NCBI GenBank assembly: GCA_033065855.1
Contig: JAVXUO010000926.1
Span: forward strand, 186,001 to 250,000
From: Escallonia rubra
Lineage: Eukaryota; Streptophyta; Magnoliopsida; Escalloniales; Escalloniaceae
Direction: 5' to 3'
DNA: 64,000 nucleotides
Shown: in pieces, positions 1 to 64,000 of the stretch
Layout of the letters: each line of letters begins with the position of its first letter
Position numbering within the stretch: the first letter of the stretch is position 1
Made by a program: the position numbers and the translations under genes
The notes under the pieces: model-generated
Database searches by the model: none
What the model was told of the DNA's origin: nothing
What the model saw: only the letters and a program-made list of their open reading frames with translations

Positions 1-43
1 AAAGGGTGGGTGTGGACAGTACAGCAGTGTTTAGTTTTATCAC

Positions 44-109
44 CTCCTTTGTACTAAGAGTTTTCGCAGGACGAGTTGTTTCTTGAGCCCGAACAATTTT
101 CTGCAAAAT
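44..109 (-). CDS. TAF2: TAF2 exon 11 (residues 464-485)
   Basis: Bounded by ATGCAG|ATTTTG and AAGGAG|GTGATA; 66 nt in phase. It encodes [20 protein letters not shown] and KE, the expected continuation of SFRK in plant TAF2. This proves that the transposon nest between 1931 and 9205 is intronic. The gene continues off the left edge. Confidence 0.9.
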
Positions 110-3100
110 CTGCATATGCGAGAAAAGATTATAACAGCTGTCATCAGCTAACTATTGCAAAACATTGTATGACCATATACACAATCAGTAAGACTAGAAA
201 CCAAACAGATCTTGGTTAGAATTCAGTGTCCAAGAAACTACATCATGTTCTGTTTAAAATGCCACTCCCTCTGTTCATAAAATGGGTATGGCTTTCTGTT
301 TTCGGATGTTTCAGATTGGTCGTACCATTTCTAAATTTAGAGCATAAAATTACATAATGTTCCAAAACTAATTCTAACACTGTCTACCTGAACAAAACCA
401 TCGTAGCCAATCATCGGTATCTCCCCACATCATGCAAGCTACTTCCACCCCACCACTGCCGCCACCATCCTCACTCACCCACTATTATCACCCCCGTTAT
501 CAACCGACGTGCACCACCATCACCACAAATCTCCTCCAAATTTGCACCAGCCAACTCACTCCCATCCCAAAACCTTCAATCGCAAGTAGAAGATTATACT
601 AAGGTGAATCTGGAATCTAGAATTATCAGAAGAAAGAAGTTGCTGATGCATAAGTTAGGGTGTATCTTGCAATTATTTAAATACATCAAGGAATAATTGT
701 CGTATGCAATAACTGGCATTAAAATGTTCTGATTGTCAGATTGGTACCACCAATTCGGAATGGAGGGAGTGATTTCTCATACGGATAGTAGGTAGTTAAT
801 TTTTGTGGCATGAAAATTACACAACCAAGTTCCATACGTGTCATATATCAAATTCAATAGATTCAGTAGCTATGATTGTTAATAAGCCAATCAACTTTCA
901 GCTTCCTGAACTTCGAATCCTATGGTATGCGCTTCTCTGATAATTATCTTAAGCTCGTTAAATGTTATTCTTTTCTTTTTTTCATTTTTCTTTTCTCTCT
1001 CTCTCTCTCTGTGTGTCGCGCGCGCGGCGGGGGGGGGGGGGGGGGGGGGTAAGTGCAAAGTTGTGGACCTTTAACTGGATGTTCAAAAACATATTGGTGG
1101 AGGCAACATGCAGCTTGAAAATGGAAGGAGAGGCAACACAAAAAATTATATATACTTGAAGAATAAAAAGAGGAGGGAGTTGAAAAATCTGGAGTGGAGG
1201 AGATCTATGATTCTCAAAAGGATGAAAAAAGTTCTTCAGTATTGGAGTGTGGTCAGGGGCTCCTCTGTTAATTTTTGTCCATGTAAGCGGAATATTTCTT
1301 GGAATGTATAAGGTCCGAGTGATAGGAGGAAACGGAGAATCTACTCTTGTTTGTTTGGAGAAGACGAAGATGGAATCGGTGTCTAGAAAGAGGTAAGATC
1401 CGAGGGAGGTGGCAGATGGGCAGATTGGGTTACTAGATACCGTGGGAGCAGCTGGAGGCATCCTTGTGATGTGGGACAGCCGTGTTTATTATCAAATTGA
1501 ATGTCAAAACTGGTAAGCATTTATCTTGTTTTTGCCGAAAGTTGTGGATGATGATTTCACCCAGATTTTTTCCAGGGTTTGTGGTCCAGAAAATGTGCAA
1601 GACAATAAAATTCTGTGGCCAGTTGTCAGCGACCTTTAAGAGGTGGTACTTATACGACATTATCTTAAGCAATGAGAGGCTAGGGTGAGGGAGTTTGCTG
1701 GGATACGAGCGAATTCTAAGGCTCATAAATGAGAGATGGAACTAAAGTTCTTCTCCCTACATTCAAAAGTTTTGAACTCCGTAATATAATGTACGAACTA
1801 ACTGAATCCCTAGAAAAACAATAACAAAATTAAGTTTTATTAGAAAAAGAAGTGATAAAATCAAGTTATAGTTATTATTAAAAGCACTTAAAGGCCAGGG
1901 CATGCATCACCGCAATCCAAAACCCAAACCCTAGGAAGCACGGACTCCGGTGCGGGTGCTGATACGATATAGGTGCGGATACGTCATTTTATGAAAAAGG
2001 AGGATACGCGTGCGGCAGGGATACGGCAAATTACACACACACATATATACATATACATATATATCTCTAAAGCACAAACACCCCTCCTAGGGGGGGGGGG
2101 GGGTTTGGTGTCCTAAACGGACGGACACCCCGACACCCTCCGGACACCGCCCGACACGTGTCGGACACCGCCAATCGGTGTGCGAAATTTTTTTTTTATT
2201 TTTTAATTTTCCGACACCGTGTCGGACACTTCATCGAAGAGTGTCAGACACGGTAATGTGCAGTGTCCAACCGTTTGGGGCTACTTTGGAATTTTTGGAA
2301 CTAATTTTGGGGGTCAATCGGTATTAAATGTAATATGTGGGGTTTTTTTAACAGAAACAAATTGTGCCCTAAATCCCTAATCTGAAAAATACACCATCTG
2401 CTTCACTCACCTTACGGCCGTCAGCTTGGAACCACCTCACGGAAGCCATTATCGACTTGTAGCTGTCGCCGGAGCTGTTTGCCAACATTCCAAAGCCGAC
2501 ACCGACGATTCTAGTCGTCGTCGCGAAGACTGCGACTCGCCGGAGCTCACTGCATCATCGACGGAGGTCCTCGCCGCCGTCGCTGACTCACAGGTACCTT
2601 CTGTTCGAAGTCGTCTGTGAGTCGTTTACTCGTTTTGCAAGAGTTTTTTTATTCTCTCCCTTTGTCGAGTGTAGAAGAGTTCTCTTTTTTTTTTTTACTT
2701 AGTTATTTTGTCAACTTAATTTCAAAATGCAATGTGTTAGTGTATATTTATTATTAGTTTATTACTTAATTTCAGAAATGGATGAATCTAGTAGTGCTGT
2801 AAGTGGATCGACATCAACTATGAACGACCCTTTAAAACCGTTGTGGAAATTCGTAGTAAGGACGGGAAAGTCTGCACAAGGGGGAGGAAACTTGCCTTGG
2901 GAGTGCACTTTTTGCAAAGTGTAGAAGAAAGGGTCGTATACAAGGGTGAGGGCACATTTGCTAGCTATAAGCGGTGCTGGGATCAAACCTTGCTCGAAAG
3001 TGACAAAGGACATATTGGAGTTCAAAAGATTGGAGGAAAAAGCCGCAGAGAGAGTAAAAAATGCTTCTAATTTTCAGGTATCTTTACCCCCTACTAGTGG

Positions 3101-6100
3101 ATCCGGTTCTAATGTTGGTGCATGTTCAATAAACATGGAAGAGAATATAAAAAAAAGAAAGGGGACAAATAAACTTGAAGAGGCTTTTAACAATGAGGAG
3201 CGTGAGCAATTAGATCATGAAATTGCTAGGATGTTCTATACGGGGGGTGTGCCATTCAACTTAGCGAGGAACCCACACTATCAAAACTCATATACTTTTG
3301 CCGCTAATCATAAGCTTGGAGGTTATGTTCCACCGGGTTATAATAAGTTGAGGACCACTCTTTTGCAAAAGGAAAAAAGGAATGTTGATAGGTGGTTAGC
3401 ACCGATTTGAGCCATGTGGAGTGAGAAGGGTATAGGTATTGTTAGTGATGGGTGGAGTGACTCGCAAAGGAGCCACTCATTAATATCATGGTTGTCTCTG
3501 ATGGTGCTCCTATGTTTTTGAGAGCAATAGATTGTTCAGGTGATTATAAGGACAAACATTTTATTGCCGGGTTGTTGAAGGACGTGATTGTGGAGGTTGG
3601 GCATGAGAAGGTGGTCCACGTTGTCACAGACAATGCTCCTGTTTGTAAGGCTGCTGGGCAACTTCTTGAGCAACAATTTCCGAGCATTGTTTGGACACCA
3701 TGTGTCGTTCATACTCTTAACTTAGCATTGAGGAACATATGTGCAGCCAAGAAGAATGCGGACAATAATGATATTACTTATATGGAATGTGTTTGGATTA
3801 CTGATGTCATTGGGGATGTTTGGCTAGTTAAGAATTTCATCATGAATCACGCAATGAGATTGGCAATGTTTAATGAGTTTGTGAATTTGAAGTTGCTTTC
3901 TGTGGCCGAAACTCGATTTGCTTCTGCTATTGTGATGCTTAGGAGGATTAAGCTCATTAAGGGTGGTCTTCAAGCCATGGTAATTAGTGATCGTTGGAAT
4001 CTTTATCGGGATGATGTAGCAAAGGCTAGGTTTTTTAAGGAAAAGGTGTTGGATGATGAATGGTGGGATTCCATTGATTACATACTTGCTTTCACTACTC
4101 CTATGTATGACATGCTCAGGATTTGTGATACCGATAGGCCTTGTCTTCACCTAGTCTAAGACATGTGGGATTCGATGATTGAAAAAGTTAAGAAGGCCAT
4201 ATATGAGCATGAAGTGAAAAGACCCGACGAGGAGTCCACCTTCTTTGATGTGGTGCAAAATATTCTTGTAGATCGTTGGAACAAGAATAATACTCCACTT
4301 CACTGCTTGGCACATTCTCTAAACTGAAGGTAATATCATCCTACGTTAACATTTGAGTTGATTTTTTTGGCTTCTAGTCTTGTACTAATGTAGCCCCTTA
4401 CTTATAGTTATATATCTAAATGTGTTCAATGTTTATTACTTTCTTTCATAAGGTACTATACCCGTGAGTGGCTTGACGAGGATCCTTCTTGAGTTCCTCC
4501 ACACAAGGACAATGAGATCAACAAGGAGAGAATGAAATGTTTTCGGAGGTACTTTCCAAACTTGGAGGACCGCAACAAGGTCAATCTAGAGTATGCTGAA
4601 TTTATTGGGCCTAATGGAGATTTTAGAGAGTATGATTCCATCTCTAATCGCTATGGTATGGATCCCAAGACTTGGTGGCTTCTTTATGGTGCAAGTGCAC
4701 CTATCCTCCAAGGCATAGCCTTGAAACTTCTTGCACAACCTTATTCATCATTTTGTGCCGAAAGAAATTGGAGCACGTATTCTTTTATTCACTCGGTGAG
4801 AAGGAACAAGATGACACCCCAACGTGCGGAAGATTTGGGTTTTGTTCATAGCAATCTCCGTCTTTTGTCAAGGAGGACTCCAAAGTATAGCCAAGGGGAG
4901 ACCAAAATGTGGGATGTGGGGGGAGATAATCATGATGGGTTTGAAGATGTCGGGATGCTTCAGTTTGCAAATCTATCGCTTGATGAGCCCAGTGTTATAA
5001 AAAGCGCGCCTAGGCGCAAGGCGCGCTAAGGCTCACCACCCGCGCCTCGCCTAGGCTAGGCTCAGCGCGTTCAAGAAGGCGCGCGCCTGGACTCATCAGG
5101 CACAAGGCGCTGCGCGGCACGGGAGGCGCACGTCTAGGGGGTGTTGAGCCAGGTGTTGAGGATTTCGATGGCGGTTTCTGGCGACGTGGACATGCCGGAG
5201 AAAGCGAGGACGTTCGAGTTGTTGATGGAGCGGGCGTTGAGGGCATCACCGGGCGAGAGGCAGGTGGCGGTGAAGACGCCGGGGAACTTGTTGGCGAAGA
5301 TGGAGACGCCGACGCCAAGGGTTTGGGTGGCCGTGGGGGAGGCTGCGGCGGTGAGCTTACGCGGCGGCCGATCTCCTCGGCGACGGAGTAGTACTTGTCG
5401 GTGCCGAGATCCTCGACGTCGATGCGGAGGTGGGCGACGGCGGCGTCCTTGACGGCCATGCCGAAGCTGTCTGCTCCGGCTATGATCTTGAGGTGGCGGT
5501 TGGTGGTGGCGTCTTGAGCCATAAGCCGGCGGTGGTGTGGTGTGGACTGTAAGGTCGGTACTTGGTTGTTTGAGGTTTGGAAGTTGGTCTACAAAAGACT
5601 CTTGGTCTTTCGTGACATTTGCTTTGTCCGAATACTGCACTGTTATCGCGCACAAAACCAAATATTAACGGTCATATTTACCGGGAGTTAACCGGAATAC
5701 CATTAATTTTGTTTCCGAATTTTTTAACTGTAATTTTTTTGTTTATCGTTTTTGAAAACAATATAAACAAAAGTTGTAGCAGTCTTGCAAAAAACTTAGC
5801 CTCAAAGTATTGGTTATGACATAACATATTTTCTAAACAAAAGCCCTACTCAAAAAGAGGTAAATAAAAGGGGAAGTGATATTTGAATTTCTCTTTTATC
5901 GCTAAAAATCTTAAAAATCACATGTACAACTTTTAGGGACAAAAAAGAGCATAAATATTATCATCTTCCCCTTTCCAAATAAGTACTCCACTTCCCAAAT
6001 ATCAACAATTCTGACCCATCATGATTTATTTTACTTAATTTTATTGTTTTAATGCACTATTATTTATTTATTTTAATATTGCGCCTTGCTTCGAAAAGGC

Positions 6101-6465
6101 GCGCGCCTGCGCCTTGCGCCTAGGCTCCAGGGACCTTTTGCGCCTTAGGTGCGCCTGCGCCTTTAATAACACTGGATGAGCCAGAGATGGAAGCTGAAAT
6201 ATGCAGGGAGGAGAATAATGATGGAGATGGAGGTGGAGGTGAAGAGGACGATGAAGAAGATGACACAATCGATGTAGATTGAGCACTTGATCGACTTATT
6301 ACTGATTTCAATTATTTCCTTTATTTCCTATTCGTATGATTTTGTAAGACTTAATTTCTTACTATGTTGGATTTAACGTTTAAGTATGACTTGTATTTGA
6401 ATTCCTTATTTTGGTAGTTTTTCATTATTATTTGTTATTTTAGATTATGGAATGTATTTGATATT

Positions 6466-6514
<49 letters not shown>

Positions 6515-8094
6515 CTGATCCGTTGAGAGCATGGACAAAATCGTAGTTCTCCCAACCGCGCTCCGACCGCCCATCCTGAAATATGGACGGGCCAGATCGC
6601 GCCTTTTTCGAAAGCTGTCAGTCGTCCGCCATACAGTATGGCGGACGTGTTTTTTTTACATTTTTACCCCTCCGCCCGTCCGCTAAACTGTCCGCCATAT
6701 AGTATAGCGGACGTACATAGGGCCGAAAAAAAAACTAAGTGTTGGGGATGCTTCTTTCTGCTTGACTGTCCGCCATATAGTATAGCGGACGTAAATAGGG
6801 CCGAAAAAAAAACTTTAAGCGTTGGGGATGCTTCTTTCTGCTTGACTGTCCGCTATATAGTATAGCGGACGTACTTTAATGTTCTGACACACTCTCTCTC
6901 TCCCATCAATTTCTGACTCTCTCTCTCTCTCCTCTTAAATACCCATCCGCTACATAATGTAGCGGATGATGGACATGAAAGTAAAAGTGTTTCACACATC
7001 TGTCCAAACTTCTTGCTTTCAATCATCTCGCAAGGCTCGGCAAGTGTTTCACGCTCGAAGTTTCGCTCTTCAGGATGAAAGTGACGAAGAAGTGATCCGA
7101 GAACCAACTAGACGGGCTCCTTGTCAGGCTACACCTCACGTGAAACTCATCCAATCGCACCATCACGTTTGCCAGTCGCTCACCCACGACCACACCTCCG
7201 TCAATCGGTCAATCGCAGACCCACGGCCTACAGCGGCCACCAACAAAACTCAGATCATAAAAAATGATCTGGGTTTCAATTGGGTCTCAAAATTTCAAAT
7301 GAGTCTCAAAATTTTAATTGGGTCTCAGTTTTCGCAAACCCAAAATGGGGTTGCCACAGCAGGTGGATTGCTGCCGGAAGCGGAGCTGCCGTCCTCGGTC
7401 CTATGTACGGAAGCGGAGCTGCCTTCCTCCGTCGTCGCCAGAAGCGGAGCTGCCGTCCTCGGTCGTCGCCGGAAGCGGAGCTGCCTTCCTCGGCCGTCGC
7501 CGAAAGCGGAGCTGCCTTCCTCGGCCGTCGCCGGAAGCGGAGCTGCTTTCCTCGGCCGTCGCCGGAAGCGGAGCTGCCTTCCTCCGTCGTCGCCGGAAGC
7601 AAAGCTGCCTTCCTCTGTCGTCGCGCGCCAAGAGGCTTCATTTTCCCTTCGGTTTCTAGCATGGACGAGAGAGAGAGAGTCAGAGAGTTAATTAGAGAAA
7701 GAGAAAATGATGATGAGAGAGAGGAGAGAGAAAGGAAAAATGTCAGAACATTAAATGAGGAAAATGAGAGAGAAAGAGGAAAAAGTCATGAGATTAGTCC
7801 GCTACATAATGTAGCGGATGGAACATGACCGTATTTTTGTCAAAAAACCATCCGCTACATTATGTAGCGGACGAACTTAAAAAAAACGTAAAAAAAAAAA
7901 TTGGACAGTCCGCGATACAATGTAGCGGACGGGCGGAGGGGTAAAAATGTAAAAAAACCCGTCCGCCATATTGTATGGCGGACGACTGACAGCTTTTGAA
8001 AAAGGCGCGATCTGGCCCGTCCATATTTCGGGATGGACGGTCAGATCGCGTTTGCAAGATCTCCTATTTTGCCCACGCTCTCAACGGATCAGCT

Positions 8095-8142
<48 letters not shown>

Positions 8143-11100
8143 AAAATATTAAAAAAATAGCGGTGTCCTGCGGTGTCCAAAATCCAATTTTTTGGAAATT
8201 GCGGTGTCCGGTGTCCCCGTCGGTGTCGGTTTCCGACACCGTGTCCGTGCTACCTATATATATATATATGTATATATACATACACATATATATATATATA
8301 TACATACATATACATACATATATACATACGTATACATACATATATATATATATATACATACATACGTATACATACATATATATATAGATACACACACACA
8401 CACTCTTATTTATGTGAATAATATGGTCTTTATATGTGTAACAAAGATTAATCCTTCTAACCATATTAGTTAGAAAGTTTGTTAAATCGGCGGGCTGTTT
8501 TGGAATTATTAAAATTTTATAGCTGAATATAGTATTGCTTGTTTGGTTTTGGGTATTACTAGTATTTCTAAAAATGTATGGGATTAGTTTGGATAATAAG
8601 CTAATAAGTGGGTTCCAAATAAAGGCATTGGAAACTAAAAAGTCATGTAGCAGCAGTAACATCGAGAAGAGAGAGAGTCTTCTTCCAAGACAATAATAGA
8701 GGCAGTAACATTGAGAAGGGAGACAGTCTTCCTCTTCTTCCAAGACAATAACAGGGGCTGTCCTTTTCCAAGACGAGCCATCAGGTACCTCCTCCTTCTC
8801 CTTTATTCTTCTTCTTGTTTATTTTTCTTCTTCTTCTTTCTTTTTCTTCTTCGGTAATCACACGATGATGTCCATAGCCGGACACAGTCGTCGCCGACTT
8901 CCAGTCGCTGCCTCTTTCTTCTTCTTCTTCTTTTTCTTTTCTTCTTCTTCCTCTCGCTTCCCAAGGTCGCCAATCATTATTCTGACCCAGATAACTTGTT
9001 CCCAGATTTGACTTTGAGCCCTCAAGCACCCGGTGCGTGTCCAAGCCGTGTCCCTGCCATGTCAGAGCCGCACCCGAAGGTCAGCAAATTAATTGAAAAA
9101 TTAAATTATTATGGACACGCACCCCGTGCACACCCAGCCGCACCCGCAACCGATCTGCACCCAGTGCTGGTGCGTCGGCCGAAACGCCGCACCTGTGCTT
9201 CATAGCCCAAACCCCAATTGAAACCCAGTTCATAGGCAGGTCTTATGATTCAACAATCTCCCCTCTGTCCTTGCCTTCTCAGTAAGGGGCAATCTTAACC
9301 TTGTCAGAACTCCCTCTTTAACCGACGTGGCCACACCTGTCTAAACACCACTACAACTCGATTTGCACCTAATCAATAATTTTCCCTTCCTTTTCTGTTG
9401 TCTATCACTCTATCAACTCAATGTATGGACCTCATGACATGCCTTTTACCCGGTCAAAATAACTGCTGCTTCAATAGCGACCTGTGAATTCTCGACTTTC
9501 GCTACCATCCCAAACAAAAAGTGGAAAAAAGTAGTGATTTCGAGCAACAGAAAGCAGTTAGAAAACTAAACAGAAGACGTTACTTATTTGTGCTGAATAT
9601 CAGTTCCGCCTCTTACACGGATACTCTAGGCAGTTCACAAAGGCCAAGAGGTGAATATCAGTTACGGCCAATATAATCCAAGCTTGAGCTACCCAAACAG
9701 TCAGCCAGTAGCAGGTAGGTGGATCCAAATTTTAGACTTAAGGAATCCAACAGACCTAAAATTGTGCTTTAATATGGACTGACCATCCCAGGAAACAAAT
9801 CCTTAGAACTTCAGGGATTCATGATTTATCATTACTTATCTGTTTTAGAAGTTTTAAACTAGAGATAGATAAGAAGTAAACAGCTCAAGAATTTAGCAAA
9901 GGGACTGGCAAACAGAGCAATAGCGCAAGAAACAAAACAATAGTATCAGCTCTGAGGCTCTTACTTTGCGAAAGGACTCGGGCCCCATCTGCTTTTCCAA
10001 CATTTGGAGGACTGCTACCTGGTAGATAATATAAAAGACAGTCACAAGTTTTATATGATCTTCAAAACAAATAAACGGAACTACTGTCAAAAAAAGAAAA
10101 GAAGAAATGACAAGAAAAAAGAATAAATAAAAAAGCAGAAGATCAACTTACAGACTTCCATGATCTTATTTTGCCGTATAAGCCAATGCACTGGGTTCCA
10201 TACAAATCCTTAGATGAAGCAGAGGAGCTTAAGGCAGTCGCAACACTATCATCTGCTTTGCAAACAGCACAGTTCGCCTGCACATAATCAAAGAACTTGT
10301 TAGAAAAGTGAGGGCAAATCTACACCATAAGCAAGAATATTGGAAGCTTCACCAGCAGTACACTTCTATGTAATCTACAGTTAAGAAAGAGATGGAATTA
10401 GATATGTGCAGCCTTAAAAGGAAACAGAACCTTGTACCGCCTGTAACGTGCTTCATTATTTCCCAGAAACTGCTTTATAAATGAATCAGTTAGAAATCCA
10501 GCAAGACCATCCAACAACCACTCTGCCAATAAACATCAAAATAAATGCATCAGAATAAATAGCCATTCACCACTAGTGGCGATAAATATGAAATATCACA
10601 TGAATATTCTGAAAGTTTACCATCACTTGGTGCCTCTGCAGTGATATACACTCCAAACCATTGTCTTGCAAGGGCATATGCAAGTTTAATTCTCGTCTCT
10701 ATGGTCTGTTAAAACAATCCATCAGCACAACCATAAAGCTAGCAATGAACTGTGAACAAATACCACTAAAAAGAAGGAAAGATCTAAATAAAACCAATAA
10801 CTATAAAACAAATAAGAACTTTCTGACGTACAAAAGCTCATAAATACTACATTTAACATAATCATTAGTATGACATGGAGATTTAAAGGATGCACAACTT
10901 TCCAAATCATGACAGTTCTTTCTTCAACTTATTTCATGGTTTAGCTTCTAGTAAGGCCTTTCAAGAGGAGAAAAATCATGGAGGCAGAGAAAAGCTTAAG
11001 TGGACAGAAGCGAGCAGAGGAAGGCTGGCCAGAGAATATTGCTTTGCGTGAAAGTGATCTGTCATGTATAAACAAAGAGTAGGATGCTGATGAGTGGCTG

Positions 11101-13615
11101 AATAGGCCCTTTTCTAAGGAGAATGTTCTAGGAGCCAAAATTGAATTTTTTTACTCTGCTCGGGCATGAAGACCTCAAATCCATAAGCTTGATAGGCTTA
11201 GCCCTATATTCAGCTTAGCCCTAAATCTATATTTAATCGCCTAAATCATATCTGCCAAACAAAATTGTTGTATTTTCAGAAAAAAGAAGTCAAAGCCATG
11301 AGAAGATGGTAGAAAAGAACCCCAAAAAGCCAGTAATAACAGAAGGGAAACATGGATCTGATTATCCAAAAACTCATCTGGCCATGTCATGCCACAACTA
11401 GATGGCATGGCTCTCACAACCGACATGCAGAGTTAATTAGTTTTTCGATAACTAGAGATGCAGCTGTTTATAAGGCCAAGATACTGACTTTTATACGCCC
11501 ATATAAGAAGATGCTTATGTGAGTTTTCTAACTTAATAAAGTGCCTGATGATGAAAATTACCCCTATGCTTCTTGTACTTCAGCCTGAGCATAGACATCA
11601 AACATGCCAGCTTACACGTCATAACATGAGGTGACAGAAATTGTGGTTGCGAGCCGTCTGCAACCACCCTTCCATGGAATACCATACCGTCCCAAACACC
11701 ACCTAGCAACAACCACAGGAATTTGCTCCACATACATCTCATTCATTTCTTACAATATACATCTACCTAAAGCTACATCTTTTACATCTGACTGACATAG
11801 CACTTAGCAACCGATCATAAGAAAATGCAAGAGCAATAAAGAAACAACAAAAGCCAACTAGAAAGCAGGAAAATAACTTATAAGCACTAGATGTCTAAGA
11901 AGTCCCTTGAACAACAATGCAATCGTCCCCCCCCTCCCTCCCTCTCTCCCTCCCCCTCTACCTCCCTCTCTCTCTCCCTCCCTCTCGCCCTCTCTCTCAC
12001 ACTCTCTCTCTCTCCACCCTCCCCCCGAAAAAAAAAAAAACAAAGAACAAAAAATGAAAATCCATAGGGGTGGGTGTTCTTTTCAATATTAAGGGAAGTT
12101 AGCGGTCTTTGATTTAATTCTTTTTGATATTCAGGAAGCTACTACAGATGTAATTAACAATCATAAAGGATAACAGTAGTAATTATAACCTCACAGACCG
12201 TTTGTTTTGGTAATGAGACTACCTGATCAATAACCTTTTCGTCGAATAGAATTTGAGAACTAAATATGCTCACGGAGGCTCCGAAACTCGATGAAGATAC
12301 TGCCATCTCGGGAGATATAAAAACTTGTGTGTATGACCCAAACGGGAAGGAGGATGACAAATATTCCTCATAATGGCTGTTAAATGTTAATAAAGTTGCA
12401 CACAGTCACGAAATTGAAATGAAGAAATGTGAAGTACATGCACCCCTCAGTTTCGAGCAAAACGCACATGGTGTGACACACAAACTTACACTCTTCCCCC
12501 CCTCCATGAACTGTCTGCTTAAAAGCATCAGTCAAGCTTGTAAAAGACCCCAATTTTCCTTCTTGAAGCAAAATAGATTGGATTTTAAATTCAAAATCAT
12601 TAAATTACTGAATGCAGAACATACATATTTTCATAGATTGTTACACTAGTGATAAGTTTCCAGTCACTTAGATAAAGTGTTGGTGGATAGATAATGGTTC
12701 ATAGTGTCGTATTTCTTGGTAGCTTACACTTCCCCAAATGTATGTTGCCCTATGGATGCTCTCTAAATTTCTTCCCAGCTGCCAGAAAAGATGGAGGCAA
12801 AATAGAGAAAATTATTTCGGCGACCTAACGACATATTGATGTGAAGATCTTGCATACTGCTTCACAGAGATCCCCAAAACTGCAAGTTTTCTGGCAAAGG
12901 GAATTGTAGGTACTTACTAATCACTTTAGTAGGTGTAATGGAATAAAGGTATACGGAGTGAGGGGGGTCACATCTACATATTGCAGGGGACAGTTCAGCG
13001 CAAGAGAGATTGTTCATGGTGATGGGTACGCAATGGCAGAAGTTGGGAGATGGACAAGACGCTGAGTTGGAATGACCAAGGCAGAGCAAATTTATCACAA
13101 GTTTGTACTCAAACTTAGCCATATTGAGGGTGAAAGACAGGATACATCATAACCAAAATAGTCTTCTGAGAGCCTAATAAAAGGAGATTACTGGGACACC
13201 TTGTGCATTTTGCCTGAAAATTAGGTGGTGACTGTAGGTTACCCAAAATGTAAAGAAATATAAAATAAAATAAAAAAACCGCCATCCAAAGAAAACTGGA
13301 AAGGAAGTCCGTATGAGGAAGAAGACAAACCTGAATGCACTATAGAAAAATCCAACACTATTCTGCAATATTGGTAGGTTAGCTGGCAAACACATGTGCG
13401 TTAAAAGATTACTATGTCGATCAGGAAAGATTTCAAATGGAGCGACCGCAAGCATTATCGACCGAGCAGTAACTGGAACATTTAATTTGTAAACGTATGT
13501 TTTACATGGAGGGTCATTCTTGCTCAAAACCTGCCAAAGAGAACAACAGTAAAAAGAAAGGTGGGAATTTATAAACACTGGTAATAAACATCATGAAATT
13601 AATAAACCTCCTGAT

Positions 13616-13674
<59 letters not shown>

Positions 13675-16600
13675 CACTCCTGAGAAAAGGAGAATAATGT
13701 TCTGACTCAGTTATAGGGGCAAAATTAAGCAAGAGGCACAGATTCTTAGGTCTCTTATGCTCAATTCCACATAATACAATCATAAAATCAGGCCGCGCAG
13801 CAGGGAGATACAATACAAACTCTAAAATATCAATAGTTAAACCTGCATAATCCACAACAACGAGCTTATATCATGTAAGGACTTTGCAAAGTAAATTTGA
13901 GACCAGCAGCAGACCTACAAGGACCAGCAGTAGACCTACAAAAACCAAGTATTTAAAGAAGGGAAAGACTTACAGATTTACAGTCATAAGAGATAGGTTT
14001 AGCAGTTGAATAAGCCTCCTCGTGCCAATAAACAACGGTAGGTTCTAGAAGTAGGGATCCGGTGTGACCAAGAAGATATAATCTGGATGTCAAATGCAAG
14101 ACTAGGAGGCCATTCATTTTAAAATTTTGATTACATCACTCATACTGAACCAACTGAATCAGGCCTTTCCTTCAATAGGCAAGCGTCATATCGGCAGCAG
14201 GGTTCCCCTTTCCCTCTTCTCTCAGGGTAGCACCCTTCTATCTTTAGTGGGCTATCTAAACAGTGCAAACTTCAAGAGATAGAACTGCATCTGTACCAGT
14301 CATGTCATGGTTGCGTCGTCGGTTTTGCACTTCCTATAAAACCATTATTCACGTTTTTTTTTTTTATTATTATTTTTGTTGTGATAACTTGTTCTTATTT
14401 ATTCTTAAGGTGGGGTGGGAAGGGTGTTTGGGGAGGCGGGAATAGGGTTGTCTTTATTCCAATTAACCTAGCACTTTCAATAGCGTCATCAGCCACATAT
14501 ATCGGAGGGGGAGAGACATCAGCCATACATGTGGGCGGCCGGGAGAGAGTATAGCACATGCCAAGCAAAGATGGGGCAACTATCCTAGTGTTTCTAGCAA
14601 TTCCCACTCTTCAGGCATTTTCCTACTGATTCATTCCCTCAGTTGTCAAAGGCGACCCAAGCAAGCACCTTTCGCGCTCAAGTGTGACCTGAGGCAGCAA
14701 AGAATCCCTCCTTCCCTCTCCCCTCTGATCTCCCTCTCGATTATAACACACCCTAGTTACGTTAACGTTGCGCTCCTCTCCTGCCCCCTCAATTACCACT
14801 TACCCTTGTAGCTCACCATATGCATGCCATATCCCCCAAACCATATCTAGCTACTGATTATGTTACACGATCCCCAAACCAAACACACACATGCACTTAT
14901 CTATACATGTATGTGTATACATCAATAGAAAATGTAAAGTTGTCTTGGGAGTAAAACCAAAGGCACAACTCAAAGGCTGTCTTATAGGCAGAATTTACTA
15001 CGCATTCATTTGACAATATGCTTTGATGGAATATAGTGTTTGTTTGATGCACAAATCTTTTTGCACAAGTAACAACTCAGTACCAAGTCCATACACCATG
15101 GTCTATGCATGCCCTGTTTTTCACTTTTGAGCTTACCTGATGAAGTAGAGTCCCAGTGCTCACTGCCACAAGATTATTTGCCACTGTAAACTCCAGATCA
15201 TAGCTGGAAAGCAAAAAATCTGAATGAATACCAAATAGTAAAATCATTGCAATACAAAGAAGTACATAATTACGATTACACTTACCAGCAACGCTGTGAA
15301 CTATCATCCATACATGGGAACCAACAGCGTGCACGCCTTATCTGGTTATCAGTGTGTAGAACATTACCCTCAAAGTGAATTCCTGTGTCTGCTTTCTCTA
15401 CCCAATAATCAATGCGAACCAGCTTACTCTTCACATTCTGCACCCAACACAACCTACATGAGAAACCACAAAAGAGTAAACCTCATCATTAAGAGAGGGA
15501 GAGAGATACATACTTGCGCTTATATACTAATATATTTGTGTACAAATATAGAGAGAGAAAGAGAGAAGACTCAAAACTCAATGTTGCTGAATCCAGTTCA
15601 CTAACATTGAGTACCTGACAGTAATGAGCACGTAAACTGCCTTCCACAGGCTTCAGAAGGCCCACTTGTGCAACAAGCCGCAGGGCACACGAATCTTTAT
15701 AGAGGGAGTAGTTTTTCAGTTTCAAATTTTCAATTTTTTTCCCTTATTGTGGCTAACCATGGGGGTGTTTCCAATCTTTTAGCACATTTTCTCCGCATAG
15801 AAAAGAAAAAGAAAAAATCAGGATATGCACAGGTACAAGATGGCTTGAGCAAAGCAACTGAACTTCACTTATAAGCTGAGATAGAAACGACTGAACTTCA
15901 CTACAAATGCAGACATCTAAATTTGAGACACTTCATACCAAAGAATCTCAAAATTAGTTGTCCTTTAAGCATTGTCAGTTGATATCTGTACAGTTTGTCA
16001 AATCTCCTTCAATATACTTGTCATTGTCGTCAAGATAAAAAGACAGATTTCCAAAATGGCACACATCTCACAACCTAGTAAGAATCTTTTGTTCCATCTC
16101 CAATGCCCCCTTGTGAAATTTCCAAAAACCGCACTTTATTTACTACTTTATATCCTTACACCACCTTACGCTTCGCATACCCTCCACCGCATCTTCAGGC
16201 TTCATCCTATGACTGGTGAGGAATGCGGCACTGCTTTCTACTTGGTCTAGGCGGTGCCAGGTGCCAATACCAGAAACCTCAAACTCTATTACGGTACCTC
16301 AATTCAATCATCCAAGTGAACGAAACAACAGTAGAACCTGGCCAAATATCCGCCAAATAGTCTGATACGCCGCTTGTATTTATGAAAATAAACATATGCC
16401 TCAATGAAGCTGCTATTTCAATTACCCTGAAGAATCTAGGTATTCTTCTTTCTGTACCTTAACCACAAAATGGGTATCAATGGGTTGAATAAAATAATCA
16501 CATTCTGGCAATGTAAAACATTAAAATATTTTGTGTATATTCTAAATGATGTGTGATATTTAATGAGCTGATAGTTCAATTCATACGTGAAGGTATAGTT

Positions 16601-18494
16601 CTAGATGAATTTTCTTGCTGTAAAATGATTATATGCTGAATTTTGGAATAATTTTACGGAAGTGTTTACTAGAGTAAATATAGGAAACGGTGCCTCCATG
16701 TGGCTGGTAATGCCTCTATTGTTTGTTTTGTGGGATATCCTGCTGTCTGTTTCCTTGTCTGTTAGGCCTGGTAGCCCTCGATCCGTATTGGTTTCTTGAT
16801 GTTGGTCTTAAGAGTAGCTAGTTCCCTTGTATTTGTTTAGCTGAGTCAGCTCTATTTATCTGTTCTAGAGTTGAATAGGCAGAGATTAAAGCAACCCCAC
16901 CCAGTGACTTTCGGAAAACGAGATGAGAAGATTTTCCTTGCGACACACACTCACTCAAGAACTTTATGGTGCAAGTTAATTGATGTTCCCATTAGTTATT
17001 AATTTTCATCTTCCTCTTTACTTTCAAAGAATCTGATCTACTTACACTTCTCATAACTTGTGCACTCCAGTCCAACACCATGTTCGGTCTTCATGCAACA
17101 CGTACCAGATACTATAATTTTGCAAATAGGAATGAGCATAGCAAAGCATGCACCTAAGATACGTTTCTAGAAACTTATGCAATGTAACAGATGATCACCT
17201 GTGCCTCAACAAAAATGATGAAAACATCTTTTCCAAGCTTTTGACTGAGATATATTGTATGGTTAATGAACACAGTAACAATGTCACAGCAAACACGGAG
17301 CACGTGCATGCAACTAGTGCGCGTACATATATACAATATCCGCTTTCATAGCAAAAAAGATACCCGTATGATAGGAAAATAAGACAAAATATAGGTGACA
17401 TTTACAGACAGCAAGCAATCCAATTATCATAACCTCAAGTCTTCTAGAAGGAGCTGTAACCTGCTTGCATTCACCCGATGATTGCACACCATTCTCTGAA
17501 TTGGTTGGACCTTGCTGCTCGCTCTCTGATTTGCTAGACTTACAACACATGATGAGCAAATTCGGAACCAGTTCTCTTTCTAGAGACGACAAGTAAACCG
17601 AGCCTGCAGCATCAGCAGCTGAAGTAGCCGATGAAACGGAGCACCATCTGTTCTCGCTATCCAAATGTAAATAATGGGGGAAGACTTCAAACTCCGCCGC
17701 GTCTCCATCCACTGTCACACTCTCAATGGCTAAGTTGTCCGCATGTAACCCGACTATGCCATTGTCTGGTACCACTATCTCAAGCTCGGTGTAACTAAAC
17801 ATAGAATACAAAAATCCTAAGTCAAATACAGCAGTCAACATTTACAGAAGAACTTCAGTTTAACTATTCTAAACTGTCCAACTGGTGACGTTCTATCTTG
17901 CGACTTCCCAATCTTCGACTCCGAAGTATGTGCCAAGTATTTTAAACTGGGACCAACTGTTTTCAAATGCACAAGATAGAATTGCCACCTCATAGCGGTG
18001 CTATTGGTAGTCCAACTATGGCACTCCTACGTACAATCTTTGTCAGTTGTACCGCTTGCAATGATTGTACTGTATTAGCAAGAATTAGCAAGAATAGACA
18101 TGAACATTCGAGAAATGACCGTCTGGATTATCAAAGTCTGAATTAGCGACACACAGACGAAAAAGATTAGGAAGACAAAGCAGCAAATGGAGGCAAGATA
18201 TACGTATGTGGTACTGTTGTATTTGGAAGTAAGAAGCGATGCAATATTTTGCTGCACAAAAAGGCAATTGGGCACAGTACAGCCTCTTGCTTTAACAATT
18301 TTACAAATAAACAAGTGAATTAGCGGCACACAGGTGGAAGTTCACAGCGCGAAGACAAACACAACGCACCCGTAGATTCGACGTCTGTCCATGTCGATGG
18401 AGAGGCAGAGCTTCTGGTGCCGGACCACCGCCTCCGAATTGTCGCCGCCCTTGTGCTCTCCTCCGCCATTCTTTTGCTTGCGAGCCTTCGCCAT
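44..18494 (-). CDS. TAF2: TFIID subunit 2 (TAF2), N-terminal half, 11 exons, partial
   Basis: TAF2 is the aminopeptidase-like scaffold subunit of the general transcription factor TFIID; it acts in the nucleus and contacts core-promoter DNA. Hand-phased exons, in transcript order: 18494-18370, 17794-17461, 15437-15286, 15203-15137, 13530-13331, 12376-12223, 10705-10621, 10522-10431, 10277-10152, 10018-9965, 109-44. All have GT-AG borders and their phases join without a break into 485 codons. Diagnostic peptides are [76 protein letters not shown] and [16 protein letters not shown]. The fold is M1 aminopeptidase, but the zinc motif is missing: YALAR (354-358) stands where HExxH would be, and Asp377 where the distal Glu would be. 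This is expected, because TAF2 is not a peptidase. The C-terminal half lies beyond the left edge. Intron 10 is 9.9 kb because of nested transposons. Identification is by remembered family sequence, not a search. Confidence 0.95.
110..1279. other. TAF2 intron 10, left part, no gene
   Basis: AT-rich intron DNA with no coding similarity that I recognise. It holds a CT tract followed by a poly-G run at about 986-1049. Confidence 0.6.
986..1049. repeat. (CT)n-(GT/GC)n-(G)n simple repeat
   Basis: Alternating CT, then GTGTGTCGCGCGCG, then a run of about twenty G. Short open frames crossing it are artefacts of the repeat. Confidence 0.9.
1280..1722 (+). mobile_element. L1-type LINE fragment, endonuclease part of ORF2
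   Basis: Degenerate endonuclease-domain coding sequence. [12 protein letters not shown] (1343 onwards) corresponds to the LCLQETKME block of plant L1 ORF2. [17 protein letters not shown] (from about 1448) matches the following GASGGILVLWDSR block. Frames shift and stops interrupt it, and no reverse transcriptase follows. It sits inside TAF2 intron 10, antisense to the gene. The EN-family assignment rests on these two motifs in the right order and spacing. Confidence 0.72.
4990..6174. mobile_element. Gene-capturing non-autonomous hAT (Pack-hAT)
   Basis: It is flanked by the perfect 8-bp direct repeat GATGAGCC (4982-4989 and 6175-6182). The left end CAGTGTTATAAAAAGCGCGCC and, on the minus strand, the right end CAGTGTTATTAAAGGCGCAGG form the terminal inverted repeat, followed by long GCGCC/GGCGC-rich subterminal DNA. 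It is 1185 bp. It has no transposase; instead it carries a piece of the host gene DRT102 (minus strand). Removing it and one repeat restores the codons of the hAT transposase C-terminus ([11 protein letters not shown]), which proves an insertion. Confidence 0.93.
5138..5522 (-). pseudogene. DRT102: Captured fragment of DRT102 (RpiB/LacA-like isomerase domain)
   Basis: From the ATG at 5522 the frame reads [20 protein letters not shown], then [22 protein letters not shown] second frame continues [20 protein letters not shown], then [19 protein letters not shown] and [10 protein letters not shown]. These are the start and middle of plant DRT102, a DNA-damage-toleration protein with a sugar-phosphate-isomerase (RpiB/LacA/LacB) N-terminal domain. 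The stretch between the two blocks is deleted with a frame change, and the C-terminal half of the parent protein is absent. A short part of the parent 5' leader may also be present (5523 to about 5640). It lacks enough of the domain to act as an enzyme. The parent gene is elsewhere in the genome. Confidence 0.85.
6510..8097. mobile_element. Palindrome-rich element inserted in a (TA)n tract
   Basis: The left end GAGAGCTGATCCGTTGAGAG and the minus-strand right end GGGAGCTGATCCGTTGAGAG are inverted, and the arms remain alignable for about 140 bases. Both ends abut (TA)n runs (about 6468-6509 and 8098-8136). The arms carry nine 21-25-bp palindromes of the form GTCCGCTACATWATGTAGCGGAC and a longer hairpin arm (GCGATCTGG..CGTCCAT). 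The centre holds a GC-rich 31-bp tandem repeat and an AG-rich tract. An open frame at 6966-7691 has no family resemblance that I recognise. A 221-bp relative lies at 39696-39916. The superfamily is uncertain; seating in (TA)n recalls rice Micron MITEs. Confidence 0.75.
7375..7623. repeat. 31-bp tandem repeat, about 8 units
   Basis: Units resemble GGAAGCGGAGCTGCCTTCCT followed by CGGCCGTCGCC. Because 31 is not a multiple of 3, the repeat cycles through all three frames and all stay open on both strands, which gives the overlapping reading frames seen here. It looks like a minisatellite rather than a gene. Confidence 0.85.
8098..8136. repeat. (TA)n microsatellite at element border
   Basis: Pure TA run continuing the tract that begins at about 6468 on the far side of the inserted element. 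It marks the original insertion site. Confidence 0.9.
8254..8402. repeat. (TA)n/(TACA)n microsatellite
   Basis: TATA, TACATACA and CACACA runs inside the outer hAT. They resemble the CACATATATACATA tract just left of the inner hAT (2033-2066), as expected if the inner element landed in a microsatellite. Tyr/Ile/His-rich frames here are artefacts. Confidence 0.85.
8403..9205. other. Right arm of the outer hAT, non-coding
   Basis: Holds a roughly 50-bp tandem duplication (AACATYGAGAAG..GACAGTCTTC, 8655-8745), a TTC-rich tract (8790-8960), and a subterminal GTGCGTGTCC/GCACCC-rich zone that ends in GTGCTTCATAG. No gene seen. Confidence 0.6.
9214..9964. other. TAF2 intron 10, right part, no feature
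   Basis: Ordinary intron sequence between the target duplication of the outer hAT and the donor of exon 10. No coding similarity or repeat of note. Confidence 0.6.
9965..10018 (-). CDS. TAF2: TAF2 exon 10 (residues 446-463)
   Basis: A 54-nt exon bounded by ACCAG|GTAGCA and CGCAAA|GTAAGA, encoding [18 protein letters not shown]. The next exon begins ILQKI, 9.9 kb further left. Confidence 0.94.
10152..10277 (-). CDS. TAF2: TAF2 exon 9 (residues 404-445)
   Basis: Bounded by GTGCAG|GCGAAC and AGTCT|GTAAGT; 126 nt, in phase. It encodes [20 protein letters not shown] and ends [11 protein letters not shown], a segment typical of plant TAF2. Confidence 0.94.
10431..10522 (-). CDS. TAF2: TAF2 exon 8 (residues 373-403)
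   Basis: Bounded by TGGCAG|AGTGGT and TACAAG|GTTCTG. It encodes [20 protein letters not shown] and [11 protein letters not shown]. In M1 peptidases the third zinc ligand would be Glu in W-L-N-E-G; here it is Asp. Confidence 0.95.
10621..10705 (-). CDS. TAF2: TAF2 exon 7 (residues 345-373), dead zinc site
   Basis: Bounded by TAACAG|ACCATA and GTGATG|GTAAAC. It encodes [27 protein letters not shown] aligns with HELAHQW of true M1 peptidases, so both zinc histidines and the catalytic Glu are absent. Confidence 0.95.
10706..12222. other. TAF2 intron 6
   Basis: Holds a CT-rich (CCCT/CTCT) tract at about 11926-12022 followed by a run of A. No inserted element or coding similarity recognised. Confidence 0.6.
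12223..12376 (-). CDS. TAF2: TAF2 exon 6 (residues 293-344)
   Basis: Bounded by TAACAG|CCATTA and GATCAG|GTAGTC. It encodes [20 protein letters not shown], then [20 protein letters not shown]. In active M1 enzymes the exopeptidase G-x-M-E-N loop lies in this region; no such motif is present here. Confidence 0.93.
12377..13330. other. TAF2 intron 5
   Basis: AT-rich intron with no recognisable gene or transposon. Confidence 0.6.
13331..13530 (-). CDS. TAF2: TAF2 exon 5 (residues 227-293)
   Basis: Bounded by TGGCAG|GTTTTG and ATTCAG|GTTTGT. It encodes [20 protein letters not shown] and the conserved APFEIFPD block of the domain that precedes the peptidase-like core. Confidence 0.94.
13531..15136. 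other. TAF2 intron 4
   Basis: Holds a compound (TA)n(GA)n microsatellite at 13618-13674. Near 14638 a short stretch (CAGTTGTCAAAGGCGACCC) resembles the start of CAGTGTT-type plant hAT elements, but no partner end was found. Confidence 0.55.
13618..13674. repeat. (TA)n(GA)n compound microsatellite
   Basis: About 14 TA units followed by about 14 GA units inside TAF2 intron 4. Confidence 0.9.
15137..15203 (-). CDS. TAF2: TAF2 exon 4 (residues 204-226)
   Basis: A 67-nt exon bounded by TTCCAG|CTATGA and CATCAG|GTAAGC, coding for [20 protein letters not shown]. It ends in phase 0. Confidence 0.93.
15286..15437 (-). CDS. TAF2: TAF2 exon 3 (residues 154-204)
   Basis: The acceptor is GTGCAG|AATGTG and the donor TTGCTG|GTAAGT. 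It encodes [20 protein letters not shown] and then [20 protein letters not shown], which corresponds to the region before the peptidase-like domain of M1 proteins. Confidence 0.94.
15438..17460. other. TAF2 intron 2
   Basis: 2.0 kb of intron. The part at 16660-16990 reads like retrotransposon-LTR-type DNA, but no ends or target duplication could be assigned. No coding content recognised. Confidence 0.5.
17461..17794 (-). CDS. TAF2: TAF2 exon 2 (residues 42-153)
   Basis: The acceptor is TTTAG|TTACACC and the donor AAGCAG|GTTACA. The exon encodes [20 protein letters not shown], an acidic beta-rich stretch, the conserved [20 protein letters not shown], and a low-complexity Ser/Glu tail. It is 334 nt and returns the frame to phase 0. 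Confidence 0.94.
18370..18494 (-). CDS. TAF2: TAF2 exon 1 (residues 1-42)
   Basis: The exon runs from ATG to a TACGG|GTGCG donor. It encodes [20 protein letters not shown] followed by the conserved [22 protein letters not shown]. The basic, Gly-rich start and the [11 protein letters not shown] block match plant TAF2 N-termini. It ends in phase 2 and exon 2 supplies the third base of the Gly codon. A damaged second copy lies at 25769-25881. Confidence 0.93.
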
Positions 18495-18624
18495 TTCAAT
18501 TTACACATATGCCTGCTTGCGAGTCTTCGAGTGTGTGCGCGCGCGCGCGTGTGGGGGCGTGCAGTGCAGCACTTTACCTGTCTCCCTGAGATTTTAGCGG
18601 ATTTGGGTAGGGGAGAGGGGGTCA

Positions 18625-18631
18625 TTTTATA
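18625..18631 (-). promoter_or_regulatory. Candidate TATA box of TAF2
   Basis: The minus strand reads CTCTCTATAAAATGACC, with TATAAAA about 131 bases upstream of the TAF2 ATG and a CT-rich tract just before it. The matching position in the upstream duplicate (about 26030-26045) reads CAATTGATAGGG on the plus strand and has no TATA motif. The transcription start is inferred, not seen. Confidence 0.45.
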
Positions 18632-18662
18632 GAGAGAGAGTGTGGGGGGGATGTATCAGATT

Positions 18663-21389
18663 CACTTTGGACTGGTTGTGCCCTAGGATGGTTGTTTGAT
18701 CTTGGCCGTGCACGTGCACGTGGCCCAGTTCATCCGACGGTTGTTGTGGTCGCGAGGCCAAGGATGTTGTTGTTGAATTTAATATGGCCGACTGGTCCAT
18801 TACTCTATTGTTCTTAGACCGACGATTTAATTCTAAATTGTGTAGCGACAATTAACATCGTAAATGATATTTCTTTAGATACTTAAACTAGTTTGAATTT
18901 TATTTTCAACTAAAGAAGCTATCCATCTTGTTGAAGATTTATCAAAATCTTTTTAAAACTTAAAAAGCTGGTGTAAGACCCAAATAATCTATTATTAATT
19001 ATTTTATATCCTAAATAATTTTCATAATTTTTAGTAATATTTTGATATACTTTTGAGTTAGTGATGCTGAATATATCTTTAAGGCACTATGATGTATGTA
19101 CATAGTAAATTAAAAGCTGCGATAATCTTGTTTAGTTACCGCTTACTTGGATACTCTTTTAACTCGTCACGTGAACTTTTTGATTTTAACTTTTTGTAAC
19201 CATTTCGAATTTACTCAACTTTTTTATTACGGCTTGGATTCTTTTTATTTTTTTAAACACTCTTTCACCTATTCAATTTGGTTTCTTTTTTCCTCTCCTA
19301 ACCTCTCTCACGCCACGTTCTTTCTCTCTCTCATGAAAACACACAAATACTACCTCATATATCTCTCTTATTATCTAACTTTTTTGACGGTGCAAACTTC
19401 TTTTCTCTCCACTTCGCTCTAAAATTTTAACCACGATATACTTGCACTAATACCATAATATTCACATAATCCAAACTAATTTGAAAAATAAAAGGCTCTT
19501 ATTCCAGTTTTGTAAACTAATCCCTATTATCTCCAACATTTTATATAAATATCTATGATTTTACAATAGTTATGTTTTTTCTACAATCTGCTTTTACGAT
19601 TTGTTTTGTAAATCAATAATTAATTGTTTCCATTTTATTTTTTTTGTTAAATTTGATAATCAAATCAATAATTCTCTCTTTTTCTTCTCTTCTCTTGCTA
19701 GTGTGTTATCCCTCTCGCTCTATTTCTCAACACATTTTTTTCTTACTTGTGGTACAGAAATCCATCAGTTTAAAAAGCTAGATTATCATATTTTATGTTA
19801 CTCAATTTTTAAAAAGGAAAAGCCTCATTTTTCTTTGAAGATATAACATTTAGTGGTGCTTCTTTGTATCTTGGTCTAGAAGCATCATTATAGCACTCTT
19901 ATGAAGTGGTTGAAAAATACTGCTATTTGCATCCTCTCATGCATTTTTTACTTTTCTTTGTTGCTAAACACGTATTAAAGACAATTGTTAGCTTTTTTAC
20001 GACAAACATAAAGTGGAAAAACAATATCTCTACATAGTATAGTAATTTAGTCATTTTCATATAGTGCTCTCGTGCATCACACGGGGTAAAAACTACTTAT
20101 AATATATTTACCAAGTTTAAAGAAGTAAGGATTAGTCAATTTGTGTTTATCGATAAAAAGAGTTTTGTAGAAAAAAGAGAAATCTAGGGCATTGTGGTAA
20201 GTTATTGTACACCTAATTGGCTTGTAAAGAGGATTTAATGCAATAATCAATTACGAATTGTGTTCCTATAGATTTATCATAATCATAATGTGTTAATTTG
20301 GTTTTTCTTGTGAATTTATTGGCGGAATATATAACCTTGCAAAGAGTGTTAGGTATATCCACCTCATTAACATTGTGCCTCTGATTAATCTCGTCTCAAC
20401 GATCTTGGGTCAATAAATTTTCTTTCATCCAGATTATCACCATTTGCTTGATAACATATTTCTGATATGTATCAGAATCATACATTGGAAACTTTTTCAT
20501 GCCTCGTTTAGTGTGCTTGTTTTGCCGTTTTCACCTATTGGTGTCCTATTGCATATCCTTTTTACCATTACCCTCTTGTTTCTTGTATATTCATTCCAAA
20601 TACCAATAATATTCAGAAACTTCTTATGAGAAGATACCATCCACGTGAAAAGTGGATTTGCTATGTATTTATAATACATTTGTTTGCTCATTTTTGTGCT
20701 CATTCGAACTCAGGTTCAAGGGCATCAACTTTGGTTGAACTTGTCTTTTCTTCCATATTTAAGTCTAAAATAAAGTATATTTTGACATTGTGCAACCATC
20801 CTACTTGAAATGCAAAGTTTGATGCTTTCTGGATGTATGCCTTTGCCATGCTTTTGATGTTCATTGAGTTCCCTTTGAAATGAACTAACATGTAAAACCT
20901 TCACGTGTTTACGTTAACATGATGTCATGATATGGTATGGTAATTGCTACGGGTGTACAAATTTTGAACTTAAAACATTTGTGTGATTGGGTTAACGTGC
21001 TTTAAACTCGCGTATAATGTGGTTGTATTGTCTTTGATTATTAAATTTATTGTTCAATTATGCTCCTTTAAATTTGATCTAATCTTTGTTGGGTCAATAT
21101 CTCTGAACAAGAACATTTGTTGTAACAAGATTATTTATCGTCTTTGCACCTTTGATCCTATATGTTGTGTTTTTTGCTCCTCAGGTATATGTCATTGAGC
21201 TCAATGCAAAGGTTCTGCCTATAGACCCTCGCGAAGTTTGAGAATTATAACACGAATTACCTTACATGTATAAGCTTCTGACTCAAAATAAATTAGCAAA
21301 AAGTCTCGTTAGAGAGAGAGAGAGAGAGATGAGAGAAAAAACTAGTATCGACCGGAGCGTCCACGAGACTTATTTCATTAAGTTGCTAT
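18663..21389. other. 5' intergenic DNA of TAF2 (within copy A)
   Basis: AT-rich with CT-rich runs (about 19300-19420). No coding region, RNA gene or transposon end is recognised in this copy; the equivalent of the CACTA insertion in copy B is an empty site near 20725. Confidence 0.6.
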
Positions 21390-24300
21390 TGTAGGTCCCT
21401 AAACGGACCCAGAGGGGAGGGGGGTGAATAGGTGTTTACAGCTTTAAGTAAAAAATGAAAAACTTAACTTACAATGTAATAACAGAAATAGTAAATACAA
21501 ATCGACACAAGGAGTTATATTGTTTTAGCCCCACCTGCCTACGTTCAGTCCCCGAGCACTCCACACAAGGGAGACATACTCGAGCCTTTCTCTAAACAAC
21601 TAGCTTCGGGTGCTAGCTCAAACCACAGTACAGATCTGAAACCCTTTAAGGTTTCCAATAATTACAAGTGAAAGGAAGATTTACAATTGAAATAGAGTAC
21701 ACGCTCCTTTACAATTCGAAACCCTAAAATAGTAGAATATTGACATCTACTATTTCTATGCGGACAATTTTTCGTTAAGTGCCCCTTCTTATTACAAGTT
21801 GTACAGAGTGTGAATGGTGAGCAGGAGGCTAGATTCTTGGCAAAGAAATTTTTATAATCTTTTTGCTTCTTAGAAGGATCATAACCAATCCCATGTTTTT
21901 TCAAAAACACACATTTGTCTTCCCAAAAGTATATCCAGGTTCTCTCTTCCTTGTGTAAATTTTGAAAGCGTAAGATTTAGATTTTCGATCTCTTTTTCTA
22001 ATTGCCCCTTTTGTGTAGAAGCTTTTTCCAATTGAGATTTCAAAAGCTCGTTTTCTACAGGGGTTTTTACACTTTTGAGAGACTGGATTTCTGAAGACAA
22101 ATCAGAGTTTTCCTTTTCAGAAGCAATCAGATCATTTTTTAAAGAAGCATTTTCGGTGATATAAAACTCAATCTTTTGGTCTAGCTCTTCCTTTTTACTA
22201 GCCAACTCTTCAACAGTGTTGATCAAAGAGAGGGCCTTCTTTTCCAGGGCAGCATTTTTAAGTTTTAACTTTTCATGATTTTCACTCAGTTCAAGAAAAT
22301 CTAACTCAAGCTTATCATAATCAAAATTAGCAGAAGGGATTACCTCATTTGAGTGACCATCCTTGGCCATAAAGCATAGCTGAGCAATATCATCATTTTC
22401 GTTCATCTCTTTATCACTTTCATCAGAATCATCCCAAGTCAGCAGAGCTTTTCTGGGTTTGAATTTCTTTTCTTTTGTCTCGACTGCTGCTGCTTGTCGA
22501 TTTATTCTTGAGCTACGGGCAGTACTTCTTGATATGTCCAGTTCTGCCGCATTCATAGCAAGCGTCGGGGTTTTCTCTTGAACTCCAATCGCCATTGTTT
22601 CTTTGTTTTGATTGGGTTGTCTGACCTTTCTGATCTTTCCATCTCGTCGGTTTGTAAAGAACTTCTTGAACTTATGAGTGGTGAATGTCATGTCTGGATC
22701 AGAATCATTGCTGCTCTCTACAGGTTCATGAGAGGCCTCAGTTTTGAGAGCTAGATTCTTTTTCTTTGAAGTGGTCTCTTCCTCATTGTGACTTCATGAG
22801 TCATTAGAGATCCTACCAACTCTTCCAATTTTAGTACATTCAAGTCTTTAGCTTCTTGAATGGCTGTGACTTTAGCTTCCCATCTCTTGGGTAAATAGTT
22901 GAGGACTTTTCTAACGATCTCCTTTTCTGGGTGCGTTTTTTCCAAGAGCTTGAGTCCATTTATAAGAGAGTGAATCTGAAATACATCTTATTGATGGACT
23001 CGTTTTCCTTCATCTTGAAGGCCTCATACTGCTGGATTAGCATGTTAATCTTAGTCTCCTTTACCTGATTAGTACCTTCATGAGTCACCTCCAGCAGTCT
23101 CCACCTTTCTCTCGCTGTTTCACATGCTGAGACTCGATTATACTCATTTATGTCGAGACCACAGTTGATAGTGTTATTCGCTCTATCGTGCATAGAAAAA
23201 AGGTGTGCCTCGTGACCATCCATTTTGAGAATTCCCTTGGGAACCTTGGTTATGTCTGGGCCATCCTTCATGGGGATAATTGGGCCATTTTCTACAACGT
23301 ACCATACATGAGTATCATGCCTCAAGAAATTTCTCATTCAATTTTTCAAGTAGCTATAATTATCATTCTTCAACAGGGGTGGTCGAGTAGTTGCGAACCT
23401 TCTTCCATAGTTACATCTTTAGCTCTTGACGGTTAGGTCAGGAAGGAATAACATAGCACACGGCTCTGATACCACTTGTAGGTCCTTAAACGCACCTAGA
23501 GGGGGGGGGGGGGGGGGGAAATAGGTGTTTACAGCTTTAAGCAAAAAAATTGAAAACTTAACTTACAATGTATTAACAGAAACAGTAAATACAAATTGAC
23601 ACAAGGCTTTATACTGGTTCGGCCCCACCTGCCTACGTCCAGTCCCCGAGCACTCCACACAAGGGAGACATACTCGAGCCTTTCACTAAACAGCTAGCTT
23701 CAGGGCTACCTCAAACCACAGTACAGATCCGAAACCCTTCAAGGTTTCCAACGATTACAAGTGAAAGGAAGATTTATAATTGAAATACATTACACATTCC
23801 TTTATGAATAGATATTACAATGAAACCAACAAAAGCTAAGATTTCTTAGTTGGGAAGATCTGAAACCTTAAAGAACTAAACCATGAAGCTTGTTATTCAA
23901 TATCTCAAATAGGAACTCACTCAAAGAATAGTATATAGATGTATGAATAAGATGAGAGAGTCTTTTTTAGAAGAATAAGATAGATTTTTCAGAGATCAGA
24001 AAAGTTGGTAATAAATTCTCTAAGGGTCCCTTTTATACTAAGAAGGAATATGACCGTTGAAAAGTAGATAAAGGGATAACAAAGAGATTCATTCAAATGA
24101 AAGAATAAAATCAGTGGAAGGAAATGGTTGTAAAACATCTCTGAAGAATTCGGTCAAGATTAATTCGAATGAAATGGAAGAGCTGAGATATTTCGAAGCT
24201 ACTGAAAGATTCAGTCGAATAGAAACTTCTTTGCTTCGAATGATAACTTTTGCTTCAACTAAAAAGTGTTTATTTCAAATGAAAGATGTTTGCTTCGAAT

Positions 24301-24979
24301 GAAAACTTTTGCTTCGACTAAAAAGTGTTTGCTTCGAATGAAAGATGTTTACTTCAAATGAAAACTTTTGCTTCGACTAGAAATGTTTTGCTTCGGATGA
24401 AAGATGTTTGCTTCGAATGAAAAACTTTTGCTTCGGATGAAAACTTTAGCTTCGACTGGAAAGTGTTTTTCTTCAGATGAAAACTTTTTTGCTTCGAATG
24501 AAAACTTTAGCTTCGAATGGAAAGTGTTTTACTTCGGATAAAAACTTTTTTACTTCGAATGAAAACTTTTGCTTCGACTGGAAAGTGTTTGCTTCGAATG
24601 AAAATGATTTTAAAACCGGATAAGCAAAGACTGATAGATTTAGTCGAATGAAAGGTAAAGGAGAAAGGAACATTTACGACCGAAGAATTCAGTCGAAAGG
24701 AAGCTTTTTCCTTTGAATGAAAAACCTTCAAAATACTTTCTTGGTTTGCTCTTTTCTAGTTTTCTAGAAGATCTTTAAGAAAGACTTAGCTTAAGATTAA
24801 TTACAAGGAAATAGATATACAATTAAGTCCAAGTCCAAGTCCATGTCCAATCTTTGACCAAAGAATATTCCACGTTATGATTGGTCCTGAAATCATTCTT
24901 AATAACATTGTTAGATTAATGTTAAAAGCAATAATCTTGGAATCATCAAAATAATAATTCTTGACTCTTAAAGTCAACA
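21390..24979 (-). mobile_element. Broken Copia LTR retrotransposon (fossil)
   Basis: A minus-strand element with TG..CA ends. A full 5' LTR lies at 23477-24979 and the terminal part of the 3' LTR at 21390 to about 21712; both start TGTAGGTCC on the plus strand. Next to the full LTR is a primer-binding site, GTGGTATCAGAGCC on the minus strand, matching initiator tRNA-Met. A gag region (about 21720-23430) with the UBN2-type domain and a CCHC zinc knuckle (CTTCNKKGHLTKNC) follows; no pol is present. The gag type suggests the SIRE lineage. It is heavily broken. Flanking 5-mers are GCTAT and TCTAT. It interrupts copy A only, so it is younger than the duplication. Confidence 0.88.
24225..24610. repeat. 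Tandem CTTCGAATGAAAACTTTTG repeats in the Copia LTR
   Basis: About fifteen variants of a roughly 20-bp word (GCTTCGAATGAAAACTTTT, alternating with GCTTCGACTGGAAAGTGTTT) fill the upstream part of the LTR, where U3 promoter sequence is expected. Confidence 0.8.
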
Positions 24980-25768
24980 TCTATATGTTGTCGTTTTTAT
25001 TTTCTTATGAAATTAGGTTCTCATGCACGCCTCCTCAACTAAACCTACTTATTCGAATTGGCTGAATATGTGGACAAATTAAACTGGATAACGACGATCT
25101 AAATTGAATAAAATTATTTGTTAGGCCTAAATCGACCACTTTGATACCATGTTGAAGCACCCAATTAAGATTGGATATTGTCAGATTATGGCCATCACCA
25201 GTGGTTAATGTCAACACCTGTTGATTTCGTAGGGGCATATCTGGGTTATGAATTTTTTTTGACCATTAATTAAGTGGACCTGGAGATCATGCAGGTTGAT
25301 AGGTGGATCCAAATGCACAATATTGAATTGCCACCTAATCTGGTATTCAATACTAGTGTTATTGGTAGTTCCACTATGGCACTTCCACGTACAATCTTTG
25401 TCAGCTTTACCGTTTGTAATGATTGTACTGTACAAGATTGTGATATTCTAGTAAGAATTAACAAGAATAGATATGAACATTCGGCAAATGATTGTCTGGA
25501 TTATCAAAGTCTAAATTAGTGACATGCAGACAAAAAAGATTAGGAAAACAAAGCAACAAATCGAGGGAAGGTATATGTATGTAGTAGTGCTGTATAGGGA
25601 AGTAAGATGAGATGCAATATTTTGCTGCACAAAAAGGCAATTGTGCATAGTACAACCTCTTGCTTTAACAAGTGTATGAACTTACAAAAATGCGTGTCAA
25701 AATATGAGTGAATTAGCGGCACACAAATGGAATTTCACAGTGAAGATGCGAAGACAAACACAATGCAC

Positions 25769-25881
25769 TGTAGATCCGACGCATGTCCATGTCGATGGAG
25801 AGGCAGAGCTTCTGGTGCCAGACCACTGCCTCCGCTCTTCTACTCTCCTTAGCCATTCTTTTGCTTGTGAGCCTTTGCCAT
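25769..25881 (-). pseudogene. Duplicated TAF2 exon 1, damaged
   Basis: Same orientation as TAF2, 7.4 kb upstream of the working exon 1. It starts MAKAHKQKNG and then hits TAA; an 11-base deletion follows. An ATG 25 bases downstream opens a frame, MAKESRRAEAVVWHQKLCLS and then IDMDMRRIY, up to a conserved GT donor. However, one further base is missing at the exon end, so splicing to TAF2 exon 2 would be out of frame. The TATA motif is also lost. It is an orphan first exon with no downstream exons of its own, best read as a pseudo-exon. Confidence 0.85.
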
Positions 25882-25889
25882 TTCAATTC

Positions 25890-25891
<2 letters not shown>

Positions 25892-25937
<46 letters not shown>
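25892..25937. repeat. (TA)n microsatellite
   Basis: About 22 TA units just upstream of the damaged exon 1 in copy B; absent from copy A. Confidence 0.9.
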
Positions 25938-25940
<3 letters not shown>

Positions 25941-26039
25941 TGTGTGTGAGTGTGTGCACCCGCGTGCGTGCAAGTGTGCAGCACTTCCCCTCTCCCTGAG
26001 ATTTTAGTGAATTTGGGTAGAAAAGATGGGTCAATTGAT

Positions 26040-28185
26040 AGGGTGTGGGTGACGTAAATCTTTATGTATCAGATTCACTTTGGACAAGTTGTGCCCTAGG
26101 ATGGTTGTTTGATCTTGGCCGTGCATGTGCACGTGGCCTAATTGATCCGACGCGTGTTATGGTTGCAAGGCCAAGGATATTGTTGAATTCTAATATGGCC
26201 AGGGGTCCATCACTCTACTGTTCTTAGACGTGTGATTAAATTCTAGATTATGTAGTGACAATTAACATTTTTAAACATGGTAAGTGATATTTTTTTAGAT
26301 ACTTTAACTATTTTAGCTTTATTTCTTTTTAAAGATGCCATCTGTCTTGTTGAAGATTTGCTTAAATCTCTCCAAAATCTAAAGCTGGTGTAAGACCCCA
26401 AATAATCTATTATTTATTATTCTTTATCATTATCTTCATGATTCTTAATAACATTTTGCGGTATTTTTAAATAAGTGATATATCTTTAGGGTACATAGTA
26501 AAATCGAAGTTGAGAGAATGTTGTTCAGTCACCGCTTATTTGAACACTCTCTTCACTCGTCATGTACACTTTTTAATTTTGACATTTTGAAACCATTTCG
26601 AATTTACTCCCCTTCTCTCTCTCCCCCCCCCCCTCCTTCAATTTTATTTGAGTTCTTTTTTTTTTTTTTTTCTCTCTCTCTCTTTCTCGCCAAATTCTTT
26701 TCTTTGTCTCATAAACAAACACAAAATAGTGCCTCATATATATCTCTCTTCTTATCTAACTTTTTGGACATGCATATTTCTTTTCTCTCCACTTCACTCT
26801 AAAAATTTGATCACAATATACTTCTTCTAATACCATATATGCACATAACCCAAGCTAATTTGATGATTTTATTTGAAAATAGAAGGCCTCTTATTCCAGT
26901 TTTGTAAACTAATCCCTATTATTTTCCAACATTTTTGCATTTTTATTTATATCTATGATTTATAGCAGTTATATTTTTTCTACAATCTAATTTTATGATT
27001 TGTTTTGTAGATCAATCACTAATTGTTTCCATTTTTTTTTCTTAAATTTGATAATCAAATCTGTAATTCTCTCTTTCCTTTTTGTTCTCTTGCAAGTGTG
27101 TATCTCTCTCTCTCTATCTCTCTACATATCTTTTTTCTTATTTGTGATACAAACTTCATGTTACTTAAGTTTCAAAAAGGAAAAGTCTTACTTTTCCTTG
27201 AAGAGATAACATTTAACTGTGTTTCTTTGCACATTGGTCAAGGAGCAACATTATAATAATCTTATCAAGAGGTTGAAAATACTAATATTTGCACCCTTTC
27301 ATGTATTTTTCACTTTTTTTGTTGCTAAGTACGTATTCAAGACTATTGTTAGCTTTTTAGCGACGAACATGAAGTGAAAAAAATACTATATGTACATAGT
27401 TTAGTATTTAGCAATTGTCATATAGTGCTCTAGTGTGCAACAACGCACATGATCAAAACTAGCTTTGAGTTATTTAGCGAGTTTAAAGAAGTAAGGACTA
27501 GTCAATTTGTGTTTTACCAATAAAAAGAGTTTTGTCTTACAGAGATACAAAAAAAGAGAAACCTAGGGCTTTGTAGATTCCAACCTTCTACTAAAATTTG
27601 GTAAGTTATTGTATACCTAGTTGGCTTGTGAGCAGGATTTAATGCAACAATCAACATTAAATTGTGTTCTTATAGATTGTATATAGTGGGTTAATTTTAT
27701 TTAGGTTTTGAATTCAATGGAGGAGTATACAACATTACAAAGATTGTTAGCTATATCCACCTCATTAGCATTGTGCCTTTGATTAATCTCGTTTCTACGA
27801 CCTTGGATCGTTGATTTGTCTTTTGTCCAAATGATCATCTTTTGCTTTAATACCTTATTTTTGTATCAGTATAACTCCTCGAAAAAAAATTCATGCCGCA
27901 TTTAGTGTGCATGTTTTGCTGTTTCTATCAATTGATGCCTTACTACATATCTTTTTTATTGTTTCTTTCATGGTTCTTATATTTTGATTCCAAATACCAA
28001 TCATTGTAATTCAATTCCTCGTAGTACGTCATTTCGAAACTTTTTGGGAAAAGATATCGTCTAAGTGAAAAGTGGATTTGCCTCGTGTTAAGCTTCTAAT
28101 GTGCACTAAGTTTGTGAATTGTTTTGAATATGTACTACTGTTGTTTGCTCATTCCGTGTTCGTGCCAACTCGAATTCAAGTGCAT
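26040..28185. other. 5' flank of the duplicated exon (copy B)
   Basis: Counterpart of about 18640-20720 in copy A. AT-rich with CT/C runs at about 26608-26690. No gene recognised. Confidence 0.65.
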
Positions 28186-31100
28186 AACTACAAGAAAAAT
28201 AACAATTAGCGACGGAAAAAATTCATCGTTAAATGTCCCCATTATGTCGGTAATTCCTTACGAAAATTCCGATGCTAACGTTTCGTCGCCTAAAACCTCG
28301 TCGCTAAAAGTTTTATCGACGGAATCAGTGTTCCATCAGTAATGTCTTTTTCATTCCGTAGCTAAATTTCTTTTTTTATGCATTTTTTTTAAAATTATCA
28401 CTAGCGACGGAAATTCCGTCGCCAAATTTAATACCTCAAAAAGAGGACAAAATCTTCCATCTCTAAATTCCGTCGCAAAAACCATATTTAGGGGCTAAAT
28501 AAATTTTTCGTCGCTAATTCCGTCGCAAAAACCATATTTAGGAACTCAATAAAATTTATTGGTCGCTCTTTTCATCGCAAAAATCATATTTAAGAGCTAA
28601 AAATTTTGAAAACAAAAATCTATTAAATATGCATAATAGATTATCATGTTCTTAATATTGATGCCACAAATTGTGACAATAATAATCCAATATCCCACAA
28701 ATGAACTGAAGATAACAAGTATTCTGCATTTATTGAGTACCACTAAAAGTTAACAATTAAGTTAATGCATCTAAATCGACCAGTTTCTTGGTTACCAAAA
28801 TGAACAAATATCCCAACAAATGTAACGTCAGATCTGGTCAAATAAGACAATCATCCACCAAGCTCATCGAAGGTTTCGTCATTGACATCCTCAGTAGCAT
28901 CAATCGCGGTAACTTTGGCCTATGACAAAGCAATTAAAGGCATGTTAAAGGATGTGAATAATAAGAACTTCAAGGAGTATGCATCAATGTATTTCCATAA
29001 CCAAGCCTAACCATGAATCCAACCTAAAATATGTAGGTCAAACAGACTGGCACCTAATACATAACATTTAAAAGATTGCTCATGTATCAGTATACTTTGA
29101 TGACCAAATACACACCAAATTCAAGAAATACTCTCACTCCGGCTTGTAACTCATCACTTAGCCTCCTACGATCATCCAATCTTTTTTCCATCCAACTACA
29201 TTCTCAAAACTCCCGGGGTTGGTCCTAGAGTGCAAATTAGAGATTATAAAAAATACACAGTGCAAGACATTTTTTCCAAGGCAAAGTTCAAGGCATGAGA
29301 TGCACGAAGGGCATACGCAGTGGAAACACTAAGTCTTGTTGGTATCCTTTACACATTAAAATGTTCATATAAGCTGGATAAAAAATGTTCATTAACTAAC
29401 TACCATAACTCGAAGTAACATTCATAAGCTGGATAAAAAATGTTCATCAACTAACTACCATAACTAGGAGTAACATTCATTGGCATCTACATGAAATAAC
29501 TCAGCAATTAAAGTCCAAACAACAATATAAAAAACCACAGGCTCAATCTACTCTTTATTAGTATAACTCCACTGCGTATAAATATTAGACGTCACAAAAT
29601 AAGTTAAATTGACGTCACAAAATAAGTTTAATTATCAAGACATGCAAGATAAACAAATACAAGCAGCTTCAGTAAAGAATGTTCTTGATGTTTAAGAATA
29701 GGAACTTAATTCTTCATTTGGCTGCTTGGACCTAGCGCATGCTTGGTTCAATGAAATCTCATCTGATTTTGCTTTTAAGCTACGCAAGTCAAAGAGAATA
29801 GAATAGAATAGCTGTGGGAGTAGTTAAAAAGGGTCTGTATGAAACTTTATTGACATTACAAAGCTTATTCCTGAAAACTCCACGCATTCGTAAGGATGTC
29901 ATTGTGTCTCAAGGTGGTTTCAAAACCGCGTTCGTTGCTTTAAAAGAGACTTAAGCAGAAGTGTAAAATTTTAAGAACAACTAGCGATATATACAATAGA
30001 TTGGGTTATCCGGAGATGATCTCAGTCTGCTATAGGTCACTCAATTTAGCAGGCAGTATGCAAATACTGGTAAATCAAAACTTTATAAGAATGAATCACT
30101 TAATTTTAAAAAGTAGCTCTGTGTTTTTTTGGCATACCATAAACAAAAACAACGGAGTGTCAGGGGGAATATAGTTCAATATACTCCTAGTAGGTAGCAG
30201 AACTCAAACAAGTACACTGATACAAGAGCTAAACTGAAAGACTGCTAGTGCAACAAGTAAACCATGGCCCATATATGTGCTAGCTCTTTGAAAGTTCTAT
30301 TAGAACAACAAGAACTATGAGAAATACTTGTTTATTTCTATGTAGCAGCTTAAAGTTATGGGCTAGAACAAATACCAGCTTAATGAGTTAATGTCACATG
30401 CATCCAAAGTGGGTGCTAGGTTCCGGCGGAGGGACTACGACTTAAAACATAAGGTTTTAAGGGGGATTTGGGATTGGGGCTGCAGTAGCTGTTCCAGTAC
30501 GAGATTCATTCAACTAAGCTTTAGGGGCAGCATAATCATACGGAAAGAAAATCAATGTCACGGTCACTGATGTATGAGCTTGCCGTTAAAAGTGGACTCA
30601 ATGTCACCGTCAACAATGCACAGTACGTTTGAAACATGTTGCCTAAATCACGGCAATAAACTGTACACGAGTAGTCGAAAACGTTGAATACAAGCACTGC
30701 TGCGGTCTTAAAGCCAACAAGTTTTGGTCAAGTGAAGGAACGAAGTGCTGAAAACCTTCTCTTAAATCTCCAAGGGAAAAAATTGTCAAGTAACCCAAGA
30801 AGTAAAATATTTGAACCCACGATAGCAATGTAGAGCTTATTTATGAAAACCCACATTGACAAATTGTCAAACATGTGCAGTGCAAACTACAAAAGCATGG
30901 TACAATTTTACAATGTAACCCGAGATCTTAAAATGAGCCACTTAAATCCCCTAAAGAAATGGCAAAAAAGTAACTCGGTTGAAACAATATTCAAAACCAC
31001 AACAGTGTAATATGAAAAATGTAAAGATTATTTTTGAAAACCCACATAGACATAAGATCGAATATTGTCTACATACTACAAAATGATATTACAAAGTGAA

Positions 31101-32218
31101 ACATATCTGTAAATTTTAAACTGAGATCTTATTCGACAAATCATATGGAAATCCATAATACCAAAATGGACTGTTACACAATCAGAATCTTATTTATGCA
31201 AACGCATCAGATAGGCATTTTGTCGAACACACACACAGTGCAAACACAAAAGAATGTATACACAGTGGTAAAGGAGAGAGACATAGAATATGATAAATCC
31301 CAAGCCTATTTATGAAAACTCACATAGACATGATATCAAACATGTGCAGTGCAAACTATAAAAGGCATGGTACAAGTGAAAATATATTGTGAATTGCAAA
31401 CCAATATCTTGTATAAATGGTCTCAAACAAACAAAACCACCATACCAAAAAGGGATTATCACAAAATCTAGAGCTCGTATATATTTTACATTCCGACTGT
31501 TGACAGCAAGCTACAAAAGCATGTTAAGGAAATGGTTCGAAGCAAATCGACAATTCAACATGCAAACCTGAGAGATAGGAAGAAATTACCTGGCAAGAAG
31601 ATGAGACTCAGAGGAAGAACGGAAGATTGAAGACCCAAACGATTGAAATAAGAACCCTAATTTGATTATACCAAAAATCAAAGTCGTAACAGTTAGTGAG
31701 AAGACGGTTCAGCCTTACAGAAAACTTCTATTAGCTGTGAGTAAGGGGGCTTCGCACAAACCTTCAGAGTGGGAGTGATGGTGGCGCGCGCGAAAGGTTG
31801 CCTCCACAACGGCAACGGGGTTGGGATGGATGGTGGCGCGCAACTCTCTTCTTCTGTTATGTTCTTTTGGCCGAAAACCCTTTGTTTATGTTTATTTTTG
31901 GGTTTTTATGTTTGTTTATATGTATATTCTTCTATTTTTCAATAATTAGTAAAATCATTTTTCTGTTATTAAATATTAAAATAAAACCTTTACCAATGGA
32001 AATAATTCCATCGATGAAATCCGTCACCAAATTTCGTCGCTAAATCATTTGTGACGAAAAATTCCGTCACCCATTTTTGCTTCCCGCGCATTTTTTCCCT
32101 CCATCGTTGTTAGAGTCATAATTGTGACGAAACCTAATTCTATAGCCCAATTCCGTCGGAATAGGTGACTTTTAGAGATGGAATTCCTTCCATCGCTAAA
32201 TTTCGTCGCTAATAGACA
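28186..32218 (-). mobile_element. CACTA (CMC) transposon, non-autonomous, end eroded
   Basis: The left end AACTACAAGAAAAAT is one base from the CACTACAAGAAAA terminus of plant CACTA elements. Both subterminal zones (28205-28600 and 31990-32215) are packed with TTCCGTCGCTAA/TTAGCGACGGAA words, the family hallmark. The right terminus is degraded. No TNP2-type transposase frame is present. Possible exon remnants on the minus strand are about 31600-31680 (ending CCAG|GTAATT) and about 28862-28919 (after an ATAG acceptor, coding AKVTAIDATEDVNDETFDEL and a stop shortly after). Small internal duplications occur at 29365-29485 and 29590-29632. It is present in copy B only. Confidence 0.8.
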
Positions 32219-33331
32219 TTTTTTTGGACTTCGTTTGAACTTGTCTTTCAATCCCAATTTAATTCTAGAATTGAGTATTATTGTGACAAAGTCAAACTAT
32301 CCTACTTGAAATGCAAAATTTGATGCTTTGTGGCTCTTATGCATTTGAGATGCTTTGATATTCATTGAATTCCCTTTAAATGAATTAATATTTAAAATCT
32401 TCATGTACTTAAGTTAACGTGATGCCATGATATAATACAACAATTATTACCGGTATGCAAATTTCGAACTTAAAACCTTCGTGTGCTTAGATTAACGTGC
32501 TTTATACTCACATATTATGTGGTTGTATTGTCTTTGATTATTAATTCAATTGCTTGAATATGTTTGTTTGAATATGATTTAATCTTTGTCGGGTCTATCC
32601 CCTAATGAGAATATTTGTTGTGCTAAGATTATTTATTGTTTTTGCACCTTCGATTCTATGTATTGCATTTTTTGCTTAGTTATATGTCATTGAGCTCAGT
32701 AAAGAGTTCCGGCTTTGCACCCTCATGAAGTTTGAGAATTGTAACACGAACCACCTTAATGCATGTATAAGCTTCTGACTCAAAATCAATTAGCAAAAAC
32801 TCTCCTTAAAAAAAAAAATAGAGAAAAACTAGAGTGGAGCTCCACGAGACTTAATTCATTAAGTTGCTATATGTTGTTGTTTCTTTTATTTTTTATTTTT
32901 TCTTATGTGGAACTATGTGGTTGTGCACGCCTCCTCATTTGAACATCCATATTCGAGTTTGCTAAATATGTAGATAAATTATACTGGATAATGACGATCT
33001 GAAGTAAATATTAATTATTTGCAAGGCCTACATCAACCACTTCAATACCATGTTGAAGTACCCAATTAAAATTGGTATATCGTATTATGGCCATCACAGT
33101 GGTCAATGTCAACATTTAACGACTCATTAAGGGAATTTCTGGCTCGTGGACCCAAATGTTAAGGGTAACGAGTGATTCTCATACGTGAGGGGGAAAAGAG
33201 TGTAATAAGACCAAAATTAGAAAGGCGTGTCAATGTAATTTACCCCTGCATAATCAAGATATGGTATGTCAAATATAATTTGCTTGACAACGAGTTATGC
33301 ATTTCAAATTCTTGACCTACCGTTCTAAAAC

Positions 33332-36300
33332 TGTAATATCCCGTACTTTTTTGAGTTGTTTAATATAACCATTTATGCTCATGAAAAATAAAAGGGCGTC
33401 GATGATCGAGAATTGAGGTGTCTAAGGTAATGCCCTAAACTTTTAGAGGTGTCTAATATTTGTTGGTTGGACTAGTTACTGTCGTTAAAGTTTATATTAA
33501 ATTTATCTAGTTTGTGGGTCCACAACGTGAAGTGTTCTAAAGTCATAAGGTGGCAAAGTCTTGACTAATGCATTTGGATTAAAATGGATAATATATGAAT
33601 GAAGTAAAAATAGTATAGTATTAAAGGGGCTTGGATATCACTTGTCATCTGGCAGCCCATATATACTTGGGTGATTCATGTATCCACGTGGCTAGCAAGA
33701 AAAAAAAAGATGGAAGAAAAGAGAAGAGGTGAGGAGAACGGCCGGCCTTATCTACTAGGAGAAAGAAATAAAAAAAGATTAATTATTCACGGCACTCCTG
33801 AGGTTTACCCTAAATTACACACGGACCCCCTTATCTTTTGAAAATTACACTCCGCTCCCCTAGGTTTGTACCCGCATTTCACGGAGCCCACAAAATTGAC
33901 GGGGACCCTAACTCCGTCTAAAGATTCTCTGACACCTTACTTTTGGATTTTTCATCCCCAAACTGCCATCCCTTTCTTGAATAAATACCCCCTTGCCCTT
34001 TAAGATTATTCTTCTTCTTCTTAGTTATCTTTCCCCATTGCAGACCCATTTGGGTCTGCGTTTGTGCGGTGTTGGTTGCGGCGTTTGGGTGGCTGTTTTT
34101 CGGCAGGTATTGGTGGACGGCGTGTGGGGTTAGTTGCGATTGCGATCGGGGAAATCGAGATCGGTAAAGGAAAAGGAAACGATATCCTCGACGGCAGAGA
34201 AGAGGGAGGGGTGAAGGCGAAGATGGTCTGTAGCGTTCGCTCCATCCCTGCTACAGAGAATAAGGTGTGGCAGTTGGTGATAGAACTTGATAGTGTGGAT
34301 GGTGGCTGCCTCGACATCGCCGGAATTTCATTGGTTGGGCATCCGTAGCCGAAATTTCTGCGGGGGCTGTCAAGGGTTTTTCCTATTGTGTGCTTGCTGG
34401 TGGCATCGGTCGGAATCGGCCATCGAAGACCGGATACAATGCCGGCAGCAGCGATTGCATGCGGCTTGGAGGTGGTGATGGGCGATGCTTTGGTCACGGC
34501 ACGGTGGTCGTGGATGTGCGGCGCGATGCTGCTCGGTGAATGGTGCGGCTGGATTTGGCCGCCGGTGTCGGTGTGTGGGCCCGACGGGAGTGACGGGGGC
34601 AGCCGCTTCAGGAGACGACGGATCCTTGGCCTTGGGTAGCCGTCCACGGCCCCACTTCGGCGGAACAGACGGGTCCGACGGAGGTGAGGTTGAACTGGGA
34701 GATGGTTGGGCATCCGTGGTTTTCTTGGAATATAAAGGAGAAAATAGAACAATATAGGAAAAATTCTCAAGAATATGAGCAAAAAAAGAGAGGGCAAAAA
34801 CGTCTTTTTATGACCAGCCGTTAACACCGTCAAAGAAATCTAGATTTTTGGAGCGGAGTGTAATTTTCAAAGATAGTGGGATCCGTGTGTAATTTAGGAT
34901 AAACTTCAGGGTACCGTGAGTAATTAACCCTAAAAAAAAAAGAGAAGAAGAGAAACAGAGATGGGCTTCGGCCATGAAGAAAAATAGAGGAAGGGAAAGA
35001 AAAAAGAAAGAAAGAGAAGAAAATAATAGAGGAAAGAAAGAAGAAACAGCAGGAAGAAAGAAATAGAGAGCTGGGGGAGAGAAGGGAGAAAAGGAAGAAG
35101 AAAGGAGAGGGAGAAAGAATAAAATTCGTAAGGTATTTCCTACCTTAGTGGGTGTATCAGTGTGTGTTTTGGTGGGGGCGTGTGTGTATGAACTGTGCAG
35201 CGTGTGTGTGTGCGCGCTGTGTGTTTGCTGTGAGTGAAGAAGGGGAGGGGGAGCAGCCATGGGGCTGTTTTGTGTATGTATAGGTGTGCGTGTGTTAATT
35301 ATTAAGGTTATATGTGTTCTTCAGTGTGAAACCGAGGAGCTATATGTGTGTGCGTGGTTTAATGCGTTATTAGTGTATATATGTGGGTATACTTTCAGGT
35401 TACAAGGAAGGTATGATTTCGGGGGTATGTGTATGTTTGTGTATAATATGTGTATTAGATGTGTGTTAGAAGTTAATTAGGATGGATTTAGGTGGTTAGA
35501 AGTGTGGTAGTGTGTGTTCGAGAGTGGTGTGTGTGAAAATGGGTGCGGCAGTGAGGTTGAAGAAGACAGTGTGTGTAAATAAGGTGTTTTAGTGCGTGCC
35601 TTAATTTGAATAGTAAGTGTAATTGTCGCTAAAGATGAGAAATTTATTTAAGCAGTTTTTAGTCTGAATTTGTATAAATAGTTAAGGTCAAAATTTGATG
35701 AAGTCCAAAACAGTAACTCCTAATATTTTTACGAGACGTATGCTCTGGAATTTTTTTTGGGAATTTTCGGTGTCCGCGAAGGGTGCTAAATTAGGGCGTC
35801 GATTAAAGGGAATTAACAATTTAATTAGCATACCAAACCAAGTTATTTGAATCTAAAATTTTTAGAAAAATCTTATTCTACTGATATGTTTCATTATCTA
35901 AAATTTCGTGTCATTTCGAAGTTGATAACGATTTTTAGCCGAACCGGTTCCTGCACGCTTGGTCTGGATAGCGGTTTGAAATTTTCAGACAAATATTTTC
36001 TAAAATACTTTTTAGCTCAAAAATGACTTTAGGATGCTTAAAATAGTGTTTTAAGATATTTTTTAGATTTTTCCGGTGCCGGAGGTTTTTTGGTAATTTG
36101 CCACCCCGATGGGGTATTTTGATAATTTGACCTAAAAAAGGTATTTTTTGGTAAATTCACATACCGTAAGGTTGTTTGAGTGATTTTACTTATGAAAATT
36201 CTGTTTTGGTGATTTAAGAGTGCGATGAGTGTTTTTGGTAATTTTACACCCATGGGCATTTGGTAATTTTACATATCCGACGAGGGAGGTTCATTTTGGG

Positions 36301-37700
36301 AATATGTGTGAGTCCATATTAAGTTTTAATATTGTACTGGAGGTTGTTTTCTAATGATTCAATTATTTCGTTTAAGTTAAAGCTAAAGACTTTCTGGTTA
36401 GAATAATTTAGCTGTAGATCTAGGTAAAGGTTTCTATCTGAACCCTGGGTAAGGACTTTCCGAACTCTTATTTGATAACTCGTACTCGTAAGTACTCATT
36501 TGATTTACTTATGACTAATAATGTCGAACATTGAATTATGTATTGATATTAGCATGTTATTACCCAGAAAATCCCAATATTGAACCTAAATCGATTATTT
36601 GGAAATCGTAACGATGCTCGCCTGTTATTGCATGCTGGGAATATTCCATAATTGTTTACATTCGTTCTGCTGAACTATTGTGCCTAAATTCGATAACCGT
36701 TCGTAATCGTTCTTGCTATTTGTTGTGGTTACACTGGAATTCCGAGTGATGACTTATATCAGTATGTTTATTGTTATTGAAACCCAAATTGATTTTGGTG
36801 ATTTGAGTTTATGTTAATGTTCATTGATATTGTTGATTTTGTGTTGACCTGTGAAACTGTTTTATGGGGGGGGGGGGGGGATTATAAGGCTGGTTTGAAA
36901 CGCAGGCTAGTACCCACTGTGACTAGTAATTATTCTGGTACATCATGCATGTGTATACCATACTGGCTTTGCCTGAATGGCATCGCGACCGCCCATGATC
37001 AACATCTTTGAATTTATTGATATTGTACCTTACTGTGACTGTTACGGAAATGACTAGAAAGGATTGTCTCAAATGGTTTGTGCTTGTTTTGAAATCTTTT
37101 GGAAAACCATTATTGTATTTTGGAATGATGGTTTTGGAAATGATCTCTTAATGATCGTTTGGAACTCGTCGGGATTGTTATTGTTTATTTTGGTATCTAT
37201 TTACGATGAATTTTTATCATTTTGGAAATATCCAATCTATTTAGATCGTTTGAAATATTTCTTTGGAAATTATCGTCGGATGGATTCTTTGAATCGTTTT
37301 ATAATTCCTTCGGAAGTCCTTGAACGACCTTACTGAACTCCTGAAAGCTCACCCTTCGTTTGACTCCTTTATGCAGATTATGATCAATAGCAGATTGCTC
37401 GTGAACAGGTTAGAGACTGTGAGAGGTTCCGGTGAGTCCATCACTACTGTATAGTAGGACCACTGCAATGGTCGGTACTGTTAACTCATTCTTAGGAACT
37501 TGAGGTTGTAAAGGACCCAAGTTTTAATAGCTTAAGTTTAAGCTGTTATAATCTTGTATTTTGAAGAATTTGAGTTAATGTCGAATTAAATGCTTTGAAG
37601 TATGTATTGGTAAACATGACTCGACAGGTGTGATGTGATTTGGTAGGCTAACGCTTCGAAAATTCGGGGTGATAGAGCTTCGAATTTATGGGGTGTTTCA
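33332..37700 (+). mobile_element. Solo LTR, Gypsy type, containing a Mutator-like insertion
   Basis: It begins TGTAATATCCCG and ends GGGTGTTTCA, flanked on both sides by the 5-bp direct repeat AAAAC (33327-33331 and 37701-37705). No primer site, gag or pol is associated, so it is a solo LTR left by recombination. The GAACTCCTGAAAGCTCACCC..TTTATGCAG stretch (37337-37376) is typical of Tekay/Del-type Gypsy LTRs. A GTGTGT-rich zone lies at 35150-35580. Without the 1.15-kb insertion at 33777-34930 it is about 3.2 kb. It is a fossil. Confidence 0.82.
33777..34930. mobile_element. Mutator-like element with about 85-bp inverted repeats
   Basis: The left arm GATTAATTATTCACGGCACT and the minus-strand right arm GGGTTAATTACTCACGGTAC are inverted and remain alignable through TAAATTACACACGGA and AAAATTACACTCCGCTCC. 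The flanks are A-rich, so the target duplication is not resolvable. The GC-rich core (34030-34760) is open in several frames and unlike its surroundings, which suggests captured host DNA. I do not recognise a gene in it. It sits inside the solo LTR at 33332-37700. Confidence 0.72.
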
Positions 37701-38025
37701 AAAACAAGTTAGGAATCAATAGTTAAATTTCCATTACTTCTTGTCATTACTGGATTTCCATGGACTTAGACCAATCTACTAGAGCAAACCACAATATGAT
37801 TGAGCCTTTCTCAAGGCCTATGAGAGTGGGCGGATGCTATATAGGGCCGGGGGGTTCGGGTCAAGGCTTCCCCTTCTTTTTTTTCTTTTTTACTGGACCC
37901 ACTGAAATCCAAATAGGGATGAAAAATGTGGTCAATATCATGACAAAAAGCCATTCCGTTCTATACACATGTCACTAATGTCTATTTTTCACTCATTTTG
38001 TCGCTAAAACCATATTCTTATAGTG
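37701..38025. other. CACTA-type right end remnant
   Basis: TTTGTCGCTAAAACCATATT followed by CTTATAGTG ends at 38025. This is the inverse of a CACTATAAG terminus with a subterminal GTCGCTAA word. No matching left end was found between the solo LTR and this point; the rest is unassigned. Confidence 0.45.
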
Positions 38026-39618
38026 GGTGAACCTCACATCCGCACAAATTAAGTTACGAATATAACCAAAAGAGAGTGGATTTGTAAAACTCTTAATGTA
38101 CTTGTTAATTTTGAATAGAATAGACCTCATTTTTTGAGGTTATATTTGACACACATATTTCTGGCTATCCCGAATGAGCATTACCTGACCCTCGATACGA
38201 GACAATATGTAGAAATAAATTAGATATATTCTGTTAATCCTCCTTGAAAGAGTATTTTTACGAAGACATATGTTTAGCTACTTTGAATTTAGGTAAGTAA
38301 AGAGAGATTTTAAGTTCACACAACAGTCGCTGGTTTTCTCAACAATGAATACAACGAGGGAATGATAGCCAAAGTTGTTGTTGCAAAATCAATCAAAACT
38401 AGCTTATTGAGAAAGATAAACCCATCAAAAGGGTTGAGCGGTTTCGATAACATGCAAATGAACTGTTCAATTTGTTTTTGGGGAAAGTAAAGCATGAACA
38501 AATAAGTAAAGCTTAAAGGGTCATCAACCTCCAATCATCCATACCTTGGGGATACCTACCCCGTGGGGTGAGGTGGGTGCAAAGCAGGTATTCTGCACTG
38601 AACCTGTCAAGTTATCTTTCTAACGACCACATCATGAGGTTTGCTTTGTTGCTGTAATCATTGGTTATTTTGTTCTAACCAGATAAGATAAAAAGTACTT
38701 GAAAACAGTAGATGGCTAGCCCATCCTTAAACTAGTTCCTTTATAATGAGCAAGGGTAAGGACGTTTCACCTTGTGACTCCCCAGTTGGTCTTTGCTCCA
38801 AAGTGTTAAATATTACTATTTTTTGTAGGTGTTCGAAATACAAGAAACCATAAAAAGTATGATCATAAGATTGACTATGCAAGCTACGCAGTTCACATTT
38901 ATCATTATGAGGAATGCCCATACCCATAGCCCTACCTTTGATTCCAAACCTAATTTTGAGATCAGGCCTATAAGTCTAAGCAGTAGGCATTTTATTTCTT
39001 TGCTTCTAGATAGATGTGACCCTTCTTCCTTAACTCATGAAGCTTGTGACCGGATAACCAGAAACTTATTAAGATCGTTTGCTCTCTCTTGGGGATAGAA
39101 ATTCCTTGATGCATCGAATCGCGGTCTTTGACAAGGTTACTGAAAAAACAAAGAAGCATTCGATAAGTATTATTCTTGCTCCAACAAGTTGGTATCAATC
39201 AACTTTATCAACACGGTTTTGCATCAATTCATAAGCAGAGCCAACTTTAAAGAGACCAGAAGGGGTAGCAGACAAAGTGAGTAAATCAACTCTATCTAGG
39301 TAGATTTCTATCTCAATGAGATGCTTATTGATCATCATAATTATAAGATCAAGCGTAAAAAGAAATCATATTAGAAAGTGAGTCGTGCTAGATACATGAG
39401 ATGATTGTGAGCTAACTATATTATATAAGGCTGCCTCTCCGACTTAAAGGCTCGAACAAATGCCAATTATTAGACCATTGCCTTGCACCACCACCATCAC
39501 CAATAGCCATTTGAGTTTTGTGTAAAACGTTTCATATGCATTTTAGCTTCATCCCTAAGCTGCAGTCATTTCCTCATAGTTCCAGATGCATATTTTATTC
39601 CCATGTGTTGTTATTGTG

Positions 39619-39620
<2 letters not shown>

Positions 39621-39694
<74 letters not shown>
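39621..39694. repeat. (TA)n(GT)n(TA)n microsatellite
   Basis: Left flank of the 221-bp MITE; the right flank continues as poly-C, CA and TA runs to about 39975. Confidence 0.9.
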
Positions 39695-39695
<1 letters not shown>

Positions 39696-39916
39696 GGAGC
39701 TGATCCGTTGATAGTACTAGCAAGTTGCTAGCGCTGTTTGGCCGTCCGCTACATAATGTAGCGGACGATAATTTACCGTCCGCTACATTATTGTAGCGGA
39801 CGGTGAAAAAATTCGCTGTTGTGGCGCGCGATCTGGACGTCCATTCTCGCCCGTGGACGGCCAGATCGCGCTAGCAACTTGGGTTAAGTTGCTAGCGCTA
39901 TCATTTTATCAGCTCC
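39696..39916. mobile_element. 221-bp palindrome MITE, relative of the 6510-8097 element
   Basis: It begins GGAGCTGATCCGTTGATAG and ends, inverted, with GGAGCTGATAAAATGATAG, between TA/CA microsatellites. It contains GTCCGCTACATAATGTAGCG plus GAC as a palindrome (from about 39744), a second near-palindrome at about 39778-39801, and the GCGATCTGG..CGTCCAT hairpin arm shared with the 1.6-kb element. It has no coding capacity. Confidence 0.82.
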
Positions 39917-39924
39917 CCCCCCCC

Positions 39925-39977
<53 letters not shown>

Positions 39978-42099
39978 CCCACTTATTCCAAAAGGTATAT
40001 TTCCTATAATCCAAATCACGAGATGCTTTAACAGAAGGGCTTTAGTCCCTTATATGAGATCCTTTAAACCTAGCCCCCATCTTATTTTGGAAACATAAAT
40101 TCTTCTAGGTCACTTTGGCTCCATCATACGTGATATCGTACCACTCTAGTAGTCCCTTATAATTTGTTAAAACCTTTGATAACTTTTGGGGAGGGTAAAC
40201 AAACTATTCTAGTATGCGTAAGTGCTCTGAAAGATAACAATGGTTAGCAGTAATCTCCCAGCATAACTTAAATGCCTTGACGTCTGGCTCTTGACTTTGG
40301 TGAGCAGTTTTTCGATTAGAACTTTGCAATCACCTTAATGTACATGGTAGTAATCATTTAGGACACATAAACCTTACGGGAAGAGTGTCTTAATGTATTC
40401 GAAGCATGGCACATAAATTTCCTTTAGGTCCAAGTCAACCCTCGCAAAGTATATTGAACTCTTACCTAGAGTCGCTTGAATACATAAAACACTCCACACC
40501 ACTATGTATTTGAAGCATATCGTATAGATCCTTATACTGAGCTCTTGACTAGAGTTGTTTGAAGACCATAAAGCACTCTAAGCCACTGTAGAGCTGCTTA
40601 GTAAGGGAAATAATGAGGGTAGTAACTCCAAAAAAGGAACAAAGAGGTAATCACCAAAGTAGGCATGAATACCAGAGTGCTTTTTACATTTGAATGGTAG
40701 GTAAAGCCAGGTGAAGTATACTTGGACTCTAGAACACATGGAAATACTTCCATCACATGTGTAAATAGGTAAGTATACACTGGCTACCCTTGCCTTCATC
40801 CTCAGTGCCCTTGACGATTACCTCGAAGGAAAAATACATGAGAATAATGGAGAAGCTAGGGGTCTGAATACATTGAGTTAGCCGTCGAGTCATTTGCCTT
40901 GGGAATTCCACTAGAAGCATCTCGTAAAGGAAACCTCAACTAACCGAGTCATATGTATACAACAAATTCATGGTAATAGCACATTTAGAAATATCCTTAT
41001 TTCTATGATACTACTAACTAGCTCATGCATAACAGTATATTGTCATAAATATCCCTCTTAGTAATGAAGGCTAATCGTCTGACTCATCAATGGCTCTAAG
41101 TAGGGCATAATACTGTTCACCAAGATTCATATATGGATGGACTTCGGATCTGGCTTTAATGAATAATGTTTTCTTTTTAACTTAGGCAATTATTATCTTT
41201 CTTTCTAGCGATCAAGTAAATCATGTGAGGGCGGTTACCGTGTCCTTTAGTTGAATGGTTGGTGTCCAAATGAAATTCTATCCTTTGAAATTCTATCTTT
41301 GACCAAAGGACTCGATAGATGCAACCACTCCCTTGGTTGGGGGTTGTGCCGCCCTGCCTTTCGATTAATACACAGTTGAGGAGGTTGATCACGAATGCTA
41401 GATAACATAACAACATGAAATTGGTCTAATATTTCCTAAAATCCTTCATGGTACTTGGAGTATCCACCTTGGGTATATATGTCAAAACGATCCATTCCAC
41501 TCTCTCAATAATTTGCCAAATCTAAAAATTGAACTACAAGATAGTTTTACTAAGTCCAATTTAGCTTAAAGCCAACGTAGAAACCATCGGGGCCAGGTTC
41601 TTTGGAGGCTAGGTGCTTCAACATTGCCAAAGATTTAACTTGGTTTGGCCTCTTGCCTATACCCACAGGGAAAACAACGAAAATGTTGCATATAAAGTGG
41701 GAAAGTTAGAATGAAACTTTTACTCATTCACTCAGACCCAATTCCTAAATATACCCAAACTCTCGTCATGATTTTTTCTCAGTAGATAAAAACTCTCTAT
41801 GATTTTTCTCACTCACTAGTGTTATTTTAAAAGCACTTAACAAGCTAGCTTTGAGCTACAATTATAAGGACTGATTGCCTTGCACTCTCTTTAGCTCTCA
41901 GTGTCTAACTCACAATTCATTTAGCTCATACTGGCTAAGGCCTCAATGTGCAGAAACCCTTCTGCTTACTTCTCATTTTATAGGAGAAGAAGTAGGTGAG
42001 GTGGTGTCATTTGCATAGTGTTTAAATCACATTCACATGACTAGCCATTTTAGGAATAATAAGGCCAAGTTAACTTGTAGTATGTGAATAAAAGATGAT

Positions 42100-42340
42100 T
42101 CTAACTCTTTCCTCTATTTATAAGGAACATGACAAAATTGAAGGTTGAAAACATCTGTTCACCTTCCATAAAGTGTGAACTTCTTGTTCCATCTCATGCT
42201 TGTCTTTAATAAATGAATCCAAGACAAAAACACTAGCAAAACCATCAGCGCCAGGTGCTTTGAAGGCCTTAACAATAAGGATGGTTTTCCTAATATCCTT
42301 ATCATGAATTGGCAGAATCATCGCTTGTTTCTACTCTTCA
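42100..42340 (-). mobile_element. Second LINE fragment, RT entry motif
   Basis: A minus-strand frame reads PIHDKDIRKTILIVKAFKAP and then GADGFASVFV, matching the PIT..EIRKAVFSMKPFKAPG and PDGF block before plant L1 reverse transcriptase. A separate PGPDGF block lies at 41580-41597, so this is a different copy or a duplicated piece. Confidence 0.65.
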
Positions 42341-42800
42341 TTGTGTTTGACTTTGGATAATAGGTTTCAGCCTACCTCATATATGCAAAAGACAGACACG
42401 AGTATCACAAATAAATTTGTGAAGAAATGATGGCCTAAGTTTGAATCAATTCTTGACCCTCTGGCATGTTACCATTTGTCTCACAAATGCTAAGTTCTCT
42501 AACAGCTTAACCACGAGTGAAGAAATGATGGCCGATGCAGTAGAGATTGAATGTGATCAAGCCATGTCTTCTTAACGACGAATCTTTGAAAAATATGGCT
42601 AAACTCTTTCTTGTTCAGGTCGTTACATAGTCCATATTTTTTCAACTTCACGGCCACAACAATGATGATCAGACTACCTTGGATCAGACTTTTTCTTATA
42701 TTTTGAATTTGAACTGGCCCACCATCTACGATACATCAATTGCACATGAGAGAGGTGAAATTAGAAAATATGATTTTAGGAGTGCCTTAATTATCCCAAG

Positions 42801-44078
42801 TGAAACCAATAAAATAACCCTAGAGGGGGGGTGAATAGGGTTTTAAGACTACTTTAAAAATTAACAAATAACAAACCTCAATCTCAATAACACAAATAAG
42901 CAAACAACCAATCTCAACACAAATGTAAAACAATAATGTAAAGAGAGAAGGGTTTAGAGATACTTGACAATGAGAATTAAATGGTTCGGCTTGATATACC
43001 CACAAGCCTACGTCCACCCCTTCAAGGAAGTCCCTTGAAAGGCCCTAGAATCCACTAGTATGATCTTCCTTACGGGTCAAGATCGAACCTCTTACAATCC
43101 CTTGATGCTATGCCCACATCAAGAACAAGCTTTGACAAACCCAAAGCTCCAAAGCTTGACAACCCCAAGTTTTGATACAAGAACCTTTCAATGAAGAAAT
43201 GTGTACAAGATTTCACTCTCAATAAGTAGATGAGTACAAGTTGAAGTACTAGAATAAGAGAGATGAGTGTATGATGACTTATGAAAGTGTATCTCTCTCT
43301 AATGTAAGCTCACAATAAATGCTCTCCTGAAAAGGATGAGAAATCAATGAAAACAAGAGAGATTTGAACAATTGCTTTGATCTTTGAGAATATGAAAGAT
43401 AAGAGAGCTTTGAATGCAATTGATGAATGAAAACTATGCCCAAGATGAGTATTTATAGAGGTGGAAATAAATATGACCGTTTGTGGTTAGGTGGAGCATT
43501 AAATGCGCCAAACGGTAAATGCAGTCGACTGCAATGCACCATTGCAGTCGACTGTAACCCAAAAGTAGCCGTTGGAAATTCAAATTTCAAACTTGCAGTC
43601 GACTGTAATCCATTGCAGTCGACTGTAATAGGCTACTGGAAGTATTGCAGTCGACTGCATTCCAATGCAGTCGACTGTAATACCTCACTGCCCAACTTGC
43701 AGTCGACTGCATTCCAATGCAGTCGACTGCATTCCTGAAAATGCAGTTTCCTTGTTTTTAAAGCATGAAAAACTTTTATGCATGCAAGGGAAACCTATGG
43801 GCAAGTTCTAGGTATACAGTCATCGTAACGATCATCTCTCTATGTCTAGTTTACAAAGACGGAAATAAAAGCATGAAAACTTCAATCGACGAATTCCCTC
43901 TTTGATGCGTTCCGTTGAGAGTCTTTGACCGTGTTGCTCGTCTAATAATCCGTTTGCATGAGTATGAGATTGTTCCTATTGCTTCATCAACTCAATGCAT
44001 GTTAGACAGCATAATCATCAATGTTAGTTATCATCAAAATCAAATATAATCCTAGGTTAAATAACCGTAGGGTTAACA
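42801..44078 (-). mobile_element. Solo LTR of a Copia (SIRE-like) element
   Basis: In minus orientation the ends are TGTTAACCCTACGG..GGTTTCA, with the 5-bp direct repeat CCAAG on both sides (42796-42800 and 44079-44083). It is the same family as the LTR at 53086-54498: both end CTAGG(G/A)TTATTTTATTGG. No internal region is attached. It holds eight CAGTCGACTG palindromes at 43520-43740. It is a fossil. Confidence 0.87.
43520..43740. repeat. Eight TGCAGTCGACTGCA-type palindromes
   Basis: GCAGTCGACTG followed by CA or TA occurs eight times, some in close pairs. Each core is a perfect 10-bp palindrome with a GTCGAC centre. Five more occur in the related LTR at about 53660-53815. Confidence 0.92.
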
Positions 44079-45182
44079 CCAAGTTTTGATTACAAATTCT
44101 AACTTGGAAATCATGCATTTAAATACATGTTTCCTAGTTCTTCACAAATTTAGGATTTACTTATTGAATATGAAATGTTGGAAATAGAACACTAGTCAGC
44201 ACCAATTTGTCTTGATCAATGTTTTACTCAACACCATTTATCTTCATATAATTTAACATGGGATGACAAGGTTATTGTTCATTGCGAATTTGGCCGTAAC
44301 GAAAAATAATGCCTCTGGGTGCAAGGTAATAATTGTCTACTGTAACACCCTGAACCTTGATATTGTCTAGCCTATTAGTTTATTTTTCGAGCGACGATTT
44401 TCATACGTAATATGTAGCGTCCATTTGCATAAATGATATTTTATCAGCAATCTTTAACTACAAATTTTTAGGAACCATAATTTGTAAATTACCAATAGCC
44501 ATTATAAGTGATATTAATTAGGGCCTTAAGCAATGATTAGCATGAATGACATTGTTGGAAACATGCAGTGATAATTTTGAAGCAGAGTAAAATAGACAAT
44601 TTACGATAGTTAAAAATTTAAATTATTGTAGGGGTTATTAAGTAATTAAGGAGATATAAATCTAATTTATTTTTTTAGCCAGCTCTTTATTTTTGGAAGC
44701 AAATCAGAGATGGAACAAGGGGGGGAATTAGTGAGAAAGTTTAGGTAGCGTTTGAAATCACTTACATTTTTAATTTTCTATTTTAAAAAAAATAAAAACC
44801 AAAATCAGTTTAGTTTTTCTTTTTTACAAAAACAAATGAGTGTTTGATTACCCAAATTTTATCTTAAGTTTTTTCTTTCAGGTATTTGATTACTCAGTTT
44901 TTATTTTGAATTTTTTTTTGGTGGCCGGCAGCAGGTGGTGGAGGGGGGGGGGGGGGGGTGGCGGTGATCTAAAAACAAAAACAAAAGCTGGAAACCCAAA
45001 ACTCCAAAATGAGAGTTTTAAAAAATAGCTCCGTTTTAAAAACTGGTTTTCAAAATTGAAAAAGAAAAAAGTGAAAATTGTGTGTCAAACGCATTTTTTT
45101 CTCCAGTTTACAAAACTGGAAACCAACCAGTTTTCAAACAGACCCTTAGTCTTTCCTTAAGTCATTTTCGGTTATAGCCTAC

Positions 45183-45187
<5 letters not shown>

Positions 45188-45221
<34 letters not shown>

Positions 45222-45222
45222 C
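45188..45222. repeat. (GA)n microsatellite in LTR 1
   Basis: GA run also present at the matching place in LTR 2 (about 50634-50657). Confidence 0.85.
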
Positions 45223-45745
45223 GTGAGAAAATGGGAGAGAGGGATTTGCCAACAAGGTTTTCGGCGAGGCGATTCGATATTCAGTGAGTTTTTTTTAGCG
45301 TTACAATTGCAATTTTTATATGCCTGCTTACAACTGTGTAAGCGTGAGTAAGATGTGTTTGCATTGGTTTATAGCAGTGAGAAAACAAGGGCAGGGGTAG
45401 AAACAAATGTGAGGGGAAAATTTATGACAGTGTGAAAGTTATGCGTGAGGGGAAGAGGAAATGGGGTACTGCAGATAGGCAGTATACCCGTCTATTGAGA
45501 AGGTGTTGTGTGTGTTTTGGGTGCCTGTTTGTGTGAAGGCTTTGGATGTTCTATGAGTGTTATAAAATATGTGTGTACTCTATGTGACCGCCCTGAGTGA
45601 AATGGTGATGTGTGGTGTGGGTGTGCCAAGATGGAGTAGCCATGGTGGTATAATGTGGGTGTAATGTGTGTGTGTAAGGGACAAGGAGATAGAGAGAGTG
45701 CATTGGCGTGAATGTGTATTCAGTGTAGTGCAGTGTGTGTGTGTG

Positions 45746-46677
45746 CAAGGGTGGAAACATAATTTTTTTTCAGGGTGTGCAAAAATTCTATCGAATGCAC
45801 AAAAAAAAAAAAAGTAAAATAATATTATATAGATATTTTTTAAAATCTCTATATAATCACTGAATTAAATGAAATTTAAGAACTTTACTAAATCTCTATA
45901 TAATCACTGAAATTAAACTATACCAATGTTTCGATACTCAAAATTTTAGAATTAAACTCTAAGTTTATAATACTTTTAATGTACAAATATATTTGTATTA
46001 ACATCTATATACATGCAAAATAACTCAAGACTGTAGCATAAGCATCGACATACAAATATAAAATAAATAATAACAATAAATTAACGATAATTTACCAAAG
46101 CAGTGGGCCACTATGTCAAGCACTCAAGTCTCAAGTAGACAACACTCAACAGATAACAGACAAATTCACCACGCCAAATCCCAGCAATCGTCCGTGCAGC
46201 AGCTCGCGGTCGCCGGCATGGTGATTGGGTGAGGCACTCCGTTAAACAAATATGGTCGCGTGGCCGGACGACGTCAAGCAGTGGCACTCTGTCAAGCAGA
46301 TCTGGTGACTGGTTACGTGGTCGAACGCCGAACAGAGACTCATAGATCTAGTCGCCGGCGGAATGCCGTTTCTTCAAGATCTGATCGCCGCTCGGAGATC
46401 TACAAGGTGGGTTCAGACAGTTCAGTCGCGTGGCGTCACCGACAATATGCCAGATCTAGTCGCCGGTCGTTACGTCCACTGTCCACCGGTGAGAGAGAGA
46501 GAGAGAGAGAGAGAAAGAAAGATAGAGCGCCGAGTTGTGGTCTCGGGAAATGGGGTATCGGGGATGGGGGAACGGCGTCTCGAGAACGGGGTGGTGCGAT
46601 TCCCGAAAACCAAATTTTTTTTCCAGAAGTGAGGGGGTGCTTTAGCCCCCCTTGCCACAACATAGGTCCGCCCCCTG
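45746..46677. mobile_element. Non-autonomous hAT element inside a Gypsy LTR
   Basis: The left end CAAGGGTGGAAACATAATTT and the minus-strand right end CAGGGGGCGGACCTATGTTG are imperfect inverted repeats. TGTGTGTG flanks both sides (8 bp, though in a GT-rich site). The sister LTR at 50194 onwards lacks this block. The inner open frame at 46260-46709 has no resemblance that I recognise. Confidence 0.68.
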
Positions 46678-47290
46678 TGTGTGTGTGTGTGCTGGCGTTA
46701 TGTGCATGAAATGTGTGTAACCGGTGTGTCTGCGTGAAAACTGTGTAGGTGTGTATGGGTAAGTATGTGCAGGTGTGTGTGAGTAAATGGGTTTGCACAT
46801 GTAGGTTTGCCACAAGAGAGGTGTATGTGTGTGCTTGTTTGGTGTCTGATGAATGTGTGGGTGTAAAAAGATGATTATGTGTGAAATGTTTGCGTTTAAC
46901 GTGTGTGTACAACATATGTGTGTGTGAGGCTGCCAAGAAAAGTATGTGTAGTGTGGTGATGTATGTGTGTTCTAGTGTATGTGAGGCTGTGCGTGTGTAA
47001 TTCAATGTGTGTATGTGTGTGTGGGGGTGAAAACATAGTGTGTGTGAGTGTTTGTATTGCGTGCGTGTGTGTATGAAATCTGTGAGCAGTATGTGTAATG
47101 TGTGTGTGTGTGTGTAAATGAGTGTGCCAGAAATGAGAGGGACACCCAAGAGTGAATGTGCTGTGTTCGGGGTAGTGGACAGAAAAGAAGATGGAAGTAG
47201 GTAATGGCTTTATGCAGTGGGGTGGTACACTGTGCTTGCATAGTTGTACCATGTGGCCGTAAAATATCTCGTGTGTGTCATAAATTGCTA
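46678..47290. repeat. GT-rich imperfect minisatellite in LTR
   Basis: TGTGTGTG-rich DNA with words such as GTGTGTGAGTAAATGGGT. It yields long Thr/His-rich open frames on the minus strand that are not genes. The matching zone in LTR 2 is 51280-51460. Confidence 0.8.
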
Positions 47291-50200
47291 AAAATTTACA
47301 CAAAGTTTCTAAAATTTGTTTGGAGTCTATTATGTGTATCGCATTTGATTTAGTGAAACGAATGATTTTAAAATAATTTTGATACTTTTTAAATTCTGAT
47401 TTTAATTACTATATATTTCTTATATATTATGAGACTTTGATTTGAACTAGAACTATTAATGGCTATTTTTAGTCTTTTCTTGGATTTTAAGAAATTATTT
47501 TAATTAAAAAATAGTAAAAAGATTTTAGAAAGTTCATATTTTGACTTTTTATAATGCTTTAAGCTATAAAAGTGTTTTAATAGAATATATTATCAATTTT
47601 GGGTTATCATTAGGCCCTAAGGAGTGTTTGGGGTTTTCAGTTATGTTTGTCGTACGTGGGACCCGTTTCGATTTGGGTTGAGTTGAGAGTGTCGGAGTGA
47701 ACAACGTTTAAGAAATTAGTATTGGACTCATGGTGTTAAGATGTCAGATTTATTATGATAGTAAAATTGCTTAATTTAGGTTGATTCAGAAGGATCCCGA
47801 TTGTGGTTGTTTAGCTTAACATAGATTTGGATCGATGTAAGGAATATCATTCGAACCTTATTTCATTGCTTTGAATTCAAATGTTTTATTATAACAGTTT
47901 TATGAATTTCATTGAGCTTTGATTTTATAATTGTCATTAAAATGTAAGGGATTTTACCCGAAACCCAATTTATCATAATTGATTTCGTATGTTTTATTAT
48001 GATTTGCTATTGAATTTCATAAAACTTTGATTTTGTTGTAAAATGTTTTTAAAATTGCCCATGAGACCCTATCTTGAGCCTTAAAGTGATTGTTTGAAAT
48101 TCTTTTAACACTCATATGTTTTATTGATTCGATCATCATACAACATGTTGAATTGTAATTATTTCTTCTGAACATTGACATGAGATAGTAAATCTGAGGC
48201 ATTATAAGGATGATGTGTACTACTGTTGTTATAAGGATGGTCTGTTCGGTTTGGGTTGAAACTAGTACCTAAATGGACTAGTTAGTGTACATATATGTAG
48301 AGTGTATCTGAGCACTGCTGGGGTGACTTTGCTAATCTGTATTATTCATGTTCAATGTTATTAGTTATGTTTTATTGTATCTGAAATGTTTTGAATTGTT
48401 TGTTGATTTTGAGGGATTGAGTTGATAGTCTTCCATGTATCTGTATTGAGATGCCCTGGTTTTTATTTAAAATCCTTTTTGAAACTGTTATTTGAATTAA
48501 ATGTAAAATCATACAAATCAAACTATTTTAATCCTTGATCGACTTTACTAGGCTCTCAAAAGCTCACTCTCCTTTGACTTCCCTTCTGCAGGTAATAACC
48601 AGCATTAGGTTACCCGAGTATGGATTAGAGCCGAATGAGAGCATATAAATTTAAGTTTTAGTATTACTCATTAGAACCTCTGCATGAGTGAACTTCTGTA
48701 GCTCATTATCATATTTAAATTTAGTTTATCAATCATGATTGTACACTGAAAGTAATACATTAATTGATGATTTAGTTGCTTTGACAGATTGGTGGTATTA
48801 CTTTGGTTGAGTTTGAGTATATTACTGTCTTAGTATAAGTGATTGAGTGAGTGTCTAACGTTCCGGGTTTCCAAGGCATTACAGTTGGTATCAGAGCTTA
48901 GGTATGAGATTCTGTAGACTAATAAGCCTAAGATAATTTGTGACTGAGATTGGACTTTGAAAACTTGTATTAGATTTTGAAAACTTATTTGATGCTTTAG
49001 CATTAGGTTGAGATTGTGCTAAGTACACCAATAGTAGACAAGTTACTTACCTTCAAATTCTGGGATTTTAAGTATTGACCAAAGAAGATGACTGAAAAAT
49101 AAGAATATAATCTTTAGGTTTCCTTGAGTAGCTCCATCAAATAGAAGCTATGAACGGTGAAGGTTGTGATTACTAATCGATGTGTGATACATGTATGTGT
49201 ATAATCAGATTTTTGGGTCCTTTAAGGTAATACTTTCTATGTGATGGAGTTGGTAATAGTTTAAACTGGTTTGCTTTGACATCAAAGTCCGCAGCGAAAT
49301 CATAGTGGTCCATTAAGATATTAGTGTACCTTGATGTTTTGGATTTGAGAAGTTTAGGGACAAAGTTGTTCTAGAAATTAGTGGATGATAGAAGCTGGGT
49401 GTTGTAGGAATTCCGTTTAGGCAATGCTGGTCAATATTCTTAGGTCATGAAATTTTTTGAGCTATCAGCAGGATAGGAAACAAGATCTTAAGCATCAATC
49501 ATAGACTTGTAAACTCCAAATTTAGCTCTTCTAGCAGGGTGCTATTGGTAGAATTAGTTTCGTGCTTAAGTGTATTATGGCGGAATTAAAAAAATAGTTG
49601 TTGTACATAGGCAGTCTTGATTCTACAATAATGCACTATGGGTGAAAGTCAAAGGCTAGACTGGCATTCCGTGAGGTTAGGTATCGATTAAAGACTTATA
49701 AGTTTTTTTTCTTTAATTGTGAAATTTTTTGGAAACAAAACTGACTCTCAAACTTCATAGACTTTGGATCTGAGGTTCTAAGAACGTTAAAGCATAAGTG
49801 ATGGTCCCAAATTGAGATTAGGATTAACTATGATAAATTTCTTGGAGTATTAGAGATGATTTAATGGTTTAAATGGAGAAATGGTAAATTGTAGAGATAG
49901 CATTTACAGTGTAGCAGCGATTGTGATTTAAGAGTACTGTTATTTGAGGCAATACTTATCGGTGAATTAAAGTGTGTTAAACACATAAGTCAGCCCCGAC
50001 TTTGAGGTCTTTACCGCATATACTTTGTAAGTCACTTGTAATTGTATTTGGATTGTTTTGCCAACCATTTAATGGATCAGGTTATATAAGCATTTGAGGT
50101 GTGTCGTTGGATATCTAAGAGCAAACATGATTAAGAGTAGCTACTTAAGGAACACCAAATTTTGAGCACGAAAATTTTAGAAGTTCGGGAGAATGTGACA

Positions 50201-51468
50201 CCCTGAACCTTGATATTGTCTAGCCGATTAATTTATTTTTCGAGCGACGATTTTCATGCGCAATATGTTGTGTCGATTTGCATAAACAATATTTTATTGG
50301 CAACATTTAGTGACAAATTTTTAGGAACCATAAGTTATAAATTATCGATAGCCATTATAAGTGATACTCATTGGGGCCTTAAGCAAGGATTAGCGTGAGT
50401 GACATTGTTGGAAACCTACAACGACGTTTGAAGCAGAGTAAAATAGGCAAATTTATGATAGTTTAAAATTTAAAATTTTATAGAGATTATTAAGTAATTA
50501 AGGAGATAATGATCTGATTCATTTTTTAGTCAACTCTCTATTTTTGGAAGCAAATCAAAGAGGGAATAAGGGAAGGGAATTAGTGAGAAAATTTAGTCTT
50601 TCCTTGAGTCATTTTCAGTTACAGCCTACAATAGAGAGAGAGAGAGAGAGAGAGAGAGCGAACTCGTGAGAAAGGGATCTGCCGAAAAGGTTTTTGGCGA
50701 GGCGATTCGATATCTGGTAAGTTTTTCTTTTAGCGTTACAATTACAATTTTTATATGCATGTGTTAGAACCGTGTAAGCATGAGTAAGATGTGTGTGCGT
50801 TTGTTTATAGTAGTGAGAAAATAAGGGGCAGGGGTAGAAACAAATGTGAGTGAAAAATTTGTGCAGTGTGAAACTTGTGCGTGAATGGGAAAGGAAATGA
50901 GGGTACTGTCGATAGGCAATACACCAGTGTATTGAGAGGGTGTTGTGTGTGTTTTGGGTGCCAATTAGTGTGAGGGATTTGGGTGTTCTGTGAGTGTTAT
51001 AGTATATGTGTGTACTCTATGTGACTGCCATGAGTGAAATGGTGCTGTGTGGTGTGAGTGTGCCAAGATGGAGTAGCCATGGTGGTGTAGTGCGGGTGTA
51101 ATGTGTGTGTGTAACAATGTCTGTAATGGGGTTTACATATACTCACAATTGTTGTTATAAATGAAATTAAGAAGGATTATTTTGATTCAAAAGAATTAGT
51201 TATGTATTAATTTGTATTTTCTTATGTCATTAGGGAAAACAAAACACAAATTCAGATTCAAATCCAAGAATCGTGTGTGTAAGGGACGAGGAGATATAGA
51301 GAGTGCACTTCCGTGAGCGTGTGTTCAGTGTAGTGTAGTGCAGTGTGTGTGTGGATGTTAAGTGCTTGAAATGTGTGTAAGTTGTGTGTGCGCGTGAAAA
51401 CTATGTGGGTGTGTGTGGGTGAGTATGTGTAGGCGTGTGTGAGTAAACGGGTCTGCACAGGTAGGTCT

Positions 51469-51950
51469 TGTCACGACCCAAACCCAGGGGTGAGCCCATA
51501 AGCAAGATCCGTGACCGGCCGCTGGCCCATTCGAACATACACTCAGGGCTCTGCCAGACCTTACTACACCATGTACACAAATCTATAGTCATGCATATAA
51601 ACTAACACCTTAACAAGACTTCTAAAATCATACTCAAATATGTCTCTAATGATTTCCTCCATGAATGACCTACACAAATCATAAAAAATTTCATGGAGAC
51701 CTAAGTTCCGAACAATTTCAAAACATAAACAAAATAGTACTACAATTATAGCCGACTGTTAACAGATCTTCAAAAAGGGCTTAAATCCCTAACGACCATG
51801 TGCTGCGACTCCCTCCTCATTACCGTCATAGCTCTCGGGTTCATCTACGTGGTCACCTGAAAACATTTATAAGCTCAGTTAGTACACATACCATATCCCT
51901 AAAATAGGTTTTGGGATTCATAAAAACATGCCATGGTTTCTTCGCATTAA
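51469..51950 (-). mobile_element. Gypsy LTR fragment, minus orientation
   Basis: It starts TGTCACGACCCAAACCC, the inverse of a GGGTCGTGACA LTR terminus. On the minus strand it has an ACTAACTGAGCTTATAAATG stretch like that before the 3' end of Gypsy LTRs. Its other end is not visible. It truncates the LTR to its left. Fossil. Confidence 0.6.
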
Positions 51951-51959
51951 GATGGTTGA

Positions 51960-52928
51960 CTCTGGCTTAGCCTTTTCTTAGGCTCTACAAAGCCGCTAGT
52001 GTTGATGAAGAAAGGGGCAGGAATTCCCTGAATAAGTCCGAATTGATGAGCAAACTGAGAAGGGGTGTACCTTTCATAACTGTAGATATCTGAAAGAGAA
52101 TCGCTCATTTGACTACCCACATAGAGAAATCATCCGTACTAGAAACTGGCCCAAACACTCTTGATAAACTCCTGCCGTTCGGGGCTCATATTGGATGTTA
52201 AGAATGAAGTTAATTCTCTAAATCAGGCAGGCCCAAGGGATCGGACGAGAAAAGGTTGGTGTCTCATAATTTCAAAAAAGTCGAAGAAGAAACAAAAGCA
52301 GTATGCAAAGGTATAATGTCCTGTTTCACCCATAAACAATCGGTGGCCAAAGGTAAGTTATGGAGTTGTACTAGGAAGAATTGGTGGCCCAAATTCTGGA
52401 AAATAGGCTCGAAGCCAAAACTGGACAAGCCAAGAAAGGCCACATGTAGTGCTGTGAATTTTCTTCTTGACCATGTTATACATCGACCTGTATATACTAC
52501 ATAGGACAAGGGGAGCAAGAGCATACTCTTTCCCATGGGCTAAAGCGATGGCAAGGTTGGTGTATTCTTTAGTGAGTGACATGCTCACCACACAGAATAC
52601 ATGTCTCAATAGCCAAATCCACAGAAAACAACCAATTCAGTAACAATTGACTCATATGTACGCCAACCACCCTTATACCATCGTTGAAAGTTTCCATGTA
52701 CTTTGGTAGATCTGAAGAGGGAGACTCAAACACAATGCCAGCGAGATTATGATTGACTAAGGCACTTGTGTGTTCACCGATAGGTAAAAGTCCAGTCAGG
52801 GCGCAAACGTTGTAGATGGTCAGAGCCATCATCTTAGACCTAAACATGAAGGCGTTGGTGGAGTATGACCAGAAGTAAAAGTCTGCACTTAATAGCCAAC
52901 GATCAGGTTTTGGGGGGGTCTTAGACAT
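51960..52928 (-). pseudogene. Plant mobile domain (PMD) protein remnant
   Basis: Minus-strand frames read SADFYFWSYSTNAFMFRSKM, then MALTIYNVCALTGLLPIGE (119-residue open part, 52569-52928), TKEYTNLAIALAHGKEYALA, FWLRAYFPEFGP and YTPSQFAHQFGLIQGIPAP. That is the order of an aminotransferase-like plant mobile domain, as in MAIL1/MAIN and in Mutator- and Gypsy-borne copies. It is broken in a few places. Whether it is a host gene copy or element-borne cannot be told from this window, so it is treated as a fossil. Confidence 0.68.
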
Positions 52929-53659
52929 GTGAATCAGTTCATAGATACCTTGAGCTCACCATTGGTTAGCATATTTGAATGACAATCGATCCACACATGA
53001 CTCCCAATCAGGATGGACAACTGTAGGCCATGATCTGATTGGCAGTCCAGTGGTTGACCAACCAGTCCATGCCAGATGGGGTATCTGTTAGCCCTATGGT
53101 TGGATAACCTAGGCTTACATCTTGTTTTGATGATAACTACACATTGATTATGTTCTAATGTGTGCTTTGAGTGTATTCTTAGTAGGTATATACATGCACA
53201 CTCGTGAAGACACATTTGAGAAGTTGGATACATGGATTAAAGCGAAAGGAGATTAAAAGCTGTAGTGGACATGCTATGGAAGCTTCATCAAGTCCAATGT
53301 CAAAGAGCAAGAAAGAATGCATAGGCTAAGTTATTATTGATTGATCTTTACAATTATGTAACTAGCCTTGGTTTGATGCTTGGATTGATGACTATGACCT
53401 AAAAACACCTTAGGACACCTTGTGCATTGCATGTGAGTTCATAATCATTCACACAAGCGTGGTTCTTGAAAATGAGTGAACTTTGGAGCTTACTCAGATT
53501 TTCTCAAAAACAATTTTGGTGCTAATCTTTTCATATTCTGATAAAACTTTTCATTAGCTTTCCAACGTAGAAAACGGCACCTCAATCCGATTTTTCTAGA
53601 GAAAGTTATGCCCAAAATAGAAAAAGGGGTTCCGTGAGGCAGCCGATAGGCAGTAGGGT

Positions 53660-53815
53660 AAGACAGTCGACTGTAATTGAATACAGTCGACCGCATTCCC
53701 ATGCAGTCGACTGCATTGGTCAAAATTTAGTTCCAACGGCTATTTTCGAGGATAAAACTCCAACGGCTATTTTCGAGGGATTACAGTCGACTGCATTTGG
53801 AATACAGTCGACTGC
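53660..53815. repeat. Five CAGTCGACTG palindromes in the Copia LTR
   Basis: ACAGTCGACTGTAA, ACAGTCGACCGCAT, GCAGTCGACTGCAT, ACAGTCGACTGCAT and ACAGTCGACTGCAA, arranged as a cluster of three and a pair around a duplicated CCAACGGCTATTTTCGAGG. Confidence 0.9.
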
Positions 53816-54559
53816 AATGGCAGTTTTGCTCACTTTATGCCTATAACGGCTATATTTCATTTGATCTCTATATAAATGATTTGGGGCTTCATTATACACC
53901 ATGGAAACCACATTCTAAGCCTTCATTCATTAGAGAAACATCAAGGCTCATAGATTAAACTTTTCTCTCTTCATCTTCATGATTTTACATCATTAAAGAG
54001 AGCATCTTTGTGAGCAACTCTTTGATTGAGAGTGAGCATCCTTTAAGTCATCAATTCTCTCATCTCTCTATTGCACTAGAGCTTCATTTGTACTCATTTC
54101 CTTTCAAGAGGGTTTCTTTGTACACATTTGATCTTTGTAAAAGGATTGTGATCAAGGCTTGGGTTTGTCAAGTCTTGGGTGAGCTTTGTGGATTCAAGGC
54201 TTGTGCTTGGTGTGGGGATATCACCAAGTTTTGTAAGGGTTTTGATCTTGACCCGGAAGAAGATTGTTGCTAGTGGATTCTAGTGCTCTTGCAAGGGACT
54301 TCCTTGAAGAGGTGGATGTAGGCTTGAGGGTATATCAAGCCGAACCATTTAAATCTCCTTGTCAAGTATCTCTAAACCCTTCTCTCTTTTCATTATCGTT
54401 TTACATTTGTGTTGAGATTGAGGTTAGTTGTTTGTTAATTTTTAAAGTAGTCTTAAAACCCTATTCACCCCCCCTCTAGGATTATTTTATTGGTTTCAAG
54501 TGGTATCAGAGCCTCGGCTCTTGATTTTTTTTGGTTAACACCTAGAGAGTTAAAAGATC

Positions 54560-56158
54560 ATGGGGTTTCCTTGTCTTAAGGGGAGTTCTATTACTAGACC
54601 TCCACTTTTTGATGGGTCTTCATATAGTATATGGAAAATTAAGATGAGAGTATTTTTAGAATCTTTAGATTATGAAATGTGGGGAATCATTGAAGATGGC
54701 CCTTATGTTCCAACCAAGTGGATTAGGAATAAGCTTGTCCCAAAGGAGAAATCCGACTTTAATGACTATGATAGATATATGCTTTGCATGAATTCTAGAG
54801 CTAAGAATTGTCTTGTTTGTGCTCTAAACACAAATGAACTCAATCGAGTTATTATGTGTGATTCGGCTAAGAGTATGTGGGATACACTTCAAGTCACTCA
54901 TGAAGGGACTTCTCTTCTAAGAGATTCAAAGATGAATTTATGGCATAGAGAATATGAATTGTTTCAAATATTTTTCGATGAATCTATTATGGAAATGAAT
55001 TTTTGTTTCACTAAAATTGTTAATACTTTGAAACAATTAGGAAAAGATTTCTCTAACGGTGATCTTGTGAGAAAGGTGATTAGGTCATTACCTAGAGAAT
55101 GGAATGAAAAAATCACCGCACTTCAAGAATCAAAGGATCTTAATACCTTCCCGTTTGATGAATTAATTTGCTCCTTGATGACCTATGAAATGCAACTCGA
55201 ATCATCCGGGCAAAAAGTTCCAAAGAAGAAGAATAAGTGCATTGCTCTTAAAGCTTCATCAATGATGGATCAATCTTCAAGTGAAGAGGAAGAAGACTTG
55301 AATAACAAGGAGATAGACATACTTGCAAAGGAATTCAATGAGTTTTTCAAACTTAAGAAAGTTGGAAACTCACACAAGAGCAAGAATGATTCAAGTGTAG
55401 AGATTACCTCATGGGAGAATAAGAAGAAGAAAGGGTCAAGAAAAAAGCACTCCATAAAGAGATCAATCGAAGCCATCATTTGTAGTGCTAATGATTCATG
55501 TGGAGATGAAGGTGGTCATTTCGATGATGGAGATGCAAATCTATGCTTCATGGCTCAAAAAGATGATGAGGTAAGTTCTTCTTCCGGTAGTGATAGTAAT
55601 AGTGAAAACTTCGAAGATGCTTATGATAGCCTATATGAGAAATCCAAGAGAATTTTTAAGAAAAATATTATTTTATCAAAAAAATTCCTTGAGGCTAATA
55701 AGCTAATTGAGAAGTTGAGAATGGAAAATAATGAGTTGCATGCCAATAATGAACGCATTTCCAATCATTTATATGTGAAAAATGTGAATAATGATTTGGT
55801 TGAATTAATTGCTAACACTCCTAGCTCAAAACAAATCTCTTGCAAAACTTTGGCTCTAGAAAGACAAAATGAAGATTTAAAACTTGAGATTTGTGATTTG
55901 AAAAGATGCCTTGAAAAATTTGTTGATGGTAAAAACAACTTGGATGTCATGCTTGGACACCAAAGAGTTGGCCTAAACAAAGGCGGTGTTGGATTAGATC
56001 CCCTCATCTTGCCTCCTAAAGTTTTTAAACAACAAGCTAGGTTAAATGTTCCTCCAAGACAACCAAAGAACTATTGCACACCATTTACACATTGTGGTTG
56101 GTGCAACAAGAAAGGACATAGGACTAGTTATTGTCCTCAACTCAAACAAATGACTTGA
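54560..56158 (+). CDS. Copia gag protein, 532 residues, open
   Basis: Gag is the capsid and nucleocapsid precursor of Copia elements. The N-terminal third carries the DUF4219/UBN2-type domain (LFDGSSYSIWKIKMR; SAKSMWDTLQVTHEGT; VIRSLPREWNEKITALQE). A charged, Ser-rich middle and a coiled-coil-like stretch (about 370-480) follow, then one CCHC zinc knuckle, CGWCNKKGHRTSYC (residues 512-525). The start lies 60 bases after the LTR and directly follows the primer site and leader. The same knuckle and leader arrangement occurs in the broken element at 21390-24979. The frame looks whole; the element around it is not. Confidence 0.85.
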   Translation: MGFPCLKGSSITRPPLFDGSSYSIWKIKMRVFLESLDYEMWGIIEDGPYVPTKWIRNKLVPKEKSDFNDYDRYMLCMNSRAKNCLVCALNTNELNRVIMCDSAKSMWDTLQVTHEGTSLLRDSKMNLWHREYELFQIFFDESIMEMNFCFTKIVNTLKQLGKDFSNGDLVRKVIRSLPREWNEKITALQESKDLNTFPFDELICSLMTYEMQLESSGQKVPKKKNKCIALKASSMMDQSSSEEEEDLNNKEIDILAKEFNEFFKLKKVGNSHKSKNDSSVEITSWENKKKKGSRKKHSIKRSIEAIICSANDSCGDEGGHFDDGDANLCFMAQKDDEVSSSSGSDSNSENFEDAYDSLYEKSKRIFKKNIILSKKFLEANKLIEKLRMENNELHANNERISNHLYVKNVNNDLVELIANTPSSKQISCKTLALERQNEDLKLEICDLKRCLEKFVDGKNNLDVMLGHQRVGLNKGGVGLDPLILPPKVFKQQARLNVPPRQPKNYCTPFTHCGWCNKKGHRTSYCPQLKQMT

Positions 56159-57532
56159 ACTCAAGTATAACTTTTTCTTTCTTTTTCCAAACATACTATT
56201 GTATGCAGTGCTTTTTCTTTCTACCGATTAAGGTTGTTCTTCATTTATGTCAATCGATTCAATTGGTACAAGTTACCATTTGTTGTGTGCGCGCAATCTG
56301 TAATTTGATTATCCAAAATAATCAAATTTTCTATTTTGGTCAATCTCTTTTTACTTGAAAGTTTCCCGTTTTAGAGAAGTCCTCGTCAAGATTCAGCGCC
56401 ATTTTGCATTGCTAGAACAGTGATGACCTGGATGTAGTTGAAAGGGAAAGAAAATTGTCAAACAAGCGACATGAGAAAGAAAAATGTCACTAACTCTGGA
56501 AATACGTGTGAAGATTCGTCCAACTAAAAGGTGATTTCTCAATACCGAACCAAATGAAAGCTAGAAAAAAAAGACAAAGAAGATCAGTAAATTACATATC
56601 AACTCCACCCCATCAGCTATTGAGATTTCCCGGCAAGCCAATAAGGGAAAAATACATATGGTGGATGGGGACGAAGATAAGTGGCTGTGACGGTGGATGG
56701 GGTTGAGGGGCAATCATATCCGCCTCTTTCCGACTAGCTACTCTTCTGATCGTCCAAAACGCTTGTGGGTCGACATCAGTTTAACAATCTTAAAACCCCC
56801 TACAGTCAGTGATTTTGGTCCAAAACTTTCATGCGTTCCACATAGCCGATAAATAGCGGGCTCCTTTGAAATGCACATTTCGATACATGACCTTTTAAAC
56901 ACTACTCACATATACAAAGAATCGTTTGTGCAATTCACTGTGTAGTAACATCTATGTCCCTTAATTTGACCACTTAAAGGTGCAAGTTGACGAGTTTAAC
57001 GTAATTATGAATATACTAAAATTATATTGAGACATTTCCTTTTGAAAGGCCGGATCATTTAAACAACCCTATGCGTATAAATAACCATTATATTAATTTA
57101 CTTACTAACTTGGCCTTAGATGATGTCACGTCATGCTGCATGATATTTGATAGATTGAGTTCAAGTTTTGGGCAGCCAACATAGGCATTAAGGAAATCAG
57201 AAATGAGAGGTGACCTGCCAGATGCATTAAAGTCAGTTGTGGTTTCTCACATGCAACCTACCCACTTTCGGGTTACCACTTGCCAAATTTCAGATTACTC
57301 CAGGATTAAACATGATGATTCAGCTGAGATTTTATGGTGAGACCCTCAAGGTTTTTCTAGATCCAGGAAGGCTAATAACCCCAAATTACAAGTTGCAAAT
57401 TGCTAGACTTTGAATAAGGGGTGAGAAACGAGGACATATTAATGGATTGTCACAGGCTTTGACTTGACTCAACTCAGCTTTTAGATAGGCATAGGCAGTG
57501 AAAGCAAGTGAGCCACACATCGATACCATATA

Positions 57533-57567
<35 letters not shown>

Positions 57568-57856
57568 TGGCTCACTTCCACCATTGGCATGCCCAAACTT
57601 GTTGGTCTTCCTTTTGGGTGCATTAAACTCTAATTTATACAAAATCCCAAGAAGTGACTCATCTTTCTTGAAGAAAAAGAAGTGGTAAGTGCTTGTTGAT
57701 TGTCCTCTCTAAATTCAGCTCGGATAATGAGAGGGGGGGGGGGGGGGCAAAATACATAAAAACATGCTGCCTATTAAGATAATAAGGTTTAAATTTGTAT
57801 ACGACATGATAAATTAATATACGAAATTAAGATTTTGTAAAAAGTATTATAAATTA
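56159..57856. other. Unassigned DNA after the Copia gag
   Basis: No gene recognised. It contains a (TA)n run at about 57537-57564 flanked by the inverted 11-mer AAGTGAGCCAC/GTGGCTCACTT (about 57508 and 57569) and a poly-G run near 57733-57747. Confidence 0.5.
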
Positions 57857-59037
57857 GGGTAAATTACAAAACTGTCCCCTGAAGTGTACACGTTTTTGCA
57901 CTTTGCTCTCCGTGTTTACAACTTTTGCAATAGTGTCCCCTGAGGTTGACAAAACCGTTCCAAACAGCTCCAAAATTAGACGTCCGTCCAATTTTGGGCG
58001 TTAAGTCCTCATGTGCGGTGCACATGTCATTTTGGCATGGGCAAATTTGTAATTTCCCTATCCCATCTTCCCTTTCTCCCTCTGTTCATCTCTCTCTCTC
58101 CTTTCATGCGGCAAAACCCTGGATTGCAAATGCTAGCACCTCTGCGATGGAGTGGAAGTATGTATGGGTGTGAAATTTTTGAATACAATCACTAAGATCT
58201 AGACGTTTTCTATGAATTAAATGGTTGAAAACTTACACAAAGGTCTCAGTTTAGTTCTTCATTGTTTAATTTAAATTGACAAGTTCTTCACTAAGATCTG
58301 GACGTTTTCTACTTTTCCTGTTTCTTATTCTTTATTCCTTCTTCTTCGTTGATCTTCATTCCTGTCCCCGCCCCACTGCGAAGTTGTCATCCTCGTTGAC
58401 TCGACAAGCTTCCACAACAACACCAATCAATTACATGCAAACGGAGTAGTTATCCTTTTTATTGGTGTTGCTGGAAAAAATGCACAGTTAATTTAAGAAG
58501 CCCACCACAGTGTGGAAGGGGACAAACGAATCCTATAAAGCTGTAGTGAAACTAGACAACATGGTTAGTTAAAGGAGACCAATCAGTTGTTTCTTCCGTA
58601 GCAAGTACAAGATTCACCTTTTGGAGTCTTCCTGACATCAGTTATTTAGAGGGATTTGATGGAATTGAGGAATTCATTTCGGGAAATGGAAGTTTCCCGT
58701 GCAAAATCCAGAGTTATGGAGAATGATCTTGATCTTCATCTGCTTGGTGTAGTTAGATTTGGTGTGTGCTGCGATAGTGGTAATGGTGATGGGGAAGAGA
58801 GAGAGAGAGATGAACAAAGTGAGAAAAGGAAGATGGGGTAGGGAAATTACAAATTTGCCCATGCCAAAATGACATGTGCACCGCACATGAGGACTTAATA
58901 CCCAAAATTGGACGTCCAATTTTGGAGCTGTTTGCAACGATTTTGTCAACCCCGGGGGACACTATTGCAAAAGTTGTAAACACGGGGAGCAAAGTGCAAA
59001 AACGTGTAAACCTCAGGGGACATTTTTATAATTAACC
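57857..59037. mobile_element. Mutator-like element with about 250-bp inverted repeats
   Basis: The perfect 10-bp direct repeat TTATAAATTA flanks it (57847-57856 and 59038-59047). The arms start GGGTAAATTACAAAACTGTC and, inverted, GGTTAATTATAAAAATGTCC. They stay alignable for about 250 bases through GCACTTTGCTC, TTTACAACTTTTGCAATAGT and CACATGTCATTTTGGCATGG, with roughly one difference in ten. The middle (about 58110-58790) has no transposase and no gene that I recognise. The long, similar arms and intact duplication suggest a fairly recent, non-autonomous insertion. Confidence 0.88.
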
Positions 59038-59047
59038 TTATAAATTA

Positions 59048-61229
59048 AGGTTCATGTTAGAGTTACATCTAAATCCATAACATTGTCTTTAATTAAGGGG
59101 TACAAAGTATTAATCTATGTTTCTTTTAACAACGTAAACGGTGATTTCACAAAAACGGGTGTGTAGATATGTAATCAAATCTTATATTCGTACAATATTA
59201 CATGTATATATGTGTATATTATACAATAATAATAACAGAGCGAGAGAGATTCTTTGAGTTTGAACGAAGTAAACTAAATGAAAATTACCAACCTTATAAT
59301 CTGAAACTTGCAGATTATTCCTTCATAGATGGAAGATAAAGCAACCGTAAGTAGATAACTGGTCACCACTCAAAACCCACAAAATAAGAGTGGCTGAGAT
59401 CAATTCTTAACACCAATGAAGGCATACACATAACAAAACTTTACAATGCTACCATTAACATTCCACATACCAGTTAAAATACAGTATTGCACATATGGGG
59501 TGGGGGAAGGGTTGTTTGACCGTGGTATTTTCGCTTGAGTTCAGGGCTTGTTTTGCTCTAGCATAAAGTTCAGGCACTACCACCTTGCTAACATATTTTA
59601 CCATGCAGAACTCTAGAGGTATTACAAGTTCTTTAACATGAGAAAGCTCTTTAGGACCGAATTCATTATTTTTTCCAATGAGCAGAACATTTTCAAATCC
59701 TACTGCATCTACAGTTATGAGTTATAGAATCAATGTTTCACATGGAGATGGAGTTTGTATGTGGTTCCAAGTTTTCATGTAGGAATATGCTTGTGCTGTC
59801 ATCTATGGTGCTTCCAACTTTTCTTGGCCTCATCAATTAGATCTCATTCACGTAATCTTGTCATGTATTAACATAATTTACGCATTATATGTCCACCATC
59901 AATTGATGTACATCATAGCATTACTGGTAATAGTCTTTTGTATTACAGTAATAATAATATATGTACTATGAAGTTTAGATGTGGAGTGGAACAATCAAAA
60001 TGGTATAAGATAGGAAAAAGGAAAATGAACATACCCACATAAGTCTTAACTTACACAGAACCTGGGTACCTGACCTCTGGACCAACCTTTGTATGTAAGC
60101 TTTATCCCTTCTTAAGTTAGAATAAAAAGATTGCTACTTGACAAAATTATAAAACAATATGAAAAATTAAAAAGGAACCAATTGTTATCTTAAACACCTA
60201 GTGCCCGACTAAAAAATGAACTCATCAATTGAGAAGTCTGATATACGTGTAATAAGCAAACACATTTTTTTAACACCTGCCCTCACGTGGACTTGAAATT
60301 AGGTGATGACCAATAATAGCAAGAACCTTACCTAACTTATTGGAATGCCAGATTGGCATAAGACTGTGGGCCTGAATCAAATATCACGTAGAAGCTTAGT
60401 GTCCAATCTAATTATATATTCGTGGCTAGGGGAAGCCCATAAAAAATAGTAAGCAAGTTCATCATTTATTACTACTAGATGATGAATCTAAGGAAAATAT
60501 GTGGAGTTGTTATCATGCCTTGGCTCCTTTTGGTTTTAGCCAATGCAAGAATTTTTATTCCACGAATAAGAAGATACATGGATAAGATTTCTTATAGGTT
60601 TTCAAATAAGAAATGAGGGCGAATAAGGAAAAAAGTTATTATAGTTTATGTTAGTTTCACCATTTTAGGAAGTTCTGCTCGAAGGAGATAGTTATATTAA
60701 TATACTATGTTGAGTCATGATTTGTGGTGTTAGTTTCACCATTTGATGTTAGTTCATGTGTTAGTCATAATAATAGTTTCGGTGTTAGTCACCTCTACAT
60801 AGAGGATCCTCTCTGCAAAGTTATTTTAATATACACGTCATTACAAATTACAACAATGGCAGCAAAGCACTTGTAACAACAAAAAAGGGTCGTTAGTTGT
60901 TATAGCACCTCCATGTTATAGTTGAGGATCCTGATCTCAGTTGGGTAATGACAATATAGGTTCATCAATGGTTCATATAGAGAGAGTACTATACGTTGTT
61001 TCAAAAACTACTTTAGGTTTGGAAGATTTTGAAAATATATTTCAAAATATTTTTAAAAGGAACTTCAAAAACCATGTTGTTCCTCAAAAGACCTTGGGCA
61101 CCATCATAGACCTTACCGGTAAGCAAGGGCATGCAACCTTGGCTCAATACAGTAAGGTAAGCAAGGGTATGCAACCTTGGCTCAACAGAGTAATATAATA
61201 TGAACTTTATGAATTTCATTAACATAGTA
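59048..61229. other. Intergenic DNA, no gene recognised
   Basis: AT-rich. A 33-base near-perfect tandem duplication around GCAAGGGYATGCAACCTTGG lies at about 61122-61190. No element ends or coding motifs seen. Confidence 0.5.
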
Positions 61230-62192
61230 AAATTTAGTGCGCCAATTGAGACAAGGCGAAACAGAAGAATTAACTGTAATTCTGGAAGCTCTTACTCGTA
61301 TTATCTGGATTGCTTCTATACTTTGGTCTATCTGGCATGGTCGCAATAACTTGGTATTTAAGGGTGAATGTTTTTCATATTCCGTAGTTCTAAAGGACTG
61401 CCAATCCATGTTTTCTTGTATTTGTGAAACTCAACACTTTCCAAAATATCAAAGGATTTTGAAAGTGCGTGTTTCCAGTGCACTTACTCCGCATCCTTGT
61501 TTTGAGCATTTTTACCCTCCACTCTTACCCTTACACAATTCTCCATCTTGTGAATGCTTGAATCCTATTTTACCATGTTTTGTGCAATGTACGTCCAGGA
61601 AACTGTTTGAAATAGGATTTGTCTTGCTTAATGCAGTTTGGGCCCCAATAGGTGCCAACATCAATGTTGGATCAGTTGAAAATATCTTGCAGGCTACTGC
61701 CTCTTTGATCCTTCATGCAATTGATTGGATACATCGTGCTCGACTAAATGAATGATAGCAACTCGCACTCGGTGAGCAAGGCGGTTATTTTGCGTCAACT
61801 TCATAATAGCTACATTTATATGAATTTGTTGCATGTCGCCTGGGGAGAAAAAATGTGTTACAACTTTCATTGGTACTTGCCTCTTTTGCTTATCAATCCT
61901 GAAAAGGTTTATTGGGAGGAACGGATAGAGCATGTATAGCTTATTGGAAACCTCTGAGGATACGATCCACTGCTAATGATTTCCATTGAGGTGTATTGTT
62001 TCTGTGGCCTCTGTAGTTGTAAAAATTATAGTGTTACTTTCTTACTATACTTCACTTACGGATGGGGTTGTCATCCATTAGGTTTGTTTATTCTTCCATG
62101 TCCTACCTCCTGCGCAATTATGGTTCGCTGGATTGTAAATGTTGGTTTCATTTTCTGCTTGGTGTATATTTCTTCTTGATCAGAAAAAAAAT
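61230..62192 (+). mobile_element. LINE 3' end (RNase H/C-terminal region), probable
   Basis: A frame at 61237-61755 holds IIWIASILWSIWHGRNNLVF followed by KGE, the SIWKARNN(L/R)VF block that follows the RT zinc finger in plant L1 ORF2. A 3' tail ends TTTCTTCTTGATCAG and a run of eight A (62172-62192), like L1 3' ends. The rest of the frame is not clearly alignable, so the call is moderate. Confidence 0.5.
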
Positions 62193-62199
62193 CTATAAT

Positions 62200-62819
62200 C
62201 CATGAAACATAAGGGCCTATGAGTACAGCAACTGAAACAGTCCACAAGCAATGCAGACTTTGAGCAACCGCATCAGTTCAAGATACAAGGCCTATTTTAG
62301 AACACCCTATTTTCATATGTCATATTTTGTGTGTTTATTGTAGGCTTTATCTTCTATGTTTTAGGCCTTATTATATTATGTTAGTCGAGTCTAGTAAGCT
62401 CAGTCTAGTTGGTCGGATCCAGTTAGTTAGTTGAGTCAGTTGAGTTTAACTCAACTCAAGGTTTAGATATGATAGAGAGTCTGGTAGTTGGATTGGTTTC
62501 AACTTAGGTTTTTGTACCGATTTGGTCTTAATCTCGTGTGTTTAATTAGAAAAGGGTAGGCTTTTCTTTCTAGAATTGGGTCTAAAAGTAAATTAAGAAT
62601 GAAAAGAGTATCGGCCAGTTCTTCTTGGTGGTTAAAATTACTGGCTATTTTGGTCTTTTTCTGTCTCATTTCTTTATGGTGATAAGGATGGTCAATTGGT
62701 CTCTTTTTGTAATCTTTTGCTCCCCGCTCTTTATGTAAACAATCTTAGGCTGCCCCAAAGAGAAAGCTAGTTAGATAGAAACCCTTCTAGAGGCTGCTGG
62801 ATTTATGTGAAATATAGAT

Positions 62820-62887
<68 letters not shown>

Positions 62888-63126
62888 GAGTCCATTCTCC
62901 ATTGTACGTATGAGTATGCATCGTTCTTGCACTGCATCCCATCGTGGATGATCTAAAGTCGACATCCTGCCAGTCCAAATCAAGAGGTACAATACTATGC
63001 TCTTGTCACTTTTCATCGATTAGTTTCGAAAAGGCTTAGATTAGATTTCTTCCCCGTGATTCAATTTTGGTCCGGAAAGTATAAAAAACAAGTTTTACTT
63101 ACGGAATGAAGTTTACTTGAACTAGG
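62200..63126. other. Intergenic DNA with long GA repeat
   Basis: No gene recognised. The AGTTGAGTCAGTTGAGTTTA..CTCAACTCAAG zone (62433-62462) has short inverted GAGTT words. Confidence 0.5.
62819..62886. repeat. (GA)n microsatellite
   Basis: About 33 uninterrupted AG units. Ser/Leu-only frames on the other strand are artefacts. Confidence 0.95.
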
Positions 63127-64000
63127 TGTAACGTCCCAAAAATCCGGAGCTTCGTCGCCCCGAACTTCTGGAGTGTTAACCAACCACATCACATCACATT
63201 AGATCATGTTCTAATACAAACTCCAGGGCTTCTAAAGAGATACTAACTCGAATTCTCCAAAATACACAGTTTAAAAAAAACTTTAACTTAAGCGACTAAA
63301 ACTTATGTTCTTTATAGAATGAGATAACGGTGCTGACCCACGTAGGGGTCTTATTACACAAAATAGTGGTGGGCACTCCAGAATCTCACACAGTTTCTAA
63401 CCCATTCCTGAACTATCTACAATTGATAATTTCTTGCAGAAAGGAATCAAACGAGGGTGAGCTTTTGAGAGCTCAGTAGGGTCGCTCACGGAACAACTGA
63501 AGGATTTACAAAATAATTCAAGAGTTCATTCGATAATAATTTTCCAAAACATTTCAAACAATCATATACCGTTTGATAACAACACGAGGAGAGTTTCACC
63601 TTAATCCTCTTCGATCAAATACCAAAATAATCATTTAAAGATCATTTTCAAACTCGTCATTTTACGATACAATGATGGTTTTCCAAAGGATTTCAAACAA
63701 GTACAGAGAGTTCAAAGATAAAATACGGAAAGTTTCACACAATCACACATAGTTTGATAACAATATGGGGAAGAGTCTCAACTTAATCCCCTTCAATCAG
63801 ATATCCATGCAATCATTTTCGATTATTTTTGAAACAATCATTTCAAGATACAATGTGAACAAATTCAGAAGGTATTGACCTTGGGCAGAGGCAGTGCAAC
63901 TTAGGCAATGCACAACACAGAGTACACATGCATGATGTTGAATAACTAGTCCTTTTCATCAAGGTACTAGCCCTTTATAATTACGCAGGAACATACCAAC
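63127..64000 (-). mobile_element. Gypsy LTR, minus orientation, cut by the window edge
   Basis: It begins TGTAACGTCCCAAAAATCCG, the inverse of a CGGATTTTTGGGACGTTACA terminus. The minus strand carries TGAGCTCTCAAAAGCTCACC followed by CTCGTTTGATTCC..CTGCA (about 63430-63478), the block before the 3' end of Tekay-type LTRs seen also at 37337-37376. No primer site adjoins it, so it is a 3' or solo LTR. Fossil. Confidence 0.65.

Follow-up and report, generated by a model that had tools for sequence, protein, structure and literature searches.

The 1,588-bp element at positions 6510 to 8097 of the Escallonia rubra window (the whole 64,000-nucleotide stretch of DNA analysed) raises the question of why a transposable element should carry nine copies of one short palindromic sequence, and by what means such an element moves. 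The answer that we favour, with moderate confidence, is that it is a passenger Mutator-like element moved by the transposase of longer, gene-bearing copies, and that the palindrome is the site of an element-encoded protein dimer, which acts near the ends and in regulation.

The element, its family and its target

The non-autonomous Mutator-like element carries an identical terminus at either end and is seated in a (TA)n repeat, which flanks it at 6461-6509 on the left and at 8098-8137 on the right; these boundaries and flanks, as given in the preliminary description, were borne out by the analysis of repeats and termini. The left arm of its terminal inverted repeat (6512-6669, forward strand, 158 nt) is 87% complementary to the right arm (7938-8095, reverse strand). 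Its core is a 31-bp minisatellite of 8.1 units (7373-7624), and the number of units ranges from 7 to 10 across all 28 copies of the 1.6-kb type, the window element and the fetched loci taken together. Around this core lie nine palindromic repeats of 23 bp each, five to the left and four to the right. The arrangement is as it had been reported, but the repeats are not all perfect, since full self-complementarity (11 of 11 pairs) is found in two of the nine, at 6624-6646 and 6945-6967. The sites at 6690-6712, which lies within an approximately 80-bp tandem unit (6687-6873), and at 6768-6790 are mismatched at pairs 7 and 11, and those at 6848-6870 and 7961-7983 at pair 11. Pair 1 is mismatched at 7797-7819 and at 7850-7872, the latter site being fully complementary in 19 of the 27 other copies, and pairs 7, 9 and 11 are mismatched at 7908-7930, a form shared by 22 of the 27 other copies. 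One variant that had been quoted as self-complementary, CTATATAGTATAG, has a mispair adjoining its centre.

A MITE-sized relative of 221 bp (39696-39916, forward strand) shares the terminus and the palindrome of the window element, as had been proposed. Its first palindrome (39744-39766) has the usual 23 bp, and its second (39778-39801) measures 24 bp, with 12 instead of 11 nucleotides between the outer hexamers. Since this (11, 12) pattern of spacings occurs once among the 30 MITE loci, the longer form looks private to this copy, and at least one strict palindrome is kept in 26 of the 30. The copy sits in a compound microsatellite, which reads (TA)n(GT)n(TA)n to its left (39621-39695) and (C)n(AC)n(AT)n to its right (39917-39975), so that either the repeat has been altered since the copy inserted or the insertion took place in a repeat that was mixed from the start.

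The terminus of the family is GGGAGCTGATCCGTTGA, and exact matches to the 16-nt terminus number 1,004 in forward and 1,043 in reverse orientation (2,047 in all; the genome assembly has 566 Mb in 3,222 contigs), while the reversed control gave none. The suggestion of a mobile family with a MITE relative is upheld, and the family would explain a dominant repeat in the annotation of this genome. The window element used as a query found 30 other places with more than 1,200 aligned bases each at 86-98% identity. With the 221-bp copy as the query, 40 places including the copy's own were scored at 93-100% identity over nearly its full length; both counts are lower bounds, as the search scores the best candidates only. 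Of the 28 copies of about 1.6 kb, 23 have both ends located, at a distance of 1.5-1.9 kb, and enclose 5 to 11 strict palindromes each. The sample on which the following results are based comprises 30 loci from the MITE query, 8 and a further 20 from the window-element query, and seven long copies; the loci were selected by similarity to the window elements or as convergent terminus pairs 11-13 kb apart, and the terminus scan, which tolerates up to two mismatches, misses more worn ends.

It is evident that the family has a strong preference for TA repeats. At 116 of 123 ends, the 40 bp adjoining the element on the outside contain a TA run of length 8 or more, a count that includes the two ends of the window element and one MITE end twice. 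For random places the proportion is 4.7% within these loci and 1.2% within the window. Without the window element, the seating in TA repeats that had been noted holds for 111 of 118 ends, and a minority of seven lie elsewhere or lack a TA run of 8: six are both ends of three copies outside TA repeats, and one adjoins the end of another element. Target-site duplications are unreadable inside TA repeats. Two of the three copies outside them are flanked by exact 9-bp duplications, TTGTTGTTA (L056) and TAGTTTCTT (L068), and the third (L015/L016) by one that agrees in 8 of 9 letters.

Gene-bearing long copies

The preliminary description had proposed to look for an autonomous partner sharing these ends, and coding copies of this sort do exist: seven long copies match a FAR1-MULE-SWIM transposase and a PMD-C48 gene. 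They correspond to seven convergent terminus pairs, 11.3-12.7 kb apart, picked among the 100 termini listed of the 2,047; one further pair, 19.6 kb apart on C159, is left out of this set. The inverted ends align with each other over 295-329 nt at 88-97% in all seven, a length to which the TA flank may contribute, and each one matches the transposase, the plant mobile domain (PMD) and the C48 peptidase region.

In the copy L011, a transposase frame is open over 776 codons (L011:1188-3515) with FAR1, MULE and SWIM domains (Pfam E-values 2.3e-13, 2.9e-32 for MULE PF10551, and 3.8e-4, respectively). The PMD and C48 matches (E 1.2e-48 and 8.7e-7 in L015) lie on the strand opposite the transposase gene and are convergent with it; from their order and strand we infer that they form one spliced gene, referred to here as PMD-C48. 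The frames are broken in several of the long copies. A frame of 153 codons (L011:5144-5599), which has relatives in L009, L013, L015, L017 and L021 at 85-100% identity and is thereby present in six of the seven long copies, may be a third gene that the long element carries; neither this frame nor L021:8463-8945 had a Pfam match above the cut-off.

The ends that the long copies share with the rest of the family, the domains, the duplications and the target bias are direct observations. With a MULE domain, 9-bp duplications and long terminal inverted repeats all present, the family is a member of the Mutator superfamily, and Tc1/mariner, PIF/Harbinger and Helitron elements, considered as other assignments, are rejected in view of the MULE transposase and the 9-bp duplications. 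It is very probably the transposase of the long copies that moves the window element and the MITEs: it would bind the ends of the long, 1.6-kb and 221-bp forms alike, insert them into TA repeats and leave 9-bp duplications.

The palindrome as a putative protein site

With close to 20,000 occurrences of a single symmetric site in one genome, the family constitutes a very large natural data set. Genome-wide, the pattern GTCCGC-N11-GCGGAC has 19,579 matches and the reversed pattern has 2, and all spacings from N12 to N30 combined give 245 matches against 143 for the control. The same rigidity is found in the fetched loci with the window element excluded, where GTCCGC is followed by GCGGAC within 30 bp, measured from start to start, 331 times at 17 bp and once each at 18, 24 and 27 bp. 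Given one GTCCGC in these loci, the partner hexamer is exact in 662 of 932 cases and one letter off in 191. The palindrome search required CCGC and GCGG, so that the conservation of the outer hexamers is a product of selection by the search and the evidence comes from the spacing and the inner letters. For the latter, 427 of 497 local 23-mers had their outer letters intact, the other 70 being dropped, and they fall into 87 distinct variants (174 rows when both strands are read). In these rows, A stands at position 8 in 163 and at position 10 in 172, C or T at position 9 in 159 and at position 11 in 170, and A or T at position 12 in 168, with position 7 freer. The half-site can accordingly be written GTCCGCnAYAY and the whole palindrome GTCCGCnAYAY-W-RTRTnGCGGAC.

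Stray palindromes, independent of any element, were considered and rejected. A count by eye over the first 50 listed sites placed 38 of them no more than 13 kb from an exact terminus. The other 12 belong to six loci, each of which has a terminus resembling that of the family (1-5 mismatches) within about 500 bp of a site and similarity to family elements. At L074, one of the six, this terminus points away from the palindromes and the assignment to the family is based on matches of 68-80% to family ends. This check should be read with the caveats that a 17-nt word with up to five mismatches is a loose one and that 50 of 19,579 sites form a small, non-random sample.

Rigid spacing together with a symmetric, degenerate half-site favours the site of a dimeric protein over a cruciform. 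The 23-bp palindrome would then be a putative two-fold symmetric site, made of two 11-bp half-sites at a fixed distance and bound by a homodimer, and the binder would most likely be encoded by the element itself, either as the FAR1-domain transposase or as the PMD-C48 protein. It counts against this reading that we know of no protein tied to the 23-bp motif.

The correlation between paired positions also counts against it, since selection on pairing would predict such a correlation too. Genome-wide, pair 9/15 is C-G in 5,991, T-A in 5,325, C-A in 2,630 and T-G in 2,659 sites (16,605 of the 19,579), which amounts to a phi of 0.36, with 68% of sites complementary against 50% expected. Among the distinct variants from the fetched loci, phi is 0.39 at 9/15, 0.17 at 11/13 and 0.14 at 7/17, compared with -0.07 to -0.18 for the unpaired cross-half positions tested, and across all local copies it is 0.67, 0.19 and 0.47, respectively, compared with -0.37 to -0.47. 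Mutual information among the distinct variants is highest at 9/15 (0.155) and 7/17 (0.119), the best unpaired combination reaching 0.094, and is low (0.023) at 11/13, positions that are unable to pair in a tight hairpin; across all copies 9/15 still ranks at the top and 7/17 does not.

These values would suit palindromes that form hairpins or cruciforms and whose paired form is itself under selection, a reading that we nonetheless consider very improbable. A fixed N11 spacing is not required by a hairpin, and the variation at positions 9 and 11 is confined to C and T instead of running through any letters that can pair. Moreover, mismatches at 9/15 are found in 5,289 of the 16,605 sites (32%), and the site at 7908, with its three mispairs, has the same form in most copies. 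Changes that followed insertion weigh in the same direction. Among 57 changed pairs, none is compensatory, 38 are one-sided breaks of a pair, 12 are one-sided gains and the remaining 7 go from one unpaired state to another, 2 of them by changes on both sides; these counts come from nine sites with 24-27 copies each, in which the best match per locus for a tandem site may be a neighbouring unit. The proposal that the variants stay self-complementary stands in so far as paired positions correlate, to the extent of the genome-wide phi at 9/15, but full complementarity is seen in 8 of the 87 variants, which together account for 153 of the 427 copies, and compensatory change in none of the altered pairs. 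Similarly, of the two functions that had been suggested, protein binding fits, and a cruciform fits less well in view of the fixed spacing, the variation limited to C/T and the uncompensated one-sided changes. We tentatively attribute the correlation to half-site types that change together, as a homodimer shifting its preference between a C-type and a T-type would bring about, or to shared descent.

The positions of the sites offer a further line of evidence. The palindrome is present in the long, 1.6-kb and 221-bp forms, with about 8 to 15 sites per long element, and in the seven long copies none of 90 strict sites falls within coding-like sequence, where about 39 would be expected if they were evenly spread. 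Coding-like sequence makes up 37.7 kb of the 86.0 kb of these copies and is defined by tblastn, as the parts that match any of seven frames from L011 and L015. In L011, sites occur close to either end, in the middle of the element, immediately behind the transposase frame and behind the C48 frame. Long arrays are present at some places in the genome, one of them with 13 sites at steps of 76-80 bp (C26:19755-20706).

Could the palindromes have no function at all, and simply have been spread by tandem duplication and by the copying of the element, with a symmetry that was inherited or that arose from template switching? After insertion the sites diverge about as much as their flanks (0.0151 and 0.0171), which gives no hint that selection acts on them at this stage, and tandem units evidently carry palindromes along with them. 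Template switching between the two halves would yield symmetric variants without selection, which is another point for this reading. We consider it improbable all the same, although less so than selection on the paired form. The 23-bp unit is fixed, its inner letters are nearly so across the 87 variants, and spacing variants, which should be common in the absence of constraint, are rare. The palindromes are present in elements of all three sizes, and they are absent from the coding-like DNA of seven copies, though loose constraint would also allow that. The decay of the sites is as expected of copies that have no function of their own, and the changes, of which 37 of 82 are C to T or G to A and 12 fall on the CpG positions 4, 19 and 20, would fit methylation of old copies.

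For a dimeric protein site, the placement suggests two roles. Palindromes near the ends would assist in assembling the transposition complex, and inner ones would act in regulation, perhaps in anti-silencing, with new sites arising as the palindromes multiply in tandem units. Both roles are probable, given sites near both ends, sites between or beside the convergent genes, and the avoidance of coding-like parts. Since the inner arrays exceed what the synapsis of ends needs, synapsis alone is insufficient as an explanation. Regulation or anti-silencing by the PMD-C48 protein would account for these arrays, but the sites in MITEs would then call for a different reason, and a mixed role in synapsis and regulation is our working view.

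Possible anti-silencing and known systems

The nearest functional parallel to the palindrome arrays is provided by the target arrays of VANC, the anti-silencing protein of Arabidopsis VANDAL elements. VANDAL21 and the present family are alike in combining a Mutator-type element with an accessory gene, and the VANDAL motifs, of C and T types, lie mainly in non-coding parts and are spread by the formation of tandem repeats (PMC5735166, PMC10398659, as far as the text of these papers was available). In the present family, too, a short motif of its own forms arrays, often tandem ones, in non-coding DNA (all 90 strict sites of the seven long copies avoid coding-like sequence); the motif itself is different and palindromic, a 23-bp site compared with the singly oriented YAGTATTAY of VANDAL/VANC (PMC5735166, PMC10398659). 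Further, VANC contains DUF1985 where the protein here has a PMD, and the terminal inverted repeats of VANDALs are degenerated, those of the present family long (PMC10398659).

This parallel suggests a purely regulatory alternative, namely that the palindromes are landing sites of PMD-C48, a protein that would keep the element unmethylated and thereby open to expression and transposition, the ends being recognised through the terminal repeat alone. We regard it as possible, if doubtful. The PMD and C48 matches are kept in all seven long copies, and the strict sites of these copies are exclusively non-coding and partly tandem, as in the 13-site array, with 5 to 11 sites in each 1.5-1.9-kb copy; the VANC target motifs of Arabidopsis VANDALs are likewise mainly non-coding, often tandem and of C and T types (PMC5735166, in the sections available). 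Anti-silencing by a PMD captured by a MULE has also been raised by Ikeda et al., who describe the idea as 'tempting' (PMC5418596, in the part of the paper accessible). Against this, the search for DUF1985 in the PMD-C48 accessory protein gave a match below the cut-off (E 0.038, 14.4 bits, cut-off 35.1), so that by this test the protein is not a VANC, and the VANC paper, in its accessible text, nowhere uses the term 'palindrome' (PMC5735166). Moreover, the strict sites in 26 of 30 MITE loci are something that a regulatory role confined to gene-bearing copies need not explain. A bolder variant, which we think rather unlikely, would make the family a TA-seeking Mutator transposon with its own anti-silencing, in which PMD-C48 binds the 23-bp palindrome at its roughly 20,000 places in the genome and leaves the element accessible, and MITEs with one or two sites profit. 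If PMD-C48 does bind the palindrome, a transposon would have turned the PMD class into a targeting or anti-silencing factor of its own; the host members of this class, MAIL1 and MAIN, silence transposons in Arabidopsis, according to the accessible part of PMC5418596. MULE-captured PMD-C genes of grasses and Amborella resemble the present case in that a MULE carries a plant mobile domain, and differ in that the PMD is fused to the transposase, in the text available, whereas here it lies on the opposite strand together with a C48 peptidase match (PMC5418596).

Our preferred reading, a passenger element whose palindromes serve both synapsis and regulation, concerns a kind of element that is already known. 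TA-seeking MULEs have been described as MuTAnT (PMC4486113) and as SaTar, which includes Micron (PMC5907723), and the comparisons that follow draw on the accessible portions of these papers. The MuTAnT/AutoMuTAnT elements of Medicago truncatula likewise have fold-back short forms, insertions mostly in (TA)n, 9-bp duplications outside TA and a coding partner, in their case with a Jittery-like transposase (PMC4486113). They differ in their terminus (GGGGTTTGCTAGAACA, the search mask of that paper, compared with GGGAGCTGATCCGTTGA), in their coding copy (one ORF within 4.9 kb, compared with 11.3-12.7 kb and at least two genes) and in number (218 copies, compared with 2,047 exact termini), and the portion of the paper covered mentions neither a palindrome array nor a PMD-C48 gene (PMC4486113). 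The elements described here thus lie outside the MuTAnT family proper, as judged by its terminus and its approximately 4.9-kb single-ORF copy.

SaTar elements of guayule, rice (rSaTar2, or Micron), sorghum and citrus are also microsatellite-targeted, non-autonomous MULEs with coding partners, and they often form un-nested arrays (PMC5907723); in the present family, the end of another element lies within 60 bp outside 21 of 118 ends. The coding copy of SaTar, AgS-MULE1, measures 5.3 kb with 400-bp terminal inverted repeats, and the string 'palindrom' occurs 0 times in the main text of that paper as accessed (PMC5907723). The Ac-mMITEs of pineapple are similar in their high copy number, their seating mostly in (TA)n, their relation to Mutator, their un-nested clusters and some 9- or 10-bp duplications outside TA; they differ in that a coding partner was not found there, and 'palindrom' again occurs 0 times in the accessible main text (PMC8449440).

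Overall, the impression that no described family has this design needs to be divided: TA-targeting MULEs with MITEs are established, but palindrome arrays are without mention for such elements in the accessible parts of the papers cited. In the open-access literature searched, neither palindrome arrays nor a separate PMD-C48 gene were found in TA-targeting MULEs, and it is in these two features that the family is new relative to this literature. These features bear on the question of why microsatellite-targeting MULEs choose TA repeats and on the role of their extra genes.

Other palindromic repeats occur in the window. Repeats rich in CGGTGTCC/CCGACACCG are found at 2122-2226 and 8153-8245, with short palindromes at 2210 and 8221, and the second of these repeats lies just outside the right TA repeat of the window element. 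A second type of palindrome, around TGCAGTCGACTGCA, is present in several near-copies within 210 bp (43522-43731), partly as a 52-bp tandem repeat, and once more 10 kb away at 53701-53716; these repeats possibly represent a second family with palindrome arrays.
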